A DNA stretch of 64,000 bases from Gemmatimonadota bacterium (GTDB lineage: Bacteria; Gemmatimonadota; Gemmatimonadetes; Longimicrobiales; Gaopeijiaceae), in contig JAJDXG010000020.1 in NCBI GenBank assembly GCA_022823365.1, positions 48,948-112,947 on the forward strand, given 5' to 3'. Positions 1 to 64,000 of the stretch are shown here, piece by piece; within the stretch, counting starts at the first letter, position 1; the number at the start of each line of letters is the position of its first letter. The position numbers and the translations under genes were made by a program. The notes below the pieces were generated by a model. The model saw nothing but the letters and a program-made list of their open reading frames with translations. It was not told the DNA's origin and ran no database searches.

Positions 1-2
1 TC

Positions 3-1883
3 GCCGGTCTGCCTCCTTCGATCGACGTCAAAACGATCGCTGGCGGGCTGGCAATGCGGGCAGCGGAAGCGCTGATGCTCGAGGATCCCATGATCGGCAT
101 GCGTCAAACGATCCGTGTCGCGACTAACGACCGCGACAAGGCGCTCATGCGAATGCTCTCGCGACCTCGAGTGGCTTCGCTTACACCCGCGACCGCAAAT
201 GCACTGGCCGCGGATGTTCAGATCGCATTGAAGGACGCGATCTCATGGGTTCGGGCGACTGGAGCGGGGCGCAGGCTATACGGCACGCGGCGCGCAAGCG
301 TCGCCATCGAATCGTTGTCACGGCTAGTTCTGCGTCTTGATGCTTCATCGGTCATCTCGGTGTTCGACCTTGCGCTCGCTCTCTACAAGGACACAGCGGT
401 CATGCCCTGGTTCTTGCTGCGCGACGCCATGCGCAACCTGTTGCGGCGATGTTGGGAAAGTCTCGACGAGAAGCAGCGCGAGGAGCACGTTCTCGATGTG
501 CTTGAAATGCCTATCGTCGGGCTGGACGGGTTTGCGCGTGACGGTGATCAATGGACGGATCCCGGTGAGATTCTGTCCGAGGACCTCTCGCCGCCCGCGC
601 GGTCGGAGGACAATGAGAATCGATGGGAGGCTGTAGTGGCCACCCTGATTCGGGGGTTGAAAGGAGAGGATCAGGCACGTGAACGAGCAGCAGTGAGGAT
701 TGCCAGCGTTGCGATGTGGGGTCGTCTGACAAAGATCGAAACAGCGCGAGTCGCTGAAGCTCTCTGGGGAATGGCGGGGAATGAGGGAAGAGGACTTCCG
801 CACGGCACGCTGCTACGGGACTACGCCTATATCCTCCTTCCGGAGCCAACCGTTGGCATGGGAAGAGCGCGCTTTGGACGCAAGTGGCTGTCAGGAGACG
901 TTGCCAAGGTGCAGCTAACGCCCATTTATGGTAATCACGCGATCGGCGGCGAGGTTGTCCACGCGGATTCGACGCGAGCAGACGACATTCTGTGGCAGGC
1001 GGGCATGTCTATCGCATTCGTACGTCGAAACGGGAGAACGTTGGATCTGACGGATGAGGAGGAAGGATATCTAATCGGAGTGATTGAGCGATGGTCGCAG
1101 ACCAAGGTCCCGAAGTCGCCGACAATACCAGAGTTCGTTCGAGATGTGTTGAAACGGTCGATACGGGATGCGTGCCGTGGGCTGCGGTGGATTTTGACTG
1201 AAGTTGAGATTGCGAGCGATCTTAAGAGAACGCTCTTTAGGCGAGCATCGGAGTTGATCGACAGTGGGATTCCGGCGTACAGCATCCTTCCGGGCATCGC
1301 CAGCGCAAGCGAGAATCTGCGTGAGGACATCGCCTTGCTCATGTCAACCGGATTGGCATCGGACGATACCACGAAGGGGAAAAGTGCGATGTGGTCATTG
1401 CACTTCTGGATGCGGTTCGCGTCCGACCATGCGCTGGATTTCGTTGCTCCCCCGAGGCACCTGATACGTGAGATTGGGGTGGCCATCGCTACGAGACGGG
1501 GTGCGGTTCTCGCACAAGCCCTCTACGCCGCGAAGTGGGTTTTCGAGGAAGGCGGCAAAGACGCTCAAGAGGCCATCCGCGATCTGGTGCTGAAGGGCTT
1601 GGGATACCTCGCCGAAGAGTTGCGGTACGATCGCGAGGATCCGTTTGATGGGAAACTCGACGTTCCGTTGGCCCGATGGCGCAGCACCCAAGTGGCGCGT
1701 GCGATGGCTGAGCAGGGCCTGAGTGGGCATCCTGTGGTCCGGCGGTGGTTGCAGTTGGGAGTGGACGACCCGCTACCGGAAGTACGGCATGTCGCCAGCA
1801 CGTGGGAAGCGGAAGCAATGTTTGCGGTGACCGGTAGCGATGGGGAACGTGAGATTCCGGATGAAGGTAGTGCCGATGCCTAG
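3..1883 (+). CDS. Large alpha-helical protein of unknown function, 5'-truncated by window edge
   Basis: The ORF track starts this at an internal ATG (54), but the frame is open with no stop back to base 3, so the true start is probably outside the window and at least 627 codons are visible. I do not recognise the family. The sequence has no signal peptide, is rich in Leu, Ala, Arg and Glu with regularly spaced hydrophobics, and looks like HEAT-type helical repeats; a C-terminal stretch (WLQLGVDDPLPEVRHVAS) also resembles a HEAT repeat. It lies 281 bp upstream of pglZ on the same strand, so it is probably an island gene interposed within or next to the BREX locus. It could be the helical C-terminal part of a larger defence protein whose enzymatic domain lies upstream; that is inference. 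Confidence 0.6.
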   Translation, partial: AGLPPSIDVKTIAGGLAMRAAEALMLEDPMIGMRQTIRVATNDRDKALMRMLSRPRVASLTPATANALAADVQIALKDAISWVRATGAGRRLYGTRRASVAIESLSRLVLRLDASSVISVFDLALALYKDTAVMPWFLLRDAMRNLLRRCWESLDEKQREEHVLDVLEMPIVGLDGFARDGDQWTDPGEILSEDLSPPARSEDNENRWEAVVATLIRGLKGEDQARERAAVRIASVAMWGRLTKIETARVAEALWGMAGNEGRGLPHGTLLRDYAYILLPEPTVGMGRARFGRKWLSGDVAKVQLTPIYGNHAIGGEVVHADSTRADDILWQAGMSIAFVRRNGRTLDLTDEEEGYLIGVIERWSQTKVPKSPTIPEFVRDVLKRSIRDACRGLRWILTEVEIASDLKRTLFRRASELIDSGIPAYSILPGIASASENLREDIALLMSTGLASDDTTKGKSAMWSLHFWMRFASDHALDFVAPPRHLIREIGVAIATRRGAVLAQALYAAKWVFEEGGKDAQEAIRDLVLKGLGYLAEELRYDREDPFDGKLDVPLARWRSTQVARAMAEQGLSGHPVVRRWLQLGVDDPLPEVRHVASTWEAEAMFAVTGSDGEREIPDEGSADA

Positions 1884-2164
1884 CACATTGTCTTCGAGAA
1901 ACGCGAACGAAATGCGCGGTCTATCGTTTCGAGCCGCATTTCCGGTCGGAAAGGGACCAGCAACAGTCAAGACAAGTCTTTCTGACACACTTCTCTCGCT
2001 TCCGGGTCGGAGATTCGGAAGCGGGCCGTGCGCCTTCGCGAACACGGACGGAGGGCCAGATCGACGACGCCAACACGCGTCGCAGTTATGGCCACCGATC
2101 ACCGAATAATGACCGCCACCAGCGGTAACCACACCCCGTTGTCATCAAGGGGTTTACGAAGACT

Positions 2165-4534
2165 ATGACCCCACGCGCTCGCCTTATGACGGAGCTCAGC
2201 TCATCAGCATCCGCTCCCAGCACACCCCTCGACCACCTCGCCCGCACCCTCCGTGGCCGCGCCTCGGTCCCGAGTAACCAGGCAACCCCCGTGGCGATCC
2301 TGTGGACCGACCCCAAGGCCGAATGGCGCGCGCTTCTCCCGGTGGCTCTCACTCGCATACCGGAGCTGCTCGCGCTTGGCGACTATCACCCCGAACGCCG
2401 AACCGGTCCCGCGATCTGGCTGCGTTGCGTGGTGGATGGCGTGATCGAAGCACCAGGTCTCACCCCCGGCCGCACGCCAATCATCTACCTCCCGGGAGTG
2501 GAGCGTGGCCAGCTGCGCGCCGGCGAGGACTGTCCCGACCAACTGAAGCCACTCGTCGAGCTGATGTATCGCGGAGTCCTCTGGCACCACCCGAACGGCC
2601 GCGACTGGAGCGTAATGGCGTTCTTGGGCTCGTCCGCCGGACCGGACCTCGACATAGCGACCGATCAGGGTACCATCGCCGCGCTCCTCGGGGCATTGGA
2701 CCAGGTAGCCCTGACCTCGGTCGAGGAGATGCGGGACCGCCGCCTCGATGCTGCCGATTTCAACCAACTGGCCGGCGCGGACGCCATACGCGACATCCTG
2801 CGCTGGATGGCCGATCCCGAAGGCACGCGATCCCGGCTGGCGGGCAGTCGTTGGTATGCCTTCCGCGACGAGTGCCGTCGTGTACTCCGATTCGATCCCG
2901 AGAAGGATGCGGATGTGTCGGCTGGCGCCAGTCTGGGCGAAGGAAGCGGGCGCTGGGCTGACGTGTGGACCCGGTTCACGGAAGCACCTGAGGCCTTTCC
3001 GGGAGTACCCGAGGTGCTCGCACGGAGTCGTCCGGGCGAGGAGCTTCTGTTTCACCGCGACCGTTGGCCGGACCTCAACGAAGAGGATGAAGAATCGGTG
3101 CAGCGCGCACTGGCCAAGTTGGCCGGGCTGCCTCACGCCGATGCTTGCCGGATGATCGCGCGACTTGAGGAAGAGCACGCCCATCGCCGAACCTGGGTAT
3201 GGGCACGCCTGCGCCGTTCTCCATTCGCAATGTTGCTGGAGCCGCTGGCCCGCGTGGCGGACTCGGTGGGTTCGGCGATCGGAGGTATGACGCCCGACGA
3301 TGTGGCCGAGGTCTACGCGGACCGCGGATGGTACGCGGACGCCAGCGCCCGGGAGGCTCTTGCCCTTGCGCCCGCGGGAGAGGAGAAGATCGTCGCAGAC
3401 GCCGTCCGCCATTTACTCGAGCCTTGGCTTGACGGCTCTGCCCGCGCCTTGCAGGCGTCCATGGAGCGCCAACCGCTCCCGTCCGCCGGTAACCAGGCCA
3501 CCATCGTCGCAGGCGAGGATGAATGCCTCCTCTTCGTGGATGGGTTGCGGTACGAGCTCGGACGCCGATTGGCCGATCGGTTGGAGGCGACCGGGTCCAG
3601 GACAACGATCGCGCATCGCTGGGCGGCGACCCCGACAGTGACGGCCACCGCCAAACCTGCCGTCTGCCCTGTTGCCGTTGAAGTCACGGGAAATCAACTC
3701 GGTGCGACATTCCAACCCGTGATGAGAGATTCGGGCCGGATCGCCCACGTGAAGGAGCTCCGAGGAGCCATGGAGTCGGCCGGCTATCAGATAATCAACG
3801 CCGGCACGCTGGAGATTCCCTTGAACGCAGGCGCGCGCGGCTGGCTGGAGACGGGGGAAATCGACAAGCACGGCCACCATCACCGTGCCATCCCGTTCGC
3901 CCGCCAGATCGAGCACGAGCTGGACAGCCTGGTCCGTCAAATCGCGCGGCTGCTCAAGGCGGGCTGGCGCTCTGTGCGGATCGTTACCGACCACGGCTGG
4001 CTCCTTCTTCCAGGGGGACTGCCCATGGTCCGTCTGCCCAAGCACCTCACTGAGTCCAAGTGGGCGCGCTGCGCCGTCATCTCAAGAGACTCGACGCCGG
4101 ACGCTCCGCTCCATCCCTGGTACTGGAACGCCGGAGAGTGGTTTGCGACCCCGCCAGGCATCGCGTGCTTCAGCAAGCGGGACGAGTACGCACACGGTGG
4201 GCTCAGCATACAGGAGTGTCTGATTCCAGACATCCGGGTCGAAGGTGCGGAGGACGGCAGGACAACCGCCGTCATCCAGTCGATCTCCTGGGTGCGATTC
4301 CGCTGCAACATTTCCGTCCAAGTCCGGGGGGGCAGTGCTTCTGCTGACTTGCGTCTTGAAAGTCCCAGCGGTGAATCGGTGGCGTCCTTGACCAAGAAGA
4401 TCGACGAAGATGGTTTGGCCAGCCTCATCCTCGCCGACGACGAATACGAGGACGCCGCCCTGGTTCTCGTAGTCACCGACGCCGATGGCCGGATCCTCTC
4501 CCAAAGGAACACTCGCGCCGGAGTTGATTCATGA
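2165..4534 (+). CDS. pglZ: BREX phosphatase-like protein PglZ (type B)
   Basis: This 789-aa cytoplasmic protein is the alkaline-phosphatase-superfamily component of BREX phage exclusion. The N-terminal half (about 1-440) is family-specific and helical. The PglZ domain follows: a metal-binding motif in LLFVDGLRYELG near residue 457, the TPTVTATAKP segment near 490, and a TDHGWLL metal/His motif near 607. The length fits PglZ type B. Its stop codon overlaps the brxL start in an ATGA, so the two are translationally coupled. The start at 2165 has only a weak ribosome binding site; an ATG seven codons downstream (2186) is an alternative. In canonical BREX the pglX methyltransferase, brxC, brxB and brxA lie upstream; they are not in this window, where an unrelated gene precedes pglZ. 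Confidence 0.9.
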   Translation: MTPRARLMTELSSSASAPSTPLDHLARTLRGRASVPSNQATPVAILWTDPKAEWRALLPVALTRIPELLALGDYHPERRTGPAIWLRCVVDGVIEAPGLTPGRTPIIYLPGVERGQLRAGEDCPDQLKPLVELMYRGVLWHHPNGRDWSVMAFLGSSAGPDLDIATDQGTIAALLGALDQVALTSVEEMRDRRLDAADFNQLAGADAIRDILRWMADPEGTRSRLAGSRWYAFRDECRRVLRFDPEKDADVSAGASLGEGSGRWADVWTRFTEAPEAFPGVPEVLARSRPGEELLFHRDRWPDLNEEDEESVQRALAKLAGLPHADACRMIARLEEEHAHRRTWVWARLRRSPFAMLLEPLARVADSVGSAIGGMTPDDVAEVYADRGWYADASAREALALAPAGEEKIVADAVRHLLEPWLDGSARALQASMERQPLPSAGNQATIVAGEDECLLFVDGLRYELGRRLADRLEATGSRTTIAHRWAATPTVTATAKPAVCPVAVEVTGNQLGATFQPVMRDSGRIAHVKELRGAMESAGYQIINAGTLEIPLNAGARGWLETGEIDKHGHHHRAIPFARQIEHELDSLVRQIARLLKAGWRSVRIVTDHGWLLLPGGLPMVRLPKHLTESKWARCAVISRDSTPDAPLHPWYWNAGEWFATPPGIACFSKRDEYAHGGLSIQECLIPDIRVEGAEDGRTTAVIQSISWVRFRCNISVQVRGGSASADLRLESPSGESVASLTKKIDEDGLASLILADDEYEDAALVLVVTDADGRILSQRNTRAGVDS

Positions 4535-6594
4535 GCGCTTCGACCATCGAAATGGACTCGCTGGACCATGTCGCCAACGAGGCGTTCCCCGGCTACCTGG
4601 TGCGCAAGGATCTGGTGCGGCGGTACGCTCGCCAGTACCCGGTCCCGACCTACGTAGTCGAATTCCTCCTGGGCCGTTACTGCGCGAGCGTGGACGAAGA
4701 CGAGATCAACGAGGGATTGGAGATCGTCAAGCGACAGCTCCAAGGGCGTACTGTGCGGCCCACGGAGCAGGAGGTCTTCAAGTGGCGGGCCCGTGAGCGA
4801 GGATCCGTCCGGCTAATTGACATCGTTCGGGCTCGGCTCGACGCGAAGAACGACTGTTACATCGCCGAGCTTCCCAGTCTCGTGCTCAAGGACGCGCGTA
4901 TCGCAGGACCACTCGTCACCAACAACCAGCGCATTCTTTCCGATGGCTTCTACGCAGAGATCACGCTCGCATACGACGCGTTGATCGCGCAGGAGAAGAA
5001 CGGCCGGCCCTTCAGCGTTGCGGCGCTGAGGCCCATTCAGATGTCGGATCCGAACGTGCTCGACACCCTCGCTCGAGGCCGGCAAGCATTCACCACCTCG
5101 CAGTGGACCGACTTCCTTCTCCGTTCAACCGGTCTCGAGCCCGCAGCTCTCGACGAACGCGCCCGGCGAGTGGCGCTACTGCGCCTAGTCCCATTCGTCG
5201 AAAGCAACTACAACCTCGTCGAGCTGGGTCCGCGCGGAACCGGAAAGAGTCATGTATACCAGCAGATTTCGCCGTATTCCCATCTCCTTTCGGGTGGGAA
5301 GGCAACCGTCGCCAAGATGTTCGTCAACATGGCGAATGGACAGCGAGGTCTGGTCTGCCAGCACGATGTGGTCTGTTTCGACGAGGTCGCCGGCATCTCC
5401 TTCGACCAGAAGGACGGCGTCAACATCATGAAGGGATACATGGCCTCGGGAGAATTCAGTCGAGGAAAGGAGAGCATCCGGGCTGAAGGGTCACTCGTGA
5501 TGGTCGGCAACTTCGACGTCTCCGTTGAACAACAGCAGCGAGTGGCGCACCTCCTGAGTCCTCTTCCCAAGCAGATGCGCGACGACACCGCCTTCCACGA
5601 CCGCATCCACGCCTACGCTCCGGGCTGGGATTTCCCCAAAGTCGATCCGCGCGAGCACCTTACGGACCATTTTGGACTGGTAAACGATTTCCTGAGCGCC
5701 TGCTGGACCCGGCTCCGGCACACCACACGCCTGCCGCTCCTCCAAAACCGGGTATTCTTGGGTGGGGCGCTGTCCGGGCGGGACATCGAGGCCGTCCACA
5801 AGACCATCTCGGGACTCATCAAGCTGCTCTTCCCTGATCCAAAGATGGAAGTCGGCGACGACGATCTCGAATGGATGGTGCGGTTGGCGCTCGAATCCCG
5901 CCGGCGAGTGAAGGAGCAGCAGAAGCGGTGTCTCAAGGCTGAGTTCCGAAACACGCACTTCTCGTTCACGCTGGGCGTGGACGGAATCGAGCAGTTCGTC
6001 TCGACGCCTGAGCTACGCAGCGACGAGGCGATCGAAACGGACCCACTGCCACCAGGCCAGGTATGGGCGATCGGTCCGGGTGTGGAAGGCACTGGACCGG
6101 GGCTCTACCGCATCGAGGCGGTGGTTGGTCCGGGAGCTGGAGGAGCCAAGATCCTCAACCATCCGGTACCGCCTGCGTTCCGGGAGAGCGTGAAGGTCGG
6201 AGAGCAGAATCTCTACACGGGCGCAAAGGCGCTCGTTGGCGATCGGGATGCGCGGGCCCACCAGTACACGGTTCAGATGCAGCCGCGGGATTCGGACAAG
6301 TCAGGGACGGGGCTGGGGTTGCCCGTATTGGCAGCGCTGGTTGGTGGATTGCTGGAGAGGAAGACGCGCGGCGGCGCGATCATCGTCGGAGCCCTGAATC
6401 TTGGAGGATCGCTGGAACAGACACCTGACCCCGTCGCCATGGCGGAGCTGGCTGTGGACAAGCAGGCGAGCGCGTTGCTGATGCCGGTGGGAGCGCGGCG
6501 AGAGCTGATGAAGCTCGATGACGATGTGTGGACGAAGGTGAACATCGAGTTCTATCGGGACGCGCACGACGGGGTGTTCAAGTTGTTGGAGTGA
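4531..6594 (+). CDS. brxL: BREX Lon-related AAA+ protein BrxL
   Basis: This 687-aa protein is the last gene of a BREX operon and starts inside the pglZ stop (ATGA). The N-terminal 200 residues match the BrxL family. A Walker A motif (GPRGTGKSH) lies near residues 233-241 and a Walker B (VVCFDEVAG) near 280-288. The C-terminal 120 residues are Lon-protease-like (GLGLPVLAALVGGLLERK, ending FKLLE). In that domain I see GTGLG where Lon has its Ser-containing GPSAG, and no clear catalytic Lys, so proteolytic activity is doubtful. BrxL proteins are known as DNA-binding AAA+ assemblies needed for phage restriction in many BREX systems. A 124-bp gap separates it from the CBASS genes. Confidence 0.92.
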   Translation: MSASTIEMDSLDHVANEAFPGYLVRKDLVRRYARQYPVPTYVVEFLLGRYCASVDEDEINEGLEIVKRQLQGRTVRPTEQEVFKWRARERGSVRLIDIVRARLDAKNDCYIAELPSLVLKDARIAGPLVTNNQRILSDGFYAEITLAYDALIAQEKNGRPFSVAALRPIQMSDPNVLDTLARGRQAFTTSQWTDFLLRSTGLEPAALDERARRVALLRLVPFVESNYNLVELGPRGTGKSHVYQQISPYSHLLSGGKATVAKMFVNMANGQRGLVCQHDVVCFDEVAGISFDQKDGVNIMKGYMASGEFSRGKESIRAEGSLVMVGNFDVSVEQQQRVAHLLSPLPKQMRDDTAFHDRIHAYAPGWDFPKVDPREHLTDHFGLVNDFLSACWTRLRHTTRLPLLQNRVFLGGALSGRDIEAVHKTISGLIKLLFPDPKMEVGDDDLEWMVRLALESRRRVKEQQKRCLKAEFRNTHFSFTLGVDGIEQFVSTPELRSDEAIETDPLPPGQVWAIGPGVEGTGPGLYRIEAVVGPGAGGAKILNHPVPPAFRESVKVGEQNLYTGAKALVGDRDARAHQYTVQMQPRDSDKSGTGLGLPVLAALVGGLLERKTRGGAIIVGALNLGGSLEQTPDPVAMAELAVDKQASALLMPVGARRELMKLDDDVWTKVNIEFYRDAHDGVFKLLE

Positions 6595-6718
6595 GACATC
6601 CTTAAGACGCCGATCAAAGTTCCTCCATGAGCGGGTTGACTCCGCACGGTGGACCTACGAGATTTCTGGTGTTGCCCGAATATAAGCCGAATCGCACCTA
6701 CACGCCGAGAACCAAAAG

Positions 6719-7666
6719 ATGCAGAGAGCCATTGCCCCGAGCACTCTAGAGAAACAATTCAGCCGCTGGGCAAAGCCTCCCTCCAGGACCGAGCGCGAAC
6801 GCTGCGAGAATGCGATCAGAGCGGTGCGGAATGCCATTGCGGGTAGTGACGCGCTTAGGAAGCGACAGCTGAAGGTCTTCCTTCAAGGTTCGTACCGCAA
6901 CCGGGTTAACGTTCGGCAAGACAGCGATGTCGATGTGGGGATACTCTGCTACGACACATTCATTCCAAGCTATCCGCCGGGGACAGATCACGCGACCTTC
7001 GGCGTGTCTCCCGCCACTTATCACTATCACCAATATAAGCACGATATTCATATGGCTCTGGCTGCACATTTCGGGTCTAATGCAGTCCGCCGAGGCAACA
7101 AAGCATTCGACATTCAACAGAACAGCTACCGAGTCGAAGCAGACGTTGCGCCATTTTTCGAACACCGTCACTATTGGATGAATCAATCTGCTTGGGGTTA
7201 TTGGGGTGGTGTCGTGCTGAAGCCAGGTAGCGGCGGATTCATCTATAACTATCCTGAGCGACTGCTCGAGACCTGGCCAGACCTGAAGCTTCACTACGAG
7301 AGCGGCGTGTCAAAGAACAAGACTACCCACCTACGGTTCAAGGGCGGGGTTCGCATCTTGAAGAAGCTACGAAACCAAATGGATGAGGCGGGAATACTCG
7401 CCGCGCGGCCGGTCCCGGGATTTCTCGTAGAGTGTCTTGTTTTCAACACTCCGAATTCTTGCTTCGACCACCGCACATGGTACGAGCGCGTGTGGGCTAT
7501 TCTGCATCATCTATATTGGAGCACGGTGAGCAACCAAGGCACCCCTGATTGGTACGAAGTCAACGGGGTCAAACTGCTCTTTGCTCCCACGCAGCCGTGG
7601 ACAAAACAGATAGCTCACGAATTCGTTTACGCCGCCCAAGATTACCTAGGAATGCCGCGATTGTAA
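6719..7666 (+). CDS. CBASS CD-NTase (cGAS/DncV-like nucleotidyltransferase)
   Basis: This 315-aa protein is a cyclic-oligonucleotide synthase that would make a nucleotide second messenger on phage infection. The nucleotidyltransferase signature is intact: GSY at residues 57-59, the metal-binding pair D70/D72 in SDVDVG, and a third acidic residue at D142 in VEADVAP. The C-terminal half is helical, as expected for a nucleotidyltransferase substrate-binding domain. It is followed after one base by a Cap15-like effector, giving a minimal two-gene (type I) CBASS with no Cap2/Cap3 ancillary genes. The product nucleotide cannot be read from sequence. There is no strong ribosome binding site before the ATG. 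Nearby bases look less GC-rich than BREX, consistent with separate acquisition. Confidence 0.85.
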   Translation: MQRAIAPSTLEKQFSRWAKPPSRTERERCENAIRAVRNAIAGSDALRKRQLKVFLQGSYRNRVNVRQDSDVDVGILCYDTFIPSYPPGTDHATFGVSPATYHYHQYKHDIHMALAAHFGSNAVRRGNKAFDIQQNSYRVEADVAPFFEHRHYWMNQSAWGYWGGVVLKPGSGGFIYNYPERLLETWPDLKLHYESGVSKNKTTHLRFKGGVRILKKLRNQMDEAGILAARPVPGFLVECLVFNTPNSCFDHRTWYERVWAILHHLYWSTVSNQGTPDWYEVNGVKLLFAPTQPWTKQIAHEFVYAAQDYLGMPRL

Positions 7667-7667
7667 A

Positions 7668-8321
7668 ATGACGTTCAACCGACTCCATATTCTCTTCCTT
7701 GTCGCTTTCACAGCTCTCGTGTGGGCTGGATTTCTGGGCTTACAGGGAACGACTCCGACTTGGGCCCATCTAAGGTCCTTCGCTGGCGTGGTCGGCCCAC
7801 TCGCCTTACTTGGCCTCGCCTTGGACCGACGGCTCTGGTACCGACGCTTCCTACATGGATGGCTAATCAAGCGCCCTGACCTGCGGGGTACATGGCGTGT
7901 CAAGCTTCAGTCAAGCTACGTTGACTCGAAGACCGGAAGCCCCATCCCGCCGATCGTGTGTTATATGGGGATCGAGCAAACACTCTCGACGCTCCAGATG
8001 CACCTGATGACGCCCGAATCTGAGTCTTGGCTGGTCGCCAGCAACATCCGCCCTTCAAGGAGTGGACGGGGATATCAGGTCGCCGGCGTTTACACAAACG
8101 AACCCAAGATCCACCTGCGGAACCAGCGAATCAGTGAAGTACATCGGGGCGCCATTTTCGTTGTCACTCACGGAGACAATCTTCGTCCCGACCGACTCAC
8201 CGCCGAGTACTGGACGGATCGTGGCACGAATGGGAAGATGGACTTCCTGACTCGGGTGGATCAGGTATTCACTCGGTTTGAGGATGCTGACCGCTCCTTC
8301 GTTACCGAGGCTAAGTCCTGA
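7668..8321 (+). CDS. cap15: Cap15-like CBASS effector (2TM plus beta-barrel)
   Basis: This 217-aa protein has two N-terminal hydrophobic helices (about residues 7-25 and 36-52) followed by a beta-strand-rich domain beginning LRGTWRVKLQ. That is the architecture of the SMODS-associated 2TM-beta (S-2TMbeta) family, to which Cap15 belongs. In characterised CBASS the barrel binds the cyclic nucleotide and the transmembrane segments oligomerise and disrupt the inner membrane. The gene starts one base after the CD-NTase stop, so the pair is one operon. Assignment rests on architecture and linkage; the exact nucleotide-binding residues are not identifiable by eye. Confidence 0.8.
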   Translation: MTFNRLHILFLVAFTALVWAGFLGLQGTTPTWAHLRSFAGVVGPLALLGLALDRRLWYRRFLHGWLIKRPDLRGTWRVKLQSSYVDSKTGSPIPPIVCYMGIEQTLSTLQMHLMTPESESWLVASNIRPSRSGRGYQVAGVYTNEPKIHLRNQRISEVHRGAIFVVTHGDNLRPDRLTAEYWTDRGTNGKMDFLTRVDQVFTRFEDADRSFVTEAKS

Positions 8322-8346
8322 GGTATCAACTTTAAGGAGAACGTGC

Positions 8347-8382
8347 ATGACTCGTAAGCCGCGTTCTCTTGAAGGCCAGTAG
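8347..8382 (+). other. Very short ORF behind a good ribosome binding site
   Basis: Just after cap15 an AAGGAG motif sits about seven bases before an ATG that opens only eleven codons (MTRKPRSLEGQ) before TAG. It may be the surviving 5' end of a third operon gene lost when the IS21 remnant was acquired, or it may be meaningless. No function can be given. Confidence 0.25.
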
Positions 8383-8569
8383 CGGTTCTCGTAACTGGAT
8401 TCTGAGATCTGGCACTGCAGCCCTTTTCTGTCGGTTCGGCTTGAGGCCGTGGTCAGCTTGTGGTCAAGGAACGGGAGCTTCGTCTTCGGTTTGAGTCCGG
8501 GGCAGATGCCGGGGATTCAGTCCGCTCTTTCTCAGGCTGGAGGTACTCTCCTTCCCCCTCATTGCCGCA

Positions 8570-9058
8570 GTCAGGATGTTCGCGGCGGAGGCCATCAAGC
8601 AACTCCTGGCCCAGATCACCGCTGCGCCTCGCCACTGCGACGGCCGTGAGCGGCCGAAGGGTCTACTACGCCACCCTGCGACTACCTCGAGGAGGCCCAA
8701 GCCGCGGGGCACTTCAGCCAGCGCCTCCAGACTCCGCACTCACCTGGCGCTCCTAGTCGTCGAAGAAATCGGCTACCTCCGCGTCACCCGCGGTGGCGCC
8801 ATTCTCTTCTTCCAACTCATCAACCGGCGCCACAAGCACGTCCTCGACGGTGCCCACCTCCGGGGCGAGATTCTGCACGACGAGGTCATGGCGGCCGCGC
8901 TGCTCGACCGGCTGCTCCACCGCTGCCATATCGTCAAAATCCGCGGCAACAGCTACCGGCTGCGACGCCACATGGAACTCTACCAAAGCCATCCCAGCCG
9001 ACCGCGTCCCGGGCCCTCCCCGCAGGATTATGCGCAGAGCGAGGAAACGGAATCATGA
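8570..9058 (+). pseudogene. istB: Degenerate istB (IS21-family transposition helper ATPase)
   Basis: Fragments of IstB are spread over several frames. KQLLAQI lies at the 5' side in one frame, followed by VYYATL in a second and DYLEEAQAAGHFSQRLQT in a third. Then LALLVVEEIGYLRVTRGGAILFFQLINRR and GEILHDEVMAAALLDRLLHRCHIVKIRGNSYRLR occur in the frame of the 160-aa ORF. IstB normally has about 250 aa with a Walker A motif; that N-terminal part is missing, and at least two frameshifts are needed to join the rest. No istA is visible. This is an inactive remnant of an IS21 insertion in the defence island. Confidence 0.85.
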
Positions 9059-9125
9059 TCACCGCCCGAGCCCCCTAGGCAGCCCCCGCGCCGAATCGCT
9101 GCTCCCTCCGCGGAGGCTGCCCGAG

Positions 9126-9160
9126 AGTGTGCAGTTTTCGTTGGCCAGAAAGTGTGCACT
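9126..9160. repeat. IS21-type terminal repeat motif
   Basis: Two direct copies of AGTGTGCA (9126-9133 and 9151-9158) are spaced 25 bp apart, about 70 bp past the istB remnant. Multiple short repeats of this AGTGTGCA kind are typical of IS21-family ends, so this probably marks the right end of the decayed element. No matching left end was found. Confidence 0.55.
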
Positions 9161-9401
9161 CCGCGTTCTCCTCCAGTCAGAGGGCCATTTGCAGCAACCT
9201 TTTACAGAGGCTTGCCGCATACGGGTCCGCCAGCGCAGGTAGCACCGGCATCCGGTTGCCCCAACCGGAGACTCCACGCGTTTCGCGGCTTCGGCATGAG
9301 CTCCGGCGGTCCGTGTGGAGGGAACGGAGGGCGACGGGCGTCCGGGGCGCTTGGGGTGTGCACGTTGCCATCAACCCCGAAGGGAAGGACATCTGCGCGA
9401 G

Positions 9402-9430
9402 TTGACTACGTGTCAAGGATAGCGTAAAAT
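9402..9430 (+). promoter_or_regulatory. Sigma70-like promoter for the 9.5-10.9 kb cassette
   Basis: TTGACT and TAAAAT are separated by exactly 17 bp. An AGGAGG ribosome binding site follows about 30 bp downstream, before the ATG at 9475. This is the cleanest housekeeping-type promoter I see in the window. The rest of the 9161-9474 gap holds no convincing gene. Confidence 0.65.
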
Positions 9431-9474
9431 GCCAACCGTTTTAGCAAGAACGATCCTCTAGGAGGTTGGGCACG

Positions 9475-9837
9475 ATGCCAGAGCTGGAACCCACGACGGC
9501 GGGCGAGGGGACACCCGTCTTGACGATACGGTCGCACGACGGGCGGCGCTTGCCTCCTATCGTGGCTCACGGAGCATGGGGTAGCGTTTCTCCTAGGGAA
9601 GTGGTTGCTCATCTCTATGTAGAGTACCACAGGATCCCATCAACGTTAGAAGTAGCGGATGATGGCCACGTACTCGTGTCGAGCCAAGAAGTGGAGGAAG
9701 TTACCAGGGAGATCGTAGCAACCCTTCTGGTGTCCGCAGATGCCGCTGAACATATAGCTGGGGTGCTTACACGCGCTGCGTCCGCACTGAGGGAAGCCAC
9801 TGCGGCTTCAACCAAAGAGGAGGGTGAAGAGGAATGA
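9475..9837 (+). CDS. Hypothetical protein, first gene of a three-gene cassette
   Basis: This is a 120-aa soluble protein. The track used a TTG at 9466, but an AGGAGG (9460-9465) sits correctly before the ATG at 9475. The N-terminus (VLTIRSHDGRRLPPIVAHGAW) and C-terminal helix (REIVATLLVSADAAEHIAGVLTRAASALREA) recall small DUF3467-like proteins, but I cannot confirm the family. The tail is Glu/Lys-rich. The gene ends in an ATGA overlap with the next gene and is driven by a consensus-like promoter, so it heads a compact operon in the defence island. Confidence 0.7.
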   Translation: MPELEPTTAGEGTPVLTIRSHDGRRLPPIVAHGAWGSVSPREVVAHLYVEYHRIPSTLEVADDGHVLVSSQEVEEVTREIVATLLVSADAAEHIAGVLTRAASALREATAASTKEEGEEE

Positions 9838-10586
9838 CGGAACTCGCTCCTACACGGAGAAGCGGAACCAAGGAGCTATGGCTTGACCCTCCACATTTTG
9901 AGGTCAAATCATGGCGGCAAGGCCCCCTTTCTCAACCGCATGGCGGGGACTCGGGATCGACCAGCCGGCATTTGCCCGCCCGCTACTCGGATCCAATCTT
10001 GCCGCAGGTGCACGGATGGGGAATCACTGCCTATTTTTCCGATCCTGTTCATCGTCCCAAGACCTATTGGGCCCATAGCGATAGGTCTCCAAACCTAATA
10101 GCCGTTGACCACCTTGGTCATACGGCGATCAGCACCCACAAGTCATTCGGACATGATGATATTTCAGGCCGAGTTTACAAGGAATACCAAGTAGTTGCTG
10201 ACTCAATGGCTTCTCGTTCTCCTATTCTGGCGGAAAGCATCACCAATAACATCAGGGAGTTTGTCGAGCGCAATCTGAATTTTGCTTCGGTCGGGCATCA
10301 AGTGCTTCAAGAGAACCTTCGGTACATGCTTTTTTCGTCATCTTATGTGATCGTGGACGGCGAATGGTGCACTTGGCGAGAGGATGAGACGCTCGGTGTC
10401 GTTATCAAGCGGGAGCCTTGGAGTTTGTTGGGGACGGGTCCGACCGTGAAAGATGCCATCTTCGACTTCCGGCGCGAAGCCGCAGAAATCGCTACCGTTA
10501 TGCAACATGACGGGTTGGATGAACTCACTGATGAAGCGCGGCGGATGCGGGATTTCGTCCTACGGTATCTACCTGAGAATGGGTAA
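9834..10586 (+). CDS. Hypothetical protein, middle gene of the cassette
   Basis: This is a 250-aa soluble protein I do not recognise. It has no signal peptide or transmembrane segment. The N-terminal third is polar; the centre (SFGHDDISGRVYKEYQVVADSMASRSPILAES) and C-terminal third (AIFDFRREAAEIATVMQ) look alpha/beta and then helical. It overlaps its neighbours by 4 bp upstream and 8 bp downstream, which strongly suggests co-translation with the small first gene and the HicA-like third gene. It could be the effector or the regulator of a toxin-antitoxin or defence cassette; that is inference from position. Confidence 0.7.
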   Translation: MTELAPTRRSGTKELWLDPPHFEVKSWRQGPLSQPHGGDSGSTSRHLPARYSDPILPQVHGWGITAYFSDPVHRPKTYWAHSDRSPNLIAVDHLGHTAISTHKSFGHDDISGRVYKEYQVVADSMASRSPILAESITNNIREFVERNLNFASVGHQVLQENLRYMLFSSSYVIVDGEWCTWREDETLGVVIKREPWSLLGTGPTVKDAIFDFRREAAEIATVMQHDGLDELTDEARRMRDFVLRYLPENG

Positions 10587-10914
10587 GACCTATTCTCGCT
10601 CCGATATTTCAAAGAGACTCAAGCGTAAGGGATTCGTGGGTACTGACAACGACCACGAGTACCTCAGCTTCTGCCTCGACGGAAGGAAGACACATATCAG
10701 GACGAAGGTGTCTCACGGAGGTGGCGGGAGGAACATCTCTGTTGACCTCCTCAAGAAGATGGCTGAGCAGTGCGCGTTGAGCATTCAGGACTTCCGTAAC
10801 CTGTTGGAATGCCCTCTTGACGAGGAAGAATACGGACAACGCGTAAGGCAAAAGCTGAAAACTCAGCGACTTCCTTGGCATCGCGGTATACGCCTGCCCC
10901 CACTACGAGATTAG
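10579..10914 (+). CDS. HicA-like small protein, third gene of the cassette
   Basis: The ATG at 10579 is chosen because it overlaps the preceding stop; the track ORF starts 42 codons earlier inside the upstream gene. The 111-aa product reads SRSDISKRLKRKGFV near its N-terminus, then DHEYLSFCLDGRKTHIRTKVSHG, then a helix SVDLLKKMAEQCALSIQDFRNLLEC. This order (helix, strand with conserved His, strand DGRKT, helix) resembles the dsRNA-binding-like fold of HicA mRNA interferases and larger HicA-like proteins. The His in DHEYL is a candidate active-site position. No HicB partner is recognisable among the neighbours. Confidence 0.65.
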   Translation: MGKTYSRSDISKRLKRKGFVGTDNDHEYLSFCLDGRKTHIRTKVSHGGGGRNISVDLLKKMAEQCALSIQDFRNLLECPLDEEEYGQRVRQKLKTQRLPWHRGIRLPPLRD

Positions 10915-11324
10915 CTGAAACCACGTGTGGGGCTCTACCGACCTGTCACGTATCGGCGAGCTGATCGGCGCTGTGGCTCATCCGCAAGGAATACAGGAAC
11001 CACGTGGTGCCCATAGCGTCAAGATGATCGGATTCCGTCTCTCCCTGTCTGGGCGGTGTTCCGATGGGTTGTCCTTAGACGGCAAGCCTAAAGTGTCGAT
11101 CCGGCGAGCACGCAATCCCGGCGCGCCGCAGGGCATGCAGATCCGTGAGCGGGCGCTCGTTGAGTTGGAGGTGACCGTCTCGAACGCTGTCCACGAATTG
11201 CTTAACAACCCCCGCCACACTGGTTCCCACGACCCCGTCCTACCTACATTCTTGCCGCCGTTTCTCTTACAGCCCGAGAGCGTCCGCCCTCAACAACAGC
11301 AACCATCACCAACCAGAACCCCCC
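10915..11324. other. Intergenic region without a supported gene
   Basis: This is about 410 bp between the HicA-like gene and the DUF2235 gene. The 142-aa ORF of the track (10925-11353) overlaps the DUF2235 start, has an atypical C-terminus (QQQQPSPTRTP) and no ribosome binding site, so I do not call it. I see no strong promoter or terminator. Confidence 0.5.
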
Positions 11325-12293
11325 ATGCCAAAGAACATCGTCGTGTGCTGTGACGGCACGGGCAACGAATACGGCCCCAACAACACCAACGTCGTGAAGC
11401 TTTACGAGGCGATCGTTCGCGACACGGACCAGGTCGCCTTCTACGATCCGGGCGTCGGCACCTTCAGCTTTCTCGGCAGGACGCTCGGACGGCGGGTGGG
11501 CCGCACGCTGGGGAAGGCGTTCGGCGCCGGGCTCCAGCAGAACATAGAGGATGCCTATCGGTTCCTCATGGACCGGTACGAGCCGGGGGACAGGCTGTAT
11601 CTGTTCGGCTTCAGCCGCGGCGCGTTCACCGTGCGCGCGCTGGCCGGGATGCTGAACCTGTGCGGCCTGCTGCAGAGGGGCAGCCTCAACCTGGTGCCGT
11701 ACGCGTCCAGGATCTACAACGACCGCGCGCGTCACGCGATGGCGCCCGGGTTCAAGCGGACCTATTGCCACGACTGCCGCCCACACCTCATCGGCGTGTG
11801 GGACACAGTCGGCTCGATGGGCTGGTTCTGGGGCCGGAAGTTCTTCGATTCAACGCTGAACCACGATGTGAAGTACGGCTACCACGCGGTCTCCATCGAC
11901 GAACAGCGCAAGAAGTTCCCGGCCAACATGTGGCGCGAGGACGTCAAGGCCGATCACCAGACGATCGAGCAGGTCTGGTTCGCCGGCGTCCACTCCGATG
12001 TCGGCGGCTGGTATCGCGATGCCGGCCTCTCCAACATCGCACTGGAATGGATGCTGGACAGGGCGCGGGCCCGGGGCTTGCGCCTGAGACCGCACTGGCG
12101 CCGCAGGCTCTCACCCGATCCCGCGGGTCGCCTCCACGTCTCGAGAACCGGCTTCTGGCGGCTGTGGAGGCCGGCGCCGCGAGCCATCCCCGAAGGTGCG
12201 CTCATCCACGGGAGCGTGCTGGCGCGCATGGACGATCCCGCGCTGGGGTACGCGCCCGCCAACCTGCCCGGCGCGCATACGGTTGTGGAATAG
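11325..12293 (+). CDS. DUF2235 alpha/beta-hydrolase (Tle1-like lipase fold)
   Basis: This 322-aa cytoplasmic protein begins KNIVVCCDGTGNEY, typical of DUF2235. It carries the nucleophile elbow GFSRGAF near residues 95-101, an Asp in GVWDTVG near 160 and a His in HSDVGGWY near 223, so the Ser-Asp-His triad looks complete. The family includes the phospholipase domains of type VI secretion Tle1 effectors and many stand-alone bacterial hydrolases of unknown substrate. No type VI genes are nearby. It sits at the downstream edge of the defence island, but a role in defence is not shown by the sequence. Confidence 0.88.
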   Translation: MPKNIVVCCDGTGNEYGPNNTNVVKLYEAIVRDTDQVAFYDPGVGTFSFLGRTLGRRVGRTLGKAFGAGLQQNIEDAYRFLMDRYEPGDRLYLFGFSRGAFTVRALAGMLNLCGLLQRGSLNLVPYASRIYNDRARHAMAPGFKRTYCHDCRPHLIGVWDTVGSMGWFWGRKFFDSTLNHDVKYGYHAVSIDEQRKKFPANMWREDVKADHQTIEQVWFAGVHSDVGGWYRDAGLSNIALEWMLDRARARGLRLRPHWRRRLSPDPAGRLHVSRTGFWRLWRPAPRAIPEGALIHGSVLARMDDPALGYAPANLPGAHTVVE

Positions 12294-12322
12294 GGGCTTC
12301 GGCGGGCGGGACTACGGCATCG

Positions 12323-12799
12323 TCATTGATCTGTTCCTCGCAGCCGCACGTTCACGGCGAACTCCAGCTGGCGGTGCGCATTGGGCCGGATCGCGAATCC
12401 GGTTTCGAGCCCCCGCCCCTCGCGCAGTGCTGCGTTCCTGTCTCGGGCCGTACGGCGCGCCGACACCACGCCCCACACCGTGCCGGCGAAATAGCCCGCA
12501 ACGCCGGCCGCCAGCCACCCGATGTCACCATCCTCAGTGCTGCAGAAAATGATGCAGGCATCACGATTGGAGATGGCCACGGCTGCACTCGCGAGCCGGA
12601 CGAGGGTGGGGAACTGGCCCCGCGTCCAGTCGCCGGCGTATGCGTGGCCGGCCAGGGGGACGAAGAGTTCGAGCCCCGCCGCGCCCCACTCCGAACGTAG
12701 AGGCAACGCCCCGTCGTCGGCCGGAAGCTGGGCGGCAACGGGACCGGTCGCGAGGGTCAGGAGAACGGTCGCGAGTATGGGGGTCATGTATCGGTTCAT
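12323..12799 (-). CDS. Small exported protein of unknown function
   Basis: The track ORF starts 36 codons too early; MNRYMTPILATVLLTLATGPVAAQ is a clear signal peptide, so the start is placed at 12799, giving 158 aa. The mature part has a hydrophobic stretch (GWLAAGVAGYFAGTVWGVVSA) and ends in strand-like sequence (LEFAVNVRLRG). Two Cys flank the segment IIFCS. I do not recognise it; it could be a small outer-membrane or periplasmic protein. It is convergent with the DUF2235 gene. Confidence 0.65.
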   Translation of the reverse strand: MNRYMTPILATVLLTLATGPVAAQLPADDGALPLRSEWGAAGLELFVPLAGHAYAGDWTRGQFPTLVRLASAAVAISNRDACIIFCSTEDGDIGWLAAGVAGYFAGTVWGVVSARRTARDRNAALREGRGLETGFAIRPNAHRQLEFAVNVRLRGTDQ

Positions 12800-12804
12800 C
12801 GGTA

Positions 12805-12836
12805 TGCCTAACCGGAGCGGGATGCCTGACTGGAGC
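12805..12836. repeat. 14-bp direct repeat upstream of the small exported protein
   Basis: TGCCTAACCGGAGC is followed 18 bp later by TGCCTGACTGGAGC (two mismatches), just upstream of the start at 12799. The core resembles the TGCCTAAC repeats upstream of the S9 peptidase gene. It is a possible regulator binding site. Confidence 0.35.
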
Positions 12837-12872
12837 CAGGTAATCACGTTAAAGTGGGAATGAGCCCCCAGC

Positions 12873-12900
12873 GTCCCCCTTTGGGGGGACCCCTGAGGGG
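12873..12900. repeat. Two adjacent GC-rich hairpins
   Basis: GTCCCCC and GGGGGAC flank a TTTG loop, and CCCCTGAGGGG follows immediately. They lie between the LuxR gene and the small exported gene. There is no T-tract on either strand, so a classic terminator is not supported; a processed RNA end or attenuator is possible. Confidence 0.4.
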
Positions 12901-12965
12901 CGAACATCCGGATTGGCCGTGGGCTTGCCTGGGTTGCCGAGCGGGATTTCCGTCGGCGGGAACAC

Positions 12966-14105
12966 CTATCGCAAGCCTTCGAGCGACAGAATCCTCTGCA
13001 CGAGTTCGGCCTGCCGGCGAATGCCGAGCTTGCGGTAGACCCGCTTGCGGTGTGTCTTCACGGTGCTTTCCGCGCAGTCCAGTGCGGCCGCAACGCCAGC
13101 GGCCGTCTGGCCGGTCGCCAGTTCGACCGCCACGCGGCTCTCTGCAGGTGTCAATCCCAGGAGCCTGACCACCAGGTCCGGCTCGATCCGGGGTCGGCGG
13201 ACCGGGTCCACGACGAGCACCAGCGCCCCGGCCTGGCGCGTCCGGGACTCCCCGCCCATTCCCTGCACGGGATGGATCTCAAGGACCAACGGCGTTCGAG
13301 CCTTCCTGCGCGTGACCTTCATCGAACCCCCGGCGCCCTGAACACCGTGCCGGGGCAGCGCCCGGGCCAGCAGGCGCTGAAGCTCTTTGTTCTCCCCTGC
13401 GTGTCCGGAAGTCAGCACACCTCCCCCATCGCGGAGCCCATCGCGCTTCAGCAGGATGTCCCGGGCGGGGTCGTTCGCTTCCATGATGCGTCCACGGCGA
13501 TCCAGCCGGATCAGCCCCAGCCGCCTGTTCTCGATCAGTCCGGACAGCGACGCCCCCAACGCCCTGGCGTCAGCCATCGCACGATGAACACGAGCGGCCT
13601 GGCCCATGTGAGGAGCGAGAAGCCCGATGACCCGGACCTGGTCGTGACCCCATCCTTCCCGCTCGGTAGAGTTGCCGCACGACCAGACGACCGCCGATCC
13701 GTCGATCCCGTGGATTACTGTGAAGAGGCCGTTCTGTGTGTTGTTGGCGACCCGGAACTCATTGTATGCAGCGGACGCCTTCATCTCCCGGTCGCTGTAG
13801 AGATCCGACTTCCAGGCCAGCTCGCGGTCGTCCAGTCCGGCGAGCCGCGGAATCGCTTCATCCCGCCAGTAGTAGTCGCGGTAATAGAGCTGCCGCAGGT
13901 CGTCCCGGCGTTCCGCAGCCAGATAGAACCGGGACTGCCGAATCTCGGGCTCACCTCCGGGACCTGCTTCCGCGTATGTAATGCTCTGGCCGTTCGTTCG
14001 GATCAACTCGCCCATCACGCCAGCCGCGGATGCCCAGGTGGCATCCCCCAGCGCCGCCCGGTACAGATGCGCCACGACGCGCCCGAACCTGTCCTCCGTG
14101 ACCAT
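12966..14105 (-). CDS. LuxR-family transcriptional regulator
   Basis: The start MVTEDRF at 14105 is preferred over the track start because AGGAGAGGCGAT precedes it. The 379-aa protein has an N-terminal sensory-type region, a central segment LGLIRLDRRGRIMEANDPARDIL that looks PAS-like (about 190-230), and a C-terminal LuxR helix-turn-helix (LTPAESRVAVELATGQTAAGVAAALDCAESTVKTHRKRVYRKLGI). No receiver domain Asp motif is seen, so it is probably a ligand- or redox-sensing activator rather than a response regulator. Its targets are unknown. Confidence 0.88.
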   Translation of the reverse strand: MVTEDRFGRVVAHLYRAALGDATWASAAGVMGELIRTNGQSITYAEAGPGGEPEIRQSRFYLAAERRDDLRQLYYRDYYWRDEAIPRLAGLDDRELAWKSDLYSDREMKASAAYNEFRVANNTQNGLFTVIHGIDGSAVVWSCGNSTEREGWGHDQVRVIGLLAPHMGQAARVHRAMADARALGASLSGLIENRRLGLIRLDRRGRIMEANDPARDILLKRDGLRDGGGVLTSGHAGENKELQRLLARALPRHGVQGAGGSMKVTRRKARTPLVLEIHPVQGMGGESRTRQAGALVLVVDPVRRPRIEPDLVVRLLGLTPAESRVAVELATGQTAAGVAAALDCAESTVKTHRKRVYRKLGIRRQAELVQRILSLEGLR

Positions 14106-14328
14106 ATCGCCTCTCCTCGCGTGCGACCTCGGTACCGGCAAGCAACACCGTGCCGCGACACAGGCGCCATCACCATCTCCGCGACCGTTAGCCGTCGCCG
14201 CGCCCGCGCCACGGCAGCCTGGGTCCGGCAGCTCAGCTCATACCCGGCGAGCCTGCGTCCCAGAGCTTTCCCGATAATACGGATGACACCGAGTCCCGGT
14301 CATCATCCCCGACAGCCTCCTCGATCCG

Positions 14329-15351
14329 TCAACGTCCCGTCCAGAGCCGGGCGCGCTCCAGGAGCACTGTCGCGTCTTCACGCCACTCCGCGTAGCCGAT
14401 CTCGCGGTCGCGGGTAAGCCAACTCAGCTTCTCGTCGATGCAGGCCAGTAGTTCCGGCTGCCCGGCGTCCAGGGCGAAGCCACCGTGTTCGGCGAGGGTG
14501 TCGAGCGCGGAGACCACGAAGCTGCCTTCGGACTCGTAGGCGGTTTCACTGTTGCCGATCGCGCCTCGCGCAACTGCATCGATGGTTTCGTCGCGCAGGG
14601 CCTCCAGGAGTTCCTGCACGCTCGTGGCGTGGACGACCTGGGGCATCAAGTCGGACGGCGGATGGATGTGCGTCCTCCCGTCCAGCACCGCAGACGCTCT
14701 CGCGGCGGTGACCACATATGCCGCCGTGCCGTCAGCCACCACCGTCCCCCCCGGAGTGTCGATCCGCGTGCCGGCGGCCAGGACGCCGTCGTCGTCGGCA
14801 AGGCCCGCGAGCTGGAGGAAACGCGCTTCACCGGTCGAACTCCTGAAAACACCGACCAGCACATCCCGGGTCAGCCCGTCGTAGGACGAGAAACGTCCCG
14901 CGTCGCCGGCACGCACCAGCAGCGACTGGCGAAAGGCGATGTGGCCGGATGTGAAGGCCACGGCCACCTCTCCGGCGTGGTCCCGGGTTCGGGAATCGAG
15001 AATCGAGATGCCGCCGCCCGCGATGTCGATATCCGGCGTGGAGGGGAGCAGCCAGATGTCGGGCCATTCAGCGACGGGACTCCGTTCGAACGACAGCCGC
15101 GCCCCCTCCATCGCCTCCATCGCCGTGAGCAGGTCCGCCTCGTAGCCGAGGTGCGTGTGGAACCCCGGAGAGGCCGGATCTTCGTCGGCGCTGTAGCTCA
15201 CGGGCGGGTAGTACGCGTAGAAGGCCGCGCGGAGAGGCTCGCCCGCGGGTGTGCAGGCACCGGCGAGCTGTTCCGGCTCCGTGACCCGGCAGGCCGAACC
15301 GAGGAGCAGGATGCCAGGGATGGCGACCCGCAGAAGATGAACAGGTTTCAC
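14329..15351 (-). CDS. Lipoprotein of solute-binding protein family 3 type
   Basis: The track start (15366, TTG) lies inside a repeat derived from a VOC gene end. The GTG at 15351 gives VKPVHLLRVAIPGILLLGSAC, a lipoprotein signal with lipobox LGSAC, and a 340-aa protein. The mature part (LRAAFYAYYPPVSYSADED, YEADLLTAMEAMEGARLSFER, a TSGHIAF segment, then VLVGVFRSSTGEARFLQ) follows the bilobal amino-acid-type periplasmic binding fold. Ligand unknown; no permease or ATPase gene is adjacent, so it may be a sensor or scavenging domain rather than part of a transporter. It starts 24 bases after the S9 peptidase stop. Confidence 0.72.
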   Translation of the reverse strand: MKPVHLLRVAIPGILLLGSACRVTEPEQLAGACTPAGEPLRAAFYAYYPPVSYSADEDPASPGFHTHLGYEADLLTAMEAMEGARLSFERSPVAEWPDIWLLPSTPDIDIAGGGISILDSRTRDHAGEVAVAFTSGHIAFRQSLLVRAGDAGRFSSYDGLTRDVLVGVFRSSTGEARFLQLAGLADDDGVLAAGTRIDTPGGTVVADGTAAYVVTAARASAVLDGRTHIHPPSDLMPQVVHATSVQELLEALRDETIDAVARGAIGNSETAYESEGSFVVSALDTLAEHGGFALDAGQPELLACIDEKLSWLTRDREIGYAEWREDATVLLERARLWTGR

Positions 15352-15375
15352 GACGCGGGTTCCCAAAGCTCGATC
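15348..15375. repeat. 28-bp direct repeat, left copy (orphan VOC gene tail)
   Basis: Read on the minus strand this encodes IELWEPAS followed by TGA, the same C-terminus as the VOC protein ending at 17710. It matches 17710-17737 at 26 of 28 positions, and both differences are synonymous. It abuts the stop codon of the S9 peptidase. Its TGA overlaps the GTG start of the lipoprotein gene. Confidence 0.85.
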
Positions 15376-17583
15376 CTACCTCGGCCCCGCCGGCAGGTGC
15401 TCTAGCAGATAGCGCACCATCAGCATGCGAACGTGGACCGCCGTCCCCTCCCCTTCCGACAGTCCGTGGTTCCGGTTGGGGTAGGTGAAGTAGTCGAAGG
15501 TCTTCCCGAGTTCCACGAGCCGGTCCACCAATCCCTCGACGATCTCCAGGTGGGTGTTGGTTTCCCCGGTTCCGTGAATGATGAGCAGGTCCCCCTCCAG
15601 CCCTTCCGCATAGTTGATGGGCGCGGAGATGCGGTAGCCGTCCGGGTTGGTTTCCAGGGTCTCCATGTAGATCTCCTGGAACCATGCGTTGTAGAGGTGC
15701 GGCTGCGGCTTGGGGACCACGGCGATCCCCACGTGGTAGACATCGGGCTTGCGGAACAGGGAATTCAGGGTGTTCGATCCGCCTCCGCTCCAGCCCCAGA
15801 TCCCCACCCTGGAAACATCGACGTAGGGGAGCATCCTGCCGAGTTCCAGCACGCCCGCCGCATGCTCCTCCGTCGACTGCACGCCGATCGTCGGAAAGGG
15901 CGCCCTCCGCCACGCCGCTCCCTTCGGCGCCGGCGTGCCCCGGTTCTCGATGGACACGACCAGGTATCCGAGGTCCGCGATGGCGCGATGGTAGTTGTTC
16001 CGGGTCGACCAGCGGTCGAGGGCGGTCTGGCCGTGCGGTTCCCCGTAGACGTAGATGAACACCGGGTATTTCGCGCCGGGGTCGAAGTCGCGCGGCTTGA
16101 TCATCCACGCGTCCATCACCACGCCGTCCCCGATATCCAGCTCCAGAAACTCCGTGGGGCGGGAGATCGTGGCCTCGGCCCGGCGCCGGAGCTCGTCGTT
16201 GTCCTCCAGAACCCGCACGACGCGGTGGTCCGGGAGGCTGATCAGGGCGGTGACCGGAGGAGTGTCGAATGTGGAATATGTGTGAAAGGCCCACCGAAGG
16301 TCGGGAGAGAAGTCGTAGAAGTGGGTTCCCGGCTGGTCCGGGGGCGTCACCCGCTCGGGTTCCTCGGCGCCGTCCAGCCGGACACGGTAGAGGTAGCGCT
16401 GGGTGGCGTTGTCGGGCGAGGCGAAGAAGTAGAACCAGCCATCTCCCGCCTGCACCTCCCCGTGGGCAACCGGCCCGCGCTCCATGACGTCGCCGGGCCC
16501 GGGGGTCAGGAGCCGTTCCTCGCGCCCGTCGCGCGAATAGACCCATGAATGGCGCCACCCGTCCTTCTCGGTCAGGAAGAGGAAGGAGTCGCCCCCCCGG
16601 ATCCACTCCAGGCCGGCGTTCAGGCGATAGCTGGCGATGACCCAGGCCGGATCGGACTCGTGGTAGATCCGGTCGACCTCACCCGTGCTCACGTTGGCGA
16701 TGAAGAAATCCCGTTCGTCCCGAAACCGGCTGAACTGCTCCACCAGCAGCTCCTCGGAGTTCCCGGCCCAGCTCACCTGCCCGAGATAGAAGCCCTCGGT
16801 GGGGGATGGGATGGAGATCCAGCGGACTTCCGTGCCCTCGGCGTCCACCACGCCCACCCGGAGCCTGGCGATGGTCTCGCCCACTCGCGCGAATCGGACC
16901 TGCCGGAGTTCGGGATACGAGGGATCGGTGGGGACGAGCATGGACCGCATCGGCACCCCGGAGGCGTCGGACTGGACGAAGGCGACGCGGTTGCCGTCCG
17001 GGCTCCACACGGCGCGGCCGTTGGAGACGGATTGGGCGGTGGTGTGGGTCAGGCGGGTCGTTTGCGCGGCCGCGAGGTCGTGGACGTGAAGGTCGCCCTC
17101 ACGGATGAAGAGGATGCGGCCTCCTTCCGGGGAGATGGCGCTTCCGGGGCCCGCCTCCACCCTCGTCAGCATGGAGGTGGCGGGTTCGAGCATCCAGAAG
17201 CCGTCGGCGTCGGTCCGGAGGAGCGCCCAGGTGCCGTCCGGGGCGAACTGGTATTCGGAGATGCTCAGGGGCTCCGAACCACCGGCGGGCGTGAGGTGGG
17301 AGAGCGAGGCGAGGACCGTCCGGTTGCCGCTCGCGGCATCGTACCCGATCAACTCCGGCCGCGACGCGCCCGAGGGGGCCTCGAGGGTCGTGTATGCGGA
17401 TCCGTCGGGCAGCCAGGTCGCCTGAAATGACCGCGCGTCAAAATCCCTCGCCTCGAAGATCGAACGGAGCCGGGCTTCCGTCTCTGCGGGGACCTGGCAG
17501 AAGGCCGGAGATGCGAAAAGGGCGGGGACGGCAAGGACGCCGACCAGCCAGAGGCTCCGAATAGTGTGTCTCGCGATCATGGC
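15376..17583 (-). CDS. S9-family serine peptidase (dipeptidyl-peptidase IV-like), exported
   Basis: I prefer the ATG at 17583 because it begins a signal peptide (MIARHTIRSLWLVGVLAVPALFASPAFCQ); the track start adds eight residues. The 735-aa protein has an N-terminal DPP IV beta-propeller domain (for example GRAVWSPDGNRVAFVQSD) and a C-terminal alpha/beta-hydrolase domain. The nucleophile is in GWSGGGS (near 597) and the His in NRNHGLSEG (near 706). Where DPP IV has DDN, this protein reads ETN, so the catalytic Asp position appears to hold Glu while the substrate-binding Asn is kept. It would cleave peptides in the periplasm. The gene fills a segment bounded by a 28-bp direct repeat. Confidence 0.9.
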   Translation of the reverse strand, partial: AMIARHTIRSLWLVGVLAVPALFASPAFCQVPAETEARLRSIFEARDFDARSFQATWLPDGSAYTTLEAPSGASRPELIGYDAASGNRTVLASLSHLTPAGGSEPLSISEYQFAPDGTWALLRTDADGFWMLEPATSMLTRVEAGPGSAISPEGGRILFIREGDLHVHDLAAAQTTRLTHTTAQSVSNGRAVWSPDGNRVAFVQSDASGVPMRSMLVPTDPSYPELRQVRFARVGETIARLRVGVVDAEGTEVRWISIPSPTEGFYLGQVSWAGNSEELLVEQFSRFRDERDFFIANVSTGEVDRIYHESDPAWVIASYRLNAGLEWIRGGDSFLFLTEKDGWRHSWVYSRDGREERLLTPGPGDVMERGPVAHGEVQAGDGWFYFFASPDNATQRYLYRVRLDGAEEPERVTPPDQPGTHFYDFSPDLRWAFHTYSTFDTPPVTALISLPDHRVVRVLEDNDELRRRAEATISRPTEFLELDIGDGVVMDAWMIKPRDFDPGAKYPVFIYVYGEPHGQTALDRWSTRNNYHRAIADLGYLVVSIENRGTPAPKGAAWRRAPFPTIGVQSTEEHAAGVLELGRMLPYVDVSRVGIWGWSGGGSNTLNSLFRKPDVYHVGIAVVPKPQPHLYNAWFQEIYMETLETNPDGYRISAPINYAEGLEGDLLIIHGTGETNTHLEIVEGLVDRLVELGKTFDYFTYPNRNHGLSEGEGTAVHVRMLMVRYLLEHLPAGPR

Positions 17584-17624
17584 CCCCAAACAGAGTGGGT
17601 TATGCATCCATACGGCTATAACCC

Positions 17625-17654
17625 TGCCTAACCGTGCCTAACTATGCCTAACTC
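17625..17654. promoter_or_regulatory. Three 10-bp direct repeats upstream of the S9 peptidase
   Basis: TGCCTAACCG, TGCCTAACTA and TGCCTAACTC occur in tandem with a period of 10 bp, one helical turn, about 40 bp upstream of the chosen start codon. That arrangement fits a binding site for a dimeric or cooperative activator. The regulator is unknown. Confidence 0.5.
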
Positions 17655-17709
17655 CGTCAAGATGTTCGGGACTCGAGAACGTGATCCCGCCACCCAACAG
17701 GTTCGAGCC

Positions 17710-17737
17710 TCACGACGCGGGCTCCCAGAGCTCGATC
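17710..17737. repeat. 28-bp direct repeat, right copy (3' end of the VOC gene)
   Basis: These are the last 28 bases of the VOC gene, repeated at 15348-15375 with two synonymous differences. The intervening 2.3 kb holds only the S9 peptidase gene and its upstream region. Confidence 0.85.
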
Positions 17738-18072
17738 GCGTTTCCTTCGGGGTCGTGGATGCGGGCGAAGCGACCGATGCCCTCCATCTCCATTTCGTGG
17801 GTGACCTCGATATCCGCGGACTTCAGTTGCGCGATCATCGCGTCCAGATCGGCCACGCGGAAATTCAGCATGAACGTCTTGTCCGCCGCGAAATAATCCG
17901 TGTCGGCACCGAAGGGTGCGAAAACCGTGACCCCCGAGTCGGTCACCCAGGGCGTCATCTCCATGTTCGTCGGCGCCGGATTGATGCCAAGGTGATCCTG
18001 ATACCATTTCGCAAGTCCCTTCGGATCCTTTGCCCGAAAGAAGAACCCGCCGAATCCCTGAACCCGTTGCAC
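17710..18072 (-). CDS. VOC-superfamily (glyoxalase/dioxygenase fold) protein
   Basis: The track ORF is far too long. A GTG at 18072 preceded by AAAGGACGTAGC gives a 120-aa protein, the normal size for a single VOC module. It reads VQGFGGFFFRAKDPKGLAKWYQDHLGI, then LNFRVADLDAMIAQLKSADIEV, then FARIHDPEGNAIELWEPAS, the usual paired beta-alpha-beta-beta-beta units. The final DPEGNAIELWEP contains the conserved Glu position. Catalytic role unknown; such proteins can be glyoxalases, bleomycin-resistance-like binders or isomerases. Its last 28 bases recur at 15348. Confidence 0.85.
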   Translation of the reverse strand: MQRVQGFGGFFFRAKDPKGLAKWYQDHLGINPAPTNMEMTPWVTDSGVTVFAPFGADTDYFAADKTFMLNFRVADLDAMIAQLKSADIEVTHEMEMEGIGRFARIHDPEGNAIELWEPAS

Positions 18073-18123
18073 GCTACGTCCTTTCGATGATGGGTTGCAC
18101 GATCTGCGTATCGGCAAAGTGTC

Positions 18124-18462
18124 GTGGAGGGAGGGCGTCTGCGCCAGATGGAGGTGCTCGAAGCGCATGGGATCCTTGCGGAAATCGCGCCGGCGTCTGC
18201 GTCCCACCGCGGTCCGCCACCCCTTTCGCAACCCTTCGTCCACTCTTGCCTCACCTCGGAACCGGCACTGACACAGTCTCAGATGGCAGCCCTGATGGGT
18301 GTGAGCCTGTCCGGCTACCGGAAATGGGAGCAGGGAACGCGCCGCGTCAGCGGCCCGGCCGCGACGCTTCTGTGCATCATCCAGCACGAACCCGCCGCGG
18401 TCAGGCGTGCGCTGCTGGCGTCGTCTCGAAGCGTCAGATTACCCGGTCCGCGTGGACCTTGA
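18124..18462 (+). pseudogene. XRE-type helix-turn-helix antitoxin remnant
   Basis: Within this 112-aa ORF only residues about 49-100 look real: LTQSQMAALMGVSLSGYRKWEQGTRRVSGPAATLLCIIQHEP, the DNA-binding part of HigA/NadS-type antitoxins. The first 48 residues look like translated non-coding DNA, there is no ribosome binding site, and no toxin gene is adjacent. The 3' end is antisense to the NYN gene by 29 bp. It is probably a decayed antitoxin, although a short functional protein from an internal start cannot be excluded. Confidence 0.45.
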
Positions 18463-19060
18463 GTTCAGGTCGTACCGAATGACCCAGTGGATCGAGGAGC
18501 ACCCTCAGCCCCTCGCGGCGAGCGAGCTTCATGGCTGGAACGATGTCGGAATCTCCGGTTACCAAGGCGATCGTCGACACCAGCCTCTTCAGGGCAAGGG
18601 AGGCGATGTCGAGTCCGATTCGCATGTCCACACCCTTCTGCCGGACCTTCGGCACCACATCCTGGGGGCTCACCGATTGCTTCGTTCCTGCGAGCATTCC
18701 CCGGACGGATGCATGTCCGAGCTGCCAGCCCTGGTGGGCCAGTGTACCTCTACGAACCGCCACATCTGGTGCGTTCTCAATCCGGTCGATCAGCCTCGTG
18801 TTGCGCATGAAGGCAGGCGTGGCTCCGAATTCGATCTCCTGCCCGGACAAAGGATGGCGAGTCTTGTTCTTGAGGGGATCGGCGGTGTAGTAGAACGTGC
18901 GGTAGAGTCGATGATCGGAAAGGTGTGGCGTCTTCAGGATGCGTTCCACTTCCGCCATGACATCGGCCACCTCCGGGAACCTGCCCAGCCGCCGTTGAAG
19001 GACCTTCTTGACGAACTCCCCGTCCAGAAGCACCGCCACACGTTCGACCACCGAATCCAC
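18434..19060 (-). CDS. NYN-domain (PIN-like) putative RNase
   Basis: This 208-aa cytoplasmic protein has the NYN/DUF88 layout: VAVLLDGEF at the N-terminus supplies the first acidic residue, KGVDMRIGLDIASLA the central one, and ALVTGDSDIVPAMKLARREG the last two. These Asp residues form the metal site of PIN-like nucleases. LabA-type NYN proteins act on RNA and some are encoded in defence or toxin contexts. Upstream is a large inverted repeat (19093-19152); downstream it overlaps an XRE remnant in antisense. Confidence 0.88.
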   Translation of the reverse strand: MDSVVERVAVLLDGEFVKKVLQRRLGRFPEVADVMAEVERILKTPHLSDHRLYRTFYYTADPLKNKTRHPLSGQEIEFGATPAFMRNTRLIDRIENAPDVAVRRGTLAHQGWQLGHASVRGMLAGTKQSVSPQDVVPKVRQKGVDMRIGLDIASLALKRLVSTIALVTGDSDIVPAMKLARREGLRVLLDPLGHSVRPELKVHADRVI

Positions 19061-19092
19061 CCTCCCGCCCCATCCTTGCAGGACAATTTTCG

Positions 19093-19161
19093 GCCCCTAC
19101 ACCACGTAGCGGGGAAGCCCCGCTTTGGATCAGGGACGTGGCGTAGGGGCCTTGTTTTTAT
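19093..19161. repeat. Large inverted repeat with nested hairpin and T-tract
   Basis: GGCCCCTACACCACGT (19093-19108) pairs with ACGTGGCGTAGGGGCC (19137-19152) with a single mismatch. Between the arms is a perfect hairpin, AGCGGGG-AAG-CCCCGCT (19109-19125). On the plus strand TTGTTTTTA follows the right arm, so it could terminate plus-strand transcription; on the minus strand it lies in the leader of the NYN gene and could form a structured 5' RNA. The rest of the 19061-19405 gap shows nothing else. Confidence 0.7.
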
Positions 19162-19405
19162 TGGGGGCGAATTTTACCGCAACCGATCAACTTGTGTCAA
19201 CGTGGTGGTCCTAAGTGCAAGATCGCTTGCAAGCGTCGTGCCGACAAGCGGTGCTCACCCTGCGTAACAGGAGTCTCGGCGGGACCGTCCGCGTCTCGAC
19301 GGCGTTTTCGACAACAGCCCGCCGACTGGCGCCGTCCCGCCATCGAAACGATCCGTGCCACACCGTTTTCAAGCCTCCAGCGCTCTCCCACGTCGCCGCA
19401 ATCCG

Positions 19406-20662
19406 CTACGCGCCGAGCCGGAGCGCCATCGCGAGATCCTCATGCACAAACGCCGACTCCATGCGATCGGTTTCCCGCCTGGACGCGCCAAGCCGCGCGG
19501 CCACCTCCCGCCACCCGGAAACCGCCTTTCCTGCCGCGCCCGCAATCCGTCTCGCCTGTTTCGGGCCCAGGCCGTAGTACTCCGCGGTGGCCAGCGCCTG
19601 GTCCAGCGAAGCGGTGCCATCGAATTCGTCGATGTACGTCGTAAGGACCCGGGGGCTCACGTCCGTAGGCACGGGATTCAGATCGTAGGCCGGTGAGAGG
19701 CGCCAGCCCCTTCCGATGTCGTAGAGGAATCCGTGGTTCCGCAGATGATCGTCGGTGTTCGAGATGAGGACGCTGAAGACGACGCGTCTCCACAACTCGG
19801 CGAGGTCGGATCGTGCCGCCGCCCCGTGGCTGCGCAGCGCATCGGCCAGCTCGAGATACGACCGCCGCTCGTTGTCACGGGCATCCAGCATGCTCATCGC
19901 CGAGAGAAACGGCACCCGATGGCTTCCCTCGCGGTCGAACCGCTGAAGAACCAGGATTCGCCTTCCGGCAATGGTTTCCAGTCGCCATGGGGGGACCCGG
20001 ATCCCGGCGCGCTTCGCGAGGGCGAGCGCGACTCCTTCCCAGAGCACGATGTCCCGGTCGTCCTCCGTGCCCGGGAATTTGGCAATCGCCAGCTCGCCGC
20101 CGTCGTCCCTGACCGCGGCCTTGGGCCGTGTGCCGCCGAGGGAGGATCCGGGACCGACCAGCAGGCGAAGATCGTCGTCCTTCTCGCGCCGGCGGAGCAC
20201 CCTCTTCGAGGCCGCCATGAGCCGGCGAAGATCGACCAGCGGAGGAACGCGCATCGCGCCCGCTCCGGCGAGAAATGGCCCCTCCCGCTGCGTCGAGAGC
20301 CTGAGCGCGCCAATCCGGATTTCGTCGTCCACGCGAAGAAGGAAATCGGATTCAAAGAGCGTCCGGGGCGCTCGCCCTTCCAACCTCGCCCGCCTGACTT
20401 CGGCACGGCGGAGGAGAACCCGGCCCCAGCGGTCCGGCGCCGAATCGCCGAGGGATCCGAAGAGTCCGCCGCGCGTGTGGTACGGGCCCGGTCCAACCGT
20501 CAGCGCGGGCTCGAGAGCGAAGCGCAACGGGTGGTCCATCCACGCCGCATCGTATTCGAACGACGCGCTCTCGCGGCCGCCGCGAACACGAATCCACAGC
20601 CGGCCGGCTCGTATCGGCACGCCCCGCAGATCGACGTGAACCAGGACGGGGGTATCCATCAT
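19406..20662 (-). CDS. hipA: HipA-family serine/threonine kinase toxin
   Basis: This 418-aa protein is a type II toxin kinase of the HipA family, members of which phosphorylate proteins such as Glu-tRNA synthetase to arrest growth. The N-terminal subdomain is present (residues 1-110, with GGLFGSLGDSAPDRWGR). It is followed by the phosphate-loop segment VGPGSSLGGTRPKA near 168, the catalytic loop SNTDDHLRNHGF near 300, and the metal-binding LSPAYDLNP near 325. All key motifs look intact. Its start overlaps the hipB stop by 4 bp, so the two are co-translated and presumably autoregulated through the operator at 21071. Confidence 0.92.
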   Translation of the reverse strand: MMDTPVLVHVDLRGVPIRAGRLWIRVRGGRESASFEYDAAWMDHPLRFALEPALTVGPGPYHTRGGLFGSLGDSAPDRWGRVLLRRAEVRRARLEGRAPRTLFESDFLLRVDDEIRIGALRLSTQREGPFLAGAGAMRVPPLVDLRRLMAASKRVLRRREKDDDLRLLVGPGSSLGGTRPKAAVRDDGGELAIAKFPGTEDDRDIVLWEGVALALAKRAGIRVPPWRLETIAGRRILVLQRFDREGSHRVPFLSAMSMLDARDNERRSYLELADALRSHGAAARSDLAELWRRVVFSVLISNTDDHLRNHGFLYDIGRGWRLSPAYDLNPVPTDVSPRVLTTYIDEFDGTASLDQALATAEYYGLGPKQARRIAGAAGKAVSGWREVAARLGASRRETDRMESAFVHEDLAMALRLGA

Positions 20663-21033
20663 CCCTCGCCCTGGGCGTCGGCGCTCGGGGTACGCGGGTC
20701 GCCCTTCCGTCGCGCGGCCGGGGGCACGCGCACGCGCTGAGGCAGGCGCTCTTCCAGCAGATCGAGCCCAAGCCCGTCCCGGCTGCGGTCGGCCAGCTCC
20801 GAAATGCCGTCGTGCATCCCCAGGACGAACAGGACCGTGGCATACATGCCCATGGAGACGCCCGCATCACCCCGTTCGATCTTGTGCAGCGTCGTGCGGC
20901 TGATCAGCGCGCGCTCGGCCATCGTCGATGCGCGGATGCGCCGCCGCAGTCGGGCGTCCCGGATGTCGCTGCCGAGCTTCCTGAGGATGCGCCGGACCGG
21001 AAGCGGCAGGGTGCCGCGGATGTAGGAAGGCAT
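20659..21033 (-). CDS. hipB: HipB-like XRE antitoxin
   Basis: This 124-aa protein has a helix-turn-helix (LGSDIRDARLRRRIRASTMAERALISRTTLHKIERGDAGVSMGMYATVLFVLG) and an Arg/Lys/Pro-rich C-terminal tail, as in HipB antitoxins that bind DNA and neutralise HipA. The ATG at 21033 has AAAGG eight bases upstream. The gene is transcribed leftward from the intergenic region shared with the divergent TonB receptor gene. Confidence 0.88.
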   Translation of the reverse strand: MPSYIRGTLPLPVRRILRKLGSDIRDARLRRRIRASTMAERALISRTTLHKIERGDAGVSMGMYATVLFVLGMHDGISELADRSRDGLGLDLLEERLPQRVRVPPAARRKGDPRTPSADAQGEG

Positions 21034-21070
21034 CTGATGTACCTTTACCGTTCAGTAACACATGTGTAAT

Positions 21071-21090
21071 TATCATTAGCGTATATGATA
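21071..21090. promoter_or_regulatory. HipB-type operator palindrome
   Basis: TATCAT and ATGATA are separated by 8 bp. This matches the architecture of E. coli HipB operators (TATCC-N8-GGATA) with altered inner bases. It lies 38 bp upstream of hipB. A separate perfect palindrome ACACATGTGT is at 21058-21067. Either could regulate both hipBA and the divergent receptor gene. Confidence 0.6.
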
Positions 21091-21181
21091 CTGGACGGTA
21101 TGGCAATCGGAGGAAGCCATCCAGCTTGCGGAGGTCCACCCAACCAGCCAAGAGTTAGAACCCCACCACCCGAAAGGACGC

Positions 21182-23515
21182 ATGCACACCCTGAACTCCA
21201 AAGACGCGAAGTACCGCTGCGGTCGACTGACCTTCCCTTCCCGGGCGGTGCGCGCGTTTGTCGACGGAATCCGCCCGCGTCCAATGGCGTTCGTCTTGTG
21301 TCTTGCGGTCGCTTCCGCGCTCGCGGTTCCCCGGGTCTCCGCGCAGGAGGCGGACCAGGGATTTGTGTTCGAGGGGAATGTGCGCGACGCGGGGACCGGC
21401 GACCCCCTGGCGGGAGCGCGCGTATCCGTGGCCGGGAGGGAAACCTGGGCGGTGACCCGGGGGGACGGGACCTTCCACCTTACCGGGTTGGCCGCGGGCG
21501 CGTACGTCCTTCGAGCCGAGCGCCTGGGATACCGGGGCGCCACCGCCGTCGTGACCGTGGGAACCGAACGCGCGCGCCGGGCCGTGGCGGAGTCGGCGGA
21601 GGTCGTGATCGAGTTGACGCCGTCTCCCATTGCGCTGGATAACCTGGTGGTGACGGCCACGATCAGCGAGCGCGCCGCGGCCGAGGCGCTCCGGCCGGTC
21701 AGCGTCATGGCGGGTGACGACCTTCAGCGCCAGATGACCGCGACCGTCGCGGGGACCCTGGCGTCGATGCCGGGGCTGGCGGCCACCCGGATGGGTCCAT
21801 CGGTTGCGCAACCCGTCATCCGGGGGCTGAGCGGGGATCGGGTATTGATGCTCGAGGACGGGAGTGCGGTGGGAGATGCCTCCAGCCAGGGCGCGGACCA
21901 CACCACCGCGCTCGATCCGTCGTCGGCAAGGCGGATCGAGGTTGTGCGGGGCCCGGGCGCGCTGCTCTACGGGGGCAATGCGCTGGGCGGGGTCATCAAC
22001 GTCATCCGCGACGAGATTCCGACCACCGCGCCCGCTCGCCTGACGGGTGCGGCGTCGCTGCAGACGCAGGGCGCGACCGGCTCGCTGGCCGGCAGCGCGT
22101 CGGGCGTGTTCTCCATCGCGGAGCGCGTGCCGCTGCGGGTGGAGGCGGCCGCGCGGACGGCGGGAGATCTGAAGACGCCCGCCGGCACGCTTCTCAACAC
22201 CGACGGCGAACTCCTGAGCGGCGGTGCGGGGACGGCCTGGGTGGCTGACCGGGGTCGCGTGGGGGCATCCTTCCGCGGCTACCGCAACTACTACGGCATC
22301 CCGGGTGGTTTCGTGGGCGGGCACGACGAGGGTGTGCGCATCGAAATGGAGCGATTCTCATCGAAGTTGAGGACCGTGCTCGATGACCCGGCCGGACCCT
22401 TCCGCAACCTCCGCTTCGACGCGACGCACACCTGGTACACGCACCGCGAGCTCGAAGCAGCGGACATTCTGGGCACGCTCTTCGAGCAGCAGAACGTGAA
22501 CGCGGACGTCCTGGGCCGGCATGGAAGGTGGGGACCGTTTGCGGCGGGTGCGATGGGCGGCCGCGCGTCCTGGGAGGACTTCCGATACGGGGGATCCCTG
22601 CACACGCCTGACACGCGCCGGCTCAGGGCGGCCCTGTACTTGCTGGAGGAGGTCGATCTTGGCCCCGTCCAGATCGAGTCGGGGCTGCGCTACGACTGGA
22701 CCCTGGCCGATCCGGGGAGAGATCGGGTTTCCGACATCGGTGAGATTCGTGACCGCAGATTCCAGTCCTTGTCGGGGTCGCTGGGCGTCCTTTATGCGGC
22801 CGCTTCGGGGCTGGTGCTCGGCGCCAGCGTAGCCCGCGCGTATCGCACGCCCGACGTCACCGAACTCTATTCGGAAGGACCGCATCTGGCGGCCTACGTC
22901 TTTGAAGTCGGGAATCCGTCTCTGGAAGGCGAGGTCGGGCGGGGGCTCGATGTCTTCCTCCGCTTCGAGTCCGACCGGCTGAGGGCCGAGGTGACCGGCT
23001 TCCACAACGACATCAGGAACCACATCTACGGGGAGGACACGGGCCGCCTGAGCCGCGTGCGGCTGCCCATTTATCAGTTCCGGGGCAACGACGCCGTGTT
23101 CAGTGGCTTCGAGGCCAGCGTGGACGTCGACGCCGGGCGCGGGCTGGCCATCGAGGGAGTGGCTTCGTCGGTAAGCGGCAGCCTCAAGGAAACCGATCGG
23201 CCCTTGCCTCTCGTTCCTCCGCTGAAGGGACATGTGGCGCTAAAGTACGAGAGGCCGTCGTGGTATGTCCGGGCCGAGGCCGAGATGGCAGGCCGGCAGG
23301 ACCGGGTTGGCGAATTCGAAACGCCGACGCGTGGCTACACCGTCCTCAACGCCGCGGCAGGGGCGCGGTTCACGTTCGGGGGGCGTCTGAACGTCCTGAC
23401 CGTGAGCCTCGCCAACGCGGCGAATGCCGAGTACCGCAACCACCTGTCGCGGGTGAAGGAGATCATGCCGGAGGCCGCGCGCAGTCTGAACGTCAGCTAT
23501 CGGGTGGTGTTCTGA
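21182..23515 (+). CDS. TonB-dependent outer-membrane receptor
   Basis: This 777-aa protein starts at an ATG behind AAAGGACGC and has an extended N-terminus with a signal segment at about 35-54 (MAFVLCLAVASALAVPRVSAQ). Next come a carboxypeptidase-regulatory-like domain (about 62-140, VRDAGTGDPLAGARVSVAG), a plug domain (LASMPGLAATRMGPSVAQPVIRGLSGDRVLMLEDG, then VRGPGALLYGGNALGGVINVI), and a beta-barrel ending in SYRVVF with the expected terminal aromatic. The plug resembles metal-uptake receptors such as ZnuD, but the substrate is not determined. It is divergent from hipBA. Confidence 0.92.
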   Translation: MHTLNSKDAKYRCGRLTFPSRAVRAFVDGIRPRPMAFVLCLAVASALAVPRVSAQEADQGFVFEGNVRDAGTGDPLAGARVSVAGRETWAVTRGDGTFHLTGLAAGAYVLRAERLGYRGATAVVTVGTERARRAVAESAEVVIELTPSPIALDNLVVTATISERAAAEALRPVSVMAGDDLQRQMTATVAGTLASMPGLAATRMGPSVAQPVIRGLSGDRVLMLEDGSAVGDASSQGADHTTALDPSSARRIEVVRGPGALLYGGNALGGVINVIRDEIPTTAPARLTGAASLQTQGATGSLAGSASGVFSIAERVPLRVEAAARTAGDLKTPAGTLLNTDGELLSGGAGTAWVADRGRVGASFRGYRNYYGIPGGFVGGHDEGVRIEMERFSSKLRTVLDDPAGPFRNLRFDATHTWYTHRELEAADILGTLFEQQNVNADVLGRHGRWGPFAAGAMGGRASWEDFRYGGSLHTPDTRRLRAALYLLEEVDLGPVQIESGLRYDWTLADPGRDRVSDIGEIRDRRFQSLSGSLGVLYAAASGLVLGASVARAYRTPDVTELYSEGPHLAAYVFEVGNPSLEGEVGRGLDVFLRFESDRLRAEVTGFHNDIRNHIYGEDTGRLSRVRLPIYQFRGNDAVFSGFEASVDVDAGRGLAIEGVASSVSGSLKETDRPLPLVPPLKGHVALKYERPSWYVRAEAEMAGRQDRVGEFETPTRGYTVLNAAAGARFTFGGRLNVLTVSLANAANAEYRNHLSRVKEIMPEAARSLNVSYRVVF

Positions 23516-23562
23516 CGCACACCAGGCCCTGGTGCGCCCGGCGGCCGCGCCAGTCCTCTGAG

Positions 23563-24669
23563 TCAGCGCGCCAGCCAGGCGCTGAAGCGCTCGTTCAGTT
23601 CGTCCTGATTGTCGACCCAGAAAGCCCAGTCGTAACGAAGCGCGCGATCCGCGTTGCCCGCGCTGGCCGGCAGGTGAGGCTCCATGTCGATCCCGGCGAC
23701 GACATGGGTGGTCACCAGCGGCGTGCCTGATCTGCGCGCCGGGGAATAGGAGATGCGGCGGCCGATGCGCGCCAGAGACTCGGCACTGGTGGCGAAGGCC
23801 ACGTATCTCAGCGCGTCTTCAAGCCTCGGCGAGCCTGCGACGATCCCGAGCTGACCCACGTCCAGCAACTGCCCGTCCCACACGATCACGAACGGCTGGT
23901 TTTCCAGGATCCGGGCATTGAAGATGCGGCCGTTGTACGCCGTGCTCATGACCACTTCCCCGTCGGCCAGCATCTGCGGCGGCTGGGCACCCGCCTCCCA
24001 CCACACCACCTCGTCCTTGATTGTCTCGAGCTTTGCGAAGGCCCGGTCCAGGCCCTCCGGCGTTTCCAGCGTGGCGTACACCTCTTCGAGCGGCACGCCG
24101 TCGGCGATCAGGGCGAACTCCAGGTTCACCTGTGGTACCCGACGCATCCCGCGGCGGCCCGGGAACCTCTCAAGGTCGAAGAAGTCGGCCATGGTGGCGG
24201 GCCCCTCGCCCGGGAAGTTCTCTTCGCTGTACGCGTACACGGTCGACCAGTACAGATTGCCCACCCCGCAATCGGTGTGGCTCTCGGCCACGAAGTCGTC
24301 GGCCGCGGGAGTTCCGTCGGCTCCGGGAGGCAGATCGTTGATGTCTATGGGCTCGAGCAGCCCCTCGTCGCAACCGCGAACTGCATCGGCCATCTCCAGG
24401 TCGACCACATCCCAATGGACGCTGCCGAAGTCCACCTGCGCCCGTATCTGGGCCAGGCCGCCGTTGTAGGCCTCCAGCCCGATGCGGATGCCGGTCGCCT
24501 CGGTGAAGGGAATGTTGGCGCCCTCGTTGACGGCGCGGCCGTAGGAGCCGCCCCAGGACACGACGGTGATCGACTGTCCGGCGGCGGGAACGAGCGGGAC
24601 GCTGGAAAGGAGCGAAACGAGCCCCAAAGTGGCCACCGCCCGAAAACGCCCAAAGGCTCCTTGTCTCAT
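23563..24669 (-). CDS. PotD-type periplasmic substrate-binding protein
   Basis: This 368-aa protein has a signal peptide (VATLGLVSLLSSVPLVPAAGQ) and the polyamine/iron-type binding fold: SITVVSWGGSYGRAVNEGANIPFTEATGIRI, DVVDLEMADAVRGCDEGLLEPID, GEVVMSTAYNGRIF and WDGQLLDVGQLGI. Such proteins deliver spermidine, putrescine or related organic cations to an ABC transporter. No permease or ATPase gene is next to it, so it is an orphan here. It is convergent with the TonB receptor gene, and a 21-bp element shared with the beta-propeller gene lies 18 bp upstream of its start. Confidence 0.88.
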   Translation of the reverse strand: MRQGAFGRFRAVATLGLVSLLSSVPLVPAAGQSITVVSWGGSYGRAVNEGANIPFTEATGIRIGLEAYNGGLAQIRAQVDFGSVHWDVVDLEMADAVRGCDEGLLEPIDINDLPPGADGTPAADDFVAESHTDCGVGNLYWSTVYAYSEENFPGEGPATMADFFDLERFPGRRGMRRVPQVNLEFALIADGVPLEEVYATLETPEGLDRAFAKLETIKDEVVWWEAGAQPPQMLADGEVVMSTAYNGRIFNARILENQPFVIVWDGQLLDVGQLGIVAGSPRLEDALRYVAFATSAESLARIGRRISYSPARRSGTPLVTTHVVAGIDMEPHLPASAGNADRALRYDWAFWVDNQDELNERFSAWLAR

Positions 24670-24687
24670 TCCGTTTCTCCGTCACGC

Positions 24688-24708
24688 GGCTGGATCGACG
24701 AGCCCGTA
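24688..24708 (-). repeat. 21-bp repeat, copy upstream of the binding protein
   Basis: On the minus strand this begins TACGGGCTCGTCGAT and ends CCAGCC. It is identical to 27518-27538 on the plus strand. Each copy lies just upstream of a start codon and points the same way relative to its gene. On this strand it also reads as the end of an open frame (KYYGLVDPAA then TGA). Confidence 0.7.
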
Positions 24709-24908
24709 ATACTTGACGAGCGCGTCGGCGGGCCGCAAGACGGGGCAATTCCGCGTCCAGGCGCAACAATGACGGACTGCACAATCCGCGCTATCCTGTC
24801 GCGCTGCGCGGACGACATCCATATTGCGCTCGGAGCGGCGCACTCTTCCGACGATCTCCGCCCGCTCCTCGAATCCCTCGGTCCACGAGCCGCAGAAAAG
24901 GGAGCCCC

Positions 24909-26657
24909 ATGGCGCTGCCAGCCAGCCGATCCGGTCCCGGTGTTCGATTCCAACCCGACGAGAATCCCGGCTTGCCCGTCACCATCGGACTGGCGTTGCA
25001 GTACTGTCTGCTGACCGTGGGGCCGATCGTTCTGACCGTCGCGATCGTGGTGCGGGCGGCCGGCCAGAGCGAGCTCTTTCTGTCGTGGGCGGCGTGCGCG
25101 GCGCTGCTGGTGAGCGGCATCGCGACGATGGTCCAGGCCCAACGCGTGGGACGCCTCGGGGCGGGATACATCCTGCTGATGGGCACGTCGGGAGCCTTCA
25201 TCGCGGTGGCGGTGACGGCGCTGGCGCAGGGGGGGCCGGCGCTGCTGGCGACGCTGGTGGCGGTCTCGGCGGTATTTCAGTTCGTGCTGGCGTCGCGGCT
25301 GTCGCTGCTGCGGCGGATCATCACGCCGACCGTCGCGGGGACGGTGATCATGCTGATCGCGGTTACGGTGATGCCGCTGATCCTCGACCTGATCGGGCAG
25401 GTGCCCGAAGGGGTGGCGCCGGCGGCCGGACCGGTCACGGCCGCGGTGACCCTCGGCGTCACGATGGTGATCGTGCTGCGCGCCTCCGGGGCGATGCGGC
25501 TGTGGGGTCCCGTGATCGGGATCGTGGCCGGGAGCGCGGTGGCCGGCTTCTTCGGCGTGTTCTCGTGGGATGCGGTGGCCGCGGCGCCGTGGTTCGGACT
25601 GCCGCTGGAGGGCTGGCCGGGATTCGACTTCAGCTTCGGGCCCGTGTTCTGGGCGCTCCTTCCGGCGTTCGTGTTCGTCACGCTGGTGGGGGCGATCGAG
25701 ACCATCGGCGATGCGGTGGCCGTGCAGCGCGTGTCGTGGCGGAAGGAGCGGGCCACGGACTTTCGCGGGGTGCAGGGGGCGGTCATGGCGGACGGCCTGG
25801 GCAACCTCCTCTCGGGACTGCTCGCCACGGTTCCCAACACGACCTATTCGAGCACCGTCGCGATCGTGGAGATCACCGGCGTGGCCACGCGGCGGGTGGG
25901 CGTCGCCATCGGCGTCGGGTTCTGCTCTCTGGCCCTGCTCCCCAAGCTGGTGGCGGTGATCCTCTCGGTCCCGGACGCGATCATCGGCACCTACCTGATC
26001 GTGCTGATCGCGATCCTGTTCGTTCTGGGCATGCGCATCGTCGTAGCGGACGGCATGAACTATCGGAAGGCGGCCATCGTCGGGGTCTCGTTCTGGGTCG
26101 GCTACGGCTTCCAGAGTGGGGGCCTGTTCATAGACCGGATGAGCCCTTTCTTCGCCGAGATGCTCGGGAACGGCATGACCTCGGGCGGGCTGGCCGCGCT
26201 CGCGCTGTCGGCGTTTGTCGAGCTCGCCGGCCCGCGCCGCAAGCGCCTGGTGACCACGCTCGACGTGGACGCGCTGCCCGGGATCAGGGCGTTCATCGAC
26301 AGCTGCGCGGCGCGTGCGGGATGGGGCGGTGACATGCTCCAGCGGGTGCACCTGGCTTCGGAGGAGGCGCTGGTGAGCCTGATGGGCGACGAGGGCGGCG
26401 GCGGCGACGGCCCGGCGCGGCGGCTGCGACTCGGCGTGCGTCTCGAGCGCGAGGCGGCGGAACTGGAGTTCCTCGCCGTGGCCGGGGAAGGGAACCTGGA
26501 AGACCGCATGGCGCTGGCCGCGGAGCAATCGGTCGAGATCGAGGCCCAGCACGACTTCTCGTTGCGGCTGCTGCGGCACCTGGCCGGGTCGGTCCGCCAC
26601 CAGAAATACCACGATACGGACATTCTCACGGTGCGCGTGGAGGCGCGGGCCGCGTAG
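24909..26657 (+). CDS. NCS2-family nucleobase permease with ATPase-like C-terminal domain
   Basis: This 582-aa inner-membrane protein has about 12-14 hydrophobic segments between residues 20 and 450 and NCS2 (xanthine/uracil permease) signatures. Examples are VGAIETIGDAVAVQRVSWRK and VMADGLGNLLSGLLATVPNTTYSSTVAIVEITGVATRRVG. After the last helix about 125 soluble residues follow (TLDVDALPGIRAFIDSCAARAGWGGDMLQRVHLASEEALVSLM), resembling a HATPase/RsbW-type anti-sigma regulatory fold, including an N-box-like EEALVSL. The exact substrate is unknown. A GGGAG precedes the ATG. It is divergent from the binding protein and followed by tonB. Confidence 0.85.
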   Translation: MALPASRSGPGVRFQPDENPGLPVTIGLALQYCLLTVGPIVLTVAIVVRAAGQSELFLSWAACAALLVSGIATMVQAQRVGRLGAGYILLMGTSGAFIAVAVTALAQGGPALLATLVAVSAVFQFVLASRLSLLRRIITPTVAGTVIMLIAVTVMPLILDLIGQVPEGVAPAAGPVTAAVTLGVTMVIVLRASGAMRLWGPVIGIVAGSAVAGFFGVFSWDAVAAAPWFGLPLEGWPGFDFSFGPVFWALLPAFVFVTLVGAIETIGDAVAVQRVSWRKERATDFRGVQGAVMADGLGNLLSGLLATVPNTTYSSTVAIVEITGVATRRVGVAIGVGFCSLALLPKLVAVILSVPDAIIGTYLIVLIAILFVLGMRIVVADGMNYRKAAIVGVSFWVGYGFQSGGLFIDRMSPFFAEMLGNGMTSGGLAALALSAFVELAGPRRKRLVTTLDVDALPGIRAFIDSCAARAGWGGDMLQRVHLASEEALVSLMGDEGGGGDGPARRLRLGVRLEREAAELEFLAVAGEGNLEDRMALAAEQSVEIEAQHDFSLRLLRHLAGSVRHQKYHDTDILTVRVEARAA

Positions 26658-26738
26658 GGGTCACGGTCCGGGATGCGGCGGGCGCAACCTCGCTTCCCGG
26701 ACATCCCCGACGAGCTTCTTGCCCACTTCCTGCCCCAA

Positions 26739-26759
26739 CAACTAAAAATTTAGTTGACA
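26739..26759. promoter_or_regulatory. 18-bp palindrome overlapping a -35 element before tonB
   Basis: CAACTAAA and TTTAGTTG are separated by AA. The right arm runs into TTGACA (26754-26759), a consensus -35 box; no convincing -10 is seen at 17 bp. The placement suggests a repressor that blocks the tonB promoter. The AT-rich symmetry stands out from the GC-rich surroundings. Confidence 0.55.
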
Positions 26760-26822
26760 GATCCGCTTTCGCTCTCCATCGTACCTGTCGGTGTTCTTCG
26801 GCCCGCATGACGAGGAGAGACG

Positions 26823-27509
26823 ATGAGGGACAACGAATCTGTACAGGTGCAGCAAAGCCCGTCTCTGGAGACGGCGAACGACCGTTTCAAGAAATCGTTC
26901 GATACCTGGTTCTGGGGATCGGTTCTGGTCGCGACCGTAGTGCACTTCGTGATGTTCATGTTCTGGCCGAGCATGACCGCGGAGGATGTCTCCTTCGACT
27001 CCGAGGAGCTCGTGGCGATCGAGCTCCCGCCCGAGATCGAGATTCCCCCGCCGCCCCAGGCGATCAGCCGGCCCGCGACCCCCGTAATCGCCGCGGCCGA
27101 CATCAGCGAGGACATCACCATCGCGCCGACCACCTTCGAGGACAATCCGGTCGACGAGCTGCCTCCTCCGCCCGACGAGGAGACCGTCGACATCTCGGCG
27201 GCGCCATCCTTTACGCCCTTCACCGTCCGTCCCGACCTCATCAACCAGCGAGAAGTGGAGCGTGCACTGGAGCGCGAGTATCCCCCGATTCTGCGGGACA
27301 ATGGCATCGGCGGGAGGGTGACCGTGCACTTCTTCATAGACGAGGAAGGGACGGTTCAGAATACCTTGGTCGCGGAGACCTCGGGACACTCCTCGCTCGA
27401 CGAGGCGGCGCTGCGCGTGGCCAACGTGTTCAGGTTCACTCCGGCTCTCAACCTGGACAAGGTGGTCCCGGTGTGGATCTCGCTTCCCATCCAGTTCCAG
27501 ACGCGCTAG
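26823..27509 (+). CDS. tonB: TonB-family energy transducer
   Basis: This 228-aa protein has a cytoplasmic N-terminus, one transmembrane helix (about residues 29-50, FWGSVLVATVVHFVMFMFW), a Pro/Glu-rich periplasmic linker (ELPPEIEIPPPP) and a C-terminal TonB domain (VERALEREYPPILRDNGIGGRVTVHFFIDEEGTVQNTLVAETSGHSSLDEAALRVANVFRFTPA). It would couple the proton motive force to the TonB-dependent receptors in this region. No exbB or exbD is present in the window. ORF start is supported by GACGAGGAGAGACG upstream. Confidence 0.92.
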   Translation: MRDNESVQVQQSPSLETANDRFKKSFDTWFWGSVLVATVVHFVMFMFWPSMTAEDVSFDSEELVAIELPPEIEIPPPPQAISRPATPVIAAADISEDITIAPTTFEDNPVDELPPPPDEETVDISAAPSFTPFTVRPDLINQREVERALEREYPPILRDNGIGGRVTVHFFIDEEGTVQNTLVAETSGHSSLDEAALRVANVFRFTPALNLDKVVPVWISLPIQFQTR

Positions 27510-27517
27510 CCGGTTAG

Positions 27518-27538
27518 TACGGGCTCGTCGATCCAGCC
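27518..27538 (+). repeat. 21-bp repeat, copy upstream of the beta-propeller gene
   Basis: This is identical to the minus-strand sequence at 24688-24708. It lies 24 bp before the preferred start codon at 27563. Confidence 0.7.
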
Positions 27539-27562
27539 ACGATGTTGAAAGGAGCGTCCAGA

Positions 27563-28753
27563 ATGCCGAGAACGCGGTTGAGCCAACTCGTAGTGGGGAG
27601 CGTCTTCGCTATCGCCACCCCGGCCCTCGTGGCGCAGGAGGTGATCGAGCTGCCCGCCGAAGACCGGATCCTCGAGGCGGAGTTCGAGGAGGTCTATCGG
27701 GTCGGGTCCATTGCCGGTAACGCGTGGGAGCAGTTCAGCCGGGTCAGCGCCGTCGGCTTCGGCCAGTCCGGCAACCTGCATGTGATGGACGACCAGGGCG
27801 GCCGGGTCGTGGTTGTGAGCGAAGTGGGTGAGTTGGTCCACGAGTTCGGACGGATCGGCGATGGGCCCGGGGAGTTTGCCGGGAACACCAACACGGCCGT
27901 CGGATTCACCGTGCTCCGTGACGGGCGCGCGGTGGTGTTCGATCCCGGTCACGGCGCGTTTGACGTGTTCGGACCGGACGGCGAGTTCGACCGCTCGGTA
28001 CGCATGCCCGGCAACGCACTCTACGGGATGCGGACCCTGTTGCCCGCCAGGGACGGCCAGAACGTCATCACGACACGCTTCTCGGCCTTCAACATGGGAG
28101 GCCCCGCCGGCGGCCCCGAGCCACCTTTCCGCCCCGTCTACCGAATGGTCCTCACCGGCGATGAGGCCGTGCAGGACACGGTAATCCGGGCGTGGCGGCC
28201 CTCGGGAGACCCAGGCGGGTTCGAGCCGGAGTTGATGGCTGGGGCGCTGCCGGGCGGCGGGCTGGTCTACACCGACTCTTCCGGCTATGCGATCAAGGTG
28301 GCTACGGGCAACGGGGAACTGACCCGGGTGCTCACCCGGCCGTTTCAGCCCGAACCCGTTACTGCCCGCATCAGGGATCGGGAGATCGAGCGCCAGTTGG
28401 AGGAAGACGAGGAACGCCGCGCCAGATCGAATTCCCGGTTCGCCGCCGCCTTGGCCGAAATGGCACGCGAGCGGATCCAGAACATGGAGTTCTACCACGA
28501 GGTGCCGGTGGTCCGCGACCTGCAAACCAGTTGGGAGGGGACCATCTGGGTGCTTCGGCGCGGGGAGGAACCGGCCAGCGATGGGCCGATCGACGTGCTG
28601 ACCCCGGACGGCCGCTACATCGGGACCTTCGCTGCCGGGGTGACCGGGATGCCCGACGCGTTCGGGCCGGACGGGCTGGCGGCGTTCATCGAACGTGACG
28701 AATTCGACGTGACGAGCGTGGTGGTGCGGCGACTGCCGGCCGATGTGAGGTGA
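27563..28753 (+). CDS. Exported six-bladed beta-propeller protein
   Basis: AAAGGAG lies nine bases before the ATG at 27563, so that start is used instead of 27542. The 396-aa protein has a signal peptide ([18 protein letters not shown]) and repeated propeller blades such as [36 protein letters not shown] and [21 protein letters not shown]. This is the NHL-like six-bladed family that is abundant in Gemmatimonadota. A charged helix ([18 protein letters not shown]) interrupts the blades near residue 275. Function unknown; probably a periplasmic or surface binding protein. Confidence 0.8.
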
Positions 28754-28867
28754 GGTAGTGTGACGTCGGGTCTCAGGATCGCGCAGCATGACTTGCTGAG
28801 GTGAGGGCCGCCCCGCATCTTGGGGGCGCCTGCAATTGTCGTCCGGCACTTGACGAGGAGACAAAGC

Positions 28868-29275
28868 ATGTCAGGGTGGTTCGGCGAGTGGTGGCCGCTG
28901 TTGGCAACCCTTCTGATCTTCGTCGTCGGTTTGAGTTGGCTGGTCCTTCGACTGGCCGGAAGCTCGCACTCCGGCCGCCGGACTGCATTCGAGACGGTAT
29001 TCCGGAAGGGGATGGTTCAGCCGATCGTCACCCACATCATGGCGTGGACTTTCGCCCTGATGGCCTCCAGCCTGATCATCTTCTTTCTCTATGTGAGAGA
29101 ATTCGACCGGGCCGAAGACGTGTTCTCCTACGTAGTCGCCGTAATCGGTCCGATAATCGGGTTCTGGTTCGGATCCAGAGGACGAGAGGCCAGCACGGAT
29201 GCCAGTGGCGCGACGGAGAGCGGCAGTCCCTCGCAGCGTGGCACCCAGGCGCCCGCCGGGAACGCGGAGCCCTGA
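28868..29275 (+). CDS. Small membrane protein of unknown function
   Basis: The ATG at 28868 follows GAGGAGACAAAGC, so the track start is 16 codons early. The 135-aa product has three hydrophobic helices (WWPLLATLLIFVVGLSWLVL, IMAWTFALMASSLIIFFLYV, VFSYVVAVIGPIIGFWFGS) and a polar Ser/Gly-rich tail. I do not recognise the family. It stands alone between the beta-propeller gene and the BlaI-linked cluster. Confidence 0.7.
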   Translation: MSGWFGEWWPLLATLLIFVVGLSWLVLRLAGSSHSGRRTAFETVFRKGMVQPIVTHIMAWTFALMASSLIIFFLYVREFDRAEDVFSYVVAVIGPIIGFWFGSRGREASTDASGATESGSPSQRGTQAPAGNAEP

Positions 29276-29439
29276 CCAGGCTCGAACCTCACCGCCGCCA
29301 GGCATCCGTGGAAGGAATGCCGCGGCTGAACAACACTTCGATCCCCTGCCCGGCGCCGCCGGTCCTTTGATCGGCAAGCTGCCCGCGCCTTCCCGCGACC
29401 CGGGAACCCTCTTCCCATCGAGGAACCTTCGCGACCCGT

Positions 29440-29458
29440 GACGACTACTACGGTCGTC
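29440..29458. promoter_or_regulatory. Inverted repeat upstream of the 29.5 kb gene
   Basis: GACGAC and GTCGTC flank a 7-bp spacer. ACTAC-type half-sites are also nearby. It could be a BlaI-family operator variant, because a related palindrome precedes the blaI gene at 30304. The remaining 29276-29532 spacer holds no gene. Confidence 0.35.
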
Positions 29459-29532
29459 AACTAGTGCGGTAGTCGGATACCGTTGGGCGCGGGTGGCGCC
29501 ACGGGATCGCTACCCAACTCCGAAGGAGAGCG

Positions 29533-30276
29533 ATGATGAAGATGACACTGATGTTCCTGATGGCGCTCGGCATGGCCGGAGCCGGCTTTTCCGCGCCCGC
29601 GGACGGCGGGGAAGCTCTGGCACCCGGTTTGCAGGAGCAGCCGGCGCAGGAGAGCGCGGACGCGGACAATCTCTACGATCTCGTGAAGCAGGCCCGCGCC
29701 GACCTCCGCGAGATGCGGGTGAGGGCGGGTCTCTCCGCTTACGCATCGGGTCCGCAGGCCGGCCGACCGCAGAGCCACGAGGGTGGCGAAGGTGCCTACC
29801 TGTCGAAGATGACGAAGCAGGACAAGCTCTTCGCGAACGGCGCCCGTCTGGTTCTCGAGTTCGACCCGGCGACTAAGGTCTTCCTCGGCTCGGTAACGAA
29901 CAGCACCGCGCGGACTCTCCCGCAGGTGCGCGTCGAGGTCCATCTGGACAACGGCACGGAGCTCGGCCCGACCAGGCGCATCGATGTCGGTCCAGGCGAG
30001 ACCGTCCCCGTGGAACTGGGAGCCTTCGGGAACGACTTCAACGCGTGGGTCAGTCACCCCGAAGCCGGCGTCGAAGAGGGCCACGGCGCAGGTGGGGAAG
30101 AGGGTGGTGGCGAGGACGCCATCGAGCATGGGAGGCGCGAAGGGCGCGGCGAACACGGAGGTGGCGAGACCGCCCGGCCGCGCGGCGCGGCCTACCGGCC
30201 GGTGTACAACCAGCTCCAGATCCTGCGTGGCGAAATGCATGCGTTTCGGGTCGACCTCGCAGCCAGGTCGAGGTAA
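29533..30276 (+). CDS. Exported protein with a NGTELGP-type beta domain
   Basis: This 247-aa protein starts at an ATG after GGAGAGCG and has a signal peptide (MTLMFLMALGMAGAGFS). The central domain (residues about 95-165, LEFDPATKVFLGSVTNSTARTLPQVRVEVHLDNGTELGPTRRIDVGPGE) looks like a FxLYD-type beta-sandwich and is clearly related to the C-terminal domain of the M56 ORF downstream. A Gly/Glu/His-rich linker follows (EEGHGAGGEEGGGEDAIEHG). It is 84 bp upstream of blaI and probably part of the same BlaI-controlled unit. Function unknown. Confidence 0.7.
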   Translation: MMKMTLMFLMALGMAGAGFSAPADGGEALAPGLQEQPAQESADADNLYDLVKQARADLREMRVRAGLSAYASGPQAGRPQSHEGGEGAYLSKMTKQDKLFANGARLVLEFDPATKVFLGSVTNSTARTLPQVRVEVHLDNGTELGPTRRIDVGPGETVPVELGAFGNDFNAWVSHPEAGVEEGHGAGGEEGGGEDAIEHGRREGRGEHGGGETARPRGAAYRPVYNQLQILRGEMHAFRVDLAARSR

Positions 30277-30303
30277 GGGAGCGGTTGGAGGAACCCGTGA
30301 GTG

Positions 30304-30317
30304 ACTACTCCAGTAGT
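30304..30317. promoter_or_regulatory. Candidate BlaI operator
   Basis: ACTACT-CC-AGTAGT, extendable to an imperfect 20-bp palindrome with GT and AC at the ends, lies 46 bp upstream of the blaI start. Known BlaI/MecI operators have ACTACA..TGTAGT-like symmetry, so autoregulation is likely. Confidence 0.6.
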
Positions 30318-30363
30318 AACTACCTCGGTAATCGTCCCGGATCGACATCGACAGGAGCGAGTG

Positions 30364-30750
30364 ATGAAGCGGAAGCGGCAACTGGGAGACCTGCAACTCG
30401 CCATCATGCGGGTGCTCTGGGAGCGCGGCGAAGCCCCCGCCATCGAGGTTCACCAGGCGCTCTTCGAAGAGCGGCGCCTCGCCGTCACCACGATCAAGAC
30501 GATGCTCCGCAAGCTGGAGGAATACGGGTGCGTGGCGCATCGAACGAAGGGACGGCAGTTCATCTACCGGCCCGCGATCGCCGAGGCGGATGTCCGCAGG
30601 AGCATGGTGGCCGACCTGGTGACGCGGTTGTTCTCTGGTGACAGCACGGCACTGGTCAACCATCTGGTCCGATCCGGCGAGATCGACCCGGACGACCTGG
30701 ACGATCTGAGGGCGATGGTGTCCAGCAAGCGGAAGGGGGAATCGAAATGA
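30364..30750 (+). CDS. BlaI/MecI-family transcriptional repressor
   Basis: This 128-aa winged-helix protein starts at an ATG behind GGAGCGAGTG. It reads LGDLQLAIMRVLWERGEAPAIEVHQALFEERRLAVTTIKTMLRKLEEYGCVAHRTKGRQFIYRP, the standard BlaI DNA-binding domain, followed by a helical dimerisation tail. Its stop overlaps the M56 start (ATGA), the usual arrangement of repressor and membrane protease sensor. In characterised systems the M56 partner triggers repressor cleavage; here the inducer is unknown and no beta-lactamase gene is adjacent. Confidence 0.92.
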   Translation: MKRKRQLGDLQLAIMRVLWERGEAPAIEVHQALFEERRLAVTTIKTMLRKLEEYGCVAHRTKGRQFIYRPAIAEADVRRSMVADLVTRLFSGDSTALVNHLVRSGEIDPDDLDDLRAMVSSKRKGESK

Positions 30751-32282
30751 CGGCGTGGCTGCTTACGTTCCTCATCCACAGCACGCTTTGGTGCGGCGGT
30801 GCCTGGCTTGGCCTGCGTCTCTTCCCCCGGACGCGTGCGCGGCTGAGGGAGACGATCTGGCACACGGCGCTCGCCGCCAGCCTGATCACTCCGACGGTCC
30901 ACTCCCTGACCTCGTGGGACTCTGCGGTCTGGCTGGTCCCCGTGCCCACGTTCATCGCCGGGGAGGAGCGCCACTCCGAGGGCGAACCAGGCCACCGGGA
31001 CGGCGTGGCTTCCGTCTTCTCGCCGTCGGCCGAAGAAGCCCACGGCGCCGAGATTGCGCTCCCTGCGGGCTGGGCCGACTCTGCGGGCACGCTGTGGATT
31101 GTGTTCGCCGGCGGACTGCTCGCCTTCTACCTCCTCAGATTGGGGAAACTGCGGCAGCGCCTCGGCGACCGTGAGCCGGTCACCGACCCGCAGGCCTCGC
31201 GCGCGCTGGCGGCTCTCAGCCGCAGGGCGTCCCTGGCGCCGGTACCCCGTCTGACCGAGAGCGACAGCCTGGGCTCGGCCATCGCCCTCGGCGCAGGGAC
31301 CCAGCGCGAGATCTGCGTGCCCGTGCGCGCGCTCCATGAACTGGACGAAGAGGAACTCCGTGCGCTGCTCGGTCACGAGGTTGCGCACCATCTGCGCCGC
31401 GATCCGATCCGGCTGGCCACCCTGAACGTCCTCCAGGCGGTTTTCTTCTTCCAGCCGCTTTTGCGGCTTGCCGTGCGCGAGCTTCGATTCGCCGCCGAAG
31501 AGCTGTGCGACGACTGGGCGGCCAGCCAGGTCGAAGACCGCTTCGCGATGGCGAGCTGCCTGGCCGAGGTGGCCGGATGGGTGGTCGGGAGAGACCGGCG
31601 CACTCCGGTTCCGTGCATCGGCAGGCGTCGCTCACAACTCGAGCGGCGCGTTCGGAGGCTCATGGCCGGACAAGGTTCACCCCGGGCGTCGTCGTCACCC
31701 TGGCGGCGCATGAGCGCGGTGGGCCTTCTGATCCTCGCCCCGTCGTTCGCCCCGGCGGTGGCACCCGCACCGGAAGCGCCCCATGAGGACCAGCAGGCCG
31801 TCGAAGGCGCGCGATCGGAGGAACGCGAGCAGCCGCGGGAGCACAGGTCTCCCCGCCTCGAGCACGACAGTGACTACAACCAACACGACAATAGACTCAT
31901 GACTAGACATACAGCCTTCCGTACCGCGACCCTCGCCCTCCTGGCCATGGTGGCCGGCTGCAGAAGCAGTTCCACCGAACCGGGCGAGTCGGGCGTCCGT
32001 TGGAACGCCGATCAGACGGCGACGGATACCCGCCGCGGCGTGGATCTGGTCATCAGCTACGATGCATCGAGCCGGCGGTTCAACGGCACCGTAACCAACA
32101 CGACCGGCGCGACGGTCACCGACGTGCGCGTCGAGATCCACCTGTCCAACGGAACCGAACTCGGCCCGACGCCCAGGGTTGACCTCGCGGCGGGGGCGAA
32201 GCAGTCTGTCACGCTGGACGCTGCCGGTCAGAATTTCAACTGGTACAGCGTGCATGTCGAACTCGGTTCATCGTCGGGGTAG
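30747..32282 (+). CDS. M56 (BlaR1-like) membrane metallopeptidase fused to a lipoprotein-like domain
   Basis: This is a 511-aa frame. Residues 1-330 form an M56 sensor protease: membrane segments near the N-terminus (LLTFLIHSTLWCGGAWLGL) and about 112-130, and the zinc motif HEVAHH near 210. A disordered linker follows. The frame then passes through MTRHTAFRTATLALLAMVAGCRSSSTE (from residue 385), which looks exactly like a lipoprotein signal with lipobox MVAGC. It ends in a beta domain (ISYDASSRRFNGTVTNTTGATVTDVRVEIHLSNGTELGPTPR) related to the protein at 29533. It is either one fused protein or two genes that lost their separating stop codon. Confidence 0.85.
   Translation: MTAWLLTFLIHSTLWCGGAWLGLRLFPRTRARLRETIWHTALAASLITPTVHSLTSWDSAVWLVPVPTFIAGEERHSEGEPGHRDGVASVFSPSAEEAHGAEIALPAGWADSAGTLWIVFAGGLLAFYLLRLGKLRQRLGDREPVTDPQASRALAALSRRASLAPVPRLTESDSLGSAIALGAGTQREICVPVRALHELDEEELRALLGHEVAHHLRRDPIRLATLNVLQAVFFFQPLLRLAVRELRFAAEELCDDWAASQVEDRFAMASCLAEVAGWVVGRDRRTPVPCIGRRRSQLERRVRRLMAGQGSPRASSSPWRRMSAVGLLILAPSFAPAVAPAPEAPHEDQQAVEGARSEEREQPREHRSPRLEHDSDYNQHDNRLMTRHTAFRTATLALLAMVAGCRSSSTEPGESGVRWNADQTATDTRRGVDLVISYDASSRRFNGTVTNTTGATVTDVRVEIHLSNGTELGPTPRVDLAAGAKQSVTLDAAGQNFNWYSVHVELGSSSG
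31899..32282 (+). other. Possible separate lipoprotein gene inside the M56 frame
   Basis: An internal ATG at 31899 would give a 127-aa lipoprotein with a complete signal and lipobox. The preceding bases (GTGACTACAACC near 31869) look like intergenic DNA with a half-site of the blaI operator rather than protein-coding sequence. No Shine-Dalgarno is seen, so independent translation is uncertain. Confidence 0.4.
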
Positions 32283-32293
32283 GGAGTTCCACC

Positions 32294-32920
32294 ATGAGAC
32301 AGCCGCTCGCCCTCGTTCTCTGCGCATTCCTGCTGGCGACCGCCGACGACGACGCCCAGGCGCAGGGGAGAACCACCGACTTTATCCTGGGAGCCGGAGC
32401 GACGATGGGCCTCGCGACGGATGAGGACGCCACGGAGAGCCGCATCGGACGGAATGCCGCCGGAGGATTCTCCCTGCGGGTGGTCGACGCGATCGGTCTG
32501 CGGGTGGAAGCCGGCTACATCGAGAAGGGCGCCGGGGCGGAGGTCAACGAGGGCGGCGTGGCTGGTCAGTTGAACATTGAGATCGACTATCTCGTGCTGC
32601 GCGGGCTGCTCGAGATCGGCGGCGACTTCCATCTCCTCGCCGGCGCGACCGTGGGGCGCGACAGGCGATGCAACGTGGACATCGATGTTTCGGTCGAAGG
32701 GATCGACATGTCGAGGGAGCAGAGTTGCGAGGACATGAGAATCGAGGCGAACACCGACTACGGGATCACCGCCGGGGCGGGCTTGAACGTCGGCCTGCTT
32801 GGCGTCACGCTGCTGTTCACCGAGGGTTTGACCGAGATCTTCGCCGGCGACAACGCACCGGACGGTCGCAACCGCACCATCTCCCTCGTCGGGTCTTTTC
32901 GCATCCCGCTGGCGGGATAG
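32294..32920 (+). CDS. Small outer-membrane beta-barrel protein
   Basis: This 208-aa protein follows GGGAG and begins with a signal peptide (MRQPLALVLCAFLLATADDDAQAQG). The mature part alternates strand-forming stretches typical of eight-stranded barrels (GRTTDFILGAGATMGLA, GGFSLRVVDAIGLRVEAGYIEKG, TISLVGSFRIPL). Two Cys (RCNVDID and QSCEDM) could form a disulphide in an external loop. It starts 11 bp after the M56 frame, so it is in the same operon. Function unknown. Confidence 0.75.
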   Translation: MRQPLALVLCAFLLATADDDAQAQGRTTDFILGAGATMGLATDEDATESRIGRNAAGGFSLRVVDAIGLRVEAGYIEKGAGAEVNEGGVAGQLNIEIDYLVLRGLLEIGGDFHLLAGATVGRDRRCNVDIDVSVEGIDMSREQSCEDMRIEANTDYGITAGAGLNVGLLGVTLLFTEGLTEIFAGDNAPDGRNRTISLVGSFRIPLAG

Positions 32921-32922
32921 CC

Positions 32923-33315
32923 TCAGCCCCCACCCCTGCTCAGCACCACCGCAATCAGCGCCCCGGCCGTCCCGTTGTTCACCACCCCGATCAGGGTGTG
33001 CCCGCCGACCGTCGCGAGCGTCTGCACGTCGTCCATGGTGGCGTAGCCCATCAGCGCCATGCCCAGGCCCAGCAGAGCCCCGAATACGGCCCCGGCCTGG
33101 AAACCCTCCCAGCCGCTGACGACACCCCTCCAACTCAGGACGAGGGTGAGGGCCGCGGCGTAGAGAAGTTGGCCCACGCCCAGCGCCCACCAGATGGGGA
33201 TCGCCCTTGAAGTCTCGTTGGCGAAGAAGTCTTCCAGAAGCCCGTAAAGCACACCGCCTACCACGAAGAGCGTGACCGCGCCCGCGACCGTTGCCAGCAG
33301 AAAGCCTCTGGTCAC
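32923..33315 (-). CDS. Four-helix membrane protein of unknown function
   Basis: This 130-aa protein has four hydrophobic segments (FLLATVAGAVTLFVVGGVLYGLL, WWALGVGQLLYAAALTLVLSW, FGALLGLGMALMGYA, LIGVVNNGTAGALIAVVLS). It is convergent with the barrel gene and lies just downstream of the DUF1501 gene on the same strand. Family not recognised with confidence; it resembles small DUF1761-like membrane proteins. Confidence 0.7.
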   Translation of the reverse strand: MTRGFLLATVAGAVTLFVVGGVLYGLLEDFFANETSRAIPIWWALGVGQLLYAAALTLVLSWRGVVSGWEGFQAGAVFGALLGLGMALMGYATMDDVQTLATVGGHTLIGVVNNGTAGALIAVVLSRGGG

Positions 33316-33331
33316 GCCGTCGGGTCCCTGG

Positions 33332-34816
33332 TCACGAGATGATGTCGTGAATCACCTCGCCCGCCACATCCGTCAGCCGGAAATCACGCCCGCTGTAGTT
33401 GTAGGTCAGCTTCTCGTGGTCGATGCCCATCAGGTAGAGGATGGTCGCGTGCAGGTCGTGGATGTGGACCGGGTTCTCGACGGCCTTGAAGCCGAAGTCG
33501 TCGGTGGCGCCGTAGGTCATGCCGCCCCTGATGCCGCCGCCGGCCAGCCAGATGCTGAAGCCGAACGGGTTGTGGTCGCGGCCGTTGACCACGCGGCCGC
33601 CGGCGCCCCCGCCCCCCGTCTCGAGCACGGGCGTGCGCCCGAATTCGGTGCCGCACACCACCAGGGTGTCGTCGAAGAGGCCCCGTGACTTGAGGTCCTT
33701 GATCACGGCGGCGAAGGGCTGGTCGGAGTCGCGGGCGTTCTTGCGATGCTGGAAGATGTCGGTGTGGGCATCCCAGGGATCGCCCTTGGCATAGTAGACC
33801 TGCACGATGCGCACGCCGCGCTCGATCAGCCGCACCGCCATCAGGCAGCCGCGCGCGGTGCTTCCCGGGCCGTACAGCTTCTGGGTCGCCTCGCTCTCGC
33901 CGCGGATGTCGAACACGTCCGGCGCCTCGGTCTGCATGCGGTAGGCGGTCTCCATCACCTGGATCGCACCCTCGATCTGGGGATCCTCCTCCTCGAGGCG
34001 CTGCATGTGCAGCCGGTTCAGCTTCTCGATGAGGTCCACCTCGCGACGTTGCCCATCTCCGTTCATCTCCTCGCCGCTGATGTTGGGGATCAGGCGCTCC
34101 GGGTCGAAGTCGTCCTCGATCCTCGGCACCTTGTCGGAGATGTAGGTGCCCTGGTGGATGGGCGGCAGGAAGGCGTTGCTCCAGAGCGGCGGGCCCACGA
34201 CGGTGGGCTGGTCCGGGCAGAGCACAACGAAGCCGGGAAGGTTGCGGTTCTCGGTTCCGAGCCCGTACGTGAGCCACGATCCCAGCGAGGGCCGGCCCGG
34301 CTGGATGTGCCCCGTGTTCATCATGAGCAGCGAGGGCTCGTGATTCGGGATCTCGGTGTGCATGGAGCGGATCACGCAGATGTCGTCCGCGCACTCGCCC
34401 ACGTGCGGGAAGAGTTCGCTGACCTCGATCCCCGACTGCCCGTAGCGCTTGAAGCTGAAGGGCGACTTCATGAGCGCGCCGGTGCGCCGCTCGGTCTTGA
34501 TCTCGCCGGTCGGCAGCGGCTGCCCGTGATACTTCTCGAGCATCGGCTTGGGATCGAAGGTGTCGACCTGCGAGACGCCCCCGTTCATGAACAGGAAGAT
34601 GACGTTCTTCGCGCGCGGCTCGAAATCGGGCCTGGGCAGCGGCGTGCCCATCGATGACACCAGCCCGTTCGAGGCCTCGAGCATCGATGTCCCCACGAGG
34701 CTCGCGAACGCCATCATGCCGAACCCCGCGCCCATGGTCTTCAGGGCCTCGCGCCGCGTGCGCGGCTCCCCGTGGATCATGCCGCAGCCGTGATGATCGT
34801 GATGATGATCAGACAT
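33332..34816 (-). CDS. DUF1501 (sulfatase-like) exported protein
   Basis: The ATG at 34816 overlaps the stop of the upstream gene (TGATG), so the track start, 19 codons earlier, is rejected. The 494-aa protein begins with a His-rich segment (MSDHHHDHHGCG), then RTRREALKTMGAGFGMMAFASLVG, a twin-arginine-like signal. The body has the alkaline-phosphatase-superfamily DUF1501 pattern (VIFLFMNGGVSQVDTFDPKP, VCGTEFGRTPVLETGGGGAGGRVVNGRDHNPFGFSIWLAGGGIRGG). These proteins almost always pair with PSD1-type cytochromes, as here; their substrate is unknown. Confidence 0.88.
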   Translation of the reverse strand: MSDHHHDHHGCGMIHGEPRTRREALKTMGAGFGMMAFASLVGTSMLEASNGLVSSMGTPLPRPDFEPRAKNVIFLFMNGGVSQVDTFDPKPMLEKYHGQPLPTGEIKTERRTGALMKSPFSFKRYGQSGIEVSELFPHVGECADDICVIRSMHTEIPNHEPSLLMMNTGHIQPGRPSLGSWLTYGLGTENRNLPGFVVLCPDQPTVVGPPLWSNAFLPPIHQGTYISDKVPRIEDDFDPERLIPNISGEEMNGDGQRREVDLIEKLNRLHMQRLEEEDPQIEGAIQVMETAYRMQTEAPDVFDIRGESEATQKLYGPGSTARGCLMAVRLIERGVRIVQVYYAKGDPWDAHTDIFQHRKNARDSDQPFAAVIKDLKSRGLFDDTLVVCGTEFGRTPVLETGGGGAGGRVVNGRDHNPFGFSIWLAGGGIRGGMTYGATDDFGFKAVENPVHIHDLHATILYLMGIDHEKLTYNYSGRDFRLTDVAGEVIHDIIS

Positions 34817-37800
34817 CAGTCCACAAACCTGAATTCCGCGACGCTGAACAGGGCGCGCGCGTACTGGATCCATGCCTGCATGGAAGCGCGGTGCTCCGGG
34901 GTGTCGGGTTCGGCGTCGGGCGAGGCGTCGGCGTCATCTGCGTCATCCTCCGCAGCTCCCGCATCCGCCTCCGATGCGTCTGCCTCGGCTTCGTCACCGG
35001 ATTCATCTTCGAGCTTCGCCACCTCTTCCGCCAGGAACGCGGCCCGGCGCTCTTCGAGGAACTCGAGGCCCGCCGCGATCTCGGGCTCGGTGACATCCCG
35101 TGAATAAAGCAGCGGGTATGCGGCTTCGATCATCTCGCGATCGCGGAAGACGGGGCCGTCCGGTTCATCCGAACTGTTGGCTGCGTTCATTTGGTCGCCC
35201 GACGGCGTCTCTCCGTTGCTCCCGGAGGCGTGCCCCGCCGCGCCGTTGGCGCCGTTTCCGTTGTTGCCATTGCCCGAACGCCCGTTCCTTTCCTCCCCAT
35301 CCTCCGCAACCCGTTCGGCGTCAGCCGTCTCCTCCAGCAGCCGCTTCACGAACAGCTCCGCCTGCCGCCGCACGAACGGGCTGTTCATGAAGTAGAGGCT
35401 CTGGCCGGGAACGTTGGTGGTGTAACGGCGCTCCGCGGAAAGGCTCGGGTTGGGGAAGTCGAAGGTCTGCAGGAACTCGTCGACCTGGAAGCGGCTCACC
35501 TCGCCGTAGATGGTGCGGCGATTGTTCTCCTCGTCGCGCAGGCTCTTCGACGGCCCGCCCACGGTCGCGTCCAGATCCCCGGACACGGAGAGGACCGCGT
35601 CGCGGATGCTCTCGGCGTCGATCCGGCGACGGTCCGCGCGCCAGTAGTAGCGGTTGGCTCCGTCGATTCGCTCGTTGGCGGCGTGCCGGCCGCTCGCCAG
35701 CTGATAGGTCGCCGACAGCATGATGTCGCGGTGCAGATCCTTGATCGACATGCCGCCTTCGACGAAGCGCGACGCCAGGTACTCGAGCAGCTCGGGGTTC
35801 GTGGGCCGCTCGCCCATCACGCCGAAGTTGCTGGGGGTGTCGACGATGCCCGTGCCCATGTGCCAGCGCCAGACGCGATTCACGATCACGCGCGCCGTGA
35901 TCGGGTGCGCGGCGATGGCTTCAGCGAGCTGCAGCCGGCCGCTCCCCTCGGCGTACGGCTGGGCGCCCTCCTCGTCCAGCACGGCCAGGAAGCCGCGCGG
36001 CACCGCCTCGCCGAGGTTCGTGGGGCTGCCACGAATGTGGAGCGCGATGTCGGTCAGGTCCTCGGGCTCCCTGTCGGCCACGCCCATCGCGAAGGGCAGG
36101 TCGGGCAGCTCCTCCTCCAGCTCCTCGATGCGCTCGCGCATGGCCGAGATGTGATCCATCGCCACGCGCCCGAGCTGCCGCTCCAGCCCCCATCCGCGGA
36201 ATCGGAAAAGGCCCGGCGCCGGGAAGAAGGTGTCCAACTGGTTGTCGAGGTCACTGCGGAAGATGTCCGAGTACAGGTTGAAGCGCTCGCGCTCCATCGT
36301 CTCGAGTTCGAGCTGGTGCTGGTCGAAGAAGCTCTCGAAGCCGTTGGGCATCGGCGTCGACTTCACTTCCTCGAGCGGCATGCCCTTGGCGATGATGCGC
36401 CGGTTGCGCTCCTCCAGCTTCTCCTGCTCGGCCACCACTTCGAGCACCAGGCGCTGGAAGGCGTCGGCCAGCTCCTGGGCTTCGTCCTCCTCGGCGTCGC
36501 CGCGCGCGATCATCTCCTGCCAGTCGATGAGATACGGATAGTGCCTCGGCTCCTTGCCCAGGAAGCGGACCCAGCGCTGCAGCGTTTCGAGGTCGACCTT
36601 GGCCTGCGATGCGGCCTGTTCGGGCGGAAGCTGCGGCCTGCCGGTCACCTGCCACGCGGCCATCATGTAGCGCGAGACCTGGAGCGAGAGCACGCGCGCC
36701 AACTGGTCGCCCTCGGTGCTGAGGTACTCGTTGAGGCTCGTCCTGAGGCCGTCTATGAACTCCTTTTCCTTCTCGTAGGCCTCGGCTTCGTCTTTTTCCG
36801 CAATCGGATATTCGTGATAGTCGGCGTTGTTGAAGATGCCGGCGAGGGCATAGTAGTCGTGCGTGCCGATGGGATCGTACTTGTGGTCGTGGCAGCGGGC
36901 GCAGCCGACGGTGAGGCCCAGGAACCCGCGCGTGGTCACGTCCACCCGGTCGTGGCGCTCGTCCGCGCGCGCCACCGGCGGATCGGCGATGTCGTAGTAC
37001 CAGGGACCGCCTCCCAGGAACCCCAGCGCGGGGATGGCCCGCTCGCGTTCGGCCTCCTCCAGCAGGTCGCCGGCGATTTGCGCCTTGACGAAGAGGTCGT
37101 AGGGCATGTCGCGGTTGAAGGCCTCGACCACCCAGTCGCGCTGGATGTAGGCGTTGGGATAGCGCTCGCGTCCCGAACCGCCCGGTGCGAGCCCGCGGGT
37201 GTCGTCCTCGCCGAAGCGGGCCACGTCCAGCCAGTGCCGGCCCCAGCGCTCCCCGTAGTGGGGGGAGGCCAGCAGCCGCTCGACGACCTTCTCGAAGGCG
37301 TCCGGCGAAGTGTCGCTGACAAAGGCCTCGACCTCCTCGGGGGTCGGGGGCAGGCCGGTCAGGTCGAAGGTGGCGCGGCGGATGAGTTGTCGGCGGCCGG
37401 CGGCGGCCAGCGGCTCGAGCCCCTGCTCTTCGATCTTTGCGAGCACGAAGCGGTCGATGTCCGTGCGGGCCCAGCCGGAGCGTTCGGGCTCGGGGATGGC
37501 GGGATCGGCCAGCGGCCGGAACGACCAGAAGTCGCGTTCGGCGGCGGTGACTCCGCGCCTGGGGATGGCCAGCGGCGCCGTGATCTCGGCCCACTCCGCC
37601 CCGGCCTGGATCCAGTCGACGAACCCCTCGATCTCGGTTTCAGGGAGCTGATCCGCGTTGCGCGGCATCTGCAGGTCCTCGTCAACATGCCGGAGCGCGG
37701 CGATGATGAGGCTCTGCTCGGGGTTTCCGGGGATGATCGCGGGGCCCCGGCTGCCTCCCTGGAGCATTCGCTCGCGGGAATCGAGCCGCAGGCCGCTGCG

Positions 37801-38334
37801 CTCGTCGTCGGTGTGGCACGAGAAGCAACTGCGCTCGAGGACGGGGCGCACCCGGTCGACGAAGAGGCGGGCGCCGGGCGAGAGGCCCTCGTCGGCGAGG
37901 GCGAGGACTGCCTCCTCCGCACCTTCGGCCCCCTCCGCCACCACCGGCCAGGGCGCATCCATGCGAATCCACTCGATGAGCCCCTCGATCTGCTGCGGCG
38001 TGAGCGGATCCTCGTCGCGGGGCATCTCCTGCCCCTCGATCTCGTGACGCACCGTCTGGATGAGCAGGCTCCCTTCCGGATCCCCGGGGATGATCGCGGG
38101 CCCGGAGTCGCCACCGCGCATCATCGCCTCGCGCGAGTTGAGGCGCAGATTCCCGCGGCGCAACCGCCCGTGGCAGTCCATGCAGCTCTCGGCCAGCACC
38201 GGCCGCACGCGGTTCTCGAAGAACTCTTCGGGGGATTGCGCGGAGGCGGGAACGGCGGGCGCCAGCGCGACCAGCCCGGCAAACAGCAACGCGCCGAAGA
38301 AACCGGGAATGCCGAGGCTGACGATTGGCCTCAT
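34816..38334 (-). CDS. Planctomycete-type cytochrome c / DUF1549 / DUF1553 protein
   Basis: This 1172-aa exported protein has a signal peptide (FFGALLFAGLVALAPAVPASAQ). Two tandem cytochrome-c-like PSCyt1 modules follow, with haem motifs CMDCH near residue 51 and CFSCH near 170. The DUF1549 domain (YGERWGRHWLDVARFGEDDTRG near 360) and DUF1553 domain (ITARVIVNRVWRWHMGTGIVDTPSNFGVMGERPTNPELLEYLA near 820) come next. Late in the protein there is a low-complexity Asn/Gly-rich insert (NGNNGNGANGAAG), and a Glu/Asp/Ala-rich stretch near the C-terminus. It is translationally coupled to DUF1501. The pair probably carries out periplasmic redox degradation of an unknown polymer. Confidence 0.9.
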   Translation of the reverse strand: MRPIVSLGIPGFFGALLFAGLVALAPAVPASAQSPEEFFENRVRPVLAESCMDCHGRLRRGNLRLNSREAMMRGGDSGPAIIPGDPEGSLLIQTVRHEIEGQEMPRDEDPLTPQQIEGLIEWIRMDAPWPVVAEGAEGAEEAVLALADEGLSPGARLFVDRVRPVLERSCFSCHTDDERSGLRLDSRERMLQGGSRGPAIIPGNPEQSLIIAALRHVDEDLQMPRNADQLPETEIEGFVDWIQAGAEWAEITAPLAIPRRGVTAAERDFWSFRPLADPAIPEPERSGWARTDIDRFVLAKIEEQGLEPLAAAGRRQLIRRATFDLTGLPPTPEEVEAFVSDTSPDAFEKVVERLLASPHYGERWGRHWLDVARFGEDDTRGLAPGGSGRERYPNAYIQRDWVVEAFNRDMPYDLFVKAQIAGDLLEEAERERAIPALGFLGGGPWYYDIADPPVARADERHDRVDVTTRGFLGLTVGCARCHDHKYDPIGTHDYYALAGIFNNADYHEYPIAEKDEAEAYEKEKEFIDGLRTSLNEYLSTEGDQLARVLSLQVSRYMMAAWQVTGRPQLPPEQAASQAKVDLETLQRWVRFLGKEPRHYPYLIDWQEMIARGDAEEDEAQELADAFQRLVLEVVAEQEKLEERNRRIIAKGMPLEEVKSTPMPNGFESFFDQHQLELETMERERFNLYSDIFRSDLDNQLDTFFPAPGLFRFRGWGLERQLGRVAMDHISAMRERIEELEEELPDLPFAMGVADREPEDLTDIALHIRGSPTNLGEAVPRGFLAVLDEEGAQPYAEGSGRLQLAEAIAAHPITARVIVNRVWRWHMGTGIVDTPSNFGVMGERPTNPELLEYLASRFVEGGMSIKDLHRDIMLSATYQLASGRHAANERIDGANRYYWRADRRRIDAESIRDAVLSVSGDLDATVGGPSKSLRDEENNRRTIYGEVSRFQVDEFLQTFDFPNPSLSAERRYTTNVPGQSLYFMNSPFVRRQAELFVKRLLEETADAERVAEDGEERNGRSGNGNNGNGANGAAGHASGSNGETPSGDQMNAANSSDEPDGPVFRDREMIEAAYPLLYSRDVTEPEIAAGLEFLEERRAAFLAEEVAKLEDESGDEAEADASEADAGAAEDDADDADASPDAEPDTPEHRASMQAWIQYARALFSVAEFRFVD

Positions 38335-38436
38335 CGCGCGGACTCCGTCGACTCCTGATGCGTGCCTGACGAAACGGGATACCAGTCTGTCATAATGCGA
38401 CGGAGATGCAACCGACGCAACGCGCGCGCATGTGGG

Positions 38437-39804
38437 TCATGCGCGTGTGTCATCACCCGCACGCCGCTCTTCCATCCAGCGCTTCTCCAGGCGGCGGAAG
38501 GTTGCGGTGAGCTCCGAGCGCAGCCTGGCGAAGTGTCTGCGGAGATCGGGTCGGCCCTGCAGCCTGAGGAAGAGGGAGGTGTCCTCGCTGACTTCGCGAG
38601 CCAGTTCCACCCAGCGCAGGGCGACGAGGCCGCATAGCGGAGCCAGCAGTGCGACGGCCACGGCGACCGGCGTCCCGCCCGCCAGGTAGCCCAGGAAAAC
38701 CCACAAGATCCACGCCCCGGACACCCCCGCCAGGAGTGTCAGCAGCTTGATCGTCGCCGTGACCTCGAATTCGGGTCGCACGCGCCGCACGACGAAACCG
38801 GGAAGCCGGGTCACCGGCGTCCAGAGCAGGAGTCCCGCCACCGCCAGGGGGAGCCCCAGGACCAGCAGCGTGCCCCGCACCAGGACGTATTTCACCACCG
38901 GCAGGAGGCTGTAGCGGGGAGGCACGTCTCCCTCCCCCGCGCCGAGTTCGGCGTTGAGCGCGGCGTACCGCTCCACTTTGTCGGTCAGCCGGCGATGCTC
39001 CTCCGGATCCGCCCTTCTGATCCAGTCGAGCCCCTTCGCGAAGCGTTGCAGGCGTGGGAAACGGGTTCCCAGCCGTTCGCGCCTGCGCCACGGCACCCGT
39101 CGCGACTGGCGCGCGTAGAGCTGCTCCGACACCTCCACGAGGGTCCGGTCGCGGTGGTGGTCGAAGTTGAGCGTCTGGCGCCGGATCGCCTTGACGATGC
39201 GCACGGTGAGCCTCTGCGCTGCAGCGACGGGGTCCGCCCGGTACAGCTCTTTCAGGTCGGTGCACTTGAGCGCTTCCGCGAAGCGCACGGTCACCGCCGT
39301 CCGCGCCAGCTCCTTGCGCGAGTAGGTGATTCCCACGGGGACGATCGACACGCCGAGTTGCCAATCGGCGCTCTCCTCCGCCTGCAGCGCGATGCGCGCG
39401 GCGCCCGTCCGAAACTCGGCCAGCCGCGCCTCGGAGTGGCTTTTTCCCTCCGGAAAGATCTGGACCGCGCCACCGTCCCGGAGCACGTCGATCGCCGCGC
39501 TGAACATCTCCTCGTTGCGGTGCATCTCGTCCGGGTCGTCCTGCCTGCGGTAGACGGGGATCGCCCCGAGCGCCCGCAGGACCGGTCCCAGCAGTCGGCG
39601 ATCGAATAGCGGAGCCCGGGCCAGGGGGCGCGTGATGCGCTCGCTGCAGCGGAAGATCAGCAGCGGGTCGACGAGGCTGTTGGGGTGGTTGGCCGCCACG
39701 ATCACCGGGCCGTCGGGCAGGGGCGGCCCGTGCCGGTCGACGCGGTAGAAGACCCCCGCCGCCGCACCGGTCAAGCCGGCAATCAGCTTGGGAATTCGAT
39801 CCAC
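38437..39804 (-). CDS. PlsC-like 1-acylglycerol-3-phosphate acyltransferase family protein
   Basis: This 455-aa membrane-associated protein has the PlsC domain at the N-terminus: the catalytic HX4D motif in NHPNSLVDPL near residue 39 and the phosphate-binding FPEGKSHSEAR near 116. The C-terminal part has three or four hydrophobic segments (VLVRGTLLVLGLPLAVAGLLLW, WILWVFLGYLAGG, VALLAPLCGLVALRW). The length and extra membrane region exceed simple PlsC enzymes and match acyltransferases of the Bacteroidetes/Gemmatimonadota type that may modify glycerophospholipids or other lipids. Confidence 0.85.
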   Translation of the reverse strand: MDRIPKLIAGLTGAAAGVFYRVDRHGPPLPDGPVIVAANHPNSLVDPLLIFRCSERITRPLARAPLFDRRLLGPVLRALGAIPVYRRQDDPDEMHRNEEMFSAAIDVLRDGGAVQIFPEGKSHSEARLAEFRTGAARIALQAEESADWQLGVSIVPVGITYSRKELARTAVTVRFAEALKCTDLKELYRADPVAAAQRLTVRIVKAIRRQTLNFDHHRDRTLVEVSEQLYARQSRRVPWRRRERLGTRFPRLQRFAKGLDWIRRADPEEHRRLTDKVERYAALNAELGAGEGDVPPRYSLLPVVKYVLVRGTLLVLGLPLAVAGLLLWTPVTRLPGFVVRRVRPEFEVTATIKLLTLLAGVSGAWILWVFLGYLAGGTPVAVAVALLAPLCGLVALRWVELAREVSEDTSLFLRLQGRPDLRRHFARLRSELTATFRRLEKRWMEERRAGDDTRA

Positions 39805-39976
39805 AGGTACTCTCCCGGCGGCACAAGATCATGTTGGCAGGCGACGGAGCTGATGACCACCGAACGCTTCCGGCGAGGGCATGACCCGGCGTTTCGCCGC
39901 GCTGGCGGGGCAAGAGGGCAGGTTATACTCTGCCGGGCCTTTCCGCATCCCGGCGCGACCCTCCAACCTGTGAGAT

Positions 39977-40753
39977 ATGATGACTGAAACGCCGACCGGA
40001 CGGTTCTGCTGGGGCGAACTGCTCACGACGGACCCGGAAGCCGCCGCGGACTTCTATTCCGCCGTCATCGGCTGGGGCACGAGGGAGTGGGAGGGGAGCG
40101 AGACGCCCTACACGGTGTGGATGAACGGTGAGATGCCGGTCGGAGGCTTCATGCAGCTTCCACCCGAGGTTGCCGCTACCGGAGCGCCGCCGCACTGGCT
40201 TGCATACGTCTCGACACCGGATGCCGAAGCGTGCGCCGTGAAGGCCGAGAACCTGGGAGGCAACCTGTTGAACCTGTTCGACATCCCCGAGGTGGGGCGC
40301 ATGGCCATCGTCGCCGACCCTCAGGGAGCGGTGATCACTGCGTACCAGCCGTCCGACGCGACGCCCGGGCACGACGGCCCGGCTTCCATCGGCGAGTTTT
40401 CATGGCACGAACTCGCCACCACGGACTGGGAGGCGGCGTGGGCGTTCTATTCGGAGCTGTTCGGCTGGCGCGAGGCGAGCCGGGCGGACATGGGCGAGGC
40501 GGGCATCTATCTGGAGTTTGACCGCGGCGCGCATCCGCTGGGAGGCATCTTCAACCGTCCTCCGGAGATGCCGCTGTCGGCCTGGCTTCCCTACATTCGC
40601 GTGTCGGACGCGCAGGTCACGGCCGAGAGGGTGGTCAAACGAGGTGGAACGATCCTGAACGGGCCGATGGAGGTGCCGGGCGGAGACCTCGTCGCCCAGT
40701 GCAAGGACCCGCAGGGAGCCATCTTCGCATTTCACGCTACGACGGCGGAATAG
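39977..40753 (+). CDS. Two-module VOC-superfamily protein
   Basis: This 258-aa protein contains two VOC modules: residues 5-125 (FCWGELLTTDPEAAADFYSAVIGWGTREWEG ... VADPQGAVITAYQPS) and 135-256 (FSWHELATTDWEAAWAFYSELFGWREASRA ... CKDPQGAIFAFHATT). This duplicated form is common in actinobacterial and Gemmatimonadota glyoxalase-like proteins. The substrate is unknown. It is convergent with the TonB receptor gene. Confidence 0.88.
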   Translation: MMTETPTGRFCWGELLTTDPEAAADFYSAVIGWGTREWEGSETPYTVWMNGEMPVGGFMQLPPEVAATGAPPHWLAYVSTPDAEACAVKAENLGGNLLNLFDIPEVGRMAIVADPQGAVITAYQPSDATPGHDGPASIGEFSWHELATTDWEAAWAFYSELFGWREASRADMGEAGIYLEFDRGAHPLGGIFNRPPEMPLSAWLPYIRVSDAQVTAERVVKRGGTILNGPMEVPGGDLVAQCKDPQGAIFAFHATTAE

Positions 40754-40786
40754 GAGGCGGGGGAAAGCGCGCGGGCGCGATCGCCG

Positions 40787-43405
40787 TCAGAAGGACACGG
40801 TCGCGGTCATGGACACCGTGCGCGGGGCGCCCAGCCAGGCCGCGTTCTCGGTGATGGCCGACAGATACGCCGCATCGCCCAGGTTGTTCGCGACAATCGA
40901 GAACTCGGTCGAGCGCAGCAGCTCGCTCAGCGCCTCGCCCCTCAGGGTGACGTAGGCGTCCGCCGTCCAGTAGGCGTCGGCGTACCAGTCCGCCGTGAGA
41001 CTGACGCGGCGGGACGACGTGTACTTTGCCGACACCCCACCGCCGAGCGGCCCGCTGCGGTCGAGTGAGATGACCCAGAGCCGGGCCGGGACGCCGGTCA
41101 CGTCGGCTCCGGCCACGATTCCCTGGCTCTCATCGACCAGCGGATCACCGGACCCGATGTACTCCGAGTTGTTGAAGGTGAACGCCGTGTAGAACGACGT
41201 TCGCTCGGACAGCGGCACCGTGGCCGCCACCTCGAGGCCGCTTGTTTCGATGCCGCCCGCGTTGAAGTAGGCCCCGCCTCCGGGGATGAGGTAGTTGGGA
41301 CCGGCCGGGGTTTGCGGGCCGAGGTAGAAGATCCGGTTCGTGAAGTCGATGGAGTACCAGGCGGCGCTCAACGCAACCCGTTCTCCCGCATACTGAACCC
41401 CGACATCGATGTTCGATGCGGTCTCGGGCTCGAGGAGCTCCACGCTCCGGCCCGGCACCTCCAGCAGCGTGCTGCCGATCGCCCTGAAGTTCTCGGAATA
41501 GCCCGCAAACAGGTCCAGCCCCGCGACCGGGGTCTCGTACGTGACGCCGCCCTGGAAGAGCAGCTCCGAATCGGAACCGACGTCGAGCGATGGATCGGCA
41601 TGGAACTGGTCTTCGCGCGACACGCCGATGAGGAACTGCTTGACGCCGCCACTCAGGGCGAACCGGCCCACGTAGAGCGTCTCCTCCAGGTACCACTTGA
41701 AGATATTCTGCGGGAAATCCCACTCGTACTGGTGCCAGTAGGCCTGATAGTCCCACTTGACGCTGAGCGTGGGATCGAGCATGCGGTGCCAGTCCCGGCC
41801 CAGGTCGCGCCGCGAGCTCTCGTACCAGATGCCGGCCCGGAGCGCGCTGCCGGCGCTGCCCAGTGTGGCGGACCACTCTTCGTCGAGGGTCAGACCGAAG
41901 CGGTCCTTGCCGTAGTGGCTGTGGCGGTACGACTGCACCGCCGTGGCGCCCGGATGGCATGCCGGGTCGACCTCCGGGCCGCCCGAACCGTAGTAGTTGA
42001 AGATGTAGGACGACGTGCATCCGGGTGTCGGTCCGACCGCGGCGCCGTTGGCGTCGACGAATCGGATGATCCCGAGCTGCGTGCCGCCCCTCACCGGCGG
42101 GTTGCCGGCGAGTTCCGATTCAGGGCCGCCGCGGTCGTCGACGACATCGACGATGTAGGGGGGCAGCCAGTCGCCCCGGCCCCCGGTGTGATGGAAGTAG
42201 ACGCCCGCGCTCAGCGACCCGAGTTCGCTCTGCGCCCAGTCGGCCCTGACGTAGGCGAAGGTGTTCTGGCGCCGGGTCTGCCAGCCGGGCCGGTAGAACT
42301 GGTTCAGGTACGGCACGCCGGGCCAGTCGCCGACCAGCCGGTCCCAGCGCGGGTCGGCCCTGAAGTCGGCGTCGCTGTAGAGCCGCTGATAGACGTCCTC
42401 GTGAATGTCGTCGTACGAGAGATAGCCGGTCAGGTCGAGGCTGCCGTGCGACGAAACGAGCTTGGCCGCGAGGTGCTCCCGCTCGTTTCTCGCCGAGCCT
42501 TCGATCCAGTCGGTCGCCTCCTGCCGTACGCCGGCGATCCAGGCGCGCGTCTCCCCGCCGAACAGCGGTCCGGTGTCGACCCGCATGGAGAACCGCTCGC
42601 CGCCGTTCTCGCCGATCGTGGCCGAGGCGGTGTAGGCACGCTCCGCCGCCGGCTCGTTCGTGAGGTAGTTGAAGGTGCCGCCCAGCGCCTCGACGGACCG
42701 GGAGGCGATGTCGGCCGTGCCCTGCGACACCTCCACGCTCGCGAGATTCATCGGGTCGACGAAGCGGTTCGCCTTGGCGCCGCCCCAGTAGTCGGAGGTG
42801 CCGTTCGGGAAGCCGTCGATGGTGGTGCCGATCTGGACGTCGCTGAGGGTCACCTGGAAGCCGCGCACGGCCACGTTGCTCGACCAGTCGTCGAAGCCGT
42901 ACGCGTCCCCCTCCTGTACCGATACCCCGGGGAGGTTGTCCACCACCGCCATAACGTTGGTGATCTTCGACTGCTGCCGGATCATCGACTCGGGGACGAA
43001 GTTGCGGGCGAAGATGCGGGGCTCCTCGGCTACGACGCTGAGCGTGTCGAGCACATAGGCGATCTGCAGAACCAGTTGGACGGTCTGTGTGGCGCCCGCC
43101 GCGAGCGTGACCTGAAGCTCCGCCGTCTCGAACCCCGGCAGCATCGCCGTGACGACGTAGTCGCCGGCGGCCAGGCCTGGGAACCGGAAGGAGCCGTCGG
43201 CGCCGGTGACGCTCTCCTGGCTCACGGCGGCGCCGGTCACAGCCACGAGCGCACCGGACATCGGAAAGCCGTTCGTGCCGACGGTCGCGCCTTCGATGGC
43301 ACCCGTGGCTTGGGCGGTCGCGGGCGCCGGAGCCGACAGCGACAGCAGGAAGGCGGCGATTGCCAGAGACAAGCAGCGACTTGAGAGCGGGTCCGGGGGC
43401 GTCAT
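40787..43405 (-). CDS. TonB-dependent outer-membrane receptor
   Basis: This 872-aa protein begins with a signal peptide (LSLAIAAFLLSLSAPAPATAQ). A carboxypeptidase-regulatory-like domain (GFPMSGALVAVTGAAVSQESVTGADGSFRFPGLAAGDYVVTA) and a plug (MIRQQSKITNVMAVVDNLPGVSVQEGDAYGFDDWSSNVAVRGFQ) follow. The 22-strand-type barrel ends in TVSMTATVSF. A GGAAGGAGGAA lies upstream of the ATG. The next gene upstream on the strand is the FG-GAP lipoprotein, 188 bp away, so they may be co-expressed. Substrate unknown; the plug pattern resembles siderophore/cobalamin-type receptors. Confidence 0.92.
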   Translation of the reverse strand: MTPPDPLSSRCLSLAIAAFLLSLSAPAPATAQATGAIEGATVGTNGFPMSGALVAVTGAAVSQESVTGADGSFRFPGLAAGDYVVTAMLPGFETAELQVTLAAGATQTVQLVLQIAYVLDTLSVVAEEPRIFARNFVPESMIRQQSKITNVMAVVDNLPGVSVQEGDAYGFDDWSSNVAVRGFQVTLSDVQIGTTIDGFPNGTSDYWGGAKANRFVDPMNLASVEVSQGTADIASRSVEALGGTFNYLTNEPAAERAYTASATIGENGGERFSMRVDTGPLFGGETRAWIAGVRQEATDWIEGSARNEREHLAAKLVSSHGSLDLTGYLSYDDIHEDVYQRLYSDADFRADPRWDRLVGDWPGVPYLNQFYRPGWQTRRQNTFAYVRADWAQSELGSLSAGVYFHHTGGRGDWLPPYIVDVVDDRGGPESELAGNPPVRGGTQLGIIRFVDANGAAVGPTPGCTSSYIFNYYGSGGPEVDPACHPGATAVQSYRHSHYGKDRFGLTLDEEWSATLGSAGSALRAGIWYESSRRDLGRDWHRMLDPTLSVKWDYQAYWHQYEWDFPQNIFKWYLEETLYVGRFALSGGVKQFLIGVSREDQFHADPSLDVGSDSELLFQGGVTYETPVAGLDLFAGYSENFRAIGSTLLEVPGRSVELLEPETASNIDVGVQYAGERVALSAAWYSIDFTNRIFYLGPQTPAGPNYLIPGGGAYFNAGGIETSGLEVAATVPLSERTSFYTAFTFNNSEYIGSGDPLVDESQGIVAGADVTGVPARLWVISLDRSGPLGGGVSAKYTSSRRVSLTADWYADAYWTADAYVTLRGEALSELLRSTEFSIVANNLGDAAYLSAITENAAWLGAPRTVSMTATVSF

Positions 43406-43593
43406 CCGCTCATTCCTCCTTCCCGGTTCCCGATCAGGCCCAGGTCCAACAGCGAGGTCAGGGCCGTTGCTCCAATTCGGGTGAAGCCTTAGGGGACTGC
43501 GGCCATGTGATCGGAGTTGTCGCTCAAAATACCGAATTTGTCACCGTCGCGCGCCTCCACTCGCAGGACGGCCTCTTCCGGCACTCTCGGGCC

Positions 43594-45177
43594 TCAGGAC
43601 GCTCCCTGGTCGGGATGGAAGATCTGCGTGCGCGTCCGGCCTCCGGACACAGCCCTCGCGTCAACGACAGTTGGCCTCGCGTCCAGCGGAATCCGAGCCC
43701 GCCAGAGGTACTCGCCGTACCAGCGCATCGGCACCGTCCCCTCGCGATCTGCGGATTCCCACGCCACTTCGACGGATTCCCACTCCGCCGCGAGCAGCGG
43801 GCTCTTGCGCTCGTGGATGCGGATCATGACCAGGGCGCTGTCGCCGTCCGGTACGGTCAGCGGCTGACCCACGACGGGGATCGCGTTGTAGGCGTCGAGC
43901 CCCCGGCCCAGGAAGATGCGTTCCTGTATGGCCGTGGGGTGCTCGCCCTGGGACTGCACCACGTCGATGCGGCCGTCGCCGTCCAGGTCGGCGATGGCCA
44001 TGCCGAGCGTCCCGGGTGTTTCCGCGCCGGCGAACACCCCCGTCGCGACGCGCAGCCGGCCGGTTCCATCGTTGATCAGAAGGCGGTCGGGTCCGCTCAG
44101 CGAGCCGATCAGGAAGTCGGCGTCGGCGTCGGAATCGAAGTCCAGGAAGGCCACGACGTTGTCGTCCTCCCCGATGTTCTCCGAGGTGGGCCACCAGGCG
44201 TCCGTGGCATCCACGAACCGGCCCTCGCCGTCGTTGCGGAAGACGTGTTCGCGGCGGCGCGAGCCGCGTTCTCCGACGATTTCCCCGTCGTTGATGGTCA
44301 CGAGGTCGAGGAAACCGTCGCCGTCGAGGTCCATCGCCTCGAACTCGTAGTTGTTGGTGTACTGCGGCAGCCCGCGCGCGTCCTCCTCGAAGGTGCCGGT
44401 GCCGTCGTTGCGGAAGAGCAGGCTGCCCGCGCAGCGCTTGCACGACACCAGCACGTCCAGGTCGAAGTCGTTGTCGACGTCCACCAGCTCGAGGTCCCAG
44501 GAAAAGCGGACCAGGGTCGCGGGCATGCGCCCGTCGGTGGCGTCGGTGAAGCGGCCCGTGCCGTCGTTCAGCCAGAGGCGCGTGCGGCCGCCCTCGTTGG
44601 TCATGTTGTTGCCGGGGCCCCAGTCCGCCAGCACCAGGTCGAGGTCGCCGTCGCGGTCCACGTCCCCGGGCTCTGCATCGCCCAGGCTGAGCGGCATCTG
44701 TGGGAGATGGGTTGCGGTCCGCTCCTCGAAGGCGCCCTCTCCCATCCCCAGGTACAGCCGGCTCCGGGTCTGGTAGGTCGCCCCGACGAGAATGTCGGTA
44801 TTCCCGTCCCCGTCGAAGTCGCGCGCCTTGATGACCCGCGCGAGGTCCGGCGTGGAACCGAACACCCGACCCGTCACCTCCTCGAAGGGCTGTCCCGGCC
44901 CGCGGTTGGCGAACGCCCGGTTCAGCTCGGGCTCACCCGGCTCGGAATAGTTGCCCCCGTTCGCGAACAGCAGGTCGATCCGCCCGTCCCCGTCGATGTC
45001 CGCCAGCTCGACCTTGTTGGTCCACTCGCCGGTGGCAGGCAGGAGCTCGTCGGTGGCGTCGTGCCAGAGGGCGGTGGGCAGCGCGCCCGTCGCTGTTTCG
45101 GCGGAAGAGTCCCGCTGGTCCGCCGTTTCCGCGCATGCAACCGATAGGCTCACGAGGAGCGCGAGGGCTGCCCTCAC
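43594..45177 (-). CDS. FG-GAP/VCBS-repeat lipoprotein
   Basis: This protein has about 527 aa. The track start lies inside sequence brought in by a repeat-bounded insertion. The GTG at 45177 gives VRAALALLVSLSVAC, a lipoprotein signal, and is preferred. The rest consists of repeated FG-GAP/VCBS motifs with calcium-binding-like DxDxDG loops (DIDGDGRIDLLFANGG, DFDGDGNTDILVGA, DVDRDGDLDLVLADWG, DLDGDGFLDLVTINDG), forming a seven-bladed-propeller-type fold on the cell surface. Before the upstream insertion it would have started one base after the LVIVD gene stop. Confidence 0.85.
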   Translation of the reverse strand: MRAALALLVSLSVACAETADQRDSSAETATGALPTALWHDATDELLPATGEWTNKVELADIDGDGRIDLLFANGGNYSEPGEPELNRAFANRGPGQPFEEVTGRVFGSTPDLARVIKARDFDGDGNTDILVGATYQTRSRLYLGMGEGAFEERTATHLPQMPLSLGDAEPGDVDRDGDLDLVLADWGPGNNMTNEGGRTRLWLNDGTGRFTDATDGRMPATLVRFSWDLELVDVDNDFDLDVLVSCKRCAGSLLFRNDGTGTFEEDARGLPQYTNNYEFEAMDLDGDGFLDLVTINDGEIVGERGSRRREHVFRNDGEGRFVDATDAWWPTSENIGEDDNVVAFLDFDSDADADFLIGSLSGPDRLLINDGTGRLRVATGVFAGAETPGTLGMAIADLDGDGRIDVVQSQGEHPTAIQERIFLGRGLDAYNAIPVVGQPLTVPDGDSALVMIRIHERKSPLLAAEWESVEVAWESADREGTVPMRWYGEYLWRARIPLDARPTVVDARAVSGGRTRTQIFHPDQGAS

Positions 45178-45180
45178 GTC

Positions 45181-45200
45181 AATCCATCGACGCCGCCAGC
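45181..45200. repeat. 20-bp direct repeat, left copy
   Basis: AATCCATCGACGCCGCCAGC is identical to 46997-47016. It lies between the HIRAN gene and the native start of the FG-GAP gene. Confidence 0.85.
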
Positions 45201-45221
45201 CCTCGCTGAAGAGATAGGCCA

Positions 45222-46007
45222 TCAACCGACCGTCGCCTCGTCATCCTCCCTCACCTCCGTACTTCCTACCAGAGGCGTGAAGTCCGGACGGCTCATAAGC
45301 TCGTGCGAGGGCCAGGGAGCGCTCATCTCAATAAGCACGCTCGGCTTCATCGAGGTATATCGCATGGTCGTACGAACCACTTCTACGCGGTAGTCCCCTG
45401 GCTCATTCGCCATAGTTTTTGACAGGTCATAAGCCAGATACCGAGGCGCCCATCCGATCATGTGATAGTCTGTCGTCTGCATCTGCACAGCCAAGCGCGT
45501 TGCGGGATTGGTAAGCTCCAGTGTCGCATACAACTTCTCTCCAGCCTCAAGACTGCGGACCCGTTCTCTTGCAGCCGAACTCACATGTCGTTGTCCATGC
45601 AATAGAAAACGGCATTTAAACCGACCATCCTGATCTTTTGTGATTCTTGGGAAGACCTCATATGCGTCCGTAACTCGGGTGCCACCGTTTACGGACAAGA
45701 TCTGAATGGCATCCGCTTGTCCGGTCAGATCCAGACCGCGCAGGTATTCTTTGAAATCCGGTCTGGCCGGATTCATTACGCGGTTCTTGAACAACGGAAA
45801 CAACTCTGACGATCGATAATCTCCTTGTAAATTCGGGAACTCGATTAACTCAGGAAATCCTGCCTCCTTCTTGGCACGCATCGCTCCACTGATGTAGCGG
45901 AAGCGATACGTGGAACGTTCGACATCCGCATCTAGCCGGCCCACCGGAAACCATTTCTTGCTGCTTCCGGCATCTCGCCACGCCAAGAACAACGTTCTAT
46001 TGCTCAT
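45222..46007 (-). CDS. HIRAN-domain protein with a HipS-like N-terminal region
   Basis: This is a 261-aa soluble protein. The C-terminal part (about 155-240) has the HIRAN pattern: GEKLYATLELTNPATRLAVQMQTTDYHMIGWAPRYLAYDL, a fold that binds DNA ends or stalled-fork DNA in HLTF/Rad5 and occurs alone in bacteria. The N-terminal part (TLFLAWRDAGSSKKWFPVGRLDADVERSTYRFRYISG ... SSELFPLFKNRVMNPARPDFKEYLRGL) recalls the first N-terminal subdomain of HipA. It overlaps the HipA-like kinase gene by ATGA, so the two are co-translated. It may restrain the kinase and sense DNA; that is inference. Confidence 0.75.
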   Translation of the reverse strand: MSNRTLFLAWRDAGSSKKWFPVGRLDADVERSTYRFRYISGAMRAKKEAGFPELIEFPNLQGDYRSSELFPLFKNRVMNPARPDFKEYLRGLDLTGQADAIQILSVNGGTRVTDAYEVFPRITKDQDGRFKCRFLLHGQRHVSSAARERVRSLEAGEKLYATLELTNPATRLAVQMQTTDYHMIGWAPRYLAYDLSKTMANEPGDYRVEVVRTTMRYTSMKPSVLIEMSAPWPSHELMSRPDFTPLVGSTEVREDDEATVG

Positions 46008-46897
46008 CGGTCCATCACCCTCAACTGTTCAAGGCTCGCGTGCATCACTTCAAGGGCAAACTCCCTTTCTGACGCAGACATCCAACCCTCTGGAACGCGG
46101 TCTACCGTCCGAGTTATCGAACCCACCTTCAGTCTGTCAAGCCTCGCTAGAGCGGGAGAAAACAAGTCCGGGTACAGGCGCACAGCATGCTTTACCAACG
46201 CCAACGGGCTAGGTCCGCGTCGCTCATCGCCGGACCAGAACACGGCACCGCGTCCCTTCGCCACGTACTTCCCTACCTCATTCCGTACCAAGTACGCGCG
46301 TCGGCGTTCATCAAGGAGCTCCCGGCCGAGCGAGGAGGCGTGGTCAAAGGATGGTGCGATGCCGCCCCGCCACTGATCGCCATCTCTACGCCTGACGATC
46401 CCCCAGTTCTCATGGTGACGATCAGTGTTGCCGATCAGTGCATCCAGCACGAAGTAATCGGCAACCCGAAGCTTGGCTCGCTTTTTCGCTTCGTCGGCAA
46501 CGAAGACACGTTCCATGACAGCCAGTACGTTCTCCAGGGTATGATCGGACTGACCAAAGGTCACGTCAGGGTTGTAGTCGAAGACGACTCGCTCCAGCAA
46601 CTGATTGCCGTGAACCAACTCGTATCCCTTCGGTGTGAACGACTCGGAGGTAGATCCTCGATCATTGCCGAATCGCGCCAGTTCGACCGGCGCGTGGGGT
46701 ATTCCGAGGAGATTCGCCACTTCGGCCGCGATCTTCTCCGCCCAGTGTTCACCGGTGTTCGGCCGAGGAAATTTAAACAGCCAGTCCGATCCGTCTTCTT
46801 CACGGTACCAGAACTTCCTCTTGCTCCCCATCTCCTCTTCGGGTTCGTCGAGAAGCCACTCCTCTTGGATCCCGACGACAGGATACGGATCAGGCAC
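46004..46897 (-). CDS. HipA-like kinase
   Basis: This 297-aa protein starts at GTG behind GAGG. It keeps kinase features: an ATP-binding Lys in WLFKFPRP (near 42), a catalytic loop GNTDRHHENW (near 154-163) and a metal-binding Asp in APSFDHASSLG (near 182). It lacks the N-terminal subdomain of full-length HipA, like HipT of the HipBST system, and the partner gene carries a region resembling that subdomain. No XRE antitoxin is present. It lies in a 1.8-kb segment between 20-bp direct repeats that splits a host operon. Confidence 0.82.
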   Translation of the reverse strand: MPDPYPVVGIQEEWLLDEPEEEMGSKRKFWYREEDGSDWLFKFPRPNTGEHWAEKIAAEVANLLGIPHAPVELARFGNDRGSTSESFTPKGYELVHGNQLLERVVFDYNPDVTFGQSDHTLENVLAVMERVFVADEAKKRAKLRVADYFVLDALIGNTDRHHENWGIVRRRDGDQWRGGIAPSFDHASSLGRELLDERRRAYLVRNEVGKYVAKGRGAVFWSGDERRGPSPLALVKHAVRLYPDLFSPALARLDRLKVGSITRTVDRVPEGWMSASEREFALEVMHASLEQLRVMDR

Positions 46898-46994
46898 GGC
46901 GAGCCTCGTTTGCGGCCGATCGACTCAGCAGCAGTGGACGTTCCTTCGTGCCCTTCGCCGTTCTTGCTACCGAGCGGGAGTTCGTGGCAGCCCC

Positions 46995-48890
46995 CTAATC
47001 CATCGACGCCGCCAGCTCCCGCATGGCCTGTGCGAGCCAGCGCTGGCGGGGCGCGTCGCCCAGCCGCTCGCCGGCGTTCACCTCGTCGGCGTTGGCGTCC
47101 AGGGTGGCCGCGGTCTCCCGCAACTGCGCGGCGACGTCGGGGCTCGGGGATGATGCAGCGGCCGTAAGCACCTCGCGCGATCGCTGCAGCAGCGAGGGCT
47201 GGATGTCGCCGGCGCGTTCGAGCTGGTCGAGGTACGATCCTGCCACGGCGGGGTGGGCGGGCCAGATGAACATCGGCTGCAACTGGGCGTTGAACTCCTC
47301 CACCTGCACCATGTTCGCGGCGTCGATTTCGTTCTGGGAGAGATGCTCGCTGGGCGACAGGCGGAAGACGTCGAGGCCGCGCGTGATCTCGGCGCCGTAG
47401 ATGAAGCCGTTGTTCCAGTAGGTGGACCAGTAGCCGCCGGTGTACATCTCTTCCTCGCTCAGCGGGCCGCGATCGAAGAACGCGATCTCGACGGGGTCGG
47501 ATGCGTCGGTGAAGTCGAGCATCGACAGGCCGCCCTGGTACCAGGCCTGCACCATGATGTCGCGTCCGGGCACCGGGATGACGGCGCCGTTGTGGGCCAC
47601 GCAGTTCTCCAGCTCGCTCTGCGGCACCGGCAGCTTGTAGTAGCCGGCGAGCTCCATCTGCCCATCGACGATTTCGAAGATGGCGTTCGCGCCCCAGTCG
47701 GGCGGATCGGTGGAGCGGCAGCGGGGCTGGCCTCCTCCGCCCCACTCGTCGGTGAAGAGGATCTTGGTGCCGTCGTTGTTGAAGGTGGCCGAGTGCCAGT
47801 AGGCGAAGTTGGGGTCCACCACCTCGTCCAGGCGCGCAGGGTTCACCGGGTCGGAGATGTCGAGCAGGATGCCGTTGCCCGCGCACGCGCCGGCGCCAAG
47901 CCCGATCTCCGGGAAGACGGTGATGTCGTGGCACTGGTTGGTGAGCCGCGACTCCTGGGTGCCCTCGCCGTGGTCGCCCCCCTGCCAGAGGCCGCCGTAC
48001 TCGCCGGTCTCGGGGTCGGCGAAGATGCGCGGCATGCTGACGATTTCGGCAGCGGCCGGGTTGGCGAGCGGCACCTGGATCACCTCGATGCGGAAGTACG
48101 CGGTGTTGGGATCCTCCTCCGGGGGCAGCCCCGAGCACCCGGGCAGCTCGTCGGCGGGACGCACCCCCGAGGTGCCGGAGACGTAGACGTAGACGTTCTC
48201 GTCGTCGTCGGGATCGGTGACCACGGTGTGTGTATGGGACCCGCGGCAGGTCTGGACCGCCGCCACCTGGCGGGGCGCCTCCAGGTTGGAAAGGTCGAAG
48301 ATGCGCACCCCGCGGAAGCGCTCGACGCTGACGCTGTCCTGGACGCCCTCGGTGCCGCAGTCGAGGCGGCCGCGGGTTTCCTGCGCGGACATGAACAGGA
48401 GGTCGCCGTAGATGGACACGTCGCCCTGGCCGCCGGGACATACCACTGCGACGTGCAGCTCGATGTTGCGGGGGTCGGAGATGTCGTAGACCTGGAAGCC
48501 GTTGTAATTGCCCTGGAAGAGGTAATTCCCCTGGAAGGCGAGGTCCGTGTTGGAGAAGCCCGCCCCCTCGCGTGGCGTCTCGGGGTTGAAGAAGCCTTCC
48601 GGACGCGGCGTGGTCGCCACCAACTCCAGGTTCCAGATGGCGCTTTCGGCGTCCAGCCAGCCCGCGGCCAGGTTCACCCGCGGGTCCAGGATGTCCCAGT
48701 CGAAGGCGGGAAGGGCGGGCTCGGCGAGCGAGTCGGTGCGTACCTCGGCGAGCTCCTCGGGCCTCGGCTGACCGGGCGGAACGGCCTGGGCGGCCGCGTA
48801 CGCCGGCAGCGCAAGCGCCGCAAGCACGATGCCCATCCACAACGTGCGCATCCCCATCGGTCCTCGATCGATCTGAAGCCGCTTCTTCAT
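46995..48890 (-). CDS. LVIVD-repeat exported protein
   Basis: The start at 48890 is chosen for spacing from GGGAGA. The 631-aa protein has a signal peptide (WMGIVLAALALPAYAAAQA) and repeated LVIVD-type propeller blades (NYNGFQVYDISDPRNIELHVAVV, FRGVRIFDLSNLEAPRQVAAVQTC, MLDFTDASDPVEIAFFDRG, GAEITRGLDVFRLS). Such proteins are secreted or surface beta-propellers of unknown ligand. It follows the RCC1-DUF305 gene by 64 bp. Its C-terminal codons (ELAASMD) form one copy of the 20-bp repeat, so its stop codon was rebuilt (TAG for an inferred original TGA) by the insertion. Confidence 0.85.
   Translation of the reverse strand: MKKRLQIDRGPMGMRTLWMGIVLAALALPAYAAAQAVPPGQPRPEELAEVRTDSLAEPALPAFDWDILDPRVNLAAGWLDAESAIWNLELVATTPRPEGFFNPETPREGAGFSNTDLAFQGNYLFQGNYNGFQVYDISDPRNIELHVAVVCPGGQGDVSIYGDLLFMSAQETRGRLDCGTEGVQDSVSVERFRGVRIFDLSNLEAPRQVAAVQTCRGSHTHTVVTDPDDDENVYVYVSGTSGVRPADELPGCSGLPPEEDPNTAYFRIEVIQVPLANPAAAEIVSMPRIFADPETGEYGGLWQGGDHGEGTQESRLTNQCHDITVFPEIGLGAGACAGNGILLDISDPVNPARLDEVVDPNFAYWHSATFNNDGTKILFTDEWGGGGQPRCRSTDPPDWGANAIFEIVDGQMELAGYYKLPVPQSELENCVAHNGAVIPVPGRDIMVQAWYQGGLSMLDFTDASDPVEIAFFDRGPLSEEEMYTGGYWSTYWNNGFIYGAEITRGLDVFRLSPSEHLSQNEIDAANMVQVEEFNAQLQPMFIWPAHPAVAGSYLDQLERAGDIQPSLLQRSREVLTAAASSPSPDVAAQLRETAATLDANADEVNAGERLGDAPRQRWLAQAMRELAASMD
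46997..47016. repeat. 20-bp direct repeat, right copy (3' end of the LVIVD gene)
   Basis: This is identical to 45181-45200. It covers the last six codons of the LVIVD gene and the first base of its stop codon. The 1,796 bp between the two copies contain the HipA-like and HIRAN genes and nothing else. Confidence 0.85.
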
Positions 48891-48954
48891 CGTCCCCATT
48901 CTCCCATCTGGTTCCGCGCCGGGCCCGAGTCGGGTGGCGCGGGCGTGAATCACC

Positions 48955-50778
48955 TCAGTCGCCGCTCTCCAGGAGCGCGCGCATGCGCCGGATCTCCATC
49001 TCCTGGTCCGCCTCCACATCCGACGCGAAGTGGTAGATGGCGGACCCCTGTCCCGCGCCCGGGCTCGCGAACAATGCCTCGACCATGACCAGCGCGCCCT
49101 CGTGGTGGCTGATCATGAACTCGAGGAAGAGGCGGTCGAATTCCGCGTCGCGCGCCTCTGCGAGTTGCGCCATCTGTTCCGGCGTGAGCATCCCCGGCAT
49201 GAGTTCCATCATGCCGTCGTGGTGTGCCATGCCGCCGGGGGCATCTTCGCCCCGCTCGCGCAGCCAGCGCTCCATCATGGCGATCTCGTCCTTCTGTGAT
49301 ATCTCGATGCGCAGGGCCAGCCGATGCAGCCGCGGGTTGGAGGTGCGGTCCCGGAGGAGTTCCACCATGTCCAGCGCCTGGGCGTGATGCGGGATCATCC
49401 CGCGCATGAAGCGAAGATCGGCTTCCGTGTGCGGGGGAAGCTCGGTGCCGTCGAGTTCGCCCGGCTCGAGCACGCGAGTGTCCTCCCCGGGGGCTCCGGG
49501 CTGGACCGTCCGCGGCGGAGTTTGCGCGGCGAGGGAGCCGAGGTATGCGGCCAGTGCGGCCCGGTCGCCTCCATTGCCCGCGGCGTCCGGGCCAGCGTCC
49601 GCGGTCTCCGCGGCGCCAGTATCACCGGAAGATGACCCGCCGCCCACCAGCGTGGGCTCGGTCATCGACCCCTCGCCCTCCTCGTAGCCCCCCATCCCGG
49701 CCACCCGGCCCCAGCAGTAGACCTCGCCCGCCGCGGTCAGCGCGCAGGTGCCGTAGGCGCCCGCCGAGATCGACTCGAAGGTGTGCCCGCCCGCGACCGA
49801 GACCGGCTCAAGCGCGTTGTCCGTCGAGCCGTCGCCGAGCTGGCCGAAGGTGTTCAGGCCCCAGCAGTACGCCTCGCCGTCGTCGGTGAGCGCGCAGGTA
49901 TGCACGCCGCCGGCGGAGATGGTGGAGAAGTCGTGCCCGCCGGCCACCTCGGTGGGGCCACCCCGGCGCTCCTCGGTGCCGTCGCCCAGCACCCCGTAGT
50001 TGTTGTTGCCCCAGCAATACGCGTCGCCGCCACCGGTGACCCCGCAGGTGCGGTTGCTGCCGGCGGAGAGCACCTCGTATCTCGGACCATCCACCTCGCC
50101 CGGCTGCGCCGAGCCCAGCGCGCGGGTGCTGTCGCCCAGTTCGCCCATGTCGTTCGAGCCCCAGCAGGTGGCCCGTCCGTTCCCGGCCAGCGCGCAGGTG
50201 TGGTCGACGCTGGCGGTGATCGACTCGAACTCGGTGTCCACCGGAACCCGCACCGGCTCGAGGCTCGGGGTGCCCGCCGTCACGCCCAGTTGTGCCGAGC
50301 TGTTCAGCCCCCAGCAGTACGCCTCGCCGTCGCCGGTGAGCGCGCACGTATGATTGGTGCCCGCCGCCACCGCCTCGAAGGTCATGTCTCCGGCCACGCG
50401 GACCGGTTCGGCGCGGTTGGTGGTGGAGCCGTCACCCAGTTCGCCGTACCCGTTTCTGCCCCAGCAGTGGACGGCGCCGTCGGCCGTCACCCCGCAGGCG
50501 TGCCCGTGCCCGACCGAGATCGACTGAAAGCTCAAACCGCCGGACACCGAGGCCGGCTCGCCGCGGTCCGCGGCGGCGCCATCGCCCAACTGCCCGTAGG
50601 TGTTGGTGCCCCAACAGCTCGCCGCCCCGTCCCCTCCCAGGGTGCACACGTGGCTGAAGCCGACCGCAATCGCGCCCGCGCTGGCCTGGGCCGGAGGGGG
50701 ACTGCCCACAAGGGAGAGGGCAGGCGATCCGAGGTACAAGGCGAGAAAAACCGGGAGAACACTCAGGTGCAACCGCAT
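48955..50778 (-). CDS. RCC1-repeat / DUF305 fusion, exported
   Basis: This 607-aa protein follows AAGGAGCGCCTC and has a signal peptide (LSVLPVFLALYLGSPALSLVG). Residues about 35-370 are seven RCC1-like repeats of about 50 aa with the core HTCALTGDGEAYCWGLNSSAQLG, each carrying conserved Cys. Residues 430-607 are a DUF305 domain (DLRFMRGMIPHHAQALDMVELL ... FLEFMISHHEGALVMVEALF), whose His-rich helices are thought to bind metal in related proteins. A Gly/Asp/Ala-rich linker joins them. The combination suggests a surface binding propeller carrying a metal-binding helical module. Confidence 0.85.
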   Translation of the reverse strand: MRLHLSVLPVFLALYLGSPALSLVGSPPPAQASAGAIAVGFSHVCTLGGDGAASCWGTNTYGQLGDGAAADRGEPASVSGGLSFQSISVGHGHACGVTADGAVHCWGRNGYGELGDGSTTNRAEPVRVAGDMTFEAVAAGTNHTCALTGDGEAYCWGLNSSAQLGVTAGTPSLEPVRVPVDTEFESITASVDHTCALAGNGRATCWGSNDMGELGDSTRALGSAQPGEVDGPRYEVLSAGSNRTCGVTGGGDAYCWGNNNYGVLGDGTEERRGGPTEVAGGHDFSTISAGGVHTCALTDDGEAYCWGLNTFGQLGDGSTDNALEPVSVAGGHTFESISAGAYGTCALTAAGEVYCWGRVAGMGGYEEGEGSMTEPTLVGGGSSSGDTGAAETADAGPDAAGNGGDRAALAAYLGSLAAQTPPRTVQPGAPGEDTRVLEPGELDGTELPPHTEADLRFMRGMIPHHAQALDMVELLRDRTSNPRLHRLALRIEISQKDEIAMMERWLRERGEDAPGGMAHHDGMMELMPGMLTPEQMAQLAEARDAEFDRLFLEFMISHHEGALVMVEALFASPGAGQGSAIYHFASDVEADQEMEIRRMRALLESGD

Positions 50779-50836
50779 GAGGCGCTCCTTGCCGGACGAA
50801 GTAACGTCGTGTCCGCGACACTCCTGACCCTAAAAA

Positions 50837-50910
50837 TCGGGACGGCCGGATTCGAACCGGCGACCCCCTGAACCCCATTCAGGTGCGCTACCGGACTGCG
50901 CCACGTCCCG
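50837..50910 (-). tRNA. tRNA-Pro (anticodon GGG)
   Basis: On the minus strand the acceptor stem CGGGACG pairs with CGTCCCG and is followed by discriminator A; CCA is not encoded. The D arm contains GGTAGC. The anticodon stem CCTGA/TCAGG encloses the loop ATGGGGT, giving anticodon GGG. The T arm is CCGGTTCGAATCCGG. All stems are complete, so it looks functional. The A/T-rich stretch just past its 3' end on the minus strand (TTTTTA) could aid termination. Confidence 0.95.
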
Positions 50911-51029
50911 AAGAACGCGCAATATAACGAGGGTGCGGCAACGCACAAAGAAGCCCGGCACGGGGGTTGCAACCCGCACAGGCTCCCCTAGACTTCTCGG
51001 GGTTCCCGCATTGAATCGGAGGTGAAGAA

Positions 51030-52439
51030 GTGACCGACGCCGAAAAGAATTTCGACGTGATCGTCATCGGCAGCGGCCCGGGCGGCTACGTCGCGGCCAT
51101 CCGCGCGGCCCAGCTCGGGCTGAGCGCCGCCTGCGTCGAGTACGAGGAGCTGGGCGGAGTGTGCCTGAACGTGGGTTGCATCCCCACCAAGGCCCTGCTC
51201 TCCAGCGCGCTGCTGGTCGGGCAGCTGAAGAAGGCGAAGCAGCACGGCATCATGCTGGGCGAGATGGGGGTGGATCTGGGTCCCGCCCAGAAGCGCAGCC
51301 GCAACGTCGCCTCGCGGCTGGTGCGCGGCATCGGCCATCTCTTCAAGAAGAACGGCGTGACCCACATCAAGGGCTACGGCCGGCTGGCCGGAGGAGGCAC
51401 CGTCGAGGTGCGGAGCGAGGACGGCGAATCGCAGCGCTACCACGGGCGCAACGTCATCATCGCCACCGGCTCCCGGCCCCGCGACATCCCCGTCCTGGTC
51501 ATTGACGGCGAGCGGGTCTGGTCGTCCACGCACGCCCTCTTCCAGTCCGAGGCACCCGAGCACCTGATCATCGTGGGCGCGGGCGCGGTGGGCATCGAGT
51601 TCGCGGACATCTACGCCGCGTACGGCTCGAAGGTCACGGTGGTCGAGATGCTCGACCGCATTCTCCCCGTAGAGGATGAAGAGGTCTCGGAGGCGGTGGC
51701 CAGGAGCTACAAGCGGCGGGGGATGAAGATCCTCACCAGCACAGCGCTCCAGAACACCGAAATCCACGACGGCGGCGTCCGGCTGACGGTAAAGGACGGG
51801 GCCGGGGAAGAGCAGGTCCTCGAGGCCGACTACGTCCTGTCGGCCGTCGGGCGCGTCCCCAACATCGAGGACATCGGCCTGGACAGGGCCGGAGTGGCCA
51901 CCACCAGCGACGGTTTCGTCGAGGTCAACGAGCACATGGAGACCAGCGTGCCCGGCATCTTCGCGATCGGCGACTGCGCCGGCCCGCCCCTGCTCGCGCA
52001 CAAGGGCTCGCATGAGGGCATCGTGGCGGTGGAGCACATCGCGGGAGCCGGACACGGGACCGTCGACTACGGCAACATCCCCAACTGCACCTACTGCCAC
52101 CCCGAAGTGGCGTCCGTGGGGCTCACCGAGGCCCAGGCCCGCGAAGCCGGACACGACATCGAGGTGGGCAGGTTCCCGTGGGTGGGCAACGGGCGCGCGC
52201 TGGCTGCCGGCGACTCGGAGGGATTCCTGAAGGTGATCCGCGACAAGCGCTACTCGGAGATCCTGGGCGCGCACATCGTGGGCCCCGGGGCCACCGAACT
52301 CATCGCCGAGTTCGTGGTCGGGCGCCACCTCGAGGCGACCGTCGAGGAGATGGAGAAGGCGATGCACCCGCACCCGACCCTCTCCGAGGCCGTGGCGGAA
52401 GGCGCGCTGTCAGCGCTGGGAAGGGCGATTCACATCTAG
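51030..52439 (+). CDS. lpdA: Dihydrolipoyl dehydrogenase
   Basis: This 469-aa cytoplasmic flavoprotein is the E3 component of 2-oxoacid dehydrogenase complexes and reoxidises dihydrolipoamide with NAD+. GGAGGTG precedes a GTG start. It has the FAD-binding DVIVIGSGPGGYVAAIRAAQLG, the redox disulphide GGVCLNVGCIPTK near residue 45, the NAD-binding IIVGAGAVGIEFADIYAAYG near 180, the FAD motif GIFAIGDCAG near 310, and the C-terminal dimerisation His-Glu region (HPHPTLSEA). It is convergent with ispH, overlapping by 4 bp. Confidence 0.95.
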   Translation: MTDAEKNFDVIVIGSGPGGYVAAIRAAQLGLSAACVEYEELGGVCLNVGCIPTKALLSSALLVGQLKKAKQHGIMLGEMGVDLGPAQKRSRNVASRLVRGIGHLFKKNGVTHIKGYGRLAGGGTVEVRSEDGESQRYHGRNVIIATGSRPRDIPVLVIDGERVWSSTHALFQSEAPEHLIIVGAGAVGIEFADIYAAYGSKVTVVEMLDRILPVEDEEVSEAVARSYKRRGMKILTSTALQNTEIHDGGVRLTVKDGAGEEQVLEADYVLSAVGRVPNIEDIGLDRAGVATTSDGFVEVNEHMETSVPGIFAIGDCAGPPLLAHKGSHEGIVAVEHIAGAGHGTVDYGNIPNCTYCHPEVASVGLTEAQAREAGHDIEVGRFPWVGNGRALAAGDSEGFLKVIRDKRYSEILGAHIVGPGATELIAEFVVGRHLEATVEEMEKAMHPHPTLSEAVAEGALSALGRAIHI

Positions 52440-53725
52440 GGAGAGGCCGAACGGCCCCCAGCCTGCGGCAGCACCCTGGGCACGCGTCTGCCGTTGCCCG
52501 GTTGGTCCGCCGCTTCCTCTGCCGGGAGTTCCCCCCGGATCGCCAGCACACGCGCCAGCGCCTCGCCGATCTTGTTGTTCGGAGTGGAGGCGCCGGCCGT
52601 GATGCCCAGTTCGAAGGGGCCGTCCGGAAGCCAGTCGCTGGCGACCACCTCGGGCGCGTGCGGGTCGAGTTCGGGCTTGTGGCGCACCAGGCCCGTCGCC
52701 GTGTCGATGCACACCGCGTCCTCGATATGGTAGGTCACGGTGTACTGGCGGCACATGGCGGCCAGATGGTTGGTGTTCGACGAGTTGTAGCCGCCGATGA
52801 CGATCATCACGTCCGGCGGCTGCACCATCATCGCCTCCACCGCGTCCTGCCGCTCCTGGGTCGCCGAGCAGATGGTGTCGAATGAGCGAAAGCGCTCGCT
52901 GGCGTACTCCTCCCCGTGTCCGTCCACCATCGCTTCGCGAATCCTTGCCGCGATCGCCAGCGACTCGTTGGCCAGCATGGTGGTCTGGTTCGCCACTCCG
53001 ACCTTGCTCAGGTCCAGCTCCGGGTCGAACCCGGGCGTGGCCTTTTCGCGGAAGTGCTCGGTGAACTCCCCGGTCGACATGCTCCCGGGACGGTGCGCGA
53101 TGTAGTCGCACACCAGCTTCGCCTCCTCCATGTTGCGCACGATCAGGTACTTGCCGCCGTCGTACAGGGTGACCTGGGACGCGGTTGCGCGGGACTCCTC
53201 GTGCGTGTACTTGCCGTGGACGATGGCCGTGAAGCCGTCGCGCGCGTATCGCTCGACCCGCTTCCACACGTTCAGCACGGAGCCGCACGTCGTATCCACC
53301 AGCAGGCAGCCGATCTCGCGCAGCGTGCTGAAGTCGTGGCGCGTGACGCCGAACGCCGGAATCAGCACCACATCCCTGGGCGTGAGGTGCGAGAAGTCGA
53401 AGCTCTGGTCGTCGCGCGGATAGAGGAAGCGGATGCCCATCTCGCGCATGCGCTGGTTCACATGCGGGTTGTGAATGATCTCCCCGACCAGGTAGATGTT
53501 CCTGCCGGGAAACTTTGTCACGGTCTCGTACGCGTAGTCGATGGCGCGGTCGACCCCGTAGCAGAACCCGAACTCCTCCGCCAGGCGCACGGTGATCTCG
53601 CCGAAGACATCGGTGTAGCCGCGGGCGCGGATGCGATCCACGAGCTGCGAGTGGTACTCGGCGTCGATGATGGGTTTGACCTGGGTCTTCAGGCCGAACC
53701 CCTTCCGGAAGTAGGTCTGCTCCAT
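52436..53725 (-). CDS. ispH: 4-hydroxy-3-methylbut-2-enyl diphosphate reductase
   Basis: This 429-aa iron-sulphur enzyme performs the last step of the MEP isoprenoid pathway, yielding IPP and DMAPP. The three cluster Cys are visible in FGFCYGVDRAIDYAYE (near 74), VDTTCGSVLNVWKRVERY (near 144) and DTICSATQERQDAV (near 277). The substrate-binding His and Ser/Asn motifs (GEIIHNPHVN, GGYNSSNTNHLAAM) are present. The length is that of the longer plant/cyanobacterial-type IspH rather than the about 315-aa E. coli form. Confidence 0.95.
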   Translation of the reverse strand: MEQTYFRKGFGLKTQVKPIIDAEYHSQLVDRIRARGYTDVFGEITVRLAEEFGFCYGVDRAIDYAYETVTKFPGRNIYLVGEIIHNPHVNQRMREMGIRFLYPRDDQSFDFSHLTPRDVVLIPAFGVTRHDFSTLREIGCLLVDTTCGSVLNVWKRVERYARDGFTAIVHGKYTHEESRATASQVTLYDGGKYLIVRNMEEAKLVCDYIAHRPGSMSTGEFTEHFREKATPGFDPELDLSKVGVANQTTMLANESLAIAARIREAMVDGHGEEYASERFRSFDTICSATQERQDAVEAMMVQPPDVMIVIGGYNSSNTNHLAAMCRQYTVTYHIEDAVCIDTATGLVRHKPELDPHAPEVVASDWLPDGPFELGITAGASTPNNKIGEALARVLAIRGELPAEEAADQPGNGRRVPRVLPQAGGRSASP

Positions 53726-53947
53726 ATGGCAAGTAAGCGAAGCCGCGCCTCCCGATCAAGCTGCCCGCTGCGGGAGGTGGGGCCTGCCGCGCGGCTGCTT
53801 CCCGGCGGCGTTGGCCCGGGACGGGCCCTGCTGCGTGACCACCCTGCAGCGGCGTTGGCCTGGCCCGGAGCCGCCTTTTTGACGCGGGTTCGGGTCTCGG
53901 CGGGCGTTCCGGGCACCGGAATCACCGCGCCGGTGTAGAGCTTCCCC

Positions 53948-54574
53948 ATGTCGATACTGTCCAGGCTCGCGCTCATCTTTGTGGCGGTCCCGCTGCTCGA
54001 GCTGTTCCTCCTGATCCGCCTGGGAGGCGCGATCGGGCTTTTTCCCACGCTGTCGCTGTGCGTGCTCACGGGAGTTGCGGGGGCGTGGCTGACGCGCCGC
54101 GAGGGGCTGCGCGCGCTTTGGTCGTTCCAGGAGCGGCTGGCTCGGGGCGGCGTCCCAGGGCGGGCGCTGATGGACGGACTCTGCATCCTGCTGGGAGGCG
54201 CGCTCCTGCTCACCCCGGGGCTGCTCACCGATGTCGTCGGGTTCTCGCTGCTGCTGCCCCTGAGCCGGCGCTGGATCCAGAAGCGGATTCAGCGCCGCAT
54301 TGAGCGGCAGATCGCCGACGGGTCGCTGCGGGTGACCACCATTGGCGGGTTTCCAGGAGCCGGCGGGGCACGGTCCGGCGCTGGAGGAGCGCATGGGGGC
54401 GCCGGTGGAGCGCAATCGGGCGGGGGCGGGGCGCAGCCGGGTGCGGGCGGGGCGTCTGGATGGGGATTCGGGACGAGGCGTGGACCATCCGGGGCCGAAG
54501 CGGATTCCGGTGACGAGGCGCCCAGGTCTCGTCCGGGCGAAATCATCCAGGAAAAGAGACGGAACCATAGATGA
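53948..54574 (+). CDS. fxsA: FxsA-family membrane protein with a GAGGA-rich tail
   Basis: This 208-aa protein has the FxsA core (residues 1-120): ALIFVAVPLLELFLLIRLGGAIG, the conserved GAWLTRREGLRALWSFQERLARGGVPGRALMDG, and LLLTPGLLTDVVGFSLLLP, with several membrane helices. FxsA of E. coli affects F exclusion of phage T7; its normal role is unclear. The C-terminus is a low-complexity cytoplasmic tail with repeated GAGGA units and charged residues. It precedes the M42 peptidase gene by 13 bp and is probably co-transcribed with it. Confidence 0.88.
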   Translation: MSILSRLALIFVAVPLLELFLLIRLGGAIGLFPTLSLCVLTGVAGAWLTRREGLRALWSFQERLARGGVPGRALMDGLCILLGGALLLTPGLLTDVVGFSLLLPLSRRWIQKRIQRRIERQIADGSLRVTTIGGFPGAGGARSGAGGAHGGAGGAQSGGGGAQPGAGGASGWGFGTRRGPSGAEADSGDEAPRSRPGEIIQEKRRNHR

Positions 54575-54587
54575 CCGGAGCAAACCG

Positions 54588-55655
54588 ATGACCCCGGCAA
54601 TCGACTTCCTCGCACGCCTTCTCAACGCCCCCGGCCCCTCCGGTTTCGAGGTCCGGGCCGCGCGCGTGTGGCGGCAGCAGGCCGAGGGCTTCGCGGACCG
54701 CGTGTGGACCGACGTGACCGGCAACTCCTTCGCCTCGGTGAATCCGGAGGGCAGGCCGCGGGTGATGATGGCCGGGCACATCGACGAAATCGGCTTGCAG
54801 ATCACGCACATCGACAAGGACGGCTTCCTCTACTTCGACACCATCGGCGGATGGGACGCGCAGGTGCTGGTGGGCCAGCGGGTGCGCATCCTCGGCGGCG
54901 ACGGCGAAGTGCCGGGGGTCATCGGCAAGAAGCCGATTCACCTGATGGAAGCATCGGATCGGACCAAGGCGAGCAAGGTCCGGGATCTCTGGATCGACGT
55001 GGGGGCCGGGGACCGCGATGCCGCCGGGGAACTGGGGCTGCGGGTGGGAGACTCGGCGGTCGTGGCCGCATCGCTGGTGCGGCTGGCGGGCGACCGCATC
55101 GCCTCACGCGCCATCGACAACCGCATCGGCGCCTACGTGGTGCTGGAAGCGCTGCGCAGGCTGGCTGAATCCCCGGGTTCCGCGGGCGCGGTGGCGGTCG
55201 CCACGGTGCAGGAGGAGATCGGTTATTCGGGAGGCGGGGCGCGCACCAGCGCCTATTCCGTGGATCCTGATGTGGCGCTGGTCGTCGATGTCACGTTCAG
55301 CACCGATGCTCCGGACATCAACAAGAAGGAACTGGGCGAGCACAAACTGGGGGGCGGACCGGTTCTGAGCCGGGGTTCCGCAGCCCACCCCGTGGTGTTC
55401 GACCGTCTGACCGAGGTGGCCGAAGCCGAAGGCATCTCCTACAGCATCCAGGCGGCCCCACGCGCCACCCGCACGGACGCGGACGGGATTCACCTGGTGC
55501 GCACCGGAGTCCCAACCGGGCTGGTGTCTGTTCCCAACCGCTACATGCACTCGCCCAACGAGATCGTGAGCACGAGCGACCTGAACGCCGCCGCGAACCT
55601 GCTCGCGGCCTTCGTGCGCGGCCTGGGCGAGGGGGAGGATTTCACGCCGCGGTAG
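54588..55655 (+). CDS. M42-family aminopeptidase
   Basis: The track ORF runs on in another gene's DNA; the ATG at 54588 (MTPAIDFLARLLNAPGPSGFEV) gives 355 aa, the usual size. M42 enzymes are cobalt- or zinc-dependent tetrahedral aminopeptidases that process peptides in the cytoplasm. The metal ligands and catalytic Glu are visible in VMMAGHIDEIGLQITHID, ASRAIDNRIGAYVVLEAL, TVQEEIGYSGGGART and LVVDVTFSTDAP, with a final His in YMHSPNEIVSTSDL. Confidence 0.92.
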   Translation: MTPAIDFLARLLNAPGPSGFEVRAARVWRQQAEGFADRVWTDVTGNSFASVNPEGRPRVMMAGHIDEIGLQITHIDKDGFLYFDTIGGWDAQVLVGQRVRILGGDGEVPGVIGKKPIHLMEASDRTKASKVRDLWIDVGAGDRDAAGELGLRVGDSAVVAASLVRLAGDRIASRAIDNRIGAYVVLEALRRLAESPGSAGAVAVATVQEEIGYSGGGARTSAYSVDPDVALVVDVTFSTDAPDINKKELGEHKLGGGPVLSRGSAAHPVVFDRLTEVAEAEGISYSIQAAPRATRTDADGIHLVRTGVPTGLVSVPNRYMHSPNEIVSTSDLNAAANLLAAFVRGLGEGEDFTPR

Positions 55656-56125
55656 GCCCGACGCCATCGATGCGCGGATGCGGCGGCGCAGACGTGCGCC
55701 AAGGACGCCTGTCCCTCCGTTCGATGGACTGCATGGTCGGCGTCCTGTCCCGTGCGTCCGACTCCGAAGATGCCGGCCGAATTCACATTCGGTAGTCCCG
55801 TTCTGCCAGTGACGGGCGGTCTGTTGCGTCATTGGCGGGTCGTTCGCCAAGGGTCAGCGGCACGCCCGCGCCGCGTCCCGATTTCACACTTGGCAATCCC
55901 ATTCTGCCATTGACGACTTTGGGGCTCGCGATCCAGCGGAGTCCGAGACGCCATCTTTCCCGGCCTGCCAGAGGCGCTTGCGCGCTCGCTGACGGCATTC
56001 GCAGGCGACTTCCTCCTCCGATGGTCTCCCGACCCCGTTTCGGCTATTGCGGGGCATCCTGAGAAGCCGCTTCCGGCGCCATTACATTTGTACGTAAGTC
56101 ATTGTGCAAGCCAACGTTGGGAGGA
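55656..56125. other. 470-bp intergenic region without a gene
   Basis: No plausible ORF is seen. It contains two 33-bp imperfect direct repeats (separate entry) and leads to a GGGAGGA ribosome binding site immediately before the DUF222/HNH gene. Confidence 0.6.
55782..55915. repeat. Pair of 33-bp imperfect direct repeats
   Basis: The copy at 55782-55814 (TTCACATTCGGTAGTCCCGT...) and the copy at 55883-55915 (TTCACACTTGGCAATCCCAT...) match at 27 of 33 positions and are offset by 101 bp. Five of the six differences are transitions. They may be regulatory or remnants of a small repeat linked to the downstream HNH gene. Confidence 0.55.
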
Positions 56126-57652
56126 ATGATGGTCGCGCCTGCAAACTCTCTCTACGCCATTCGCCGAAGATCCTCTCCAAGGCCCGCGATGGTGCGGGAG
56201 CGGGTCCAATCCGGCCTCGGGAACGCCCCGAATCGCGCCGCGGTTGATGATGACGACGAACTCCACAAGCTGGGCGAGCGCATCGCGGAATTGGCGGCCT
56301 GCATCAACTCCGCCGAGGCGCGGATGATGACCCTGATCGCCGACTTCAACCAGCGGGGCGGATGGAAGGACGGCGGCTTCTCCTCCTGCGCCGAATGGCT
56401 GGCCTGGAGGACCGGCACCAGGATCGGGACGGCTCGCGAACGGGTGCGGACCGCCCGGGCACTGGAGCGCCTGCCCCAGACCGCCGATGCTCTGCGGGAC
56501 GGCACCATCTCGTACGCCAAGGTGCGGGCGCTCACCCGGGTTGCGACCCCCGAGCGCGAGGCGGAGCTGCTCGAGTTCGCGCGCGCGGGCTCGGCGGCGA
56601 AGCTCGGGCGGACGGTGCGCATGTGGAAGAAGCTGTCGCGCGATGCGGAGTTGACCGCCGAGCAGGCCCGGCACCGCAGCCGCACCTTCTCGGTCTTCGT
56701 GGACGGCGACGGAATGTACCTGGTGAAGGGGCGGCTCGAGCCGGAGGTCGGGGCGATGTTGATGCGCGCGGTGGAGGCGGCGTCGGATGCGATGTTCCGG
56801 CGCGAGCACGGTGCGGGTGCCGGGAGTCGTGGGGACGAGAACGGCGATACGCACCCCGAACCGAAGCAGCGCCGGGCGGATGCGGTGGGCCTGCTGGCCG
56901 AGCGGGCGCTGGCGGCCGGCTTCGGTACCGTCCCGGGTCACGATGCGGGCTGGTCGATCGAGAATGCCGTCACACCGCCGACTGCACCCCGCGTCGAGTC
57001 CGGAACCCGGGCCGAGCGCTACCAGGTCATGGTCCATTGCGACGCCGCGACGCTTGCGGCCGAGGGTGAGCCCGGGCGTTCGGATCTGGACGGGATTCGC
57101 GTTTCCGCGGAGACGTCGCGGCGCATGGCGTGCGATGCCGCGGTGGTCGCGATGGTCCACGCGAAGGACGGCTCGATGCTGAACGTGGGGCGGCGGACGC
57201 GCACCATTCCGCCGCACATCCGGCGGGCGCTGGAGGAACGGGACCGGGGATGCCGCTTTCCCGGGTGTGGCTGTCGGTTCACGGAGGCGCATCACGTCAA
57301 GCACTGGGCCGACGGGGGCGAAACAAACCTCGGGAACACGCTGCTCCTCTGCCGGCGGCACCACCGTGCCGTTCACGAGGGACGGGTGAAGGTATCCGTG
57401 AACAGTGACGGAACGGTGCTGTTCTTCACGCCGAAGGGGAGGATGCTGGTGGACGCGCCCACGCCGCCACTGCGGGTGGGTACGCGCGCGGATTCTGGCC
57501 TGCCGCCGATCCCATCGGTTCATCCGGGGGCCCCGGCGAAGGGCAAGGGGACCATCCTGTCGAACGGGGCTGCCTTATATCGCGACTCAGCTATCCCATG
57601 GGAGATCGAGGCCGCGGCGCGGGAAGCCATGGAGGATTCTCTCGGGAGTTGA
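56126..57652 (+). CDS. DUF222 / HNH endonuclease-domain protein (13E12-like)
   Basis: This protein has about 508 aa, starting at one of two adjacent ATGs behind GGGAGGA. The N-terminal two thirds match DUF222 (ELAACINSAEARMMTLIADFNQRGGWKDGGFSSCAEWLAWRTGTRIGTARERVRTARALERLP). The C-terminal HNH nuclease motif is CRFPGCGCRFTEAHHVKHWADGGETNLGNTLLLCRRHHRAVHEG, with the paired Cys and His ligands present. This is the organisation of REP13E12-type proteins, which often occur in multiple copies in a genome and behave like mobile or selfish sequences. It stands alone between a long spacer and a convergent gene. Confidence 0.9.
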   Translation: MMVAPANSLYAIRRRSSPRPAMVRERVQSGLGNAPNRAAVDDDDELHKLGERIAELAACINSAEARMMTLIADFNQRGGWKDGGFSSCAEWLAWRTGTRIGTARERVRTARALERLPQTADALRDGTISYAKVRALTRVATPEREAELLEFARAGSAAKLGRTVRMWKKLSRDAELTAEQARHRSRTFSVFVDGDGMYLVKGRLEPEVGAMLMRAVEAASDAMFRREHGAGAGSRGDENGDTHPEPKQRRADAVGLLAERALAAGFGTVPGHDAGWSIENAVTPPTAPRVESGTRAERYQVMVHCDAATLAAEGEPGRSDLDGIRVSAETSRRMACDAAVVAMVHAKDGSMLNVGRRTRTIPPHIRRALEERDRGCRFPGCGCRFTEAHHVKHWADGGETNLGNTLLLCRRHHRAVHEGRVKVSVNSDGTVLFFTPKGRMLVDAPTPPLRVGTRADSGLPPIPSVHPGAPAKGKGTILSNGAALYRDSAIPWEIEAAAREAMEDSLGS

Positions 57653-57660
57653 CCCCGAGA
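57640..57660. terminator. Hairpin between convergent HNH and hyuAB genes
   Basis: TCTCGGG and CCCGAGA flank the 7-base loop AGTTGAC at the HNH stop codon. It sits between two convergent genes, where a shared terminator is expected, but no T-tract follows on either strand. Confidence 0.4.
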
Positions 57661-57714
57661 TTGGCGTCGATTGCCGGCACCAGCCAGTCACCGGCAGCCG
57701 AACCGGCACGAGGT

Positions 57715-60700
57715 TCAGCGGTCGGGTTCGTCTCCAGTGTGAAATCCGTAGTCCTTCGCCGCCGAGGCCGCCGTAACGTAGCCGTCCAGGACATCTTCGC
57801 GGACGAGCTCGCGGGCGCGCCGTCGGGGATCGCCGAGGCCGCCGCCGCCGGGGGTTTCCAGTACGACACGGTGACCCGGCGGCACCACTTCGCGACCCTT
57901 GGCGCGGAGTTGTCCCAGCTTGGGCACGTGGACTCGGCCCGGCGCGCCGTCGCGGCCGCCCGCACGTCCCCGGGCAGGATTGCGGACTCGTTCGAACATC
58001 TTGGAGATGGCGAAGGGTTCGCCGGAGGCATGGGAGATCTCCATGACCTGGCCCAGGCCGCCACGAAACTCGCCGGGGCCGCCGGAATCGGGGATGTACT
58101 CTTTCCTCCAGAAGATGAGCGGTGCGACAGTCTCGGTGATTTCGATGGGCGTGCTGCGGACGCCGGAGGGGAAGGCGGTGGCAGAAAGCCCGTCCTTGCG
58201 CGGGCGCGCGCCGGTGCCCCCGGTGTGAAACGGATTCACCACGAAGGGCTCCGCGCGGTACGCGTAGGCGCCGGTCAGGCCCGGACCACCGAGCAGCACC
58301 GGGTTCCAGAGGCACGAGGCGCCCTCGGCAGGCACGGATCCCGGCTCCAGGGCCTGCTCCAGGCACCCCAGCACCACGTCGGGCAGCATCTGGCCGATGG
58401 CGTGGCGGGCGGCGACGGCGGCAGGCGGAGGAGCATTCAGGATGGACCCGCTCGGGGCGCCCACCGAGATCGTGCTGAGCGACCCCGCGTTGTTCGGAAC
58501 TTCGGAGCCCACCACGCAGCGAACGCCGAAGGACGCGTATGCTCGCGTATAGGTGAGGGGCACGTTGATGCCGCGGGAGGACATGGGCGAGGTGCCGTCG
58601 AAGTCGATGCGGATGCCGTCGCCGGAGATGGTGAGGGCGCAGACGAGATCGAGGTCGTGGTCGTAGCCGTCGATGCGCATGTGGCTCCGATATGTGCCCG
58701 GACGCAGGGCGCGGATGCGCGCCAGCATGGCGCGACGGGACGCCGAAACGATCGTCTCGGCCAGCGGATCCAGGGAATCGAGTCCGAATTCGGCCATCAT
58801 CGCCGTCAGACGTTCGCAACCGGTGCGGTTGCAGGCGGCGAGGGAGTAGAGGTCGCCCTGGGCCACGTCGGGGTCCCGCACGTTGGCGCGGATGAGGCGG
58901 ATCAGAGTCTCGTCTACGCGTCCGGCGCGCATGAGGTAGCCGATGGGAATGCGCACGCCTTCCTCGAAAACCTGGTTGGCGTCGGCGCCGAAGCCGCGGC
59001 CGCCCACGTCGGCGATGTGGCTGGTTGCGGCGAAGAGGGCCACCGGGCGTCCAGCGACGAAGGCCGGGGTGACGACCGTGAAGTCGTTCAGGTGGCCCGT
59101 CCCCTCCCATGGGTCGTTGGTGACGAGGACGTCGCCGTCGACGAGGGTCGGGACGGGATGATCACGCAGGAAGAAGCCAACCGATTCCGCCATCGCGTTG
59201 ACGTGTCCGGGGGTGCCGGTGACGGCCTGGGCGAGCATTCGCCCGGACAGGTCGAATACACCTGCGGAGAGATCGCCCGCCTCCCGGACCGGTGTGGAAA
59301 AAGCCGTGCGCACCAGGGTGCGAGCCTGCTCTTCGACGACCGACAGCAGGCGGCTCCACATGATCTGGTCCTGCAGGAGGGATAGGGCGGGGCGGTCGGA
59401 TGCGGGATTGGGAATCGCCGCGGTTGGATGGCCGTTTCTACGCAACAGCAGGTGGCCGCCGGGAAGCACGACCGCCCCCCAACCCCGCGGGACGACCGTG
59501 GTGGTCTGGGGCTCCACGACCAGGGCCGGTCCCTCGACCCGCATCCCCTCCGCGAGCCGGCGGCGGAGGTGAACGGCCGCCGCGACCGGCCCGCCTGCCA
59601 CCCCGTCGACCATTTCGGCCTGGCGGACGGCTGTGGGTGTGTCGGGGATGAGCGGGCCACCGGACTGACTCCCCTCGGGCGAGCCTCCGGACGGATCTGC
59701 CTCGACCGGACCTCCAGACGGGGTTCCCTCGGATGGGCCGCCAGACAGGGGCGGCCCGGGGGGACGGCTTCCAGCGCCCGCGTCCCGACTCGCTAGCGAA
59801 GTCGGCCCGGAAGGCGAGCAATCGGGTTCCCGTATTCGCATCCCGTCGCCCGCGACCGATCCGGCGGAGGCTGTGTCCGAAACCGCCGTCACCACCAGCG
59901 TCCAGCTCAGCACCTCCACGTCCAACCCCGGAATGACGCGGCCGTACACGGCGCGGTACGCCTCGTCGAACGCTCCCCGCAATGCTGCCACCGAACCGGT
60001 GCCCGCCACCACCTCCGCCGGTACCTCCACCCCGATCTCGTGGCCCTGGCCCACATACCGCATGTAGGCGCGCACCTGTTCGCTGGTCGGCGACCCTGGC
60101 GCGCCGCTGGCCACCACGGCGGTCGCCTCGGCCCGCATCTCCCCGATGACCTCGCCAACCACCCCTGCATCGAACGCCGACAGGCGCATGTAGCGGCTGC
60201 GCACCACCTCGTAGGAAATCGGCGCCAGCAGGAACCCGACCGCCGACCCCACCCCCGCGTCGGCGGGGACCAGGAAGCGGTCCAGCTCGAGCTTGTCCGC
60301 CAGGCGGGCGGCGTGGATGGGGGCCGAGCCCCCGAACGCCACCAGGGTCCGGCCAGCCAGACCCTTTCCCCACTCAACCGCGTGCGTGCGCGCCGCGTTG
60401 GACATGTTCTCGTCCACCATCTCCCCGATCCCGAGTGCGGCATCCGTCTCATCCAGCCCGAGTTTTGCCCCTGGCCCGTTGCGAACGGCCGCCGCAGCCT
60501 GGTCGCGGTCGAGAGGGATCGCGCCACCCGCGAAGAAACCCGGATCGATGCGTCCCAGCACCACGTCCGCGTCGGTGACGGTGGGGTCGGTCCCGCCCCG
60601 GCAGTAGGCCACCGGGCCCGGTTCCGCCCCTGCGCTGGCCGGTCCCACCTGGATGCGGCCGAGGTCGTCGACCGCCGCGATGGACCCGCCCCCGGCCCCG

Positions 60701-61719
60701 ATCTCGACCATCTCGATCACCGGAATGCGTACCGGCAGCCCGCTCCCCTTGCGGAAGCGGTAGCTGCGGGCCACCTCGAAGGCGCGCGACTGCAGGGGCC
60801 GTCCCCCGTCGATCACGCACAGTTTCGCGGTCGTGCCCCCCATGTCGAACGAGAGCACGTCGCCCAGCTCCAGCCGTCGCGCGAGGTGGCTTGCCAGAAT
60901 CGCACCTCCCGCGGGACCGGATTCCACCAGCCGCACGGGCGCCGCCATGGCGGTTTCGAGCGTCGTGAGCCCGCCCCCGGAGGTCATGAGCAGGAAGGGA
61001 CAGTGGAGCCCCGAGGCCAGCAGCGACTCCGCCAACCCCTTCAGGTAGCGCGACATCAGCGGCTGGACATAGGCGTTGGCGCACGCGGTCGAAAGGCGTT
61101 CGTACTCGCGCACCTCCGGGCACACATCCGAGGCCAGCGTCACCGCAAGCTCCGGGCGCTCATCCGCGAGCATCGCGCCGATGCGCCGTTCGTGGTGCGG
61201 GTTGGCGTAGCCGTGAATGAGCCCCACGGCGACGGACTCGACACCGTGCTCATCCAGAATCGGCAGAAGCGCGCACACCGAATCCTCGGCCAGCGGCACC
61301 AGCACGCGCCCGTGCCGGTCCACGCGCTCGGTCACGGGCAGGCGCAGGCGGCGCGGCACCAGGGGCTCGGGCCGGTCGATGCCGATGTCGTACTGCTCGA
61401 AGCGGTTCTCGCGCGCCATCTCCAGGGCGTCGCGATGTCCCGATGTGACGATCAGGGCCGTGCGCGCTCCTCTGCGCTCAATGATCGCGTTGGTCGCCAG
61501 CGTGGTCCCGTGGATGACCAGCCGCACTGCCGAGGGCGCCACGCCCGCGATCTCCAGCACCTTGTGCACACCGGACAGGACCCCCTGTTCGGGGGCCGCG
61601 GGCGTGGTGAGCACCTTGGTGGTGACCGGGGGCCCGCCGGCCTCCAGGGCCACGTCGGTAAAGGTGCCTCCGATGTCGATGGCCAGGCGCACGCCGGACG
61701 AGCCAGAACGATCAGGCAT
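57715..61719 (-). CDS. HyuA-HyuB fusion (hydantoinase/5-oxoprolinase/acetone carboxylase family)
   Basis: This protein has about 1334 aa. I prefer the ATG at 61719 behind GGGGGACGGCGCG; 61740 is an alternative. The N-terminal HyuA half has the ATPase motifs LAIDIGGTFTDVALE and LSFDMGGTTAKLCVIDGG. The C-terminal HyuB half begins LSLLQDQIMWSRLLSVVEEQARTLVRTAFSTPVREAGDLSAGVFD and ends with GGPGEFRGGLGQVMEISH and the GGGGLGDPRRR-type motif. It is the size and order of ATP-dependent 5-oxoprolinases. A 60-residue low-complexity Gly/Ser/Pro insert (SGGPSEGTPSGGPVEADPSGG) lies between the halves. It is downstream of an SDR gene on the same strand. Confidence 0.9.
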   Translation of the reverse strand: MPDRSGSSGVRLAIDIGGTFTDVALEAGGPPVTTKVLTTPAAPEQGVLSGVHKVLEIAGVAPSAVRLVIHGTTLATNAIIERRGARTALIVTSGHRDALEMARENRFEQYDIGIDRPEPLVPRRLRLPVTERVDRHGRVLVPLAEDSVCALLPILDEHGVESVAVGLIHGYANPHHERRIGAMLADERPELAVTLASDVCPEVREYERLSTACANAYVQPLMSRYLKGLAESLLASGLHCPFLLMTSGGGLTTLETAMAAPVRLVESGPAGGAILASHLARRLELGDVLSFDMGGTTAKLCVIDGGRPLQSRAFEVARSYRFRKGSGLPVRIPVIEMVEIGAGGGSIAAVDDLGRIQVGPASAGAEPGPVAYCRGGTDPTVTDADVVLGRIDPGFFAGGAIPLDRDQAAAAVRNGPGAKLGLDETDAALGIGEMVDENMSNAARTHAVEWGKGLAGRTLVAFGGSAPIHAARLADKLELDRFLVPADAGVGSAVGFLLAPISYEVVRSRYMRLSAFDAGVVGEVIGEMRAEATAVVASGAPGSPTSEQVRAYMRYVGQGHEIGVEVPAEVVAGTGSVAALRGAFDEAYRAVYGRVIPGLDVEVLSWTLVVTAVSDTASAGSVAGDGMRIREPDCSPSGPTSLASRDAGAGSRPPGPPLSGGPSEGTPSGGPVEADPSGGSPEGSQSGGPLIPDTPTAVRQAEMVDGVAGGPVAAAVHLRRRLAEGMRVEGPALVVEPQTTTVVPRGWGAVVLPGGHLLLRRNGHPTAAIPNPASDRPALSLLQDQIMWSRLLSVVEEQARTLVRTAFSTPVREAGDLSAGVFDLSGRMLAQAVTGTPGHVNAMAESVGFFLRDHPVPTLVDGDVLVTNDPWEGTGHLNDFTVVTPAFVAGRPVALFAATSHIADVGGRGFGADANQVFEEGVRIPIGYLMRAGRVDETLIRLIRANVRDPDVAQGDLYSLAACNRTGCERLTAMMAEFGLDSLDPLAETIVSASRRAMLARIRALRPGTYRSHMRIDGYDHDLDLVCALTISGDGIRIDFDGTSPMSSRGINVPLTYTRAYASFGVRCVVGSEVPNNAGSLSTISVGAPSGSILNAPPPAAVAARHAIGQMLPDVVLGCLEQALEPGSVPAEGASCLWNPVLLGGPGLTGAYAYRAEPFVVNPFHTGGTGARPRKDGLSATAFPSGVRSTPIEITETVAPLIFWRKEYIPDSGGPGEFRGGLGQVMEISHASGEPFAISKMFERVRNPARGRAGGRDGAPGRVHVPKLGQLRAKGREVVPPGHRVVLETPGGGGLGDPRRRARELVREDVLDGYVTAASAAKDYGFHTGDEPDR

Positions 61720-61819
61720 CGCGCCGTCCCCCGCCTTCATCGATCCGCCCGCAGACGCTTTTAACCTGAAACGCTCGGCCCTGCGCCCGCCGCGGCGCCA
61801 CTCTGCCTCGCGGGAACCC

Positions 61820-62608
61820 TCAACCATCGTCGCGCAGCGGAACCGTGTAGTTCAGCGCCAGCCGCCCACCGTCCGGGTAAATGGTCTCACCGGTGAGGTA
61901 GGACGCGTAGTCGCTGGCCAGGAAGACCGCCACGCTTGCCACCTCTTCGGGCTCCCCGACCCGCCCCATCGGCGTGCGCGACAGGATCGTCCGCCGGGCC
62001 TCCTCGTCCGCCATCACCTCGTCCAGCATGTCCGTGGCGATGGAGCCCGGCCCGATGGCGTTGACCCGTATGTCGTGTGGCGCGAGCGCCATCGCCATCA
62101 CCTTCGTCATCTGCGCCACCCCGCCCTTGGAGACGGCGTACGCGAGCTGGTTCGGGATGGTCACCACGGCATTCGTGGACGACATGTTGACGATTGTCCC
62201 CCTGACACCCCGCTCGACCATGTGGCGGGCCGCCAGCCGCGACATCAGCCACGTGCCGCGCAGGTTCACCGAGAGCACGCGATCGAAGTCCTCCACGGTG
62301 CCGTCCAGAATCGACCCCGGGACGATGATGCCGGCGTTGTTCAGGAGGATGTCGCAGTCCCCGAAACGCTCCGTGCAGGCGTCGAGCAACCCGGCACAAT
62401 CCTCCTCCAGGCTCACGTCCGCCCGAATCGACACGGCAGACGCCCGCGTCTCGTCGCGAATGCGGCGCGCGGTTTCGACGCAGTCTTCCTCCAGCACGTC
62501 CCCGAGCACCACGCTCGCCCCGTGGCGCGCGAACGCCAGCGCGCACGCGGCCCCGATGCCTCTCGCCGCGCCCGTGACGATTGCATTCCTGCCCTCGAGT
62601 GAGATCAC
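61820..62608 (-). CDS. Short-chain dehydrogenase/reductase
   Basis: A GTG at 62608 with AGAGGAG eight bases upstream gives a 262-aa protein; the track start is 36 codons early. It has the Rossmann motif VTGAARGIGAACALAFA, the NNAG motif (LLNNAGIIVPG), the catalytic Ser in VNMSSTNAV and the YAVSK motif with Tyr and Lys, and the C-terminal YLTGETIYPDGG typical of classical SDRs. It probably oxidises or reduces a small alcohol/keto substrate with NAD(P). It may act with the HyuAB enzyme about 100 bp downstream in a catabolic pathway. Confidence 0.93.
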   Translation of the reverse strand: MISLEGRNAIVTGAARGIGAACALAFARHGASVVLGDVLEEDCVETARRIRDETRASAVSIRADVSLEEDCAGLLDACTERFGDCDILLNNAGIIVPGSILDGTVEDFDRVLSVNLRGTWLMSRLAARHMVERGVRGTIVNMSSTNAVVTIPNQLAYAVSKGGVAQMTKVMAMALAPHDIRVNAIGPGSIATDMLDEVMADEEARRTILSRTPMGRVGEPEEVASVAVFLASDYASYLTGETIYPDGGRLALNYTVPLRDDG

Positions 62609-62985
62609 TTCGCCGGCTCCTCTGAAGGGTGCGCGTCCGATCGGCGCCACCGGCGTTGCCGCGCCGTGGCCCGCCCCAAGCTCACATCTTTCGCGGCTTG
62701 TGGCGAGAGACGGCATTCAGGGAACCGGCGGATGGAAAGCCGGGGCGCTCGGCGAACCGCTGATGGAAAGCCTGCGTGCGGATCCATCGCCGGCAGGGAG
62801 GGGTAGCAGGAGCCGGAATGTTGATTTTTCAGCAGTCGTGCCCCATGGTGTCCCGAGCACGGGTTCACTCCGGGACCGATCCTTCCATCGAACCGCCCGC
62901 CGGACGCAGCCAACCCCCGGAGCCGGTATCCGAGGAACCCGCTGACCCGCATCAGAGGAAACCACCCAGCCGGAGCACGAGACAG

Positions 62986-63369
62986 GTGAGCGACCTTCCC
63001 CCGCTGAGCAGGCGAGAACGTCAGGTGATGGACATCCTCTACGAGTCGGGCGGCGCGACCGCCGTCCAGATCCGGGAGCGCATGGCGGACCCGCCGACGG
63101 ACTCGGCCGTGCGCTCGATCCTGCGCATTCTGATCAACAAGGGGCATCTGACTCGGAAGCTGGACGGTCCCCGCTACGTCTATGCCCCGAAGACGCCGGT
63201 CCCGCGTGCCAGCCGCTCCGCCATGCGACACGTCCTGTCGACGTTCTTCGGCGGCTCCGTGGAGGGCGCAGTCGCCACGCTCCTGAAGCTCCACGAGGGC
63301 GATCTGACCCCGGCCGAACGCGAGCGCATCAAGGCGATGATCGATGAAGCCGCGGAGGAGGGACGGTGA
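62986..63369 (+). CDS. BlaI/MecI-family transcriptional repressor (second)
   Basis: The track ORF begins about 70 codons too early; the GTG at 62986 (VSDLPPLSRRERQVMDILYESGG) gives 127 aa, the usual BlaI size. The winged-helix region reads ATAVQIRERMADPPTDSAVRSILRILINKGHLTRKLDGPRYVYAP and the C-terminal helices follow (RSAMRHVLSTFFGGSVEGAVATLLKL). The stop overlaps the start of the M56 gene, as with the pair at 30.4 kb. It differs in sequence from that copy, so the two pairs probably answer to different signals. Confidence 0.88.
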   Translation: MSDLPPLSRRERQVMDILYESGGATAVQIRERMADPPTDSAVRSILRILINKGHLTRKLDGPRYVYAPKTPVPRASRSAMRHVLSTFFGGSVEGAVATLLKLHEGDLTPAERERIKAMIDEAAEEGR

Positions 63370-64000
63370 GCGGGTTGGGCGTCGCCACCGGTGTGGCGGG
63401 GCTGGTTGCGAAGGCCACGGTGGTGTTCTGCCTGGCGCTCGCTCTGGCATGGCTCGCACGCGGGGGATCGGCCAGAACCCTGCACCTGCTCTGGACGACG
63501 GCGTTCGTGCTTCTGCTGGCATTGCCGGTGTTGAGCCTGCTGGGCCCGTCGTGGTCGGTGCCCATCCTGCCGGCCCGGGACATCGCCGCCGAGGGCGCGT
63601 CGCTCCAGGGGTCGGGGGACGGAGTAGCGACAGCGGAAGCTCCGCGACGGATGGCCGGGCGAGCGGTTTCGTCCGGGCCGTCGCGACGGGTCGCGGGCGC
63701 CAGGATTTCATCGGAGTTCCCGACGGTCGAATCGAGCCGGCCACGGCCGCGGGCCGGCGATGAGTCCGCCCCGCTGACCCCCTCCGGCGTCGCATTCCTG
63801 ATCTGGACTCTGGGCTGTGGCGCGGCGCTGACCTCGCTCGCGGTCGGGAGCCTCCGCTTCCGGAAGCTGGTCCGCGACGCGGCTCCCGTGCGAGAGCTGG
63901 TGTGGAAGCAACAAACCGACGCCATTCGGCGACGCCTGCGGGTGCGGAGCCAGGTTCGGATCCTGATGAGCCCGAAGGTGCCCACGCCGATGGCGGGTGG
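63366..64000 (+). CDS. M56 (BlaR1-like) membrane protease, 3'-truncated by window edge
   Basis: This gene is not in the ORF track because it has no stop in the window. A GTG at 63366 overlaps the BlaI stop (GTGA). The frame stays open for 211 codons to the window end. It reads VSGLGVATGVAGLVAKATVVFCLALALAWLARGG, then TLHLLWTTAFVLLLALPVLSLLGPSW, a Gly/Ser/Arg-rich periplasmic loop, a third membrane segment (SGVAFLIWTLGCGAALTSLAVGSLRF) and RVRSQVRILMSPKVPTPMAGG, which matches the segment before the zinc domain of M56 proteins. The HExxH motif would lie beyond the window. Confidence 0.85.
   Translation, partial: MSGLGVATGVAGLVAKATVVFCLALALAWLARGGSARTLHLLWTTAFVLLLALPVLSLLGPSWSVPILPARDIAAEGASLQGSGDGVATAEAPRRMAGRAVSSGPSRRVAGARISSEFPTVESSRPRPRAGDESAPLTPSGVAFLIWTLGCGAALTSLAVGSLRFRKLVRDAAPVRELVWKQQTDAIRRRLRVRSQVRILMSPKVPTPMAG

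Follow-up and report, generated by a model that had tools for sequence, protein, structure and literature searches.

How small defence and toxin-antitoxin modules that encode no recombinase travel between genomes is an open question. It is raised here by a two-gene cassette that stands between two copies of the end of a host gene, at a site that is occupied in one genome and empty in sister species. The analysed stretch of DNA (in the following referred to as the window) comprises 64,000 nt of a Gemmatimonadota bacterium (assembly GCA_022823365.1, genome label G000; contig JAJDXG010000020.1, positions 48,948–112,947 of the forward strand). All comparisons are based on genome assemblies, most of which are MAGs.

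The cassette, its flanking repeat and its cargo

A preliminary description of this DNA had reported a perfect 20-bp direct repeat that exactly flanks a two-gene cassette of 1.8 kb, and searches of the window and of the genome confirmed this observation. The sequence AATCCATCGACGCCGCCAGC is found at positions 45181–45200 and 46997–47016, in both cases on the plus strand and without mismatch, with a spacing of 1816 bp between the copies, and these two are its only perfect copies in the 3.8-Mb genome. By chance, the window should contain about 0.01 matches to the 20-mer even if three mismatches are allowed, and the longest exact word common to shuffled flanks of the same size and composition never exceeded 16 nt in 2,000 trials. 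Elsewhere in the window, exact 20-mer repeats are confined to a gene that encodes internal protein repeats; the cassette repeat grows to 26 nt (24/26 identical) if two mismatches are tolerated. The right copy is indeed the end of the LVIVD-repeat gene, as had been stated, and includes the T of its TAG stop codon (46997–46995). The G + C content of the cassette (0.51–0.60) is lower than that of the flanks (0.65–0.71). The two genes of the insert code for a kinase and a HIRAN partner (Table 1), and no recombinase or transposase gene is among them, in agreement with the earlier remark that a recombinase is missing from the 1.8 kb.

Table 1. Features of the cassette locus in the window, and the gene ends that form the repeats at other hipIN loci.
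Feature	Position	Strand	Identification or remark
FG-GAP repeat lipoprotein gene	43594..45177	-	Pfam FG-GAP_3; native start GTG 45177; possible new start ATG 45222
Left repeat copy	45181..45200	-	Putative remnant of recipient LVIVD 3' end; native junction TGA C GTG next
Tail, 21 nt, hipN stop to left repeat copy	45201..45221	-	
hipN-like gene, 261 aa, PDC-M03B	45222..46007	-	Pfam HIRAN 6.6e-7; PADLOC PDC-M03B 3.6e-72
hipI-like kinase gene, 297 aa, HipA_C, PDC-M03A	46004..46897	-	Pfam HipA_C 4.6e-13; PADLOC PDC-M03A 1.1e-87
Leader, 99 nt, LVIVD stop to hipI	46898..46996	-	
Right repeat copy	46997..47016	-	LVIVD 3' end including first base (T) of stop codon
LVIVD-repeat gene, insertion target	46995..48860	-	Pfam LVIVD; relatives
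L050, L062 repeat			Start of hsdR; Pfam HSDR_N
L053 repeat			Start of hsdR; sequence likeness
L049 repeat			End of mechanosensitive channel gene
L116 repeat			Start of sodium:solute symporter gene
L103 repeat			hsdS-like end; sequence likeness
L117 repeat			End of Eco57I-type methylase gene

Profile matches identify the cassette as a known module, PADLOC PDC-M03A/B, which agrees with the hipIN pair. Gerdes et al. (2021; PMC8262856) described hipIN as a pair formed by a kinase, HipI, and its putative antitoxin, HipN, in which a HipS-like domain is combined with a HIRAN domain. The name PDC-M03 was not found in the literature searched. The window resembles hipIN in the order of kinase and HIRAN genes, the small HipA-type kinase, the C-terminal HIRAN domain and the strong hits to both PADLOC models. 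The two genes overlap by 4 nt (ATGA). As is typical of hipIN, the kinase lacks the N-terminal subdomain of approximately 100 aa of HipA-type kinases; its kinase motifs are invariant in the alignment, and its AlphaFold model (mean pLDDT 93) matches the folds of CtkA, HipA, and HipT. The partner protein carries its HIRAN domain at residues 133–225 (Pfam), a position that corresponds to the hipIN partner, and part of its AlphaFold model (mean pLDDT 89) resembles the HIRAN domain of human HLTF in a Foldseek search. It differs from the published HipN in that the HipS-like domain was not recovered: neither Foldseek nor profile searches gave a HipS match for the N-terminal part. Gerdes et al. also propose that HIRAN senses phage DNA ends, whereupon the kinase is activated and abortive infection follows (PMC8262856). 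By analogy, the cassette is a candidate anti-phage (abortive-infection) toxin-antitoxin system with HipN as putative DNA-end sensor and inhibitor and HipI as the presumed toxic kinase. Carriage of the cassette on phages or plasmids was also considered and rejected, as phage and plasmid collections gave only matches at no more than about 35% identity and IMG/VR gave no match.

Occupied and empty sites in the genus

Orthologues of the LVIVD gene with 95–98% identity were retrieved from seven other genomes of the genus. In three of these (G004, G008, and G010) the site is empty: a single LVIVD 3' end is followed by TGA, one G and the ATG start codon of FG-GAP. As G004 and G010 hardly differ (99.7% identity in FG-GAP), the empty site is present in two independent lineages. 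When the window flanks were joined by script, the resulting junction read ...GATGGATTGACGTGAGG, compared to ...GATGGA[T/C]TGAGATGAGG in the relatives. Removal of the cassette together with one repeat copy leaves GAT TGA C GTG, which matches the empty sites of the relatives except for two start-codon bases, the FG-GAP start at its native position being GTG in the window and ATG in the relatives. The preliminary description had expected precisely such a tight operon junction, consisting of TGA, one base and the FG-GAP start, and had proposed an alignment with related genomes to find a single-copy empty site. Both expectations were upheld by the three genomes, with ATG as the start codon of the relatives. 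Because the window without its cassette lines up with these empty sites, the alignment identifies the event as an insertion, in which the incoming DNA gave LVIVD a new TAG stop. The earlier view that the insertion rebuilt the LVIVD stop codon is thereby supported, as TAG contrasts with TGA at the reconstructed empty site.

A related hipI module is present in the congener G002, where it starts at the same nucleotide after LVIVD as in G000, and a 33-nt block of the leader (46928–46960) is 97% alike in the two cassettes. The two kinases are mutual nearest relatives (100/100) and do not group with four other Gemmatimonadota kinases, which form a clade of their own. Between G000 and G002, dS amounts to 0.19 for LVIVD and 0.195 for FG-GAP, but to 1.22 for hipI, which is approximately six times the value of the flanks. 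This difference indicates that the insertion site was re-used and that the two modules were not simply inherited with their flanks. In the G002 assembly, the left junction lies in a gap between a contig that breaks off within hipN and the FG-GAP contig, from which the first 95 codons of this gene are missing. Within the close clade, neither a cassette-free relative with another junction nor a cassette lacking the repeat was seen, either of which would have contradicted the preliminary description, whereas farther congeners carry other DNA without the repeat at the LVIVD end, which is an AbrB-like reading frame in G005 and G006 and a short, different leader in G001. The bases TAGGGGG after LVIVD also occur in G002 and G006, and TAGGG in G001 and G006; since G001 and G006 lack hipIN, the right junction may represent the LVIVD end of a donor rather than the terminus of an element. 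A search for a recombination breakpoint in LVIVD revealed no clear one, and a search for conserved element termini in leaders and tails across hipIN loci matched only the leader block of G002.

The preliminary description had also concluded that the insertion separated two co-transcribed genes. The original tight junction is supported by the empty sites, but the separation is doubtful. The TGA of hipN overlaps an ATG (TGATG, 45224–45220) whose frame continues through the tail and the left repeat copy into FG-GAP (MAYLFSEGWRRRWIDVRAALALL...) and places 15 residues, MAYLFSEGWRRRWIDVRAALALLVSLSVACA, before the old FG-GAP start. A search between hipN and FG-GAP revealed no promoter-like site and a single terminator-like site, which is within chance level. 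Judged from the overlap of stop and start codons and the in-frame read-through, the FG-GAP gene is probably now translationally coupled to hipN and not cut off, so that the insertion would have re-coupled the operon.

Gene-end repeats at other hipIN loci

Relatives of hipI were collected at 80 loci spread over many phyla, and 75 of these loci (including the window) were testable by comparing the two flanks of each cassette. Direct repeats above all 441 cross-locus nulls were detected at 7 of the 75 loci, namely L103, L116, L050, L053, L049, L062, and the window, and an eighth repeat-bearing locus, L117, was identified by protein-level comparison. As a control, intervals of 1.8 kb were drawn at random from these loci, and 9 of 406 had repeats (Fisher p 0.006, or 0.018 with L050 and L053 counted once). 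The excess of repeats around the cassettes is thus modest, and it loses significance when the control is scored per locus, by whether a locus has any hit. Most hipIN loci have no repeat, and none was found at the further Gemmatimonadota hipIN loci L038, L039, L041, L153, and L155.

The repeats are ends of unrelated neighbouring genes (Table 1) and vary in sequence and in length, from 20 to about 170 bp. The two copies at L049 diverge chiefly in synonymous sites (dS 1.43, dN 0.135), which marks them as the ends of two genes with separate histories and not as duplicates made at insertion. At L062, an hsdR-start remnant and then an hsdS-like end precede hipI, an order suggestive of a piece of another hsdS-hipIN-hsdR locus having been spliced in. 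At L117, the methylase C-terminus is present five times, with varied cargo between the copies: an SDH-type protease; hipIN with an unknown gene; a phosphoribosyltransferase-like with a DprA-like gene; and a trypsin-like gene. At L116, the end of an IS-like transposase adjoins one repeat copy. That the gene-end repeats are varied, unrelated and often diverged argues against a transposase with fixed duplication length or a single shared att site. A cryptic mobile element is not required to explain the repeat in the window, and the other loci point to homology-assisted recombination.

Route of insertion

The favoured explanation, which is judged to have an even chance of being correct, is a homology-assisted insertion into the LVIVD/FG-GAP operon without a recombinase of its own. 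The source would have been a DNA fragment of a related donor that already carried hipIN behind LVIVD. Homologous recombination within LVIVD would have anchored one side, and an illegitimate join would have attached the other side 20 bp short of the end of the recipient's LVIVD gene, which would have stayed behind as the left repeat copy. The empty sites, the history of hipI in G002, the TAGGGGG after LVIVD in G006, the varied gene-end duplications at 8 of 75 hipIN loci and the repeat structures of L049 and L062 support this route; for the window, both the donor and the recombination step are inferred from sequence comparison. Against it stands that the identity of the window copies spans only 20 bp, so that donor and recipient ends are indistinguishable. 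Further points against it are the absence of a clear breakpoint in LVIVD, the modest excess over random intervals, the majority of hipIN loci without a repeat and the IS-like transposase end at L116. A repeat this short does not tell the homology-assisted route apart from a short target duplication or an att core.

A site-specific integration, in which the 20-bp LVIVD 3' end would be the att core of a non-autonomous element mobilized by a recombinase in trans and the gene end would be regenerated as at tRNA 3' ends, could explain why two diverged hipI modules begin at the identical nucleotide in G000 and G002, why the LVIVD end is regenerated, and why G005 and G006 have other, AbrB-like cargo there. 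The insert itself encodes no recombinase, however, no second copy accompanies the AbrB-like inserts, and the unrelated gene-end repeats of the other hipIN loci provide no common attachment sequence, which makes this route unlikely. Equally improbable is a single old insertion in the genus with retention of the left copy, after which the cassettes diverged and were exchanged or lost by homologous recombination in the flanks. The junction and leader block common to G000 and G002, the sister position of their kinases and flanks conserved enough to permit exchange are consistent with such a history, but the left remnant is still identical at 20 of 20 positions although the synonymous sites of hipI are saturated, and the empty sites of the close sisters are intact and free of scars.

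Transposition with a 20-bp target-site duplication and a transposase in trans would account for perfect short direct repeats at the borders of the insert. It is nevertheless very improbable, given that the insert contains no transposase gene, the hipIN loci have no common element termini apart from the matching leader of G002, the repeat length varies between loci, and the insertion point is the same nucleotide as in G002. An assembly or binning artefact of the MAG can be given hardly any credence: the genome is in 63 contigs and the G002 contig breaks inside the corresponding cassette, but G002 has the right junction as well, neither cassette gene is disrupted, a single 113-kb contig spans the two junctions, and usual assembly is not misled by a repeat of only 20 bp.

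Beyond this locus, the homology-assisted route leads to a tentative generalization, which is judged rather unlikely. Modules such as hipIN, and perhaps small defence cassettes generally, might spread across phyla without recombinases as fragments of a cassette plus a gene end, the attached conserved gene end finding its homologue in the new host and repeated events building arrays like that at L117. The kind of cargo is already known and the style of insertion has close precedents. Added here are occupied and empty sites in sister genomes, a second, diverged module starting at the same nucleotide, a probably re-coupled operon, which illustrates how an inserted module may tie into the translation of a host operon, and gene-end scars at hipIN loci, from which past recombination may be read. 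A passive, homology-assisted route thereby becomes testable in hipIN, for which no earlier link was found in the literature searched; the available part of PMC8262856 contains no description of an insertion with a gene-end repeat.

Among known modes of insertion, genomic islands at gene and tRNA 3' ends likewise regenerate the 3' end of their target and leave short direct repeats, whereas the hipIN sites have neither an integrase nor a common att sequence. Insertion with long and variable target duplication has been reported for restriction-modification genes (Nobusato 2000, cited in PMC1643837 and PMC3031569). It shares with the window a small defence module without recombinase, a direct repeat of target sequence and an empty site in relatives, and may be comparable in its variable repeat length, which ranges from 20 to about 170 bp across hipIN loci. 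In the window, however, the cargo is a kinase with a HIRAN protein instead of restriction-modification genes and the repeat has only 20 bp, and some hipIN repeat copies were already diverged genes before insertion, which a simple duplication leaves unexplained. Homology-facilitated illegitimate recombination occurs in transformable bacteria and, at a low rate, during E. coli conjugation (PMC3240628), and has been proposed for the type VI immunity arrays of Vibrio (PMC5361080). These arrays differ in cargo and hosts, and the LVIVD gene of the window gave no clear breakpoint of a donor tract; L049 and L062 are suggestive in this respect. The hipIN loci would share with the arrays the homology at one gene end, the illegitimate join at the other and the old gene ends left behind, and as successive events can build arrays, L117 may be compared with them.

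Gene parts repeated around hipIN

In the array at locus L117, a single gene end serves as the recurring punctuation: the C-terminal part of an Eco57I-type methylase gene occurs five times, once intact and four times in partial, diverged form. The cargo between these copies consists of an SDH-type protease gene; the kinase and HIRAN-partner gene pair hipIN with an unknown gene; a pair of phosphoribosyltransferase-like and DprA-like genes; and a trypsin-like gene. At L079, another hipIN locus, part of a RecD-like helicase gene, 87 codons long and from the P-loop region, is present on either side of hipIN, with about 5.9 kb between the flanks. At L116, where the start of a sodium:solute symporter gene is duplicated, an apparent IS5-type transposase gene end, read by eye at about 4720-4850, adjoins the upstream symporter-start copy, and an insertion sequence may therefore have taken part.

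Positions of repeated and shared features at the LVIVD site and at other hipIN loci
Feature	Sequence or locus	Position	Genome or context
Array of methylase gene ends	L117	2736-9899	JAJYFE010000004.1, Planctomycetota MAG
RecD-like stretches	L079	about 3.7-4.0 kb upstream and 1.9-2.2 kb downstream of hipIN	
AbrB-like reading frame	L010 and L011	from 3364, directly past LVIVD	G006 and G005
13-nt word CAGCGAGGGCTGG	window	45196-45208; 47190-47202 (inverted)	left junction; within LVIVD
33-nt leader block	window; L007	46928-46960; 3403-3435	cassettes of G000 and G002

A reductase-like end in differently labelled contigs

Three hipIN loci (L088, L095, and L105) have one reductase-like gene end in common immediately upstream of hipI, on contigs labelled Latescibacterota and Gemmatimonadota. 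This common end may reflect either the transfer of a larger block or a binning error.

The site behind LVIVD

In the congeners G006 and G005, an AbrB-like reading frame occupies the hipIN insertion point of the window; the 20-bp repeat is absent at these frames, and no toxin partner is evident at either site. The left junction of the window cassette is crossed by CAGCGAGGGCTGG, whose inverted recurrence within LVIVD is possibly a trace of template switching, or a chance occurrence. The leader block of the cassettes in G000, the genome of the window, and its congener G002 is 97% identical, while hipI nears synonymous-site saturation; this block is possibly a regulatory element.
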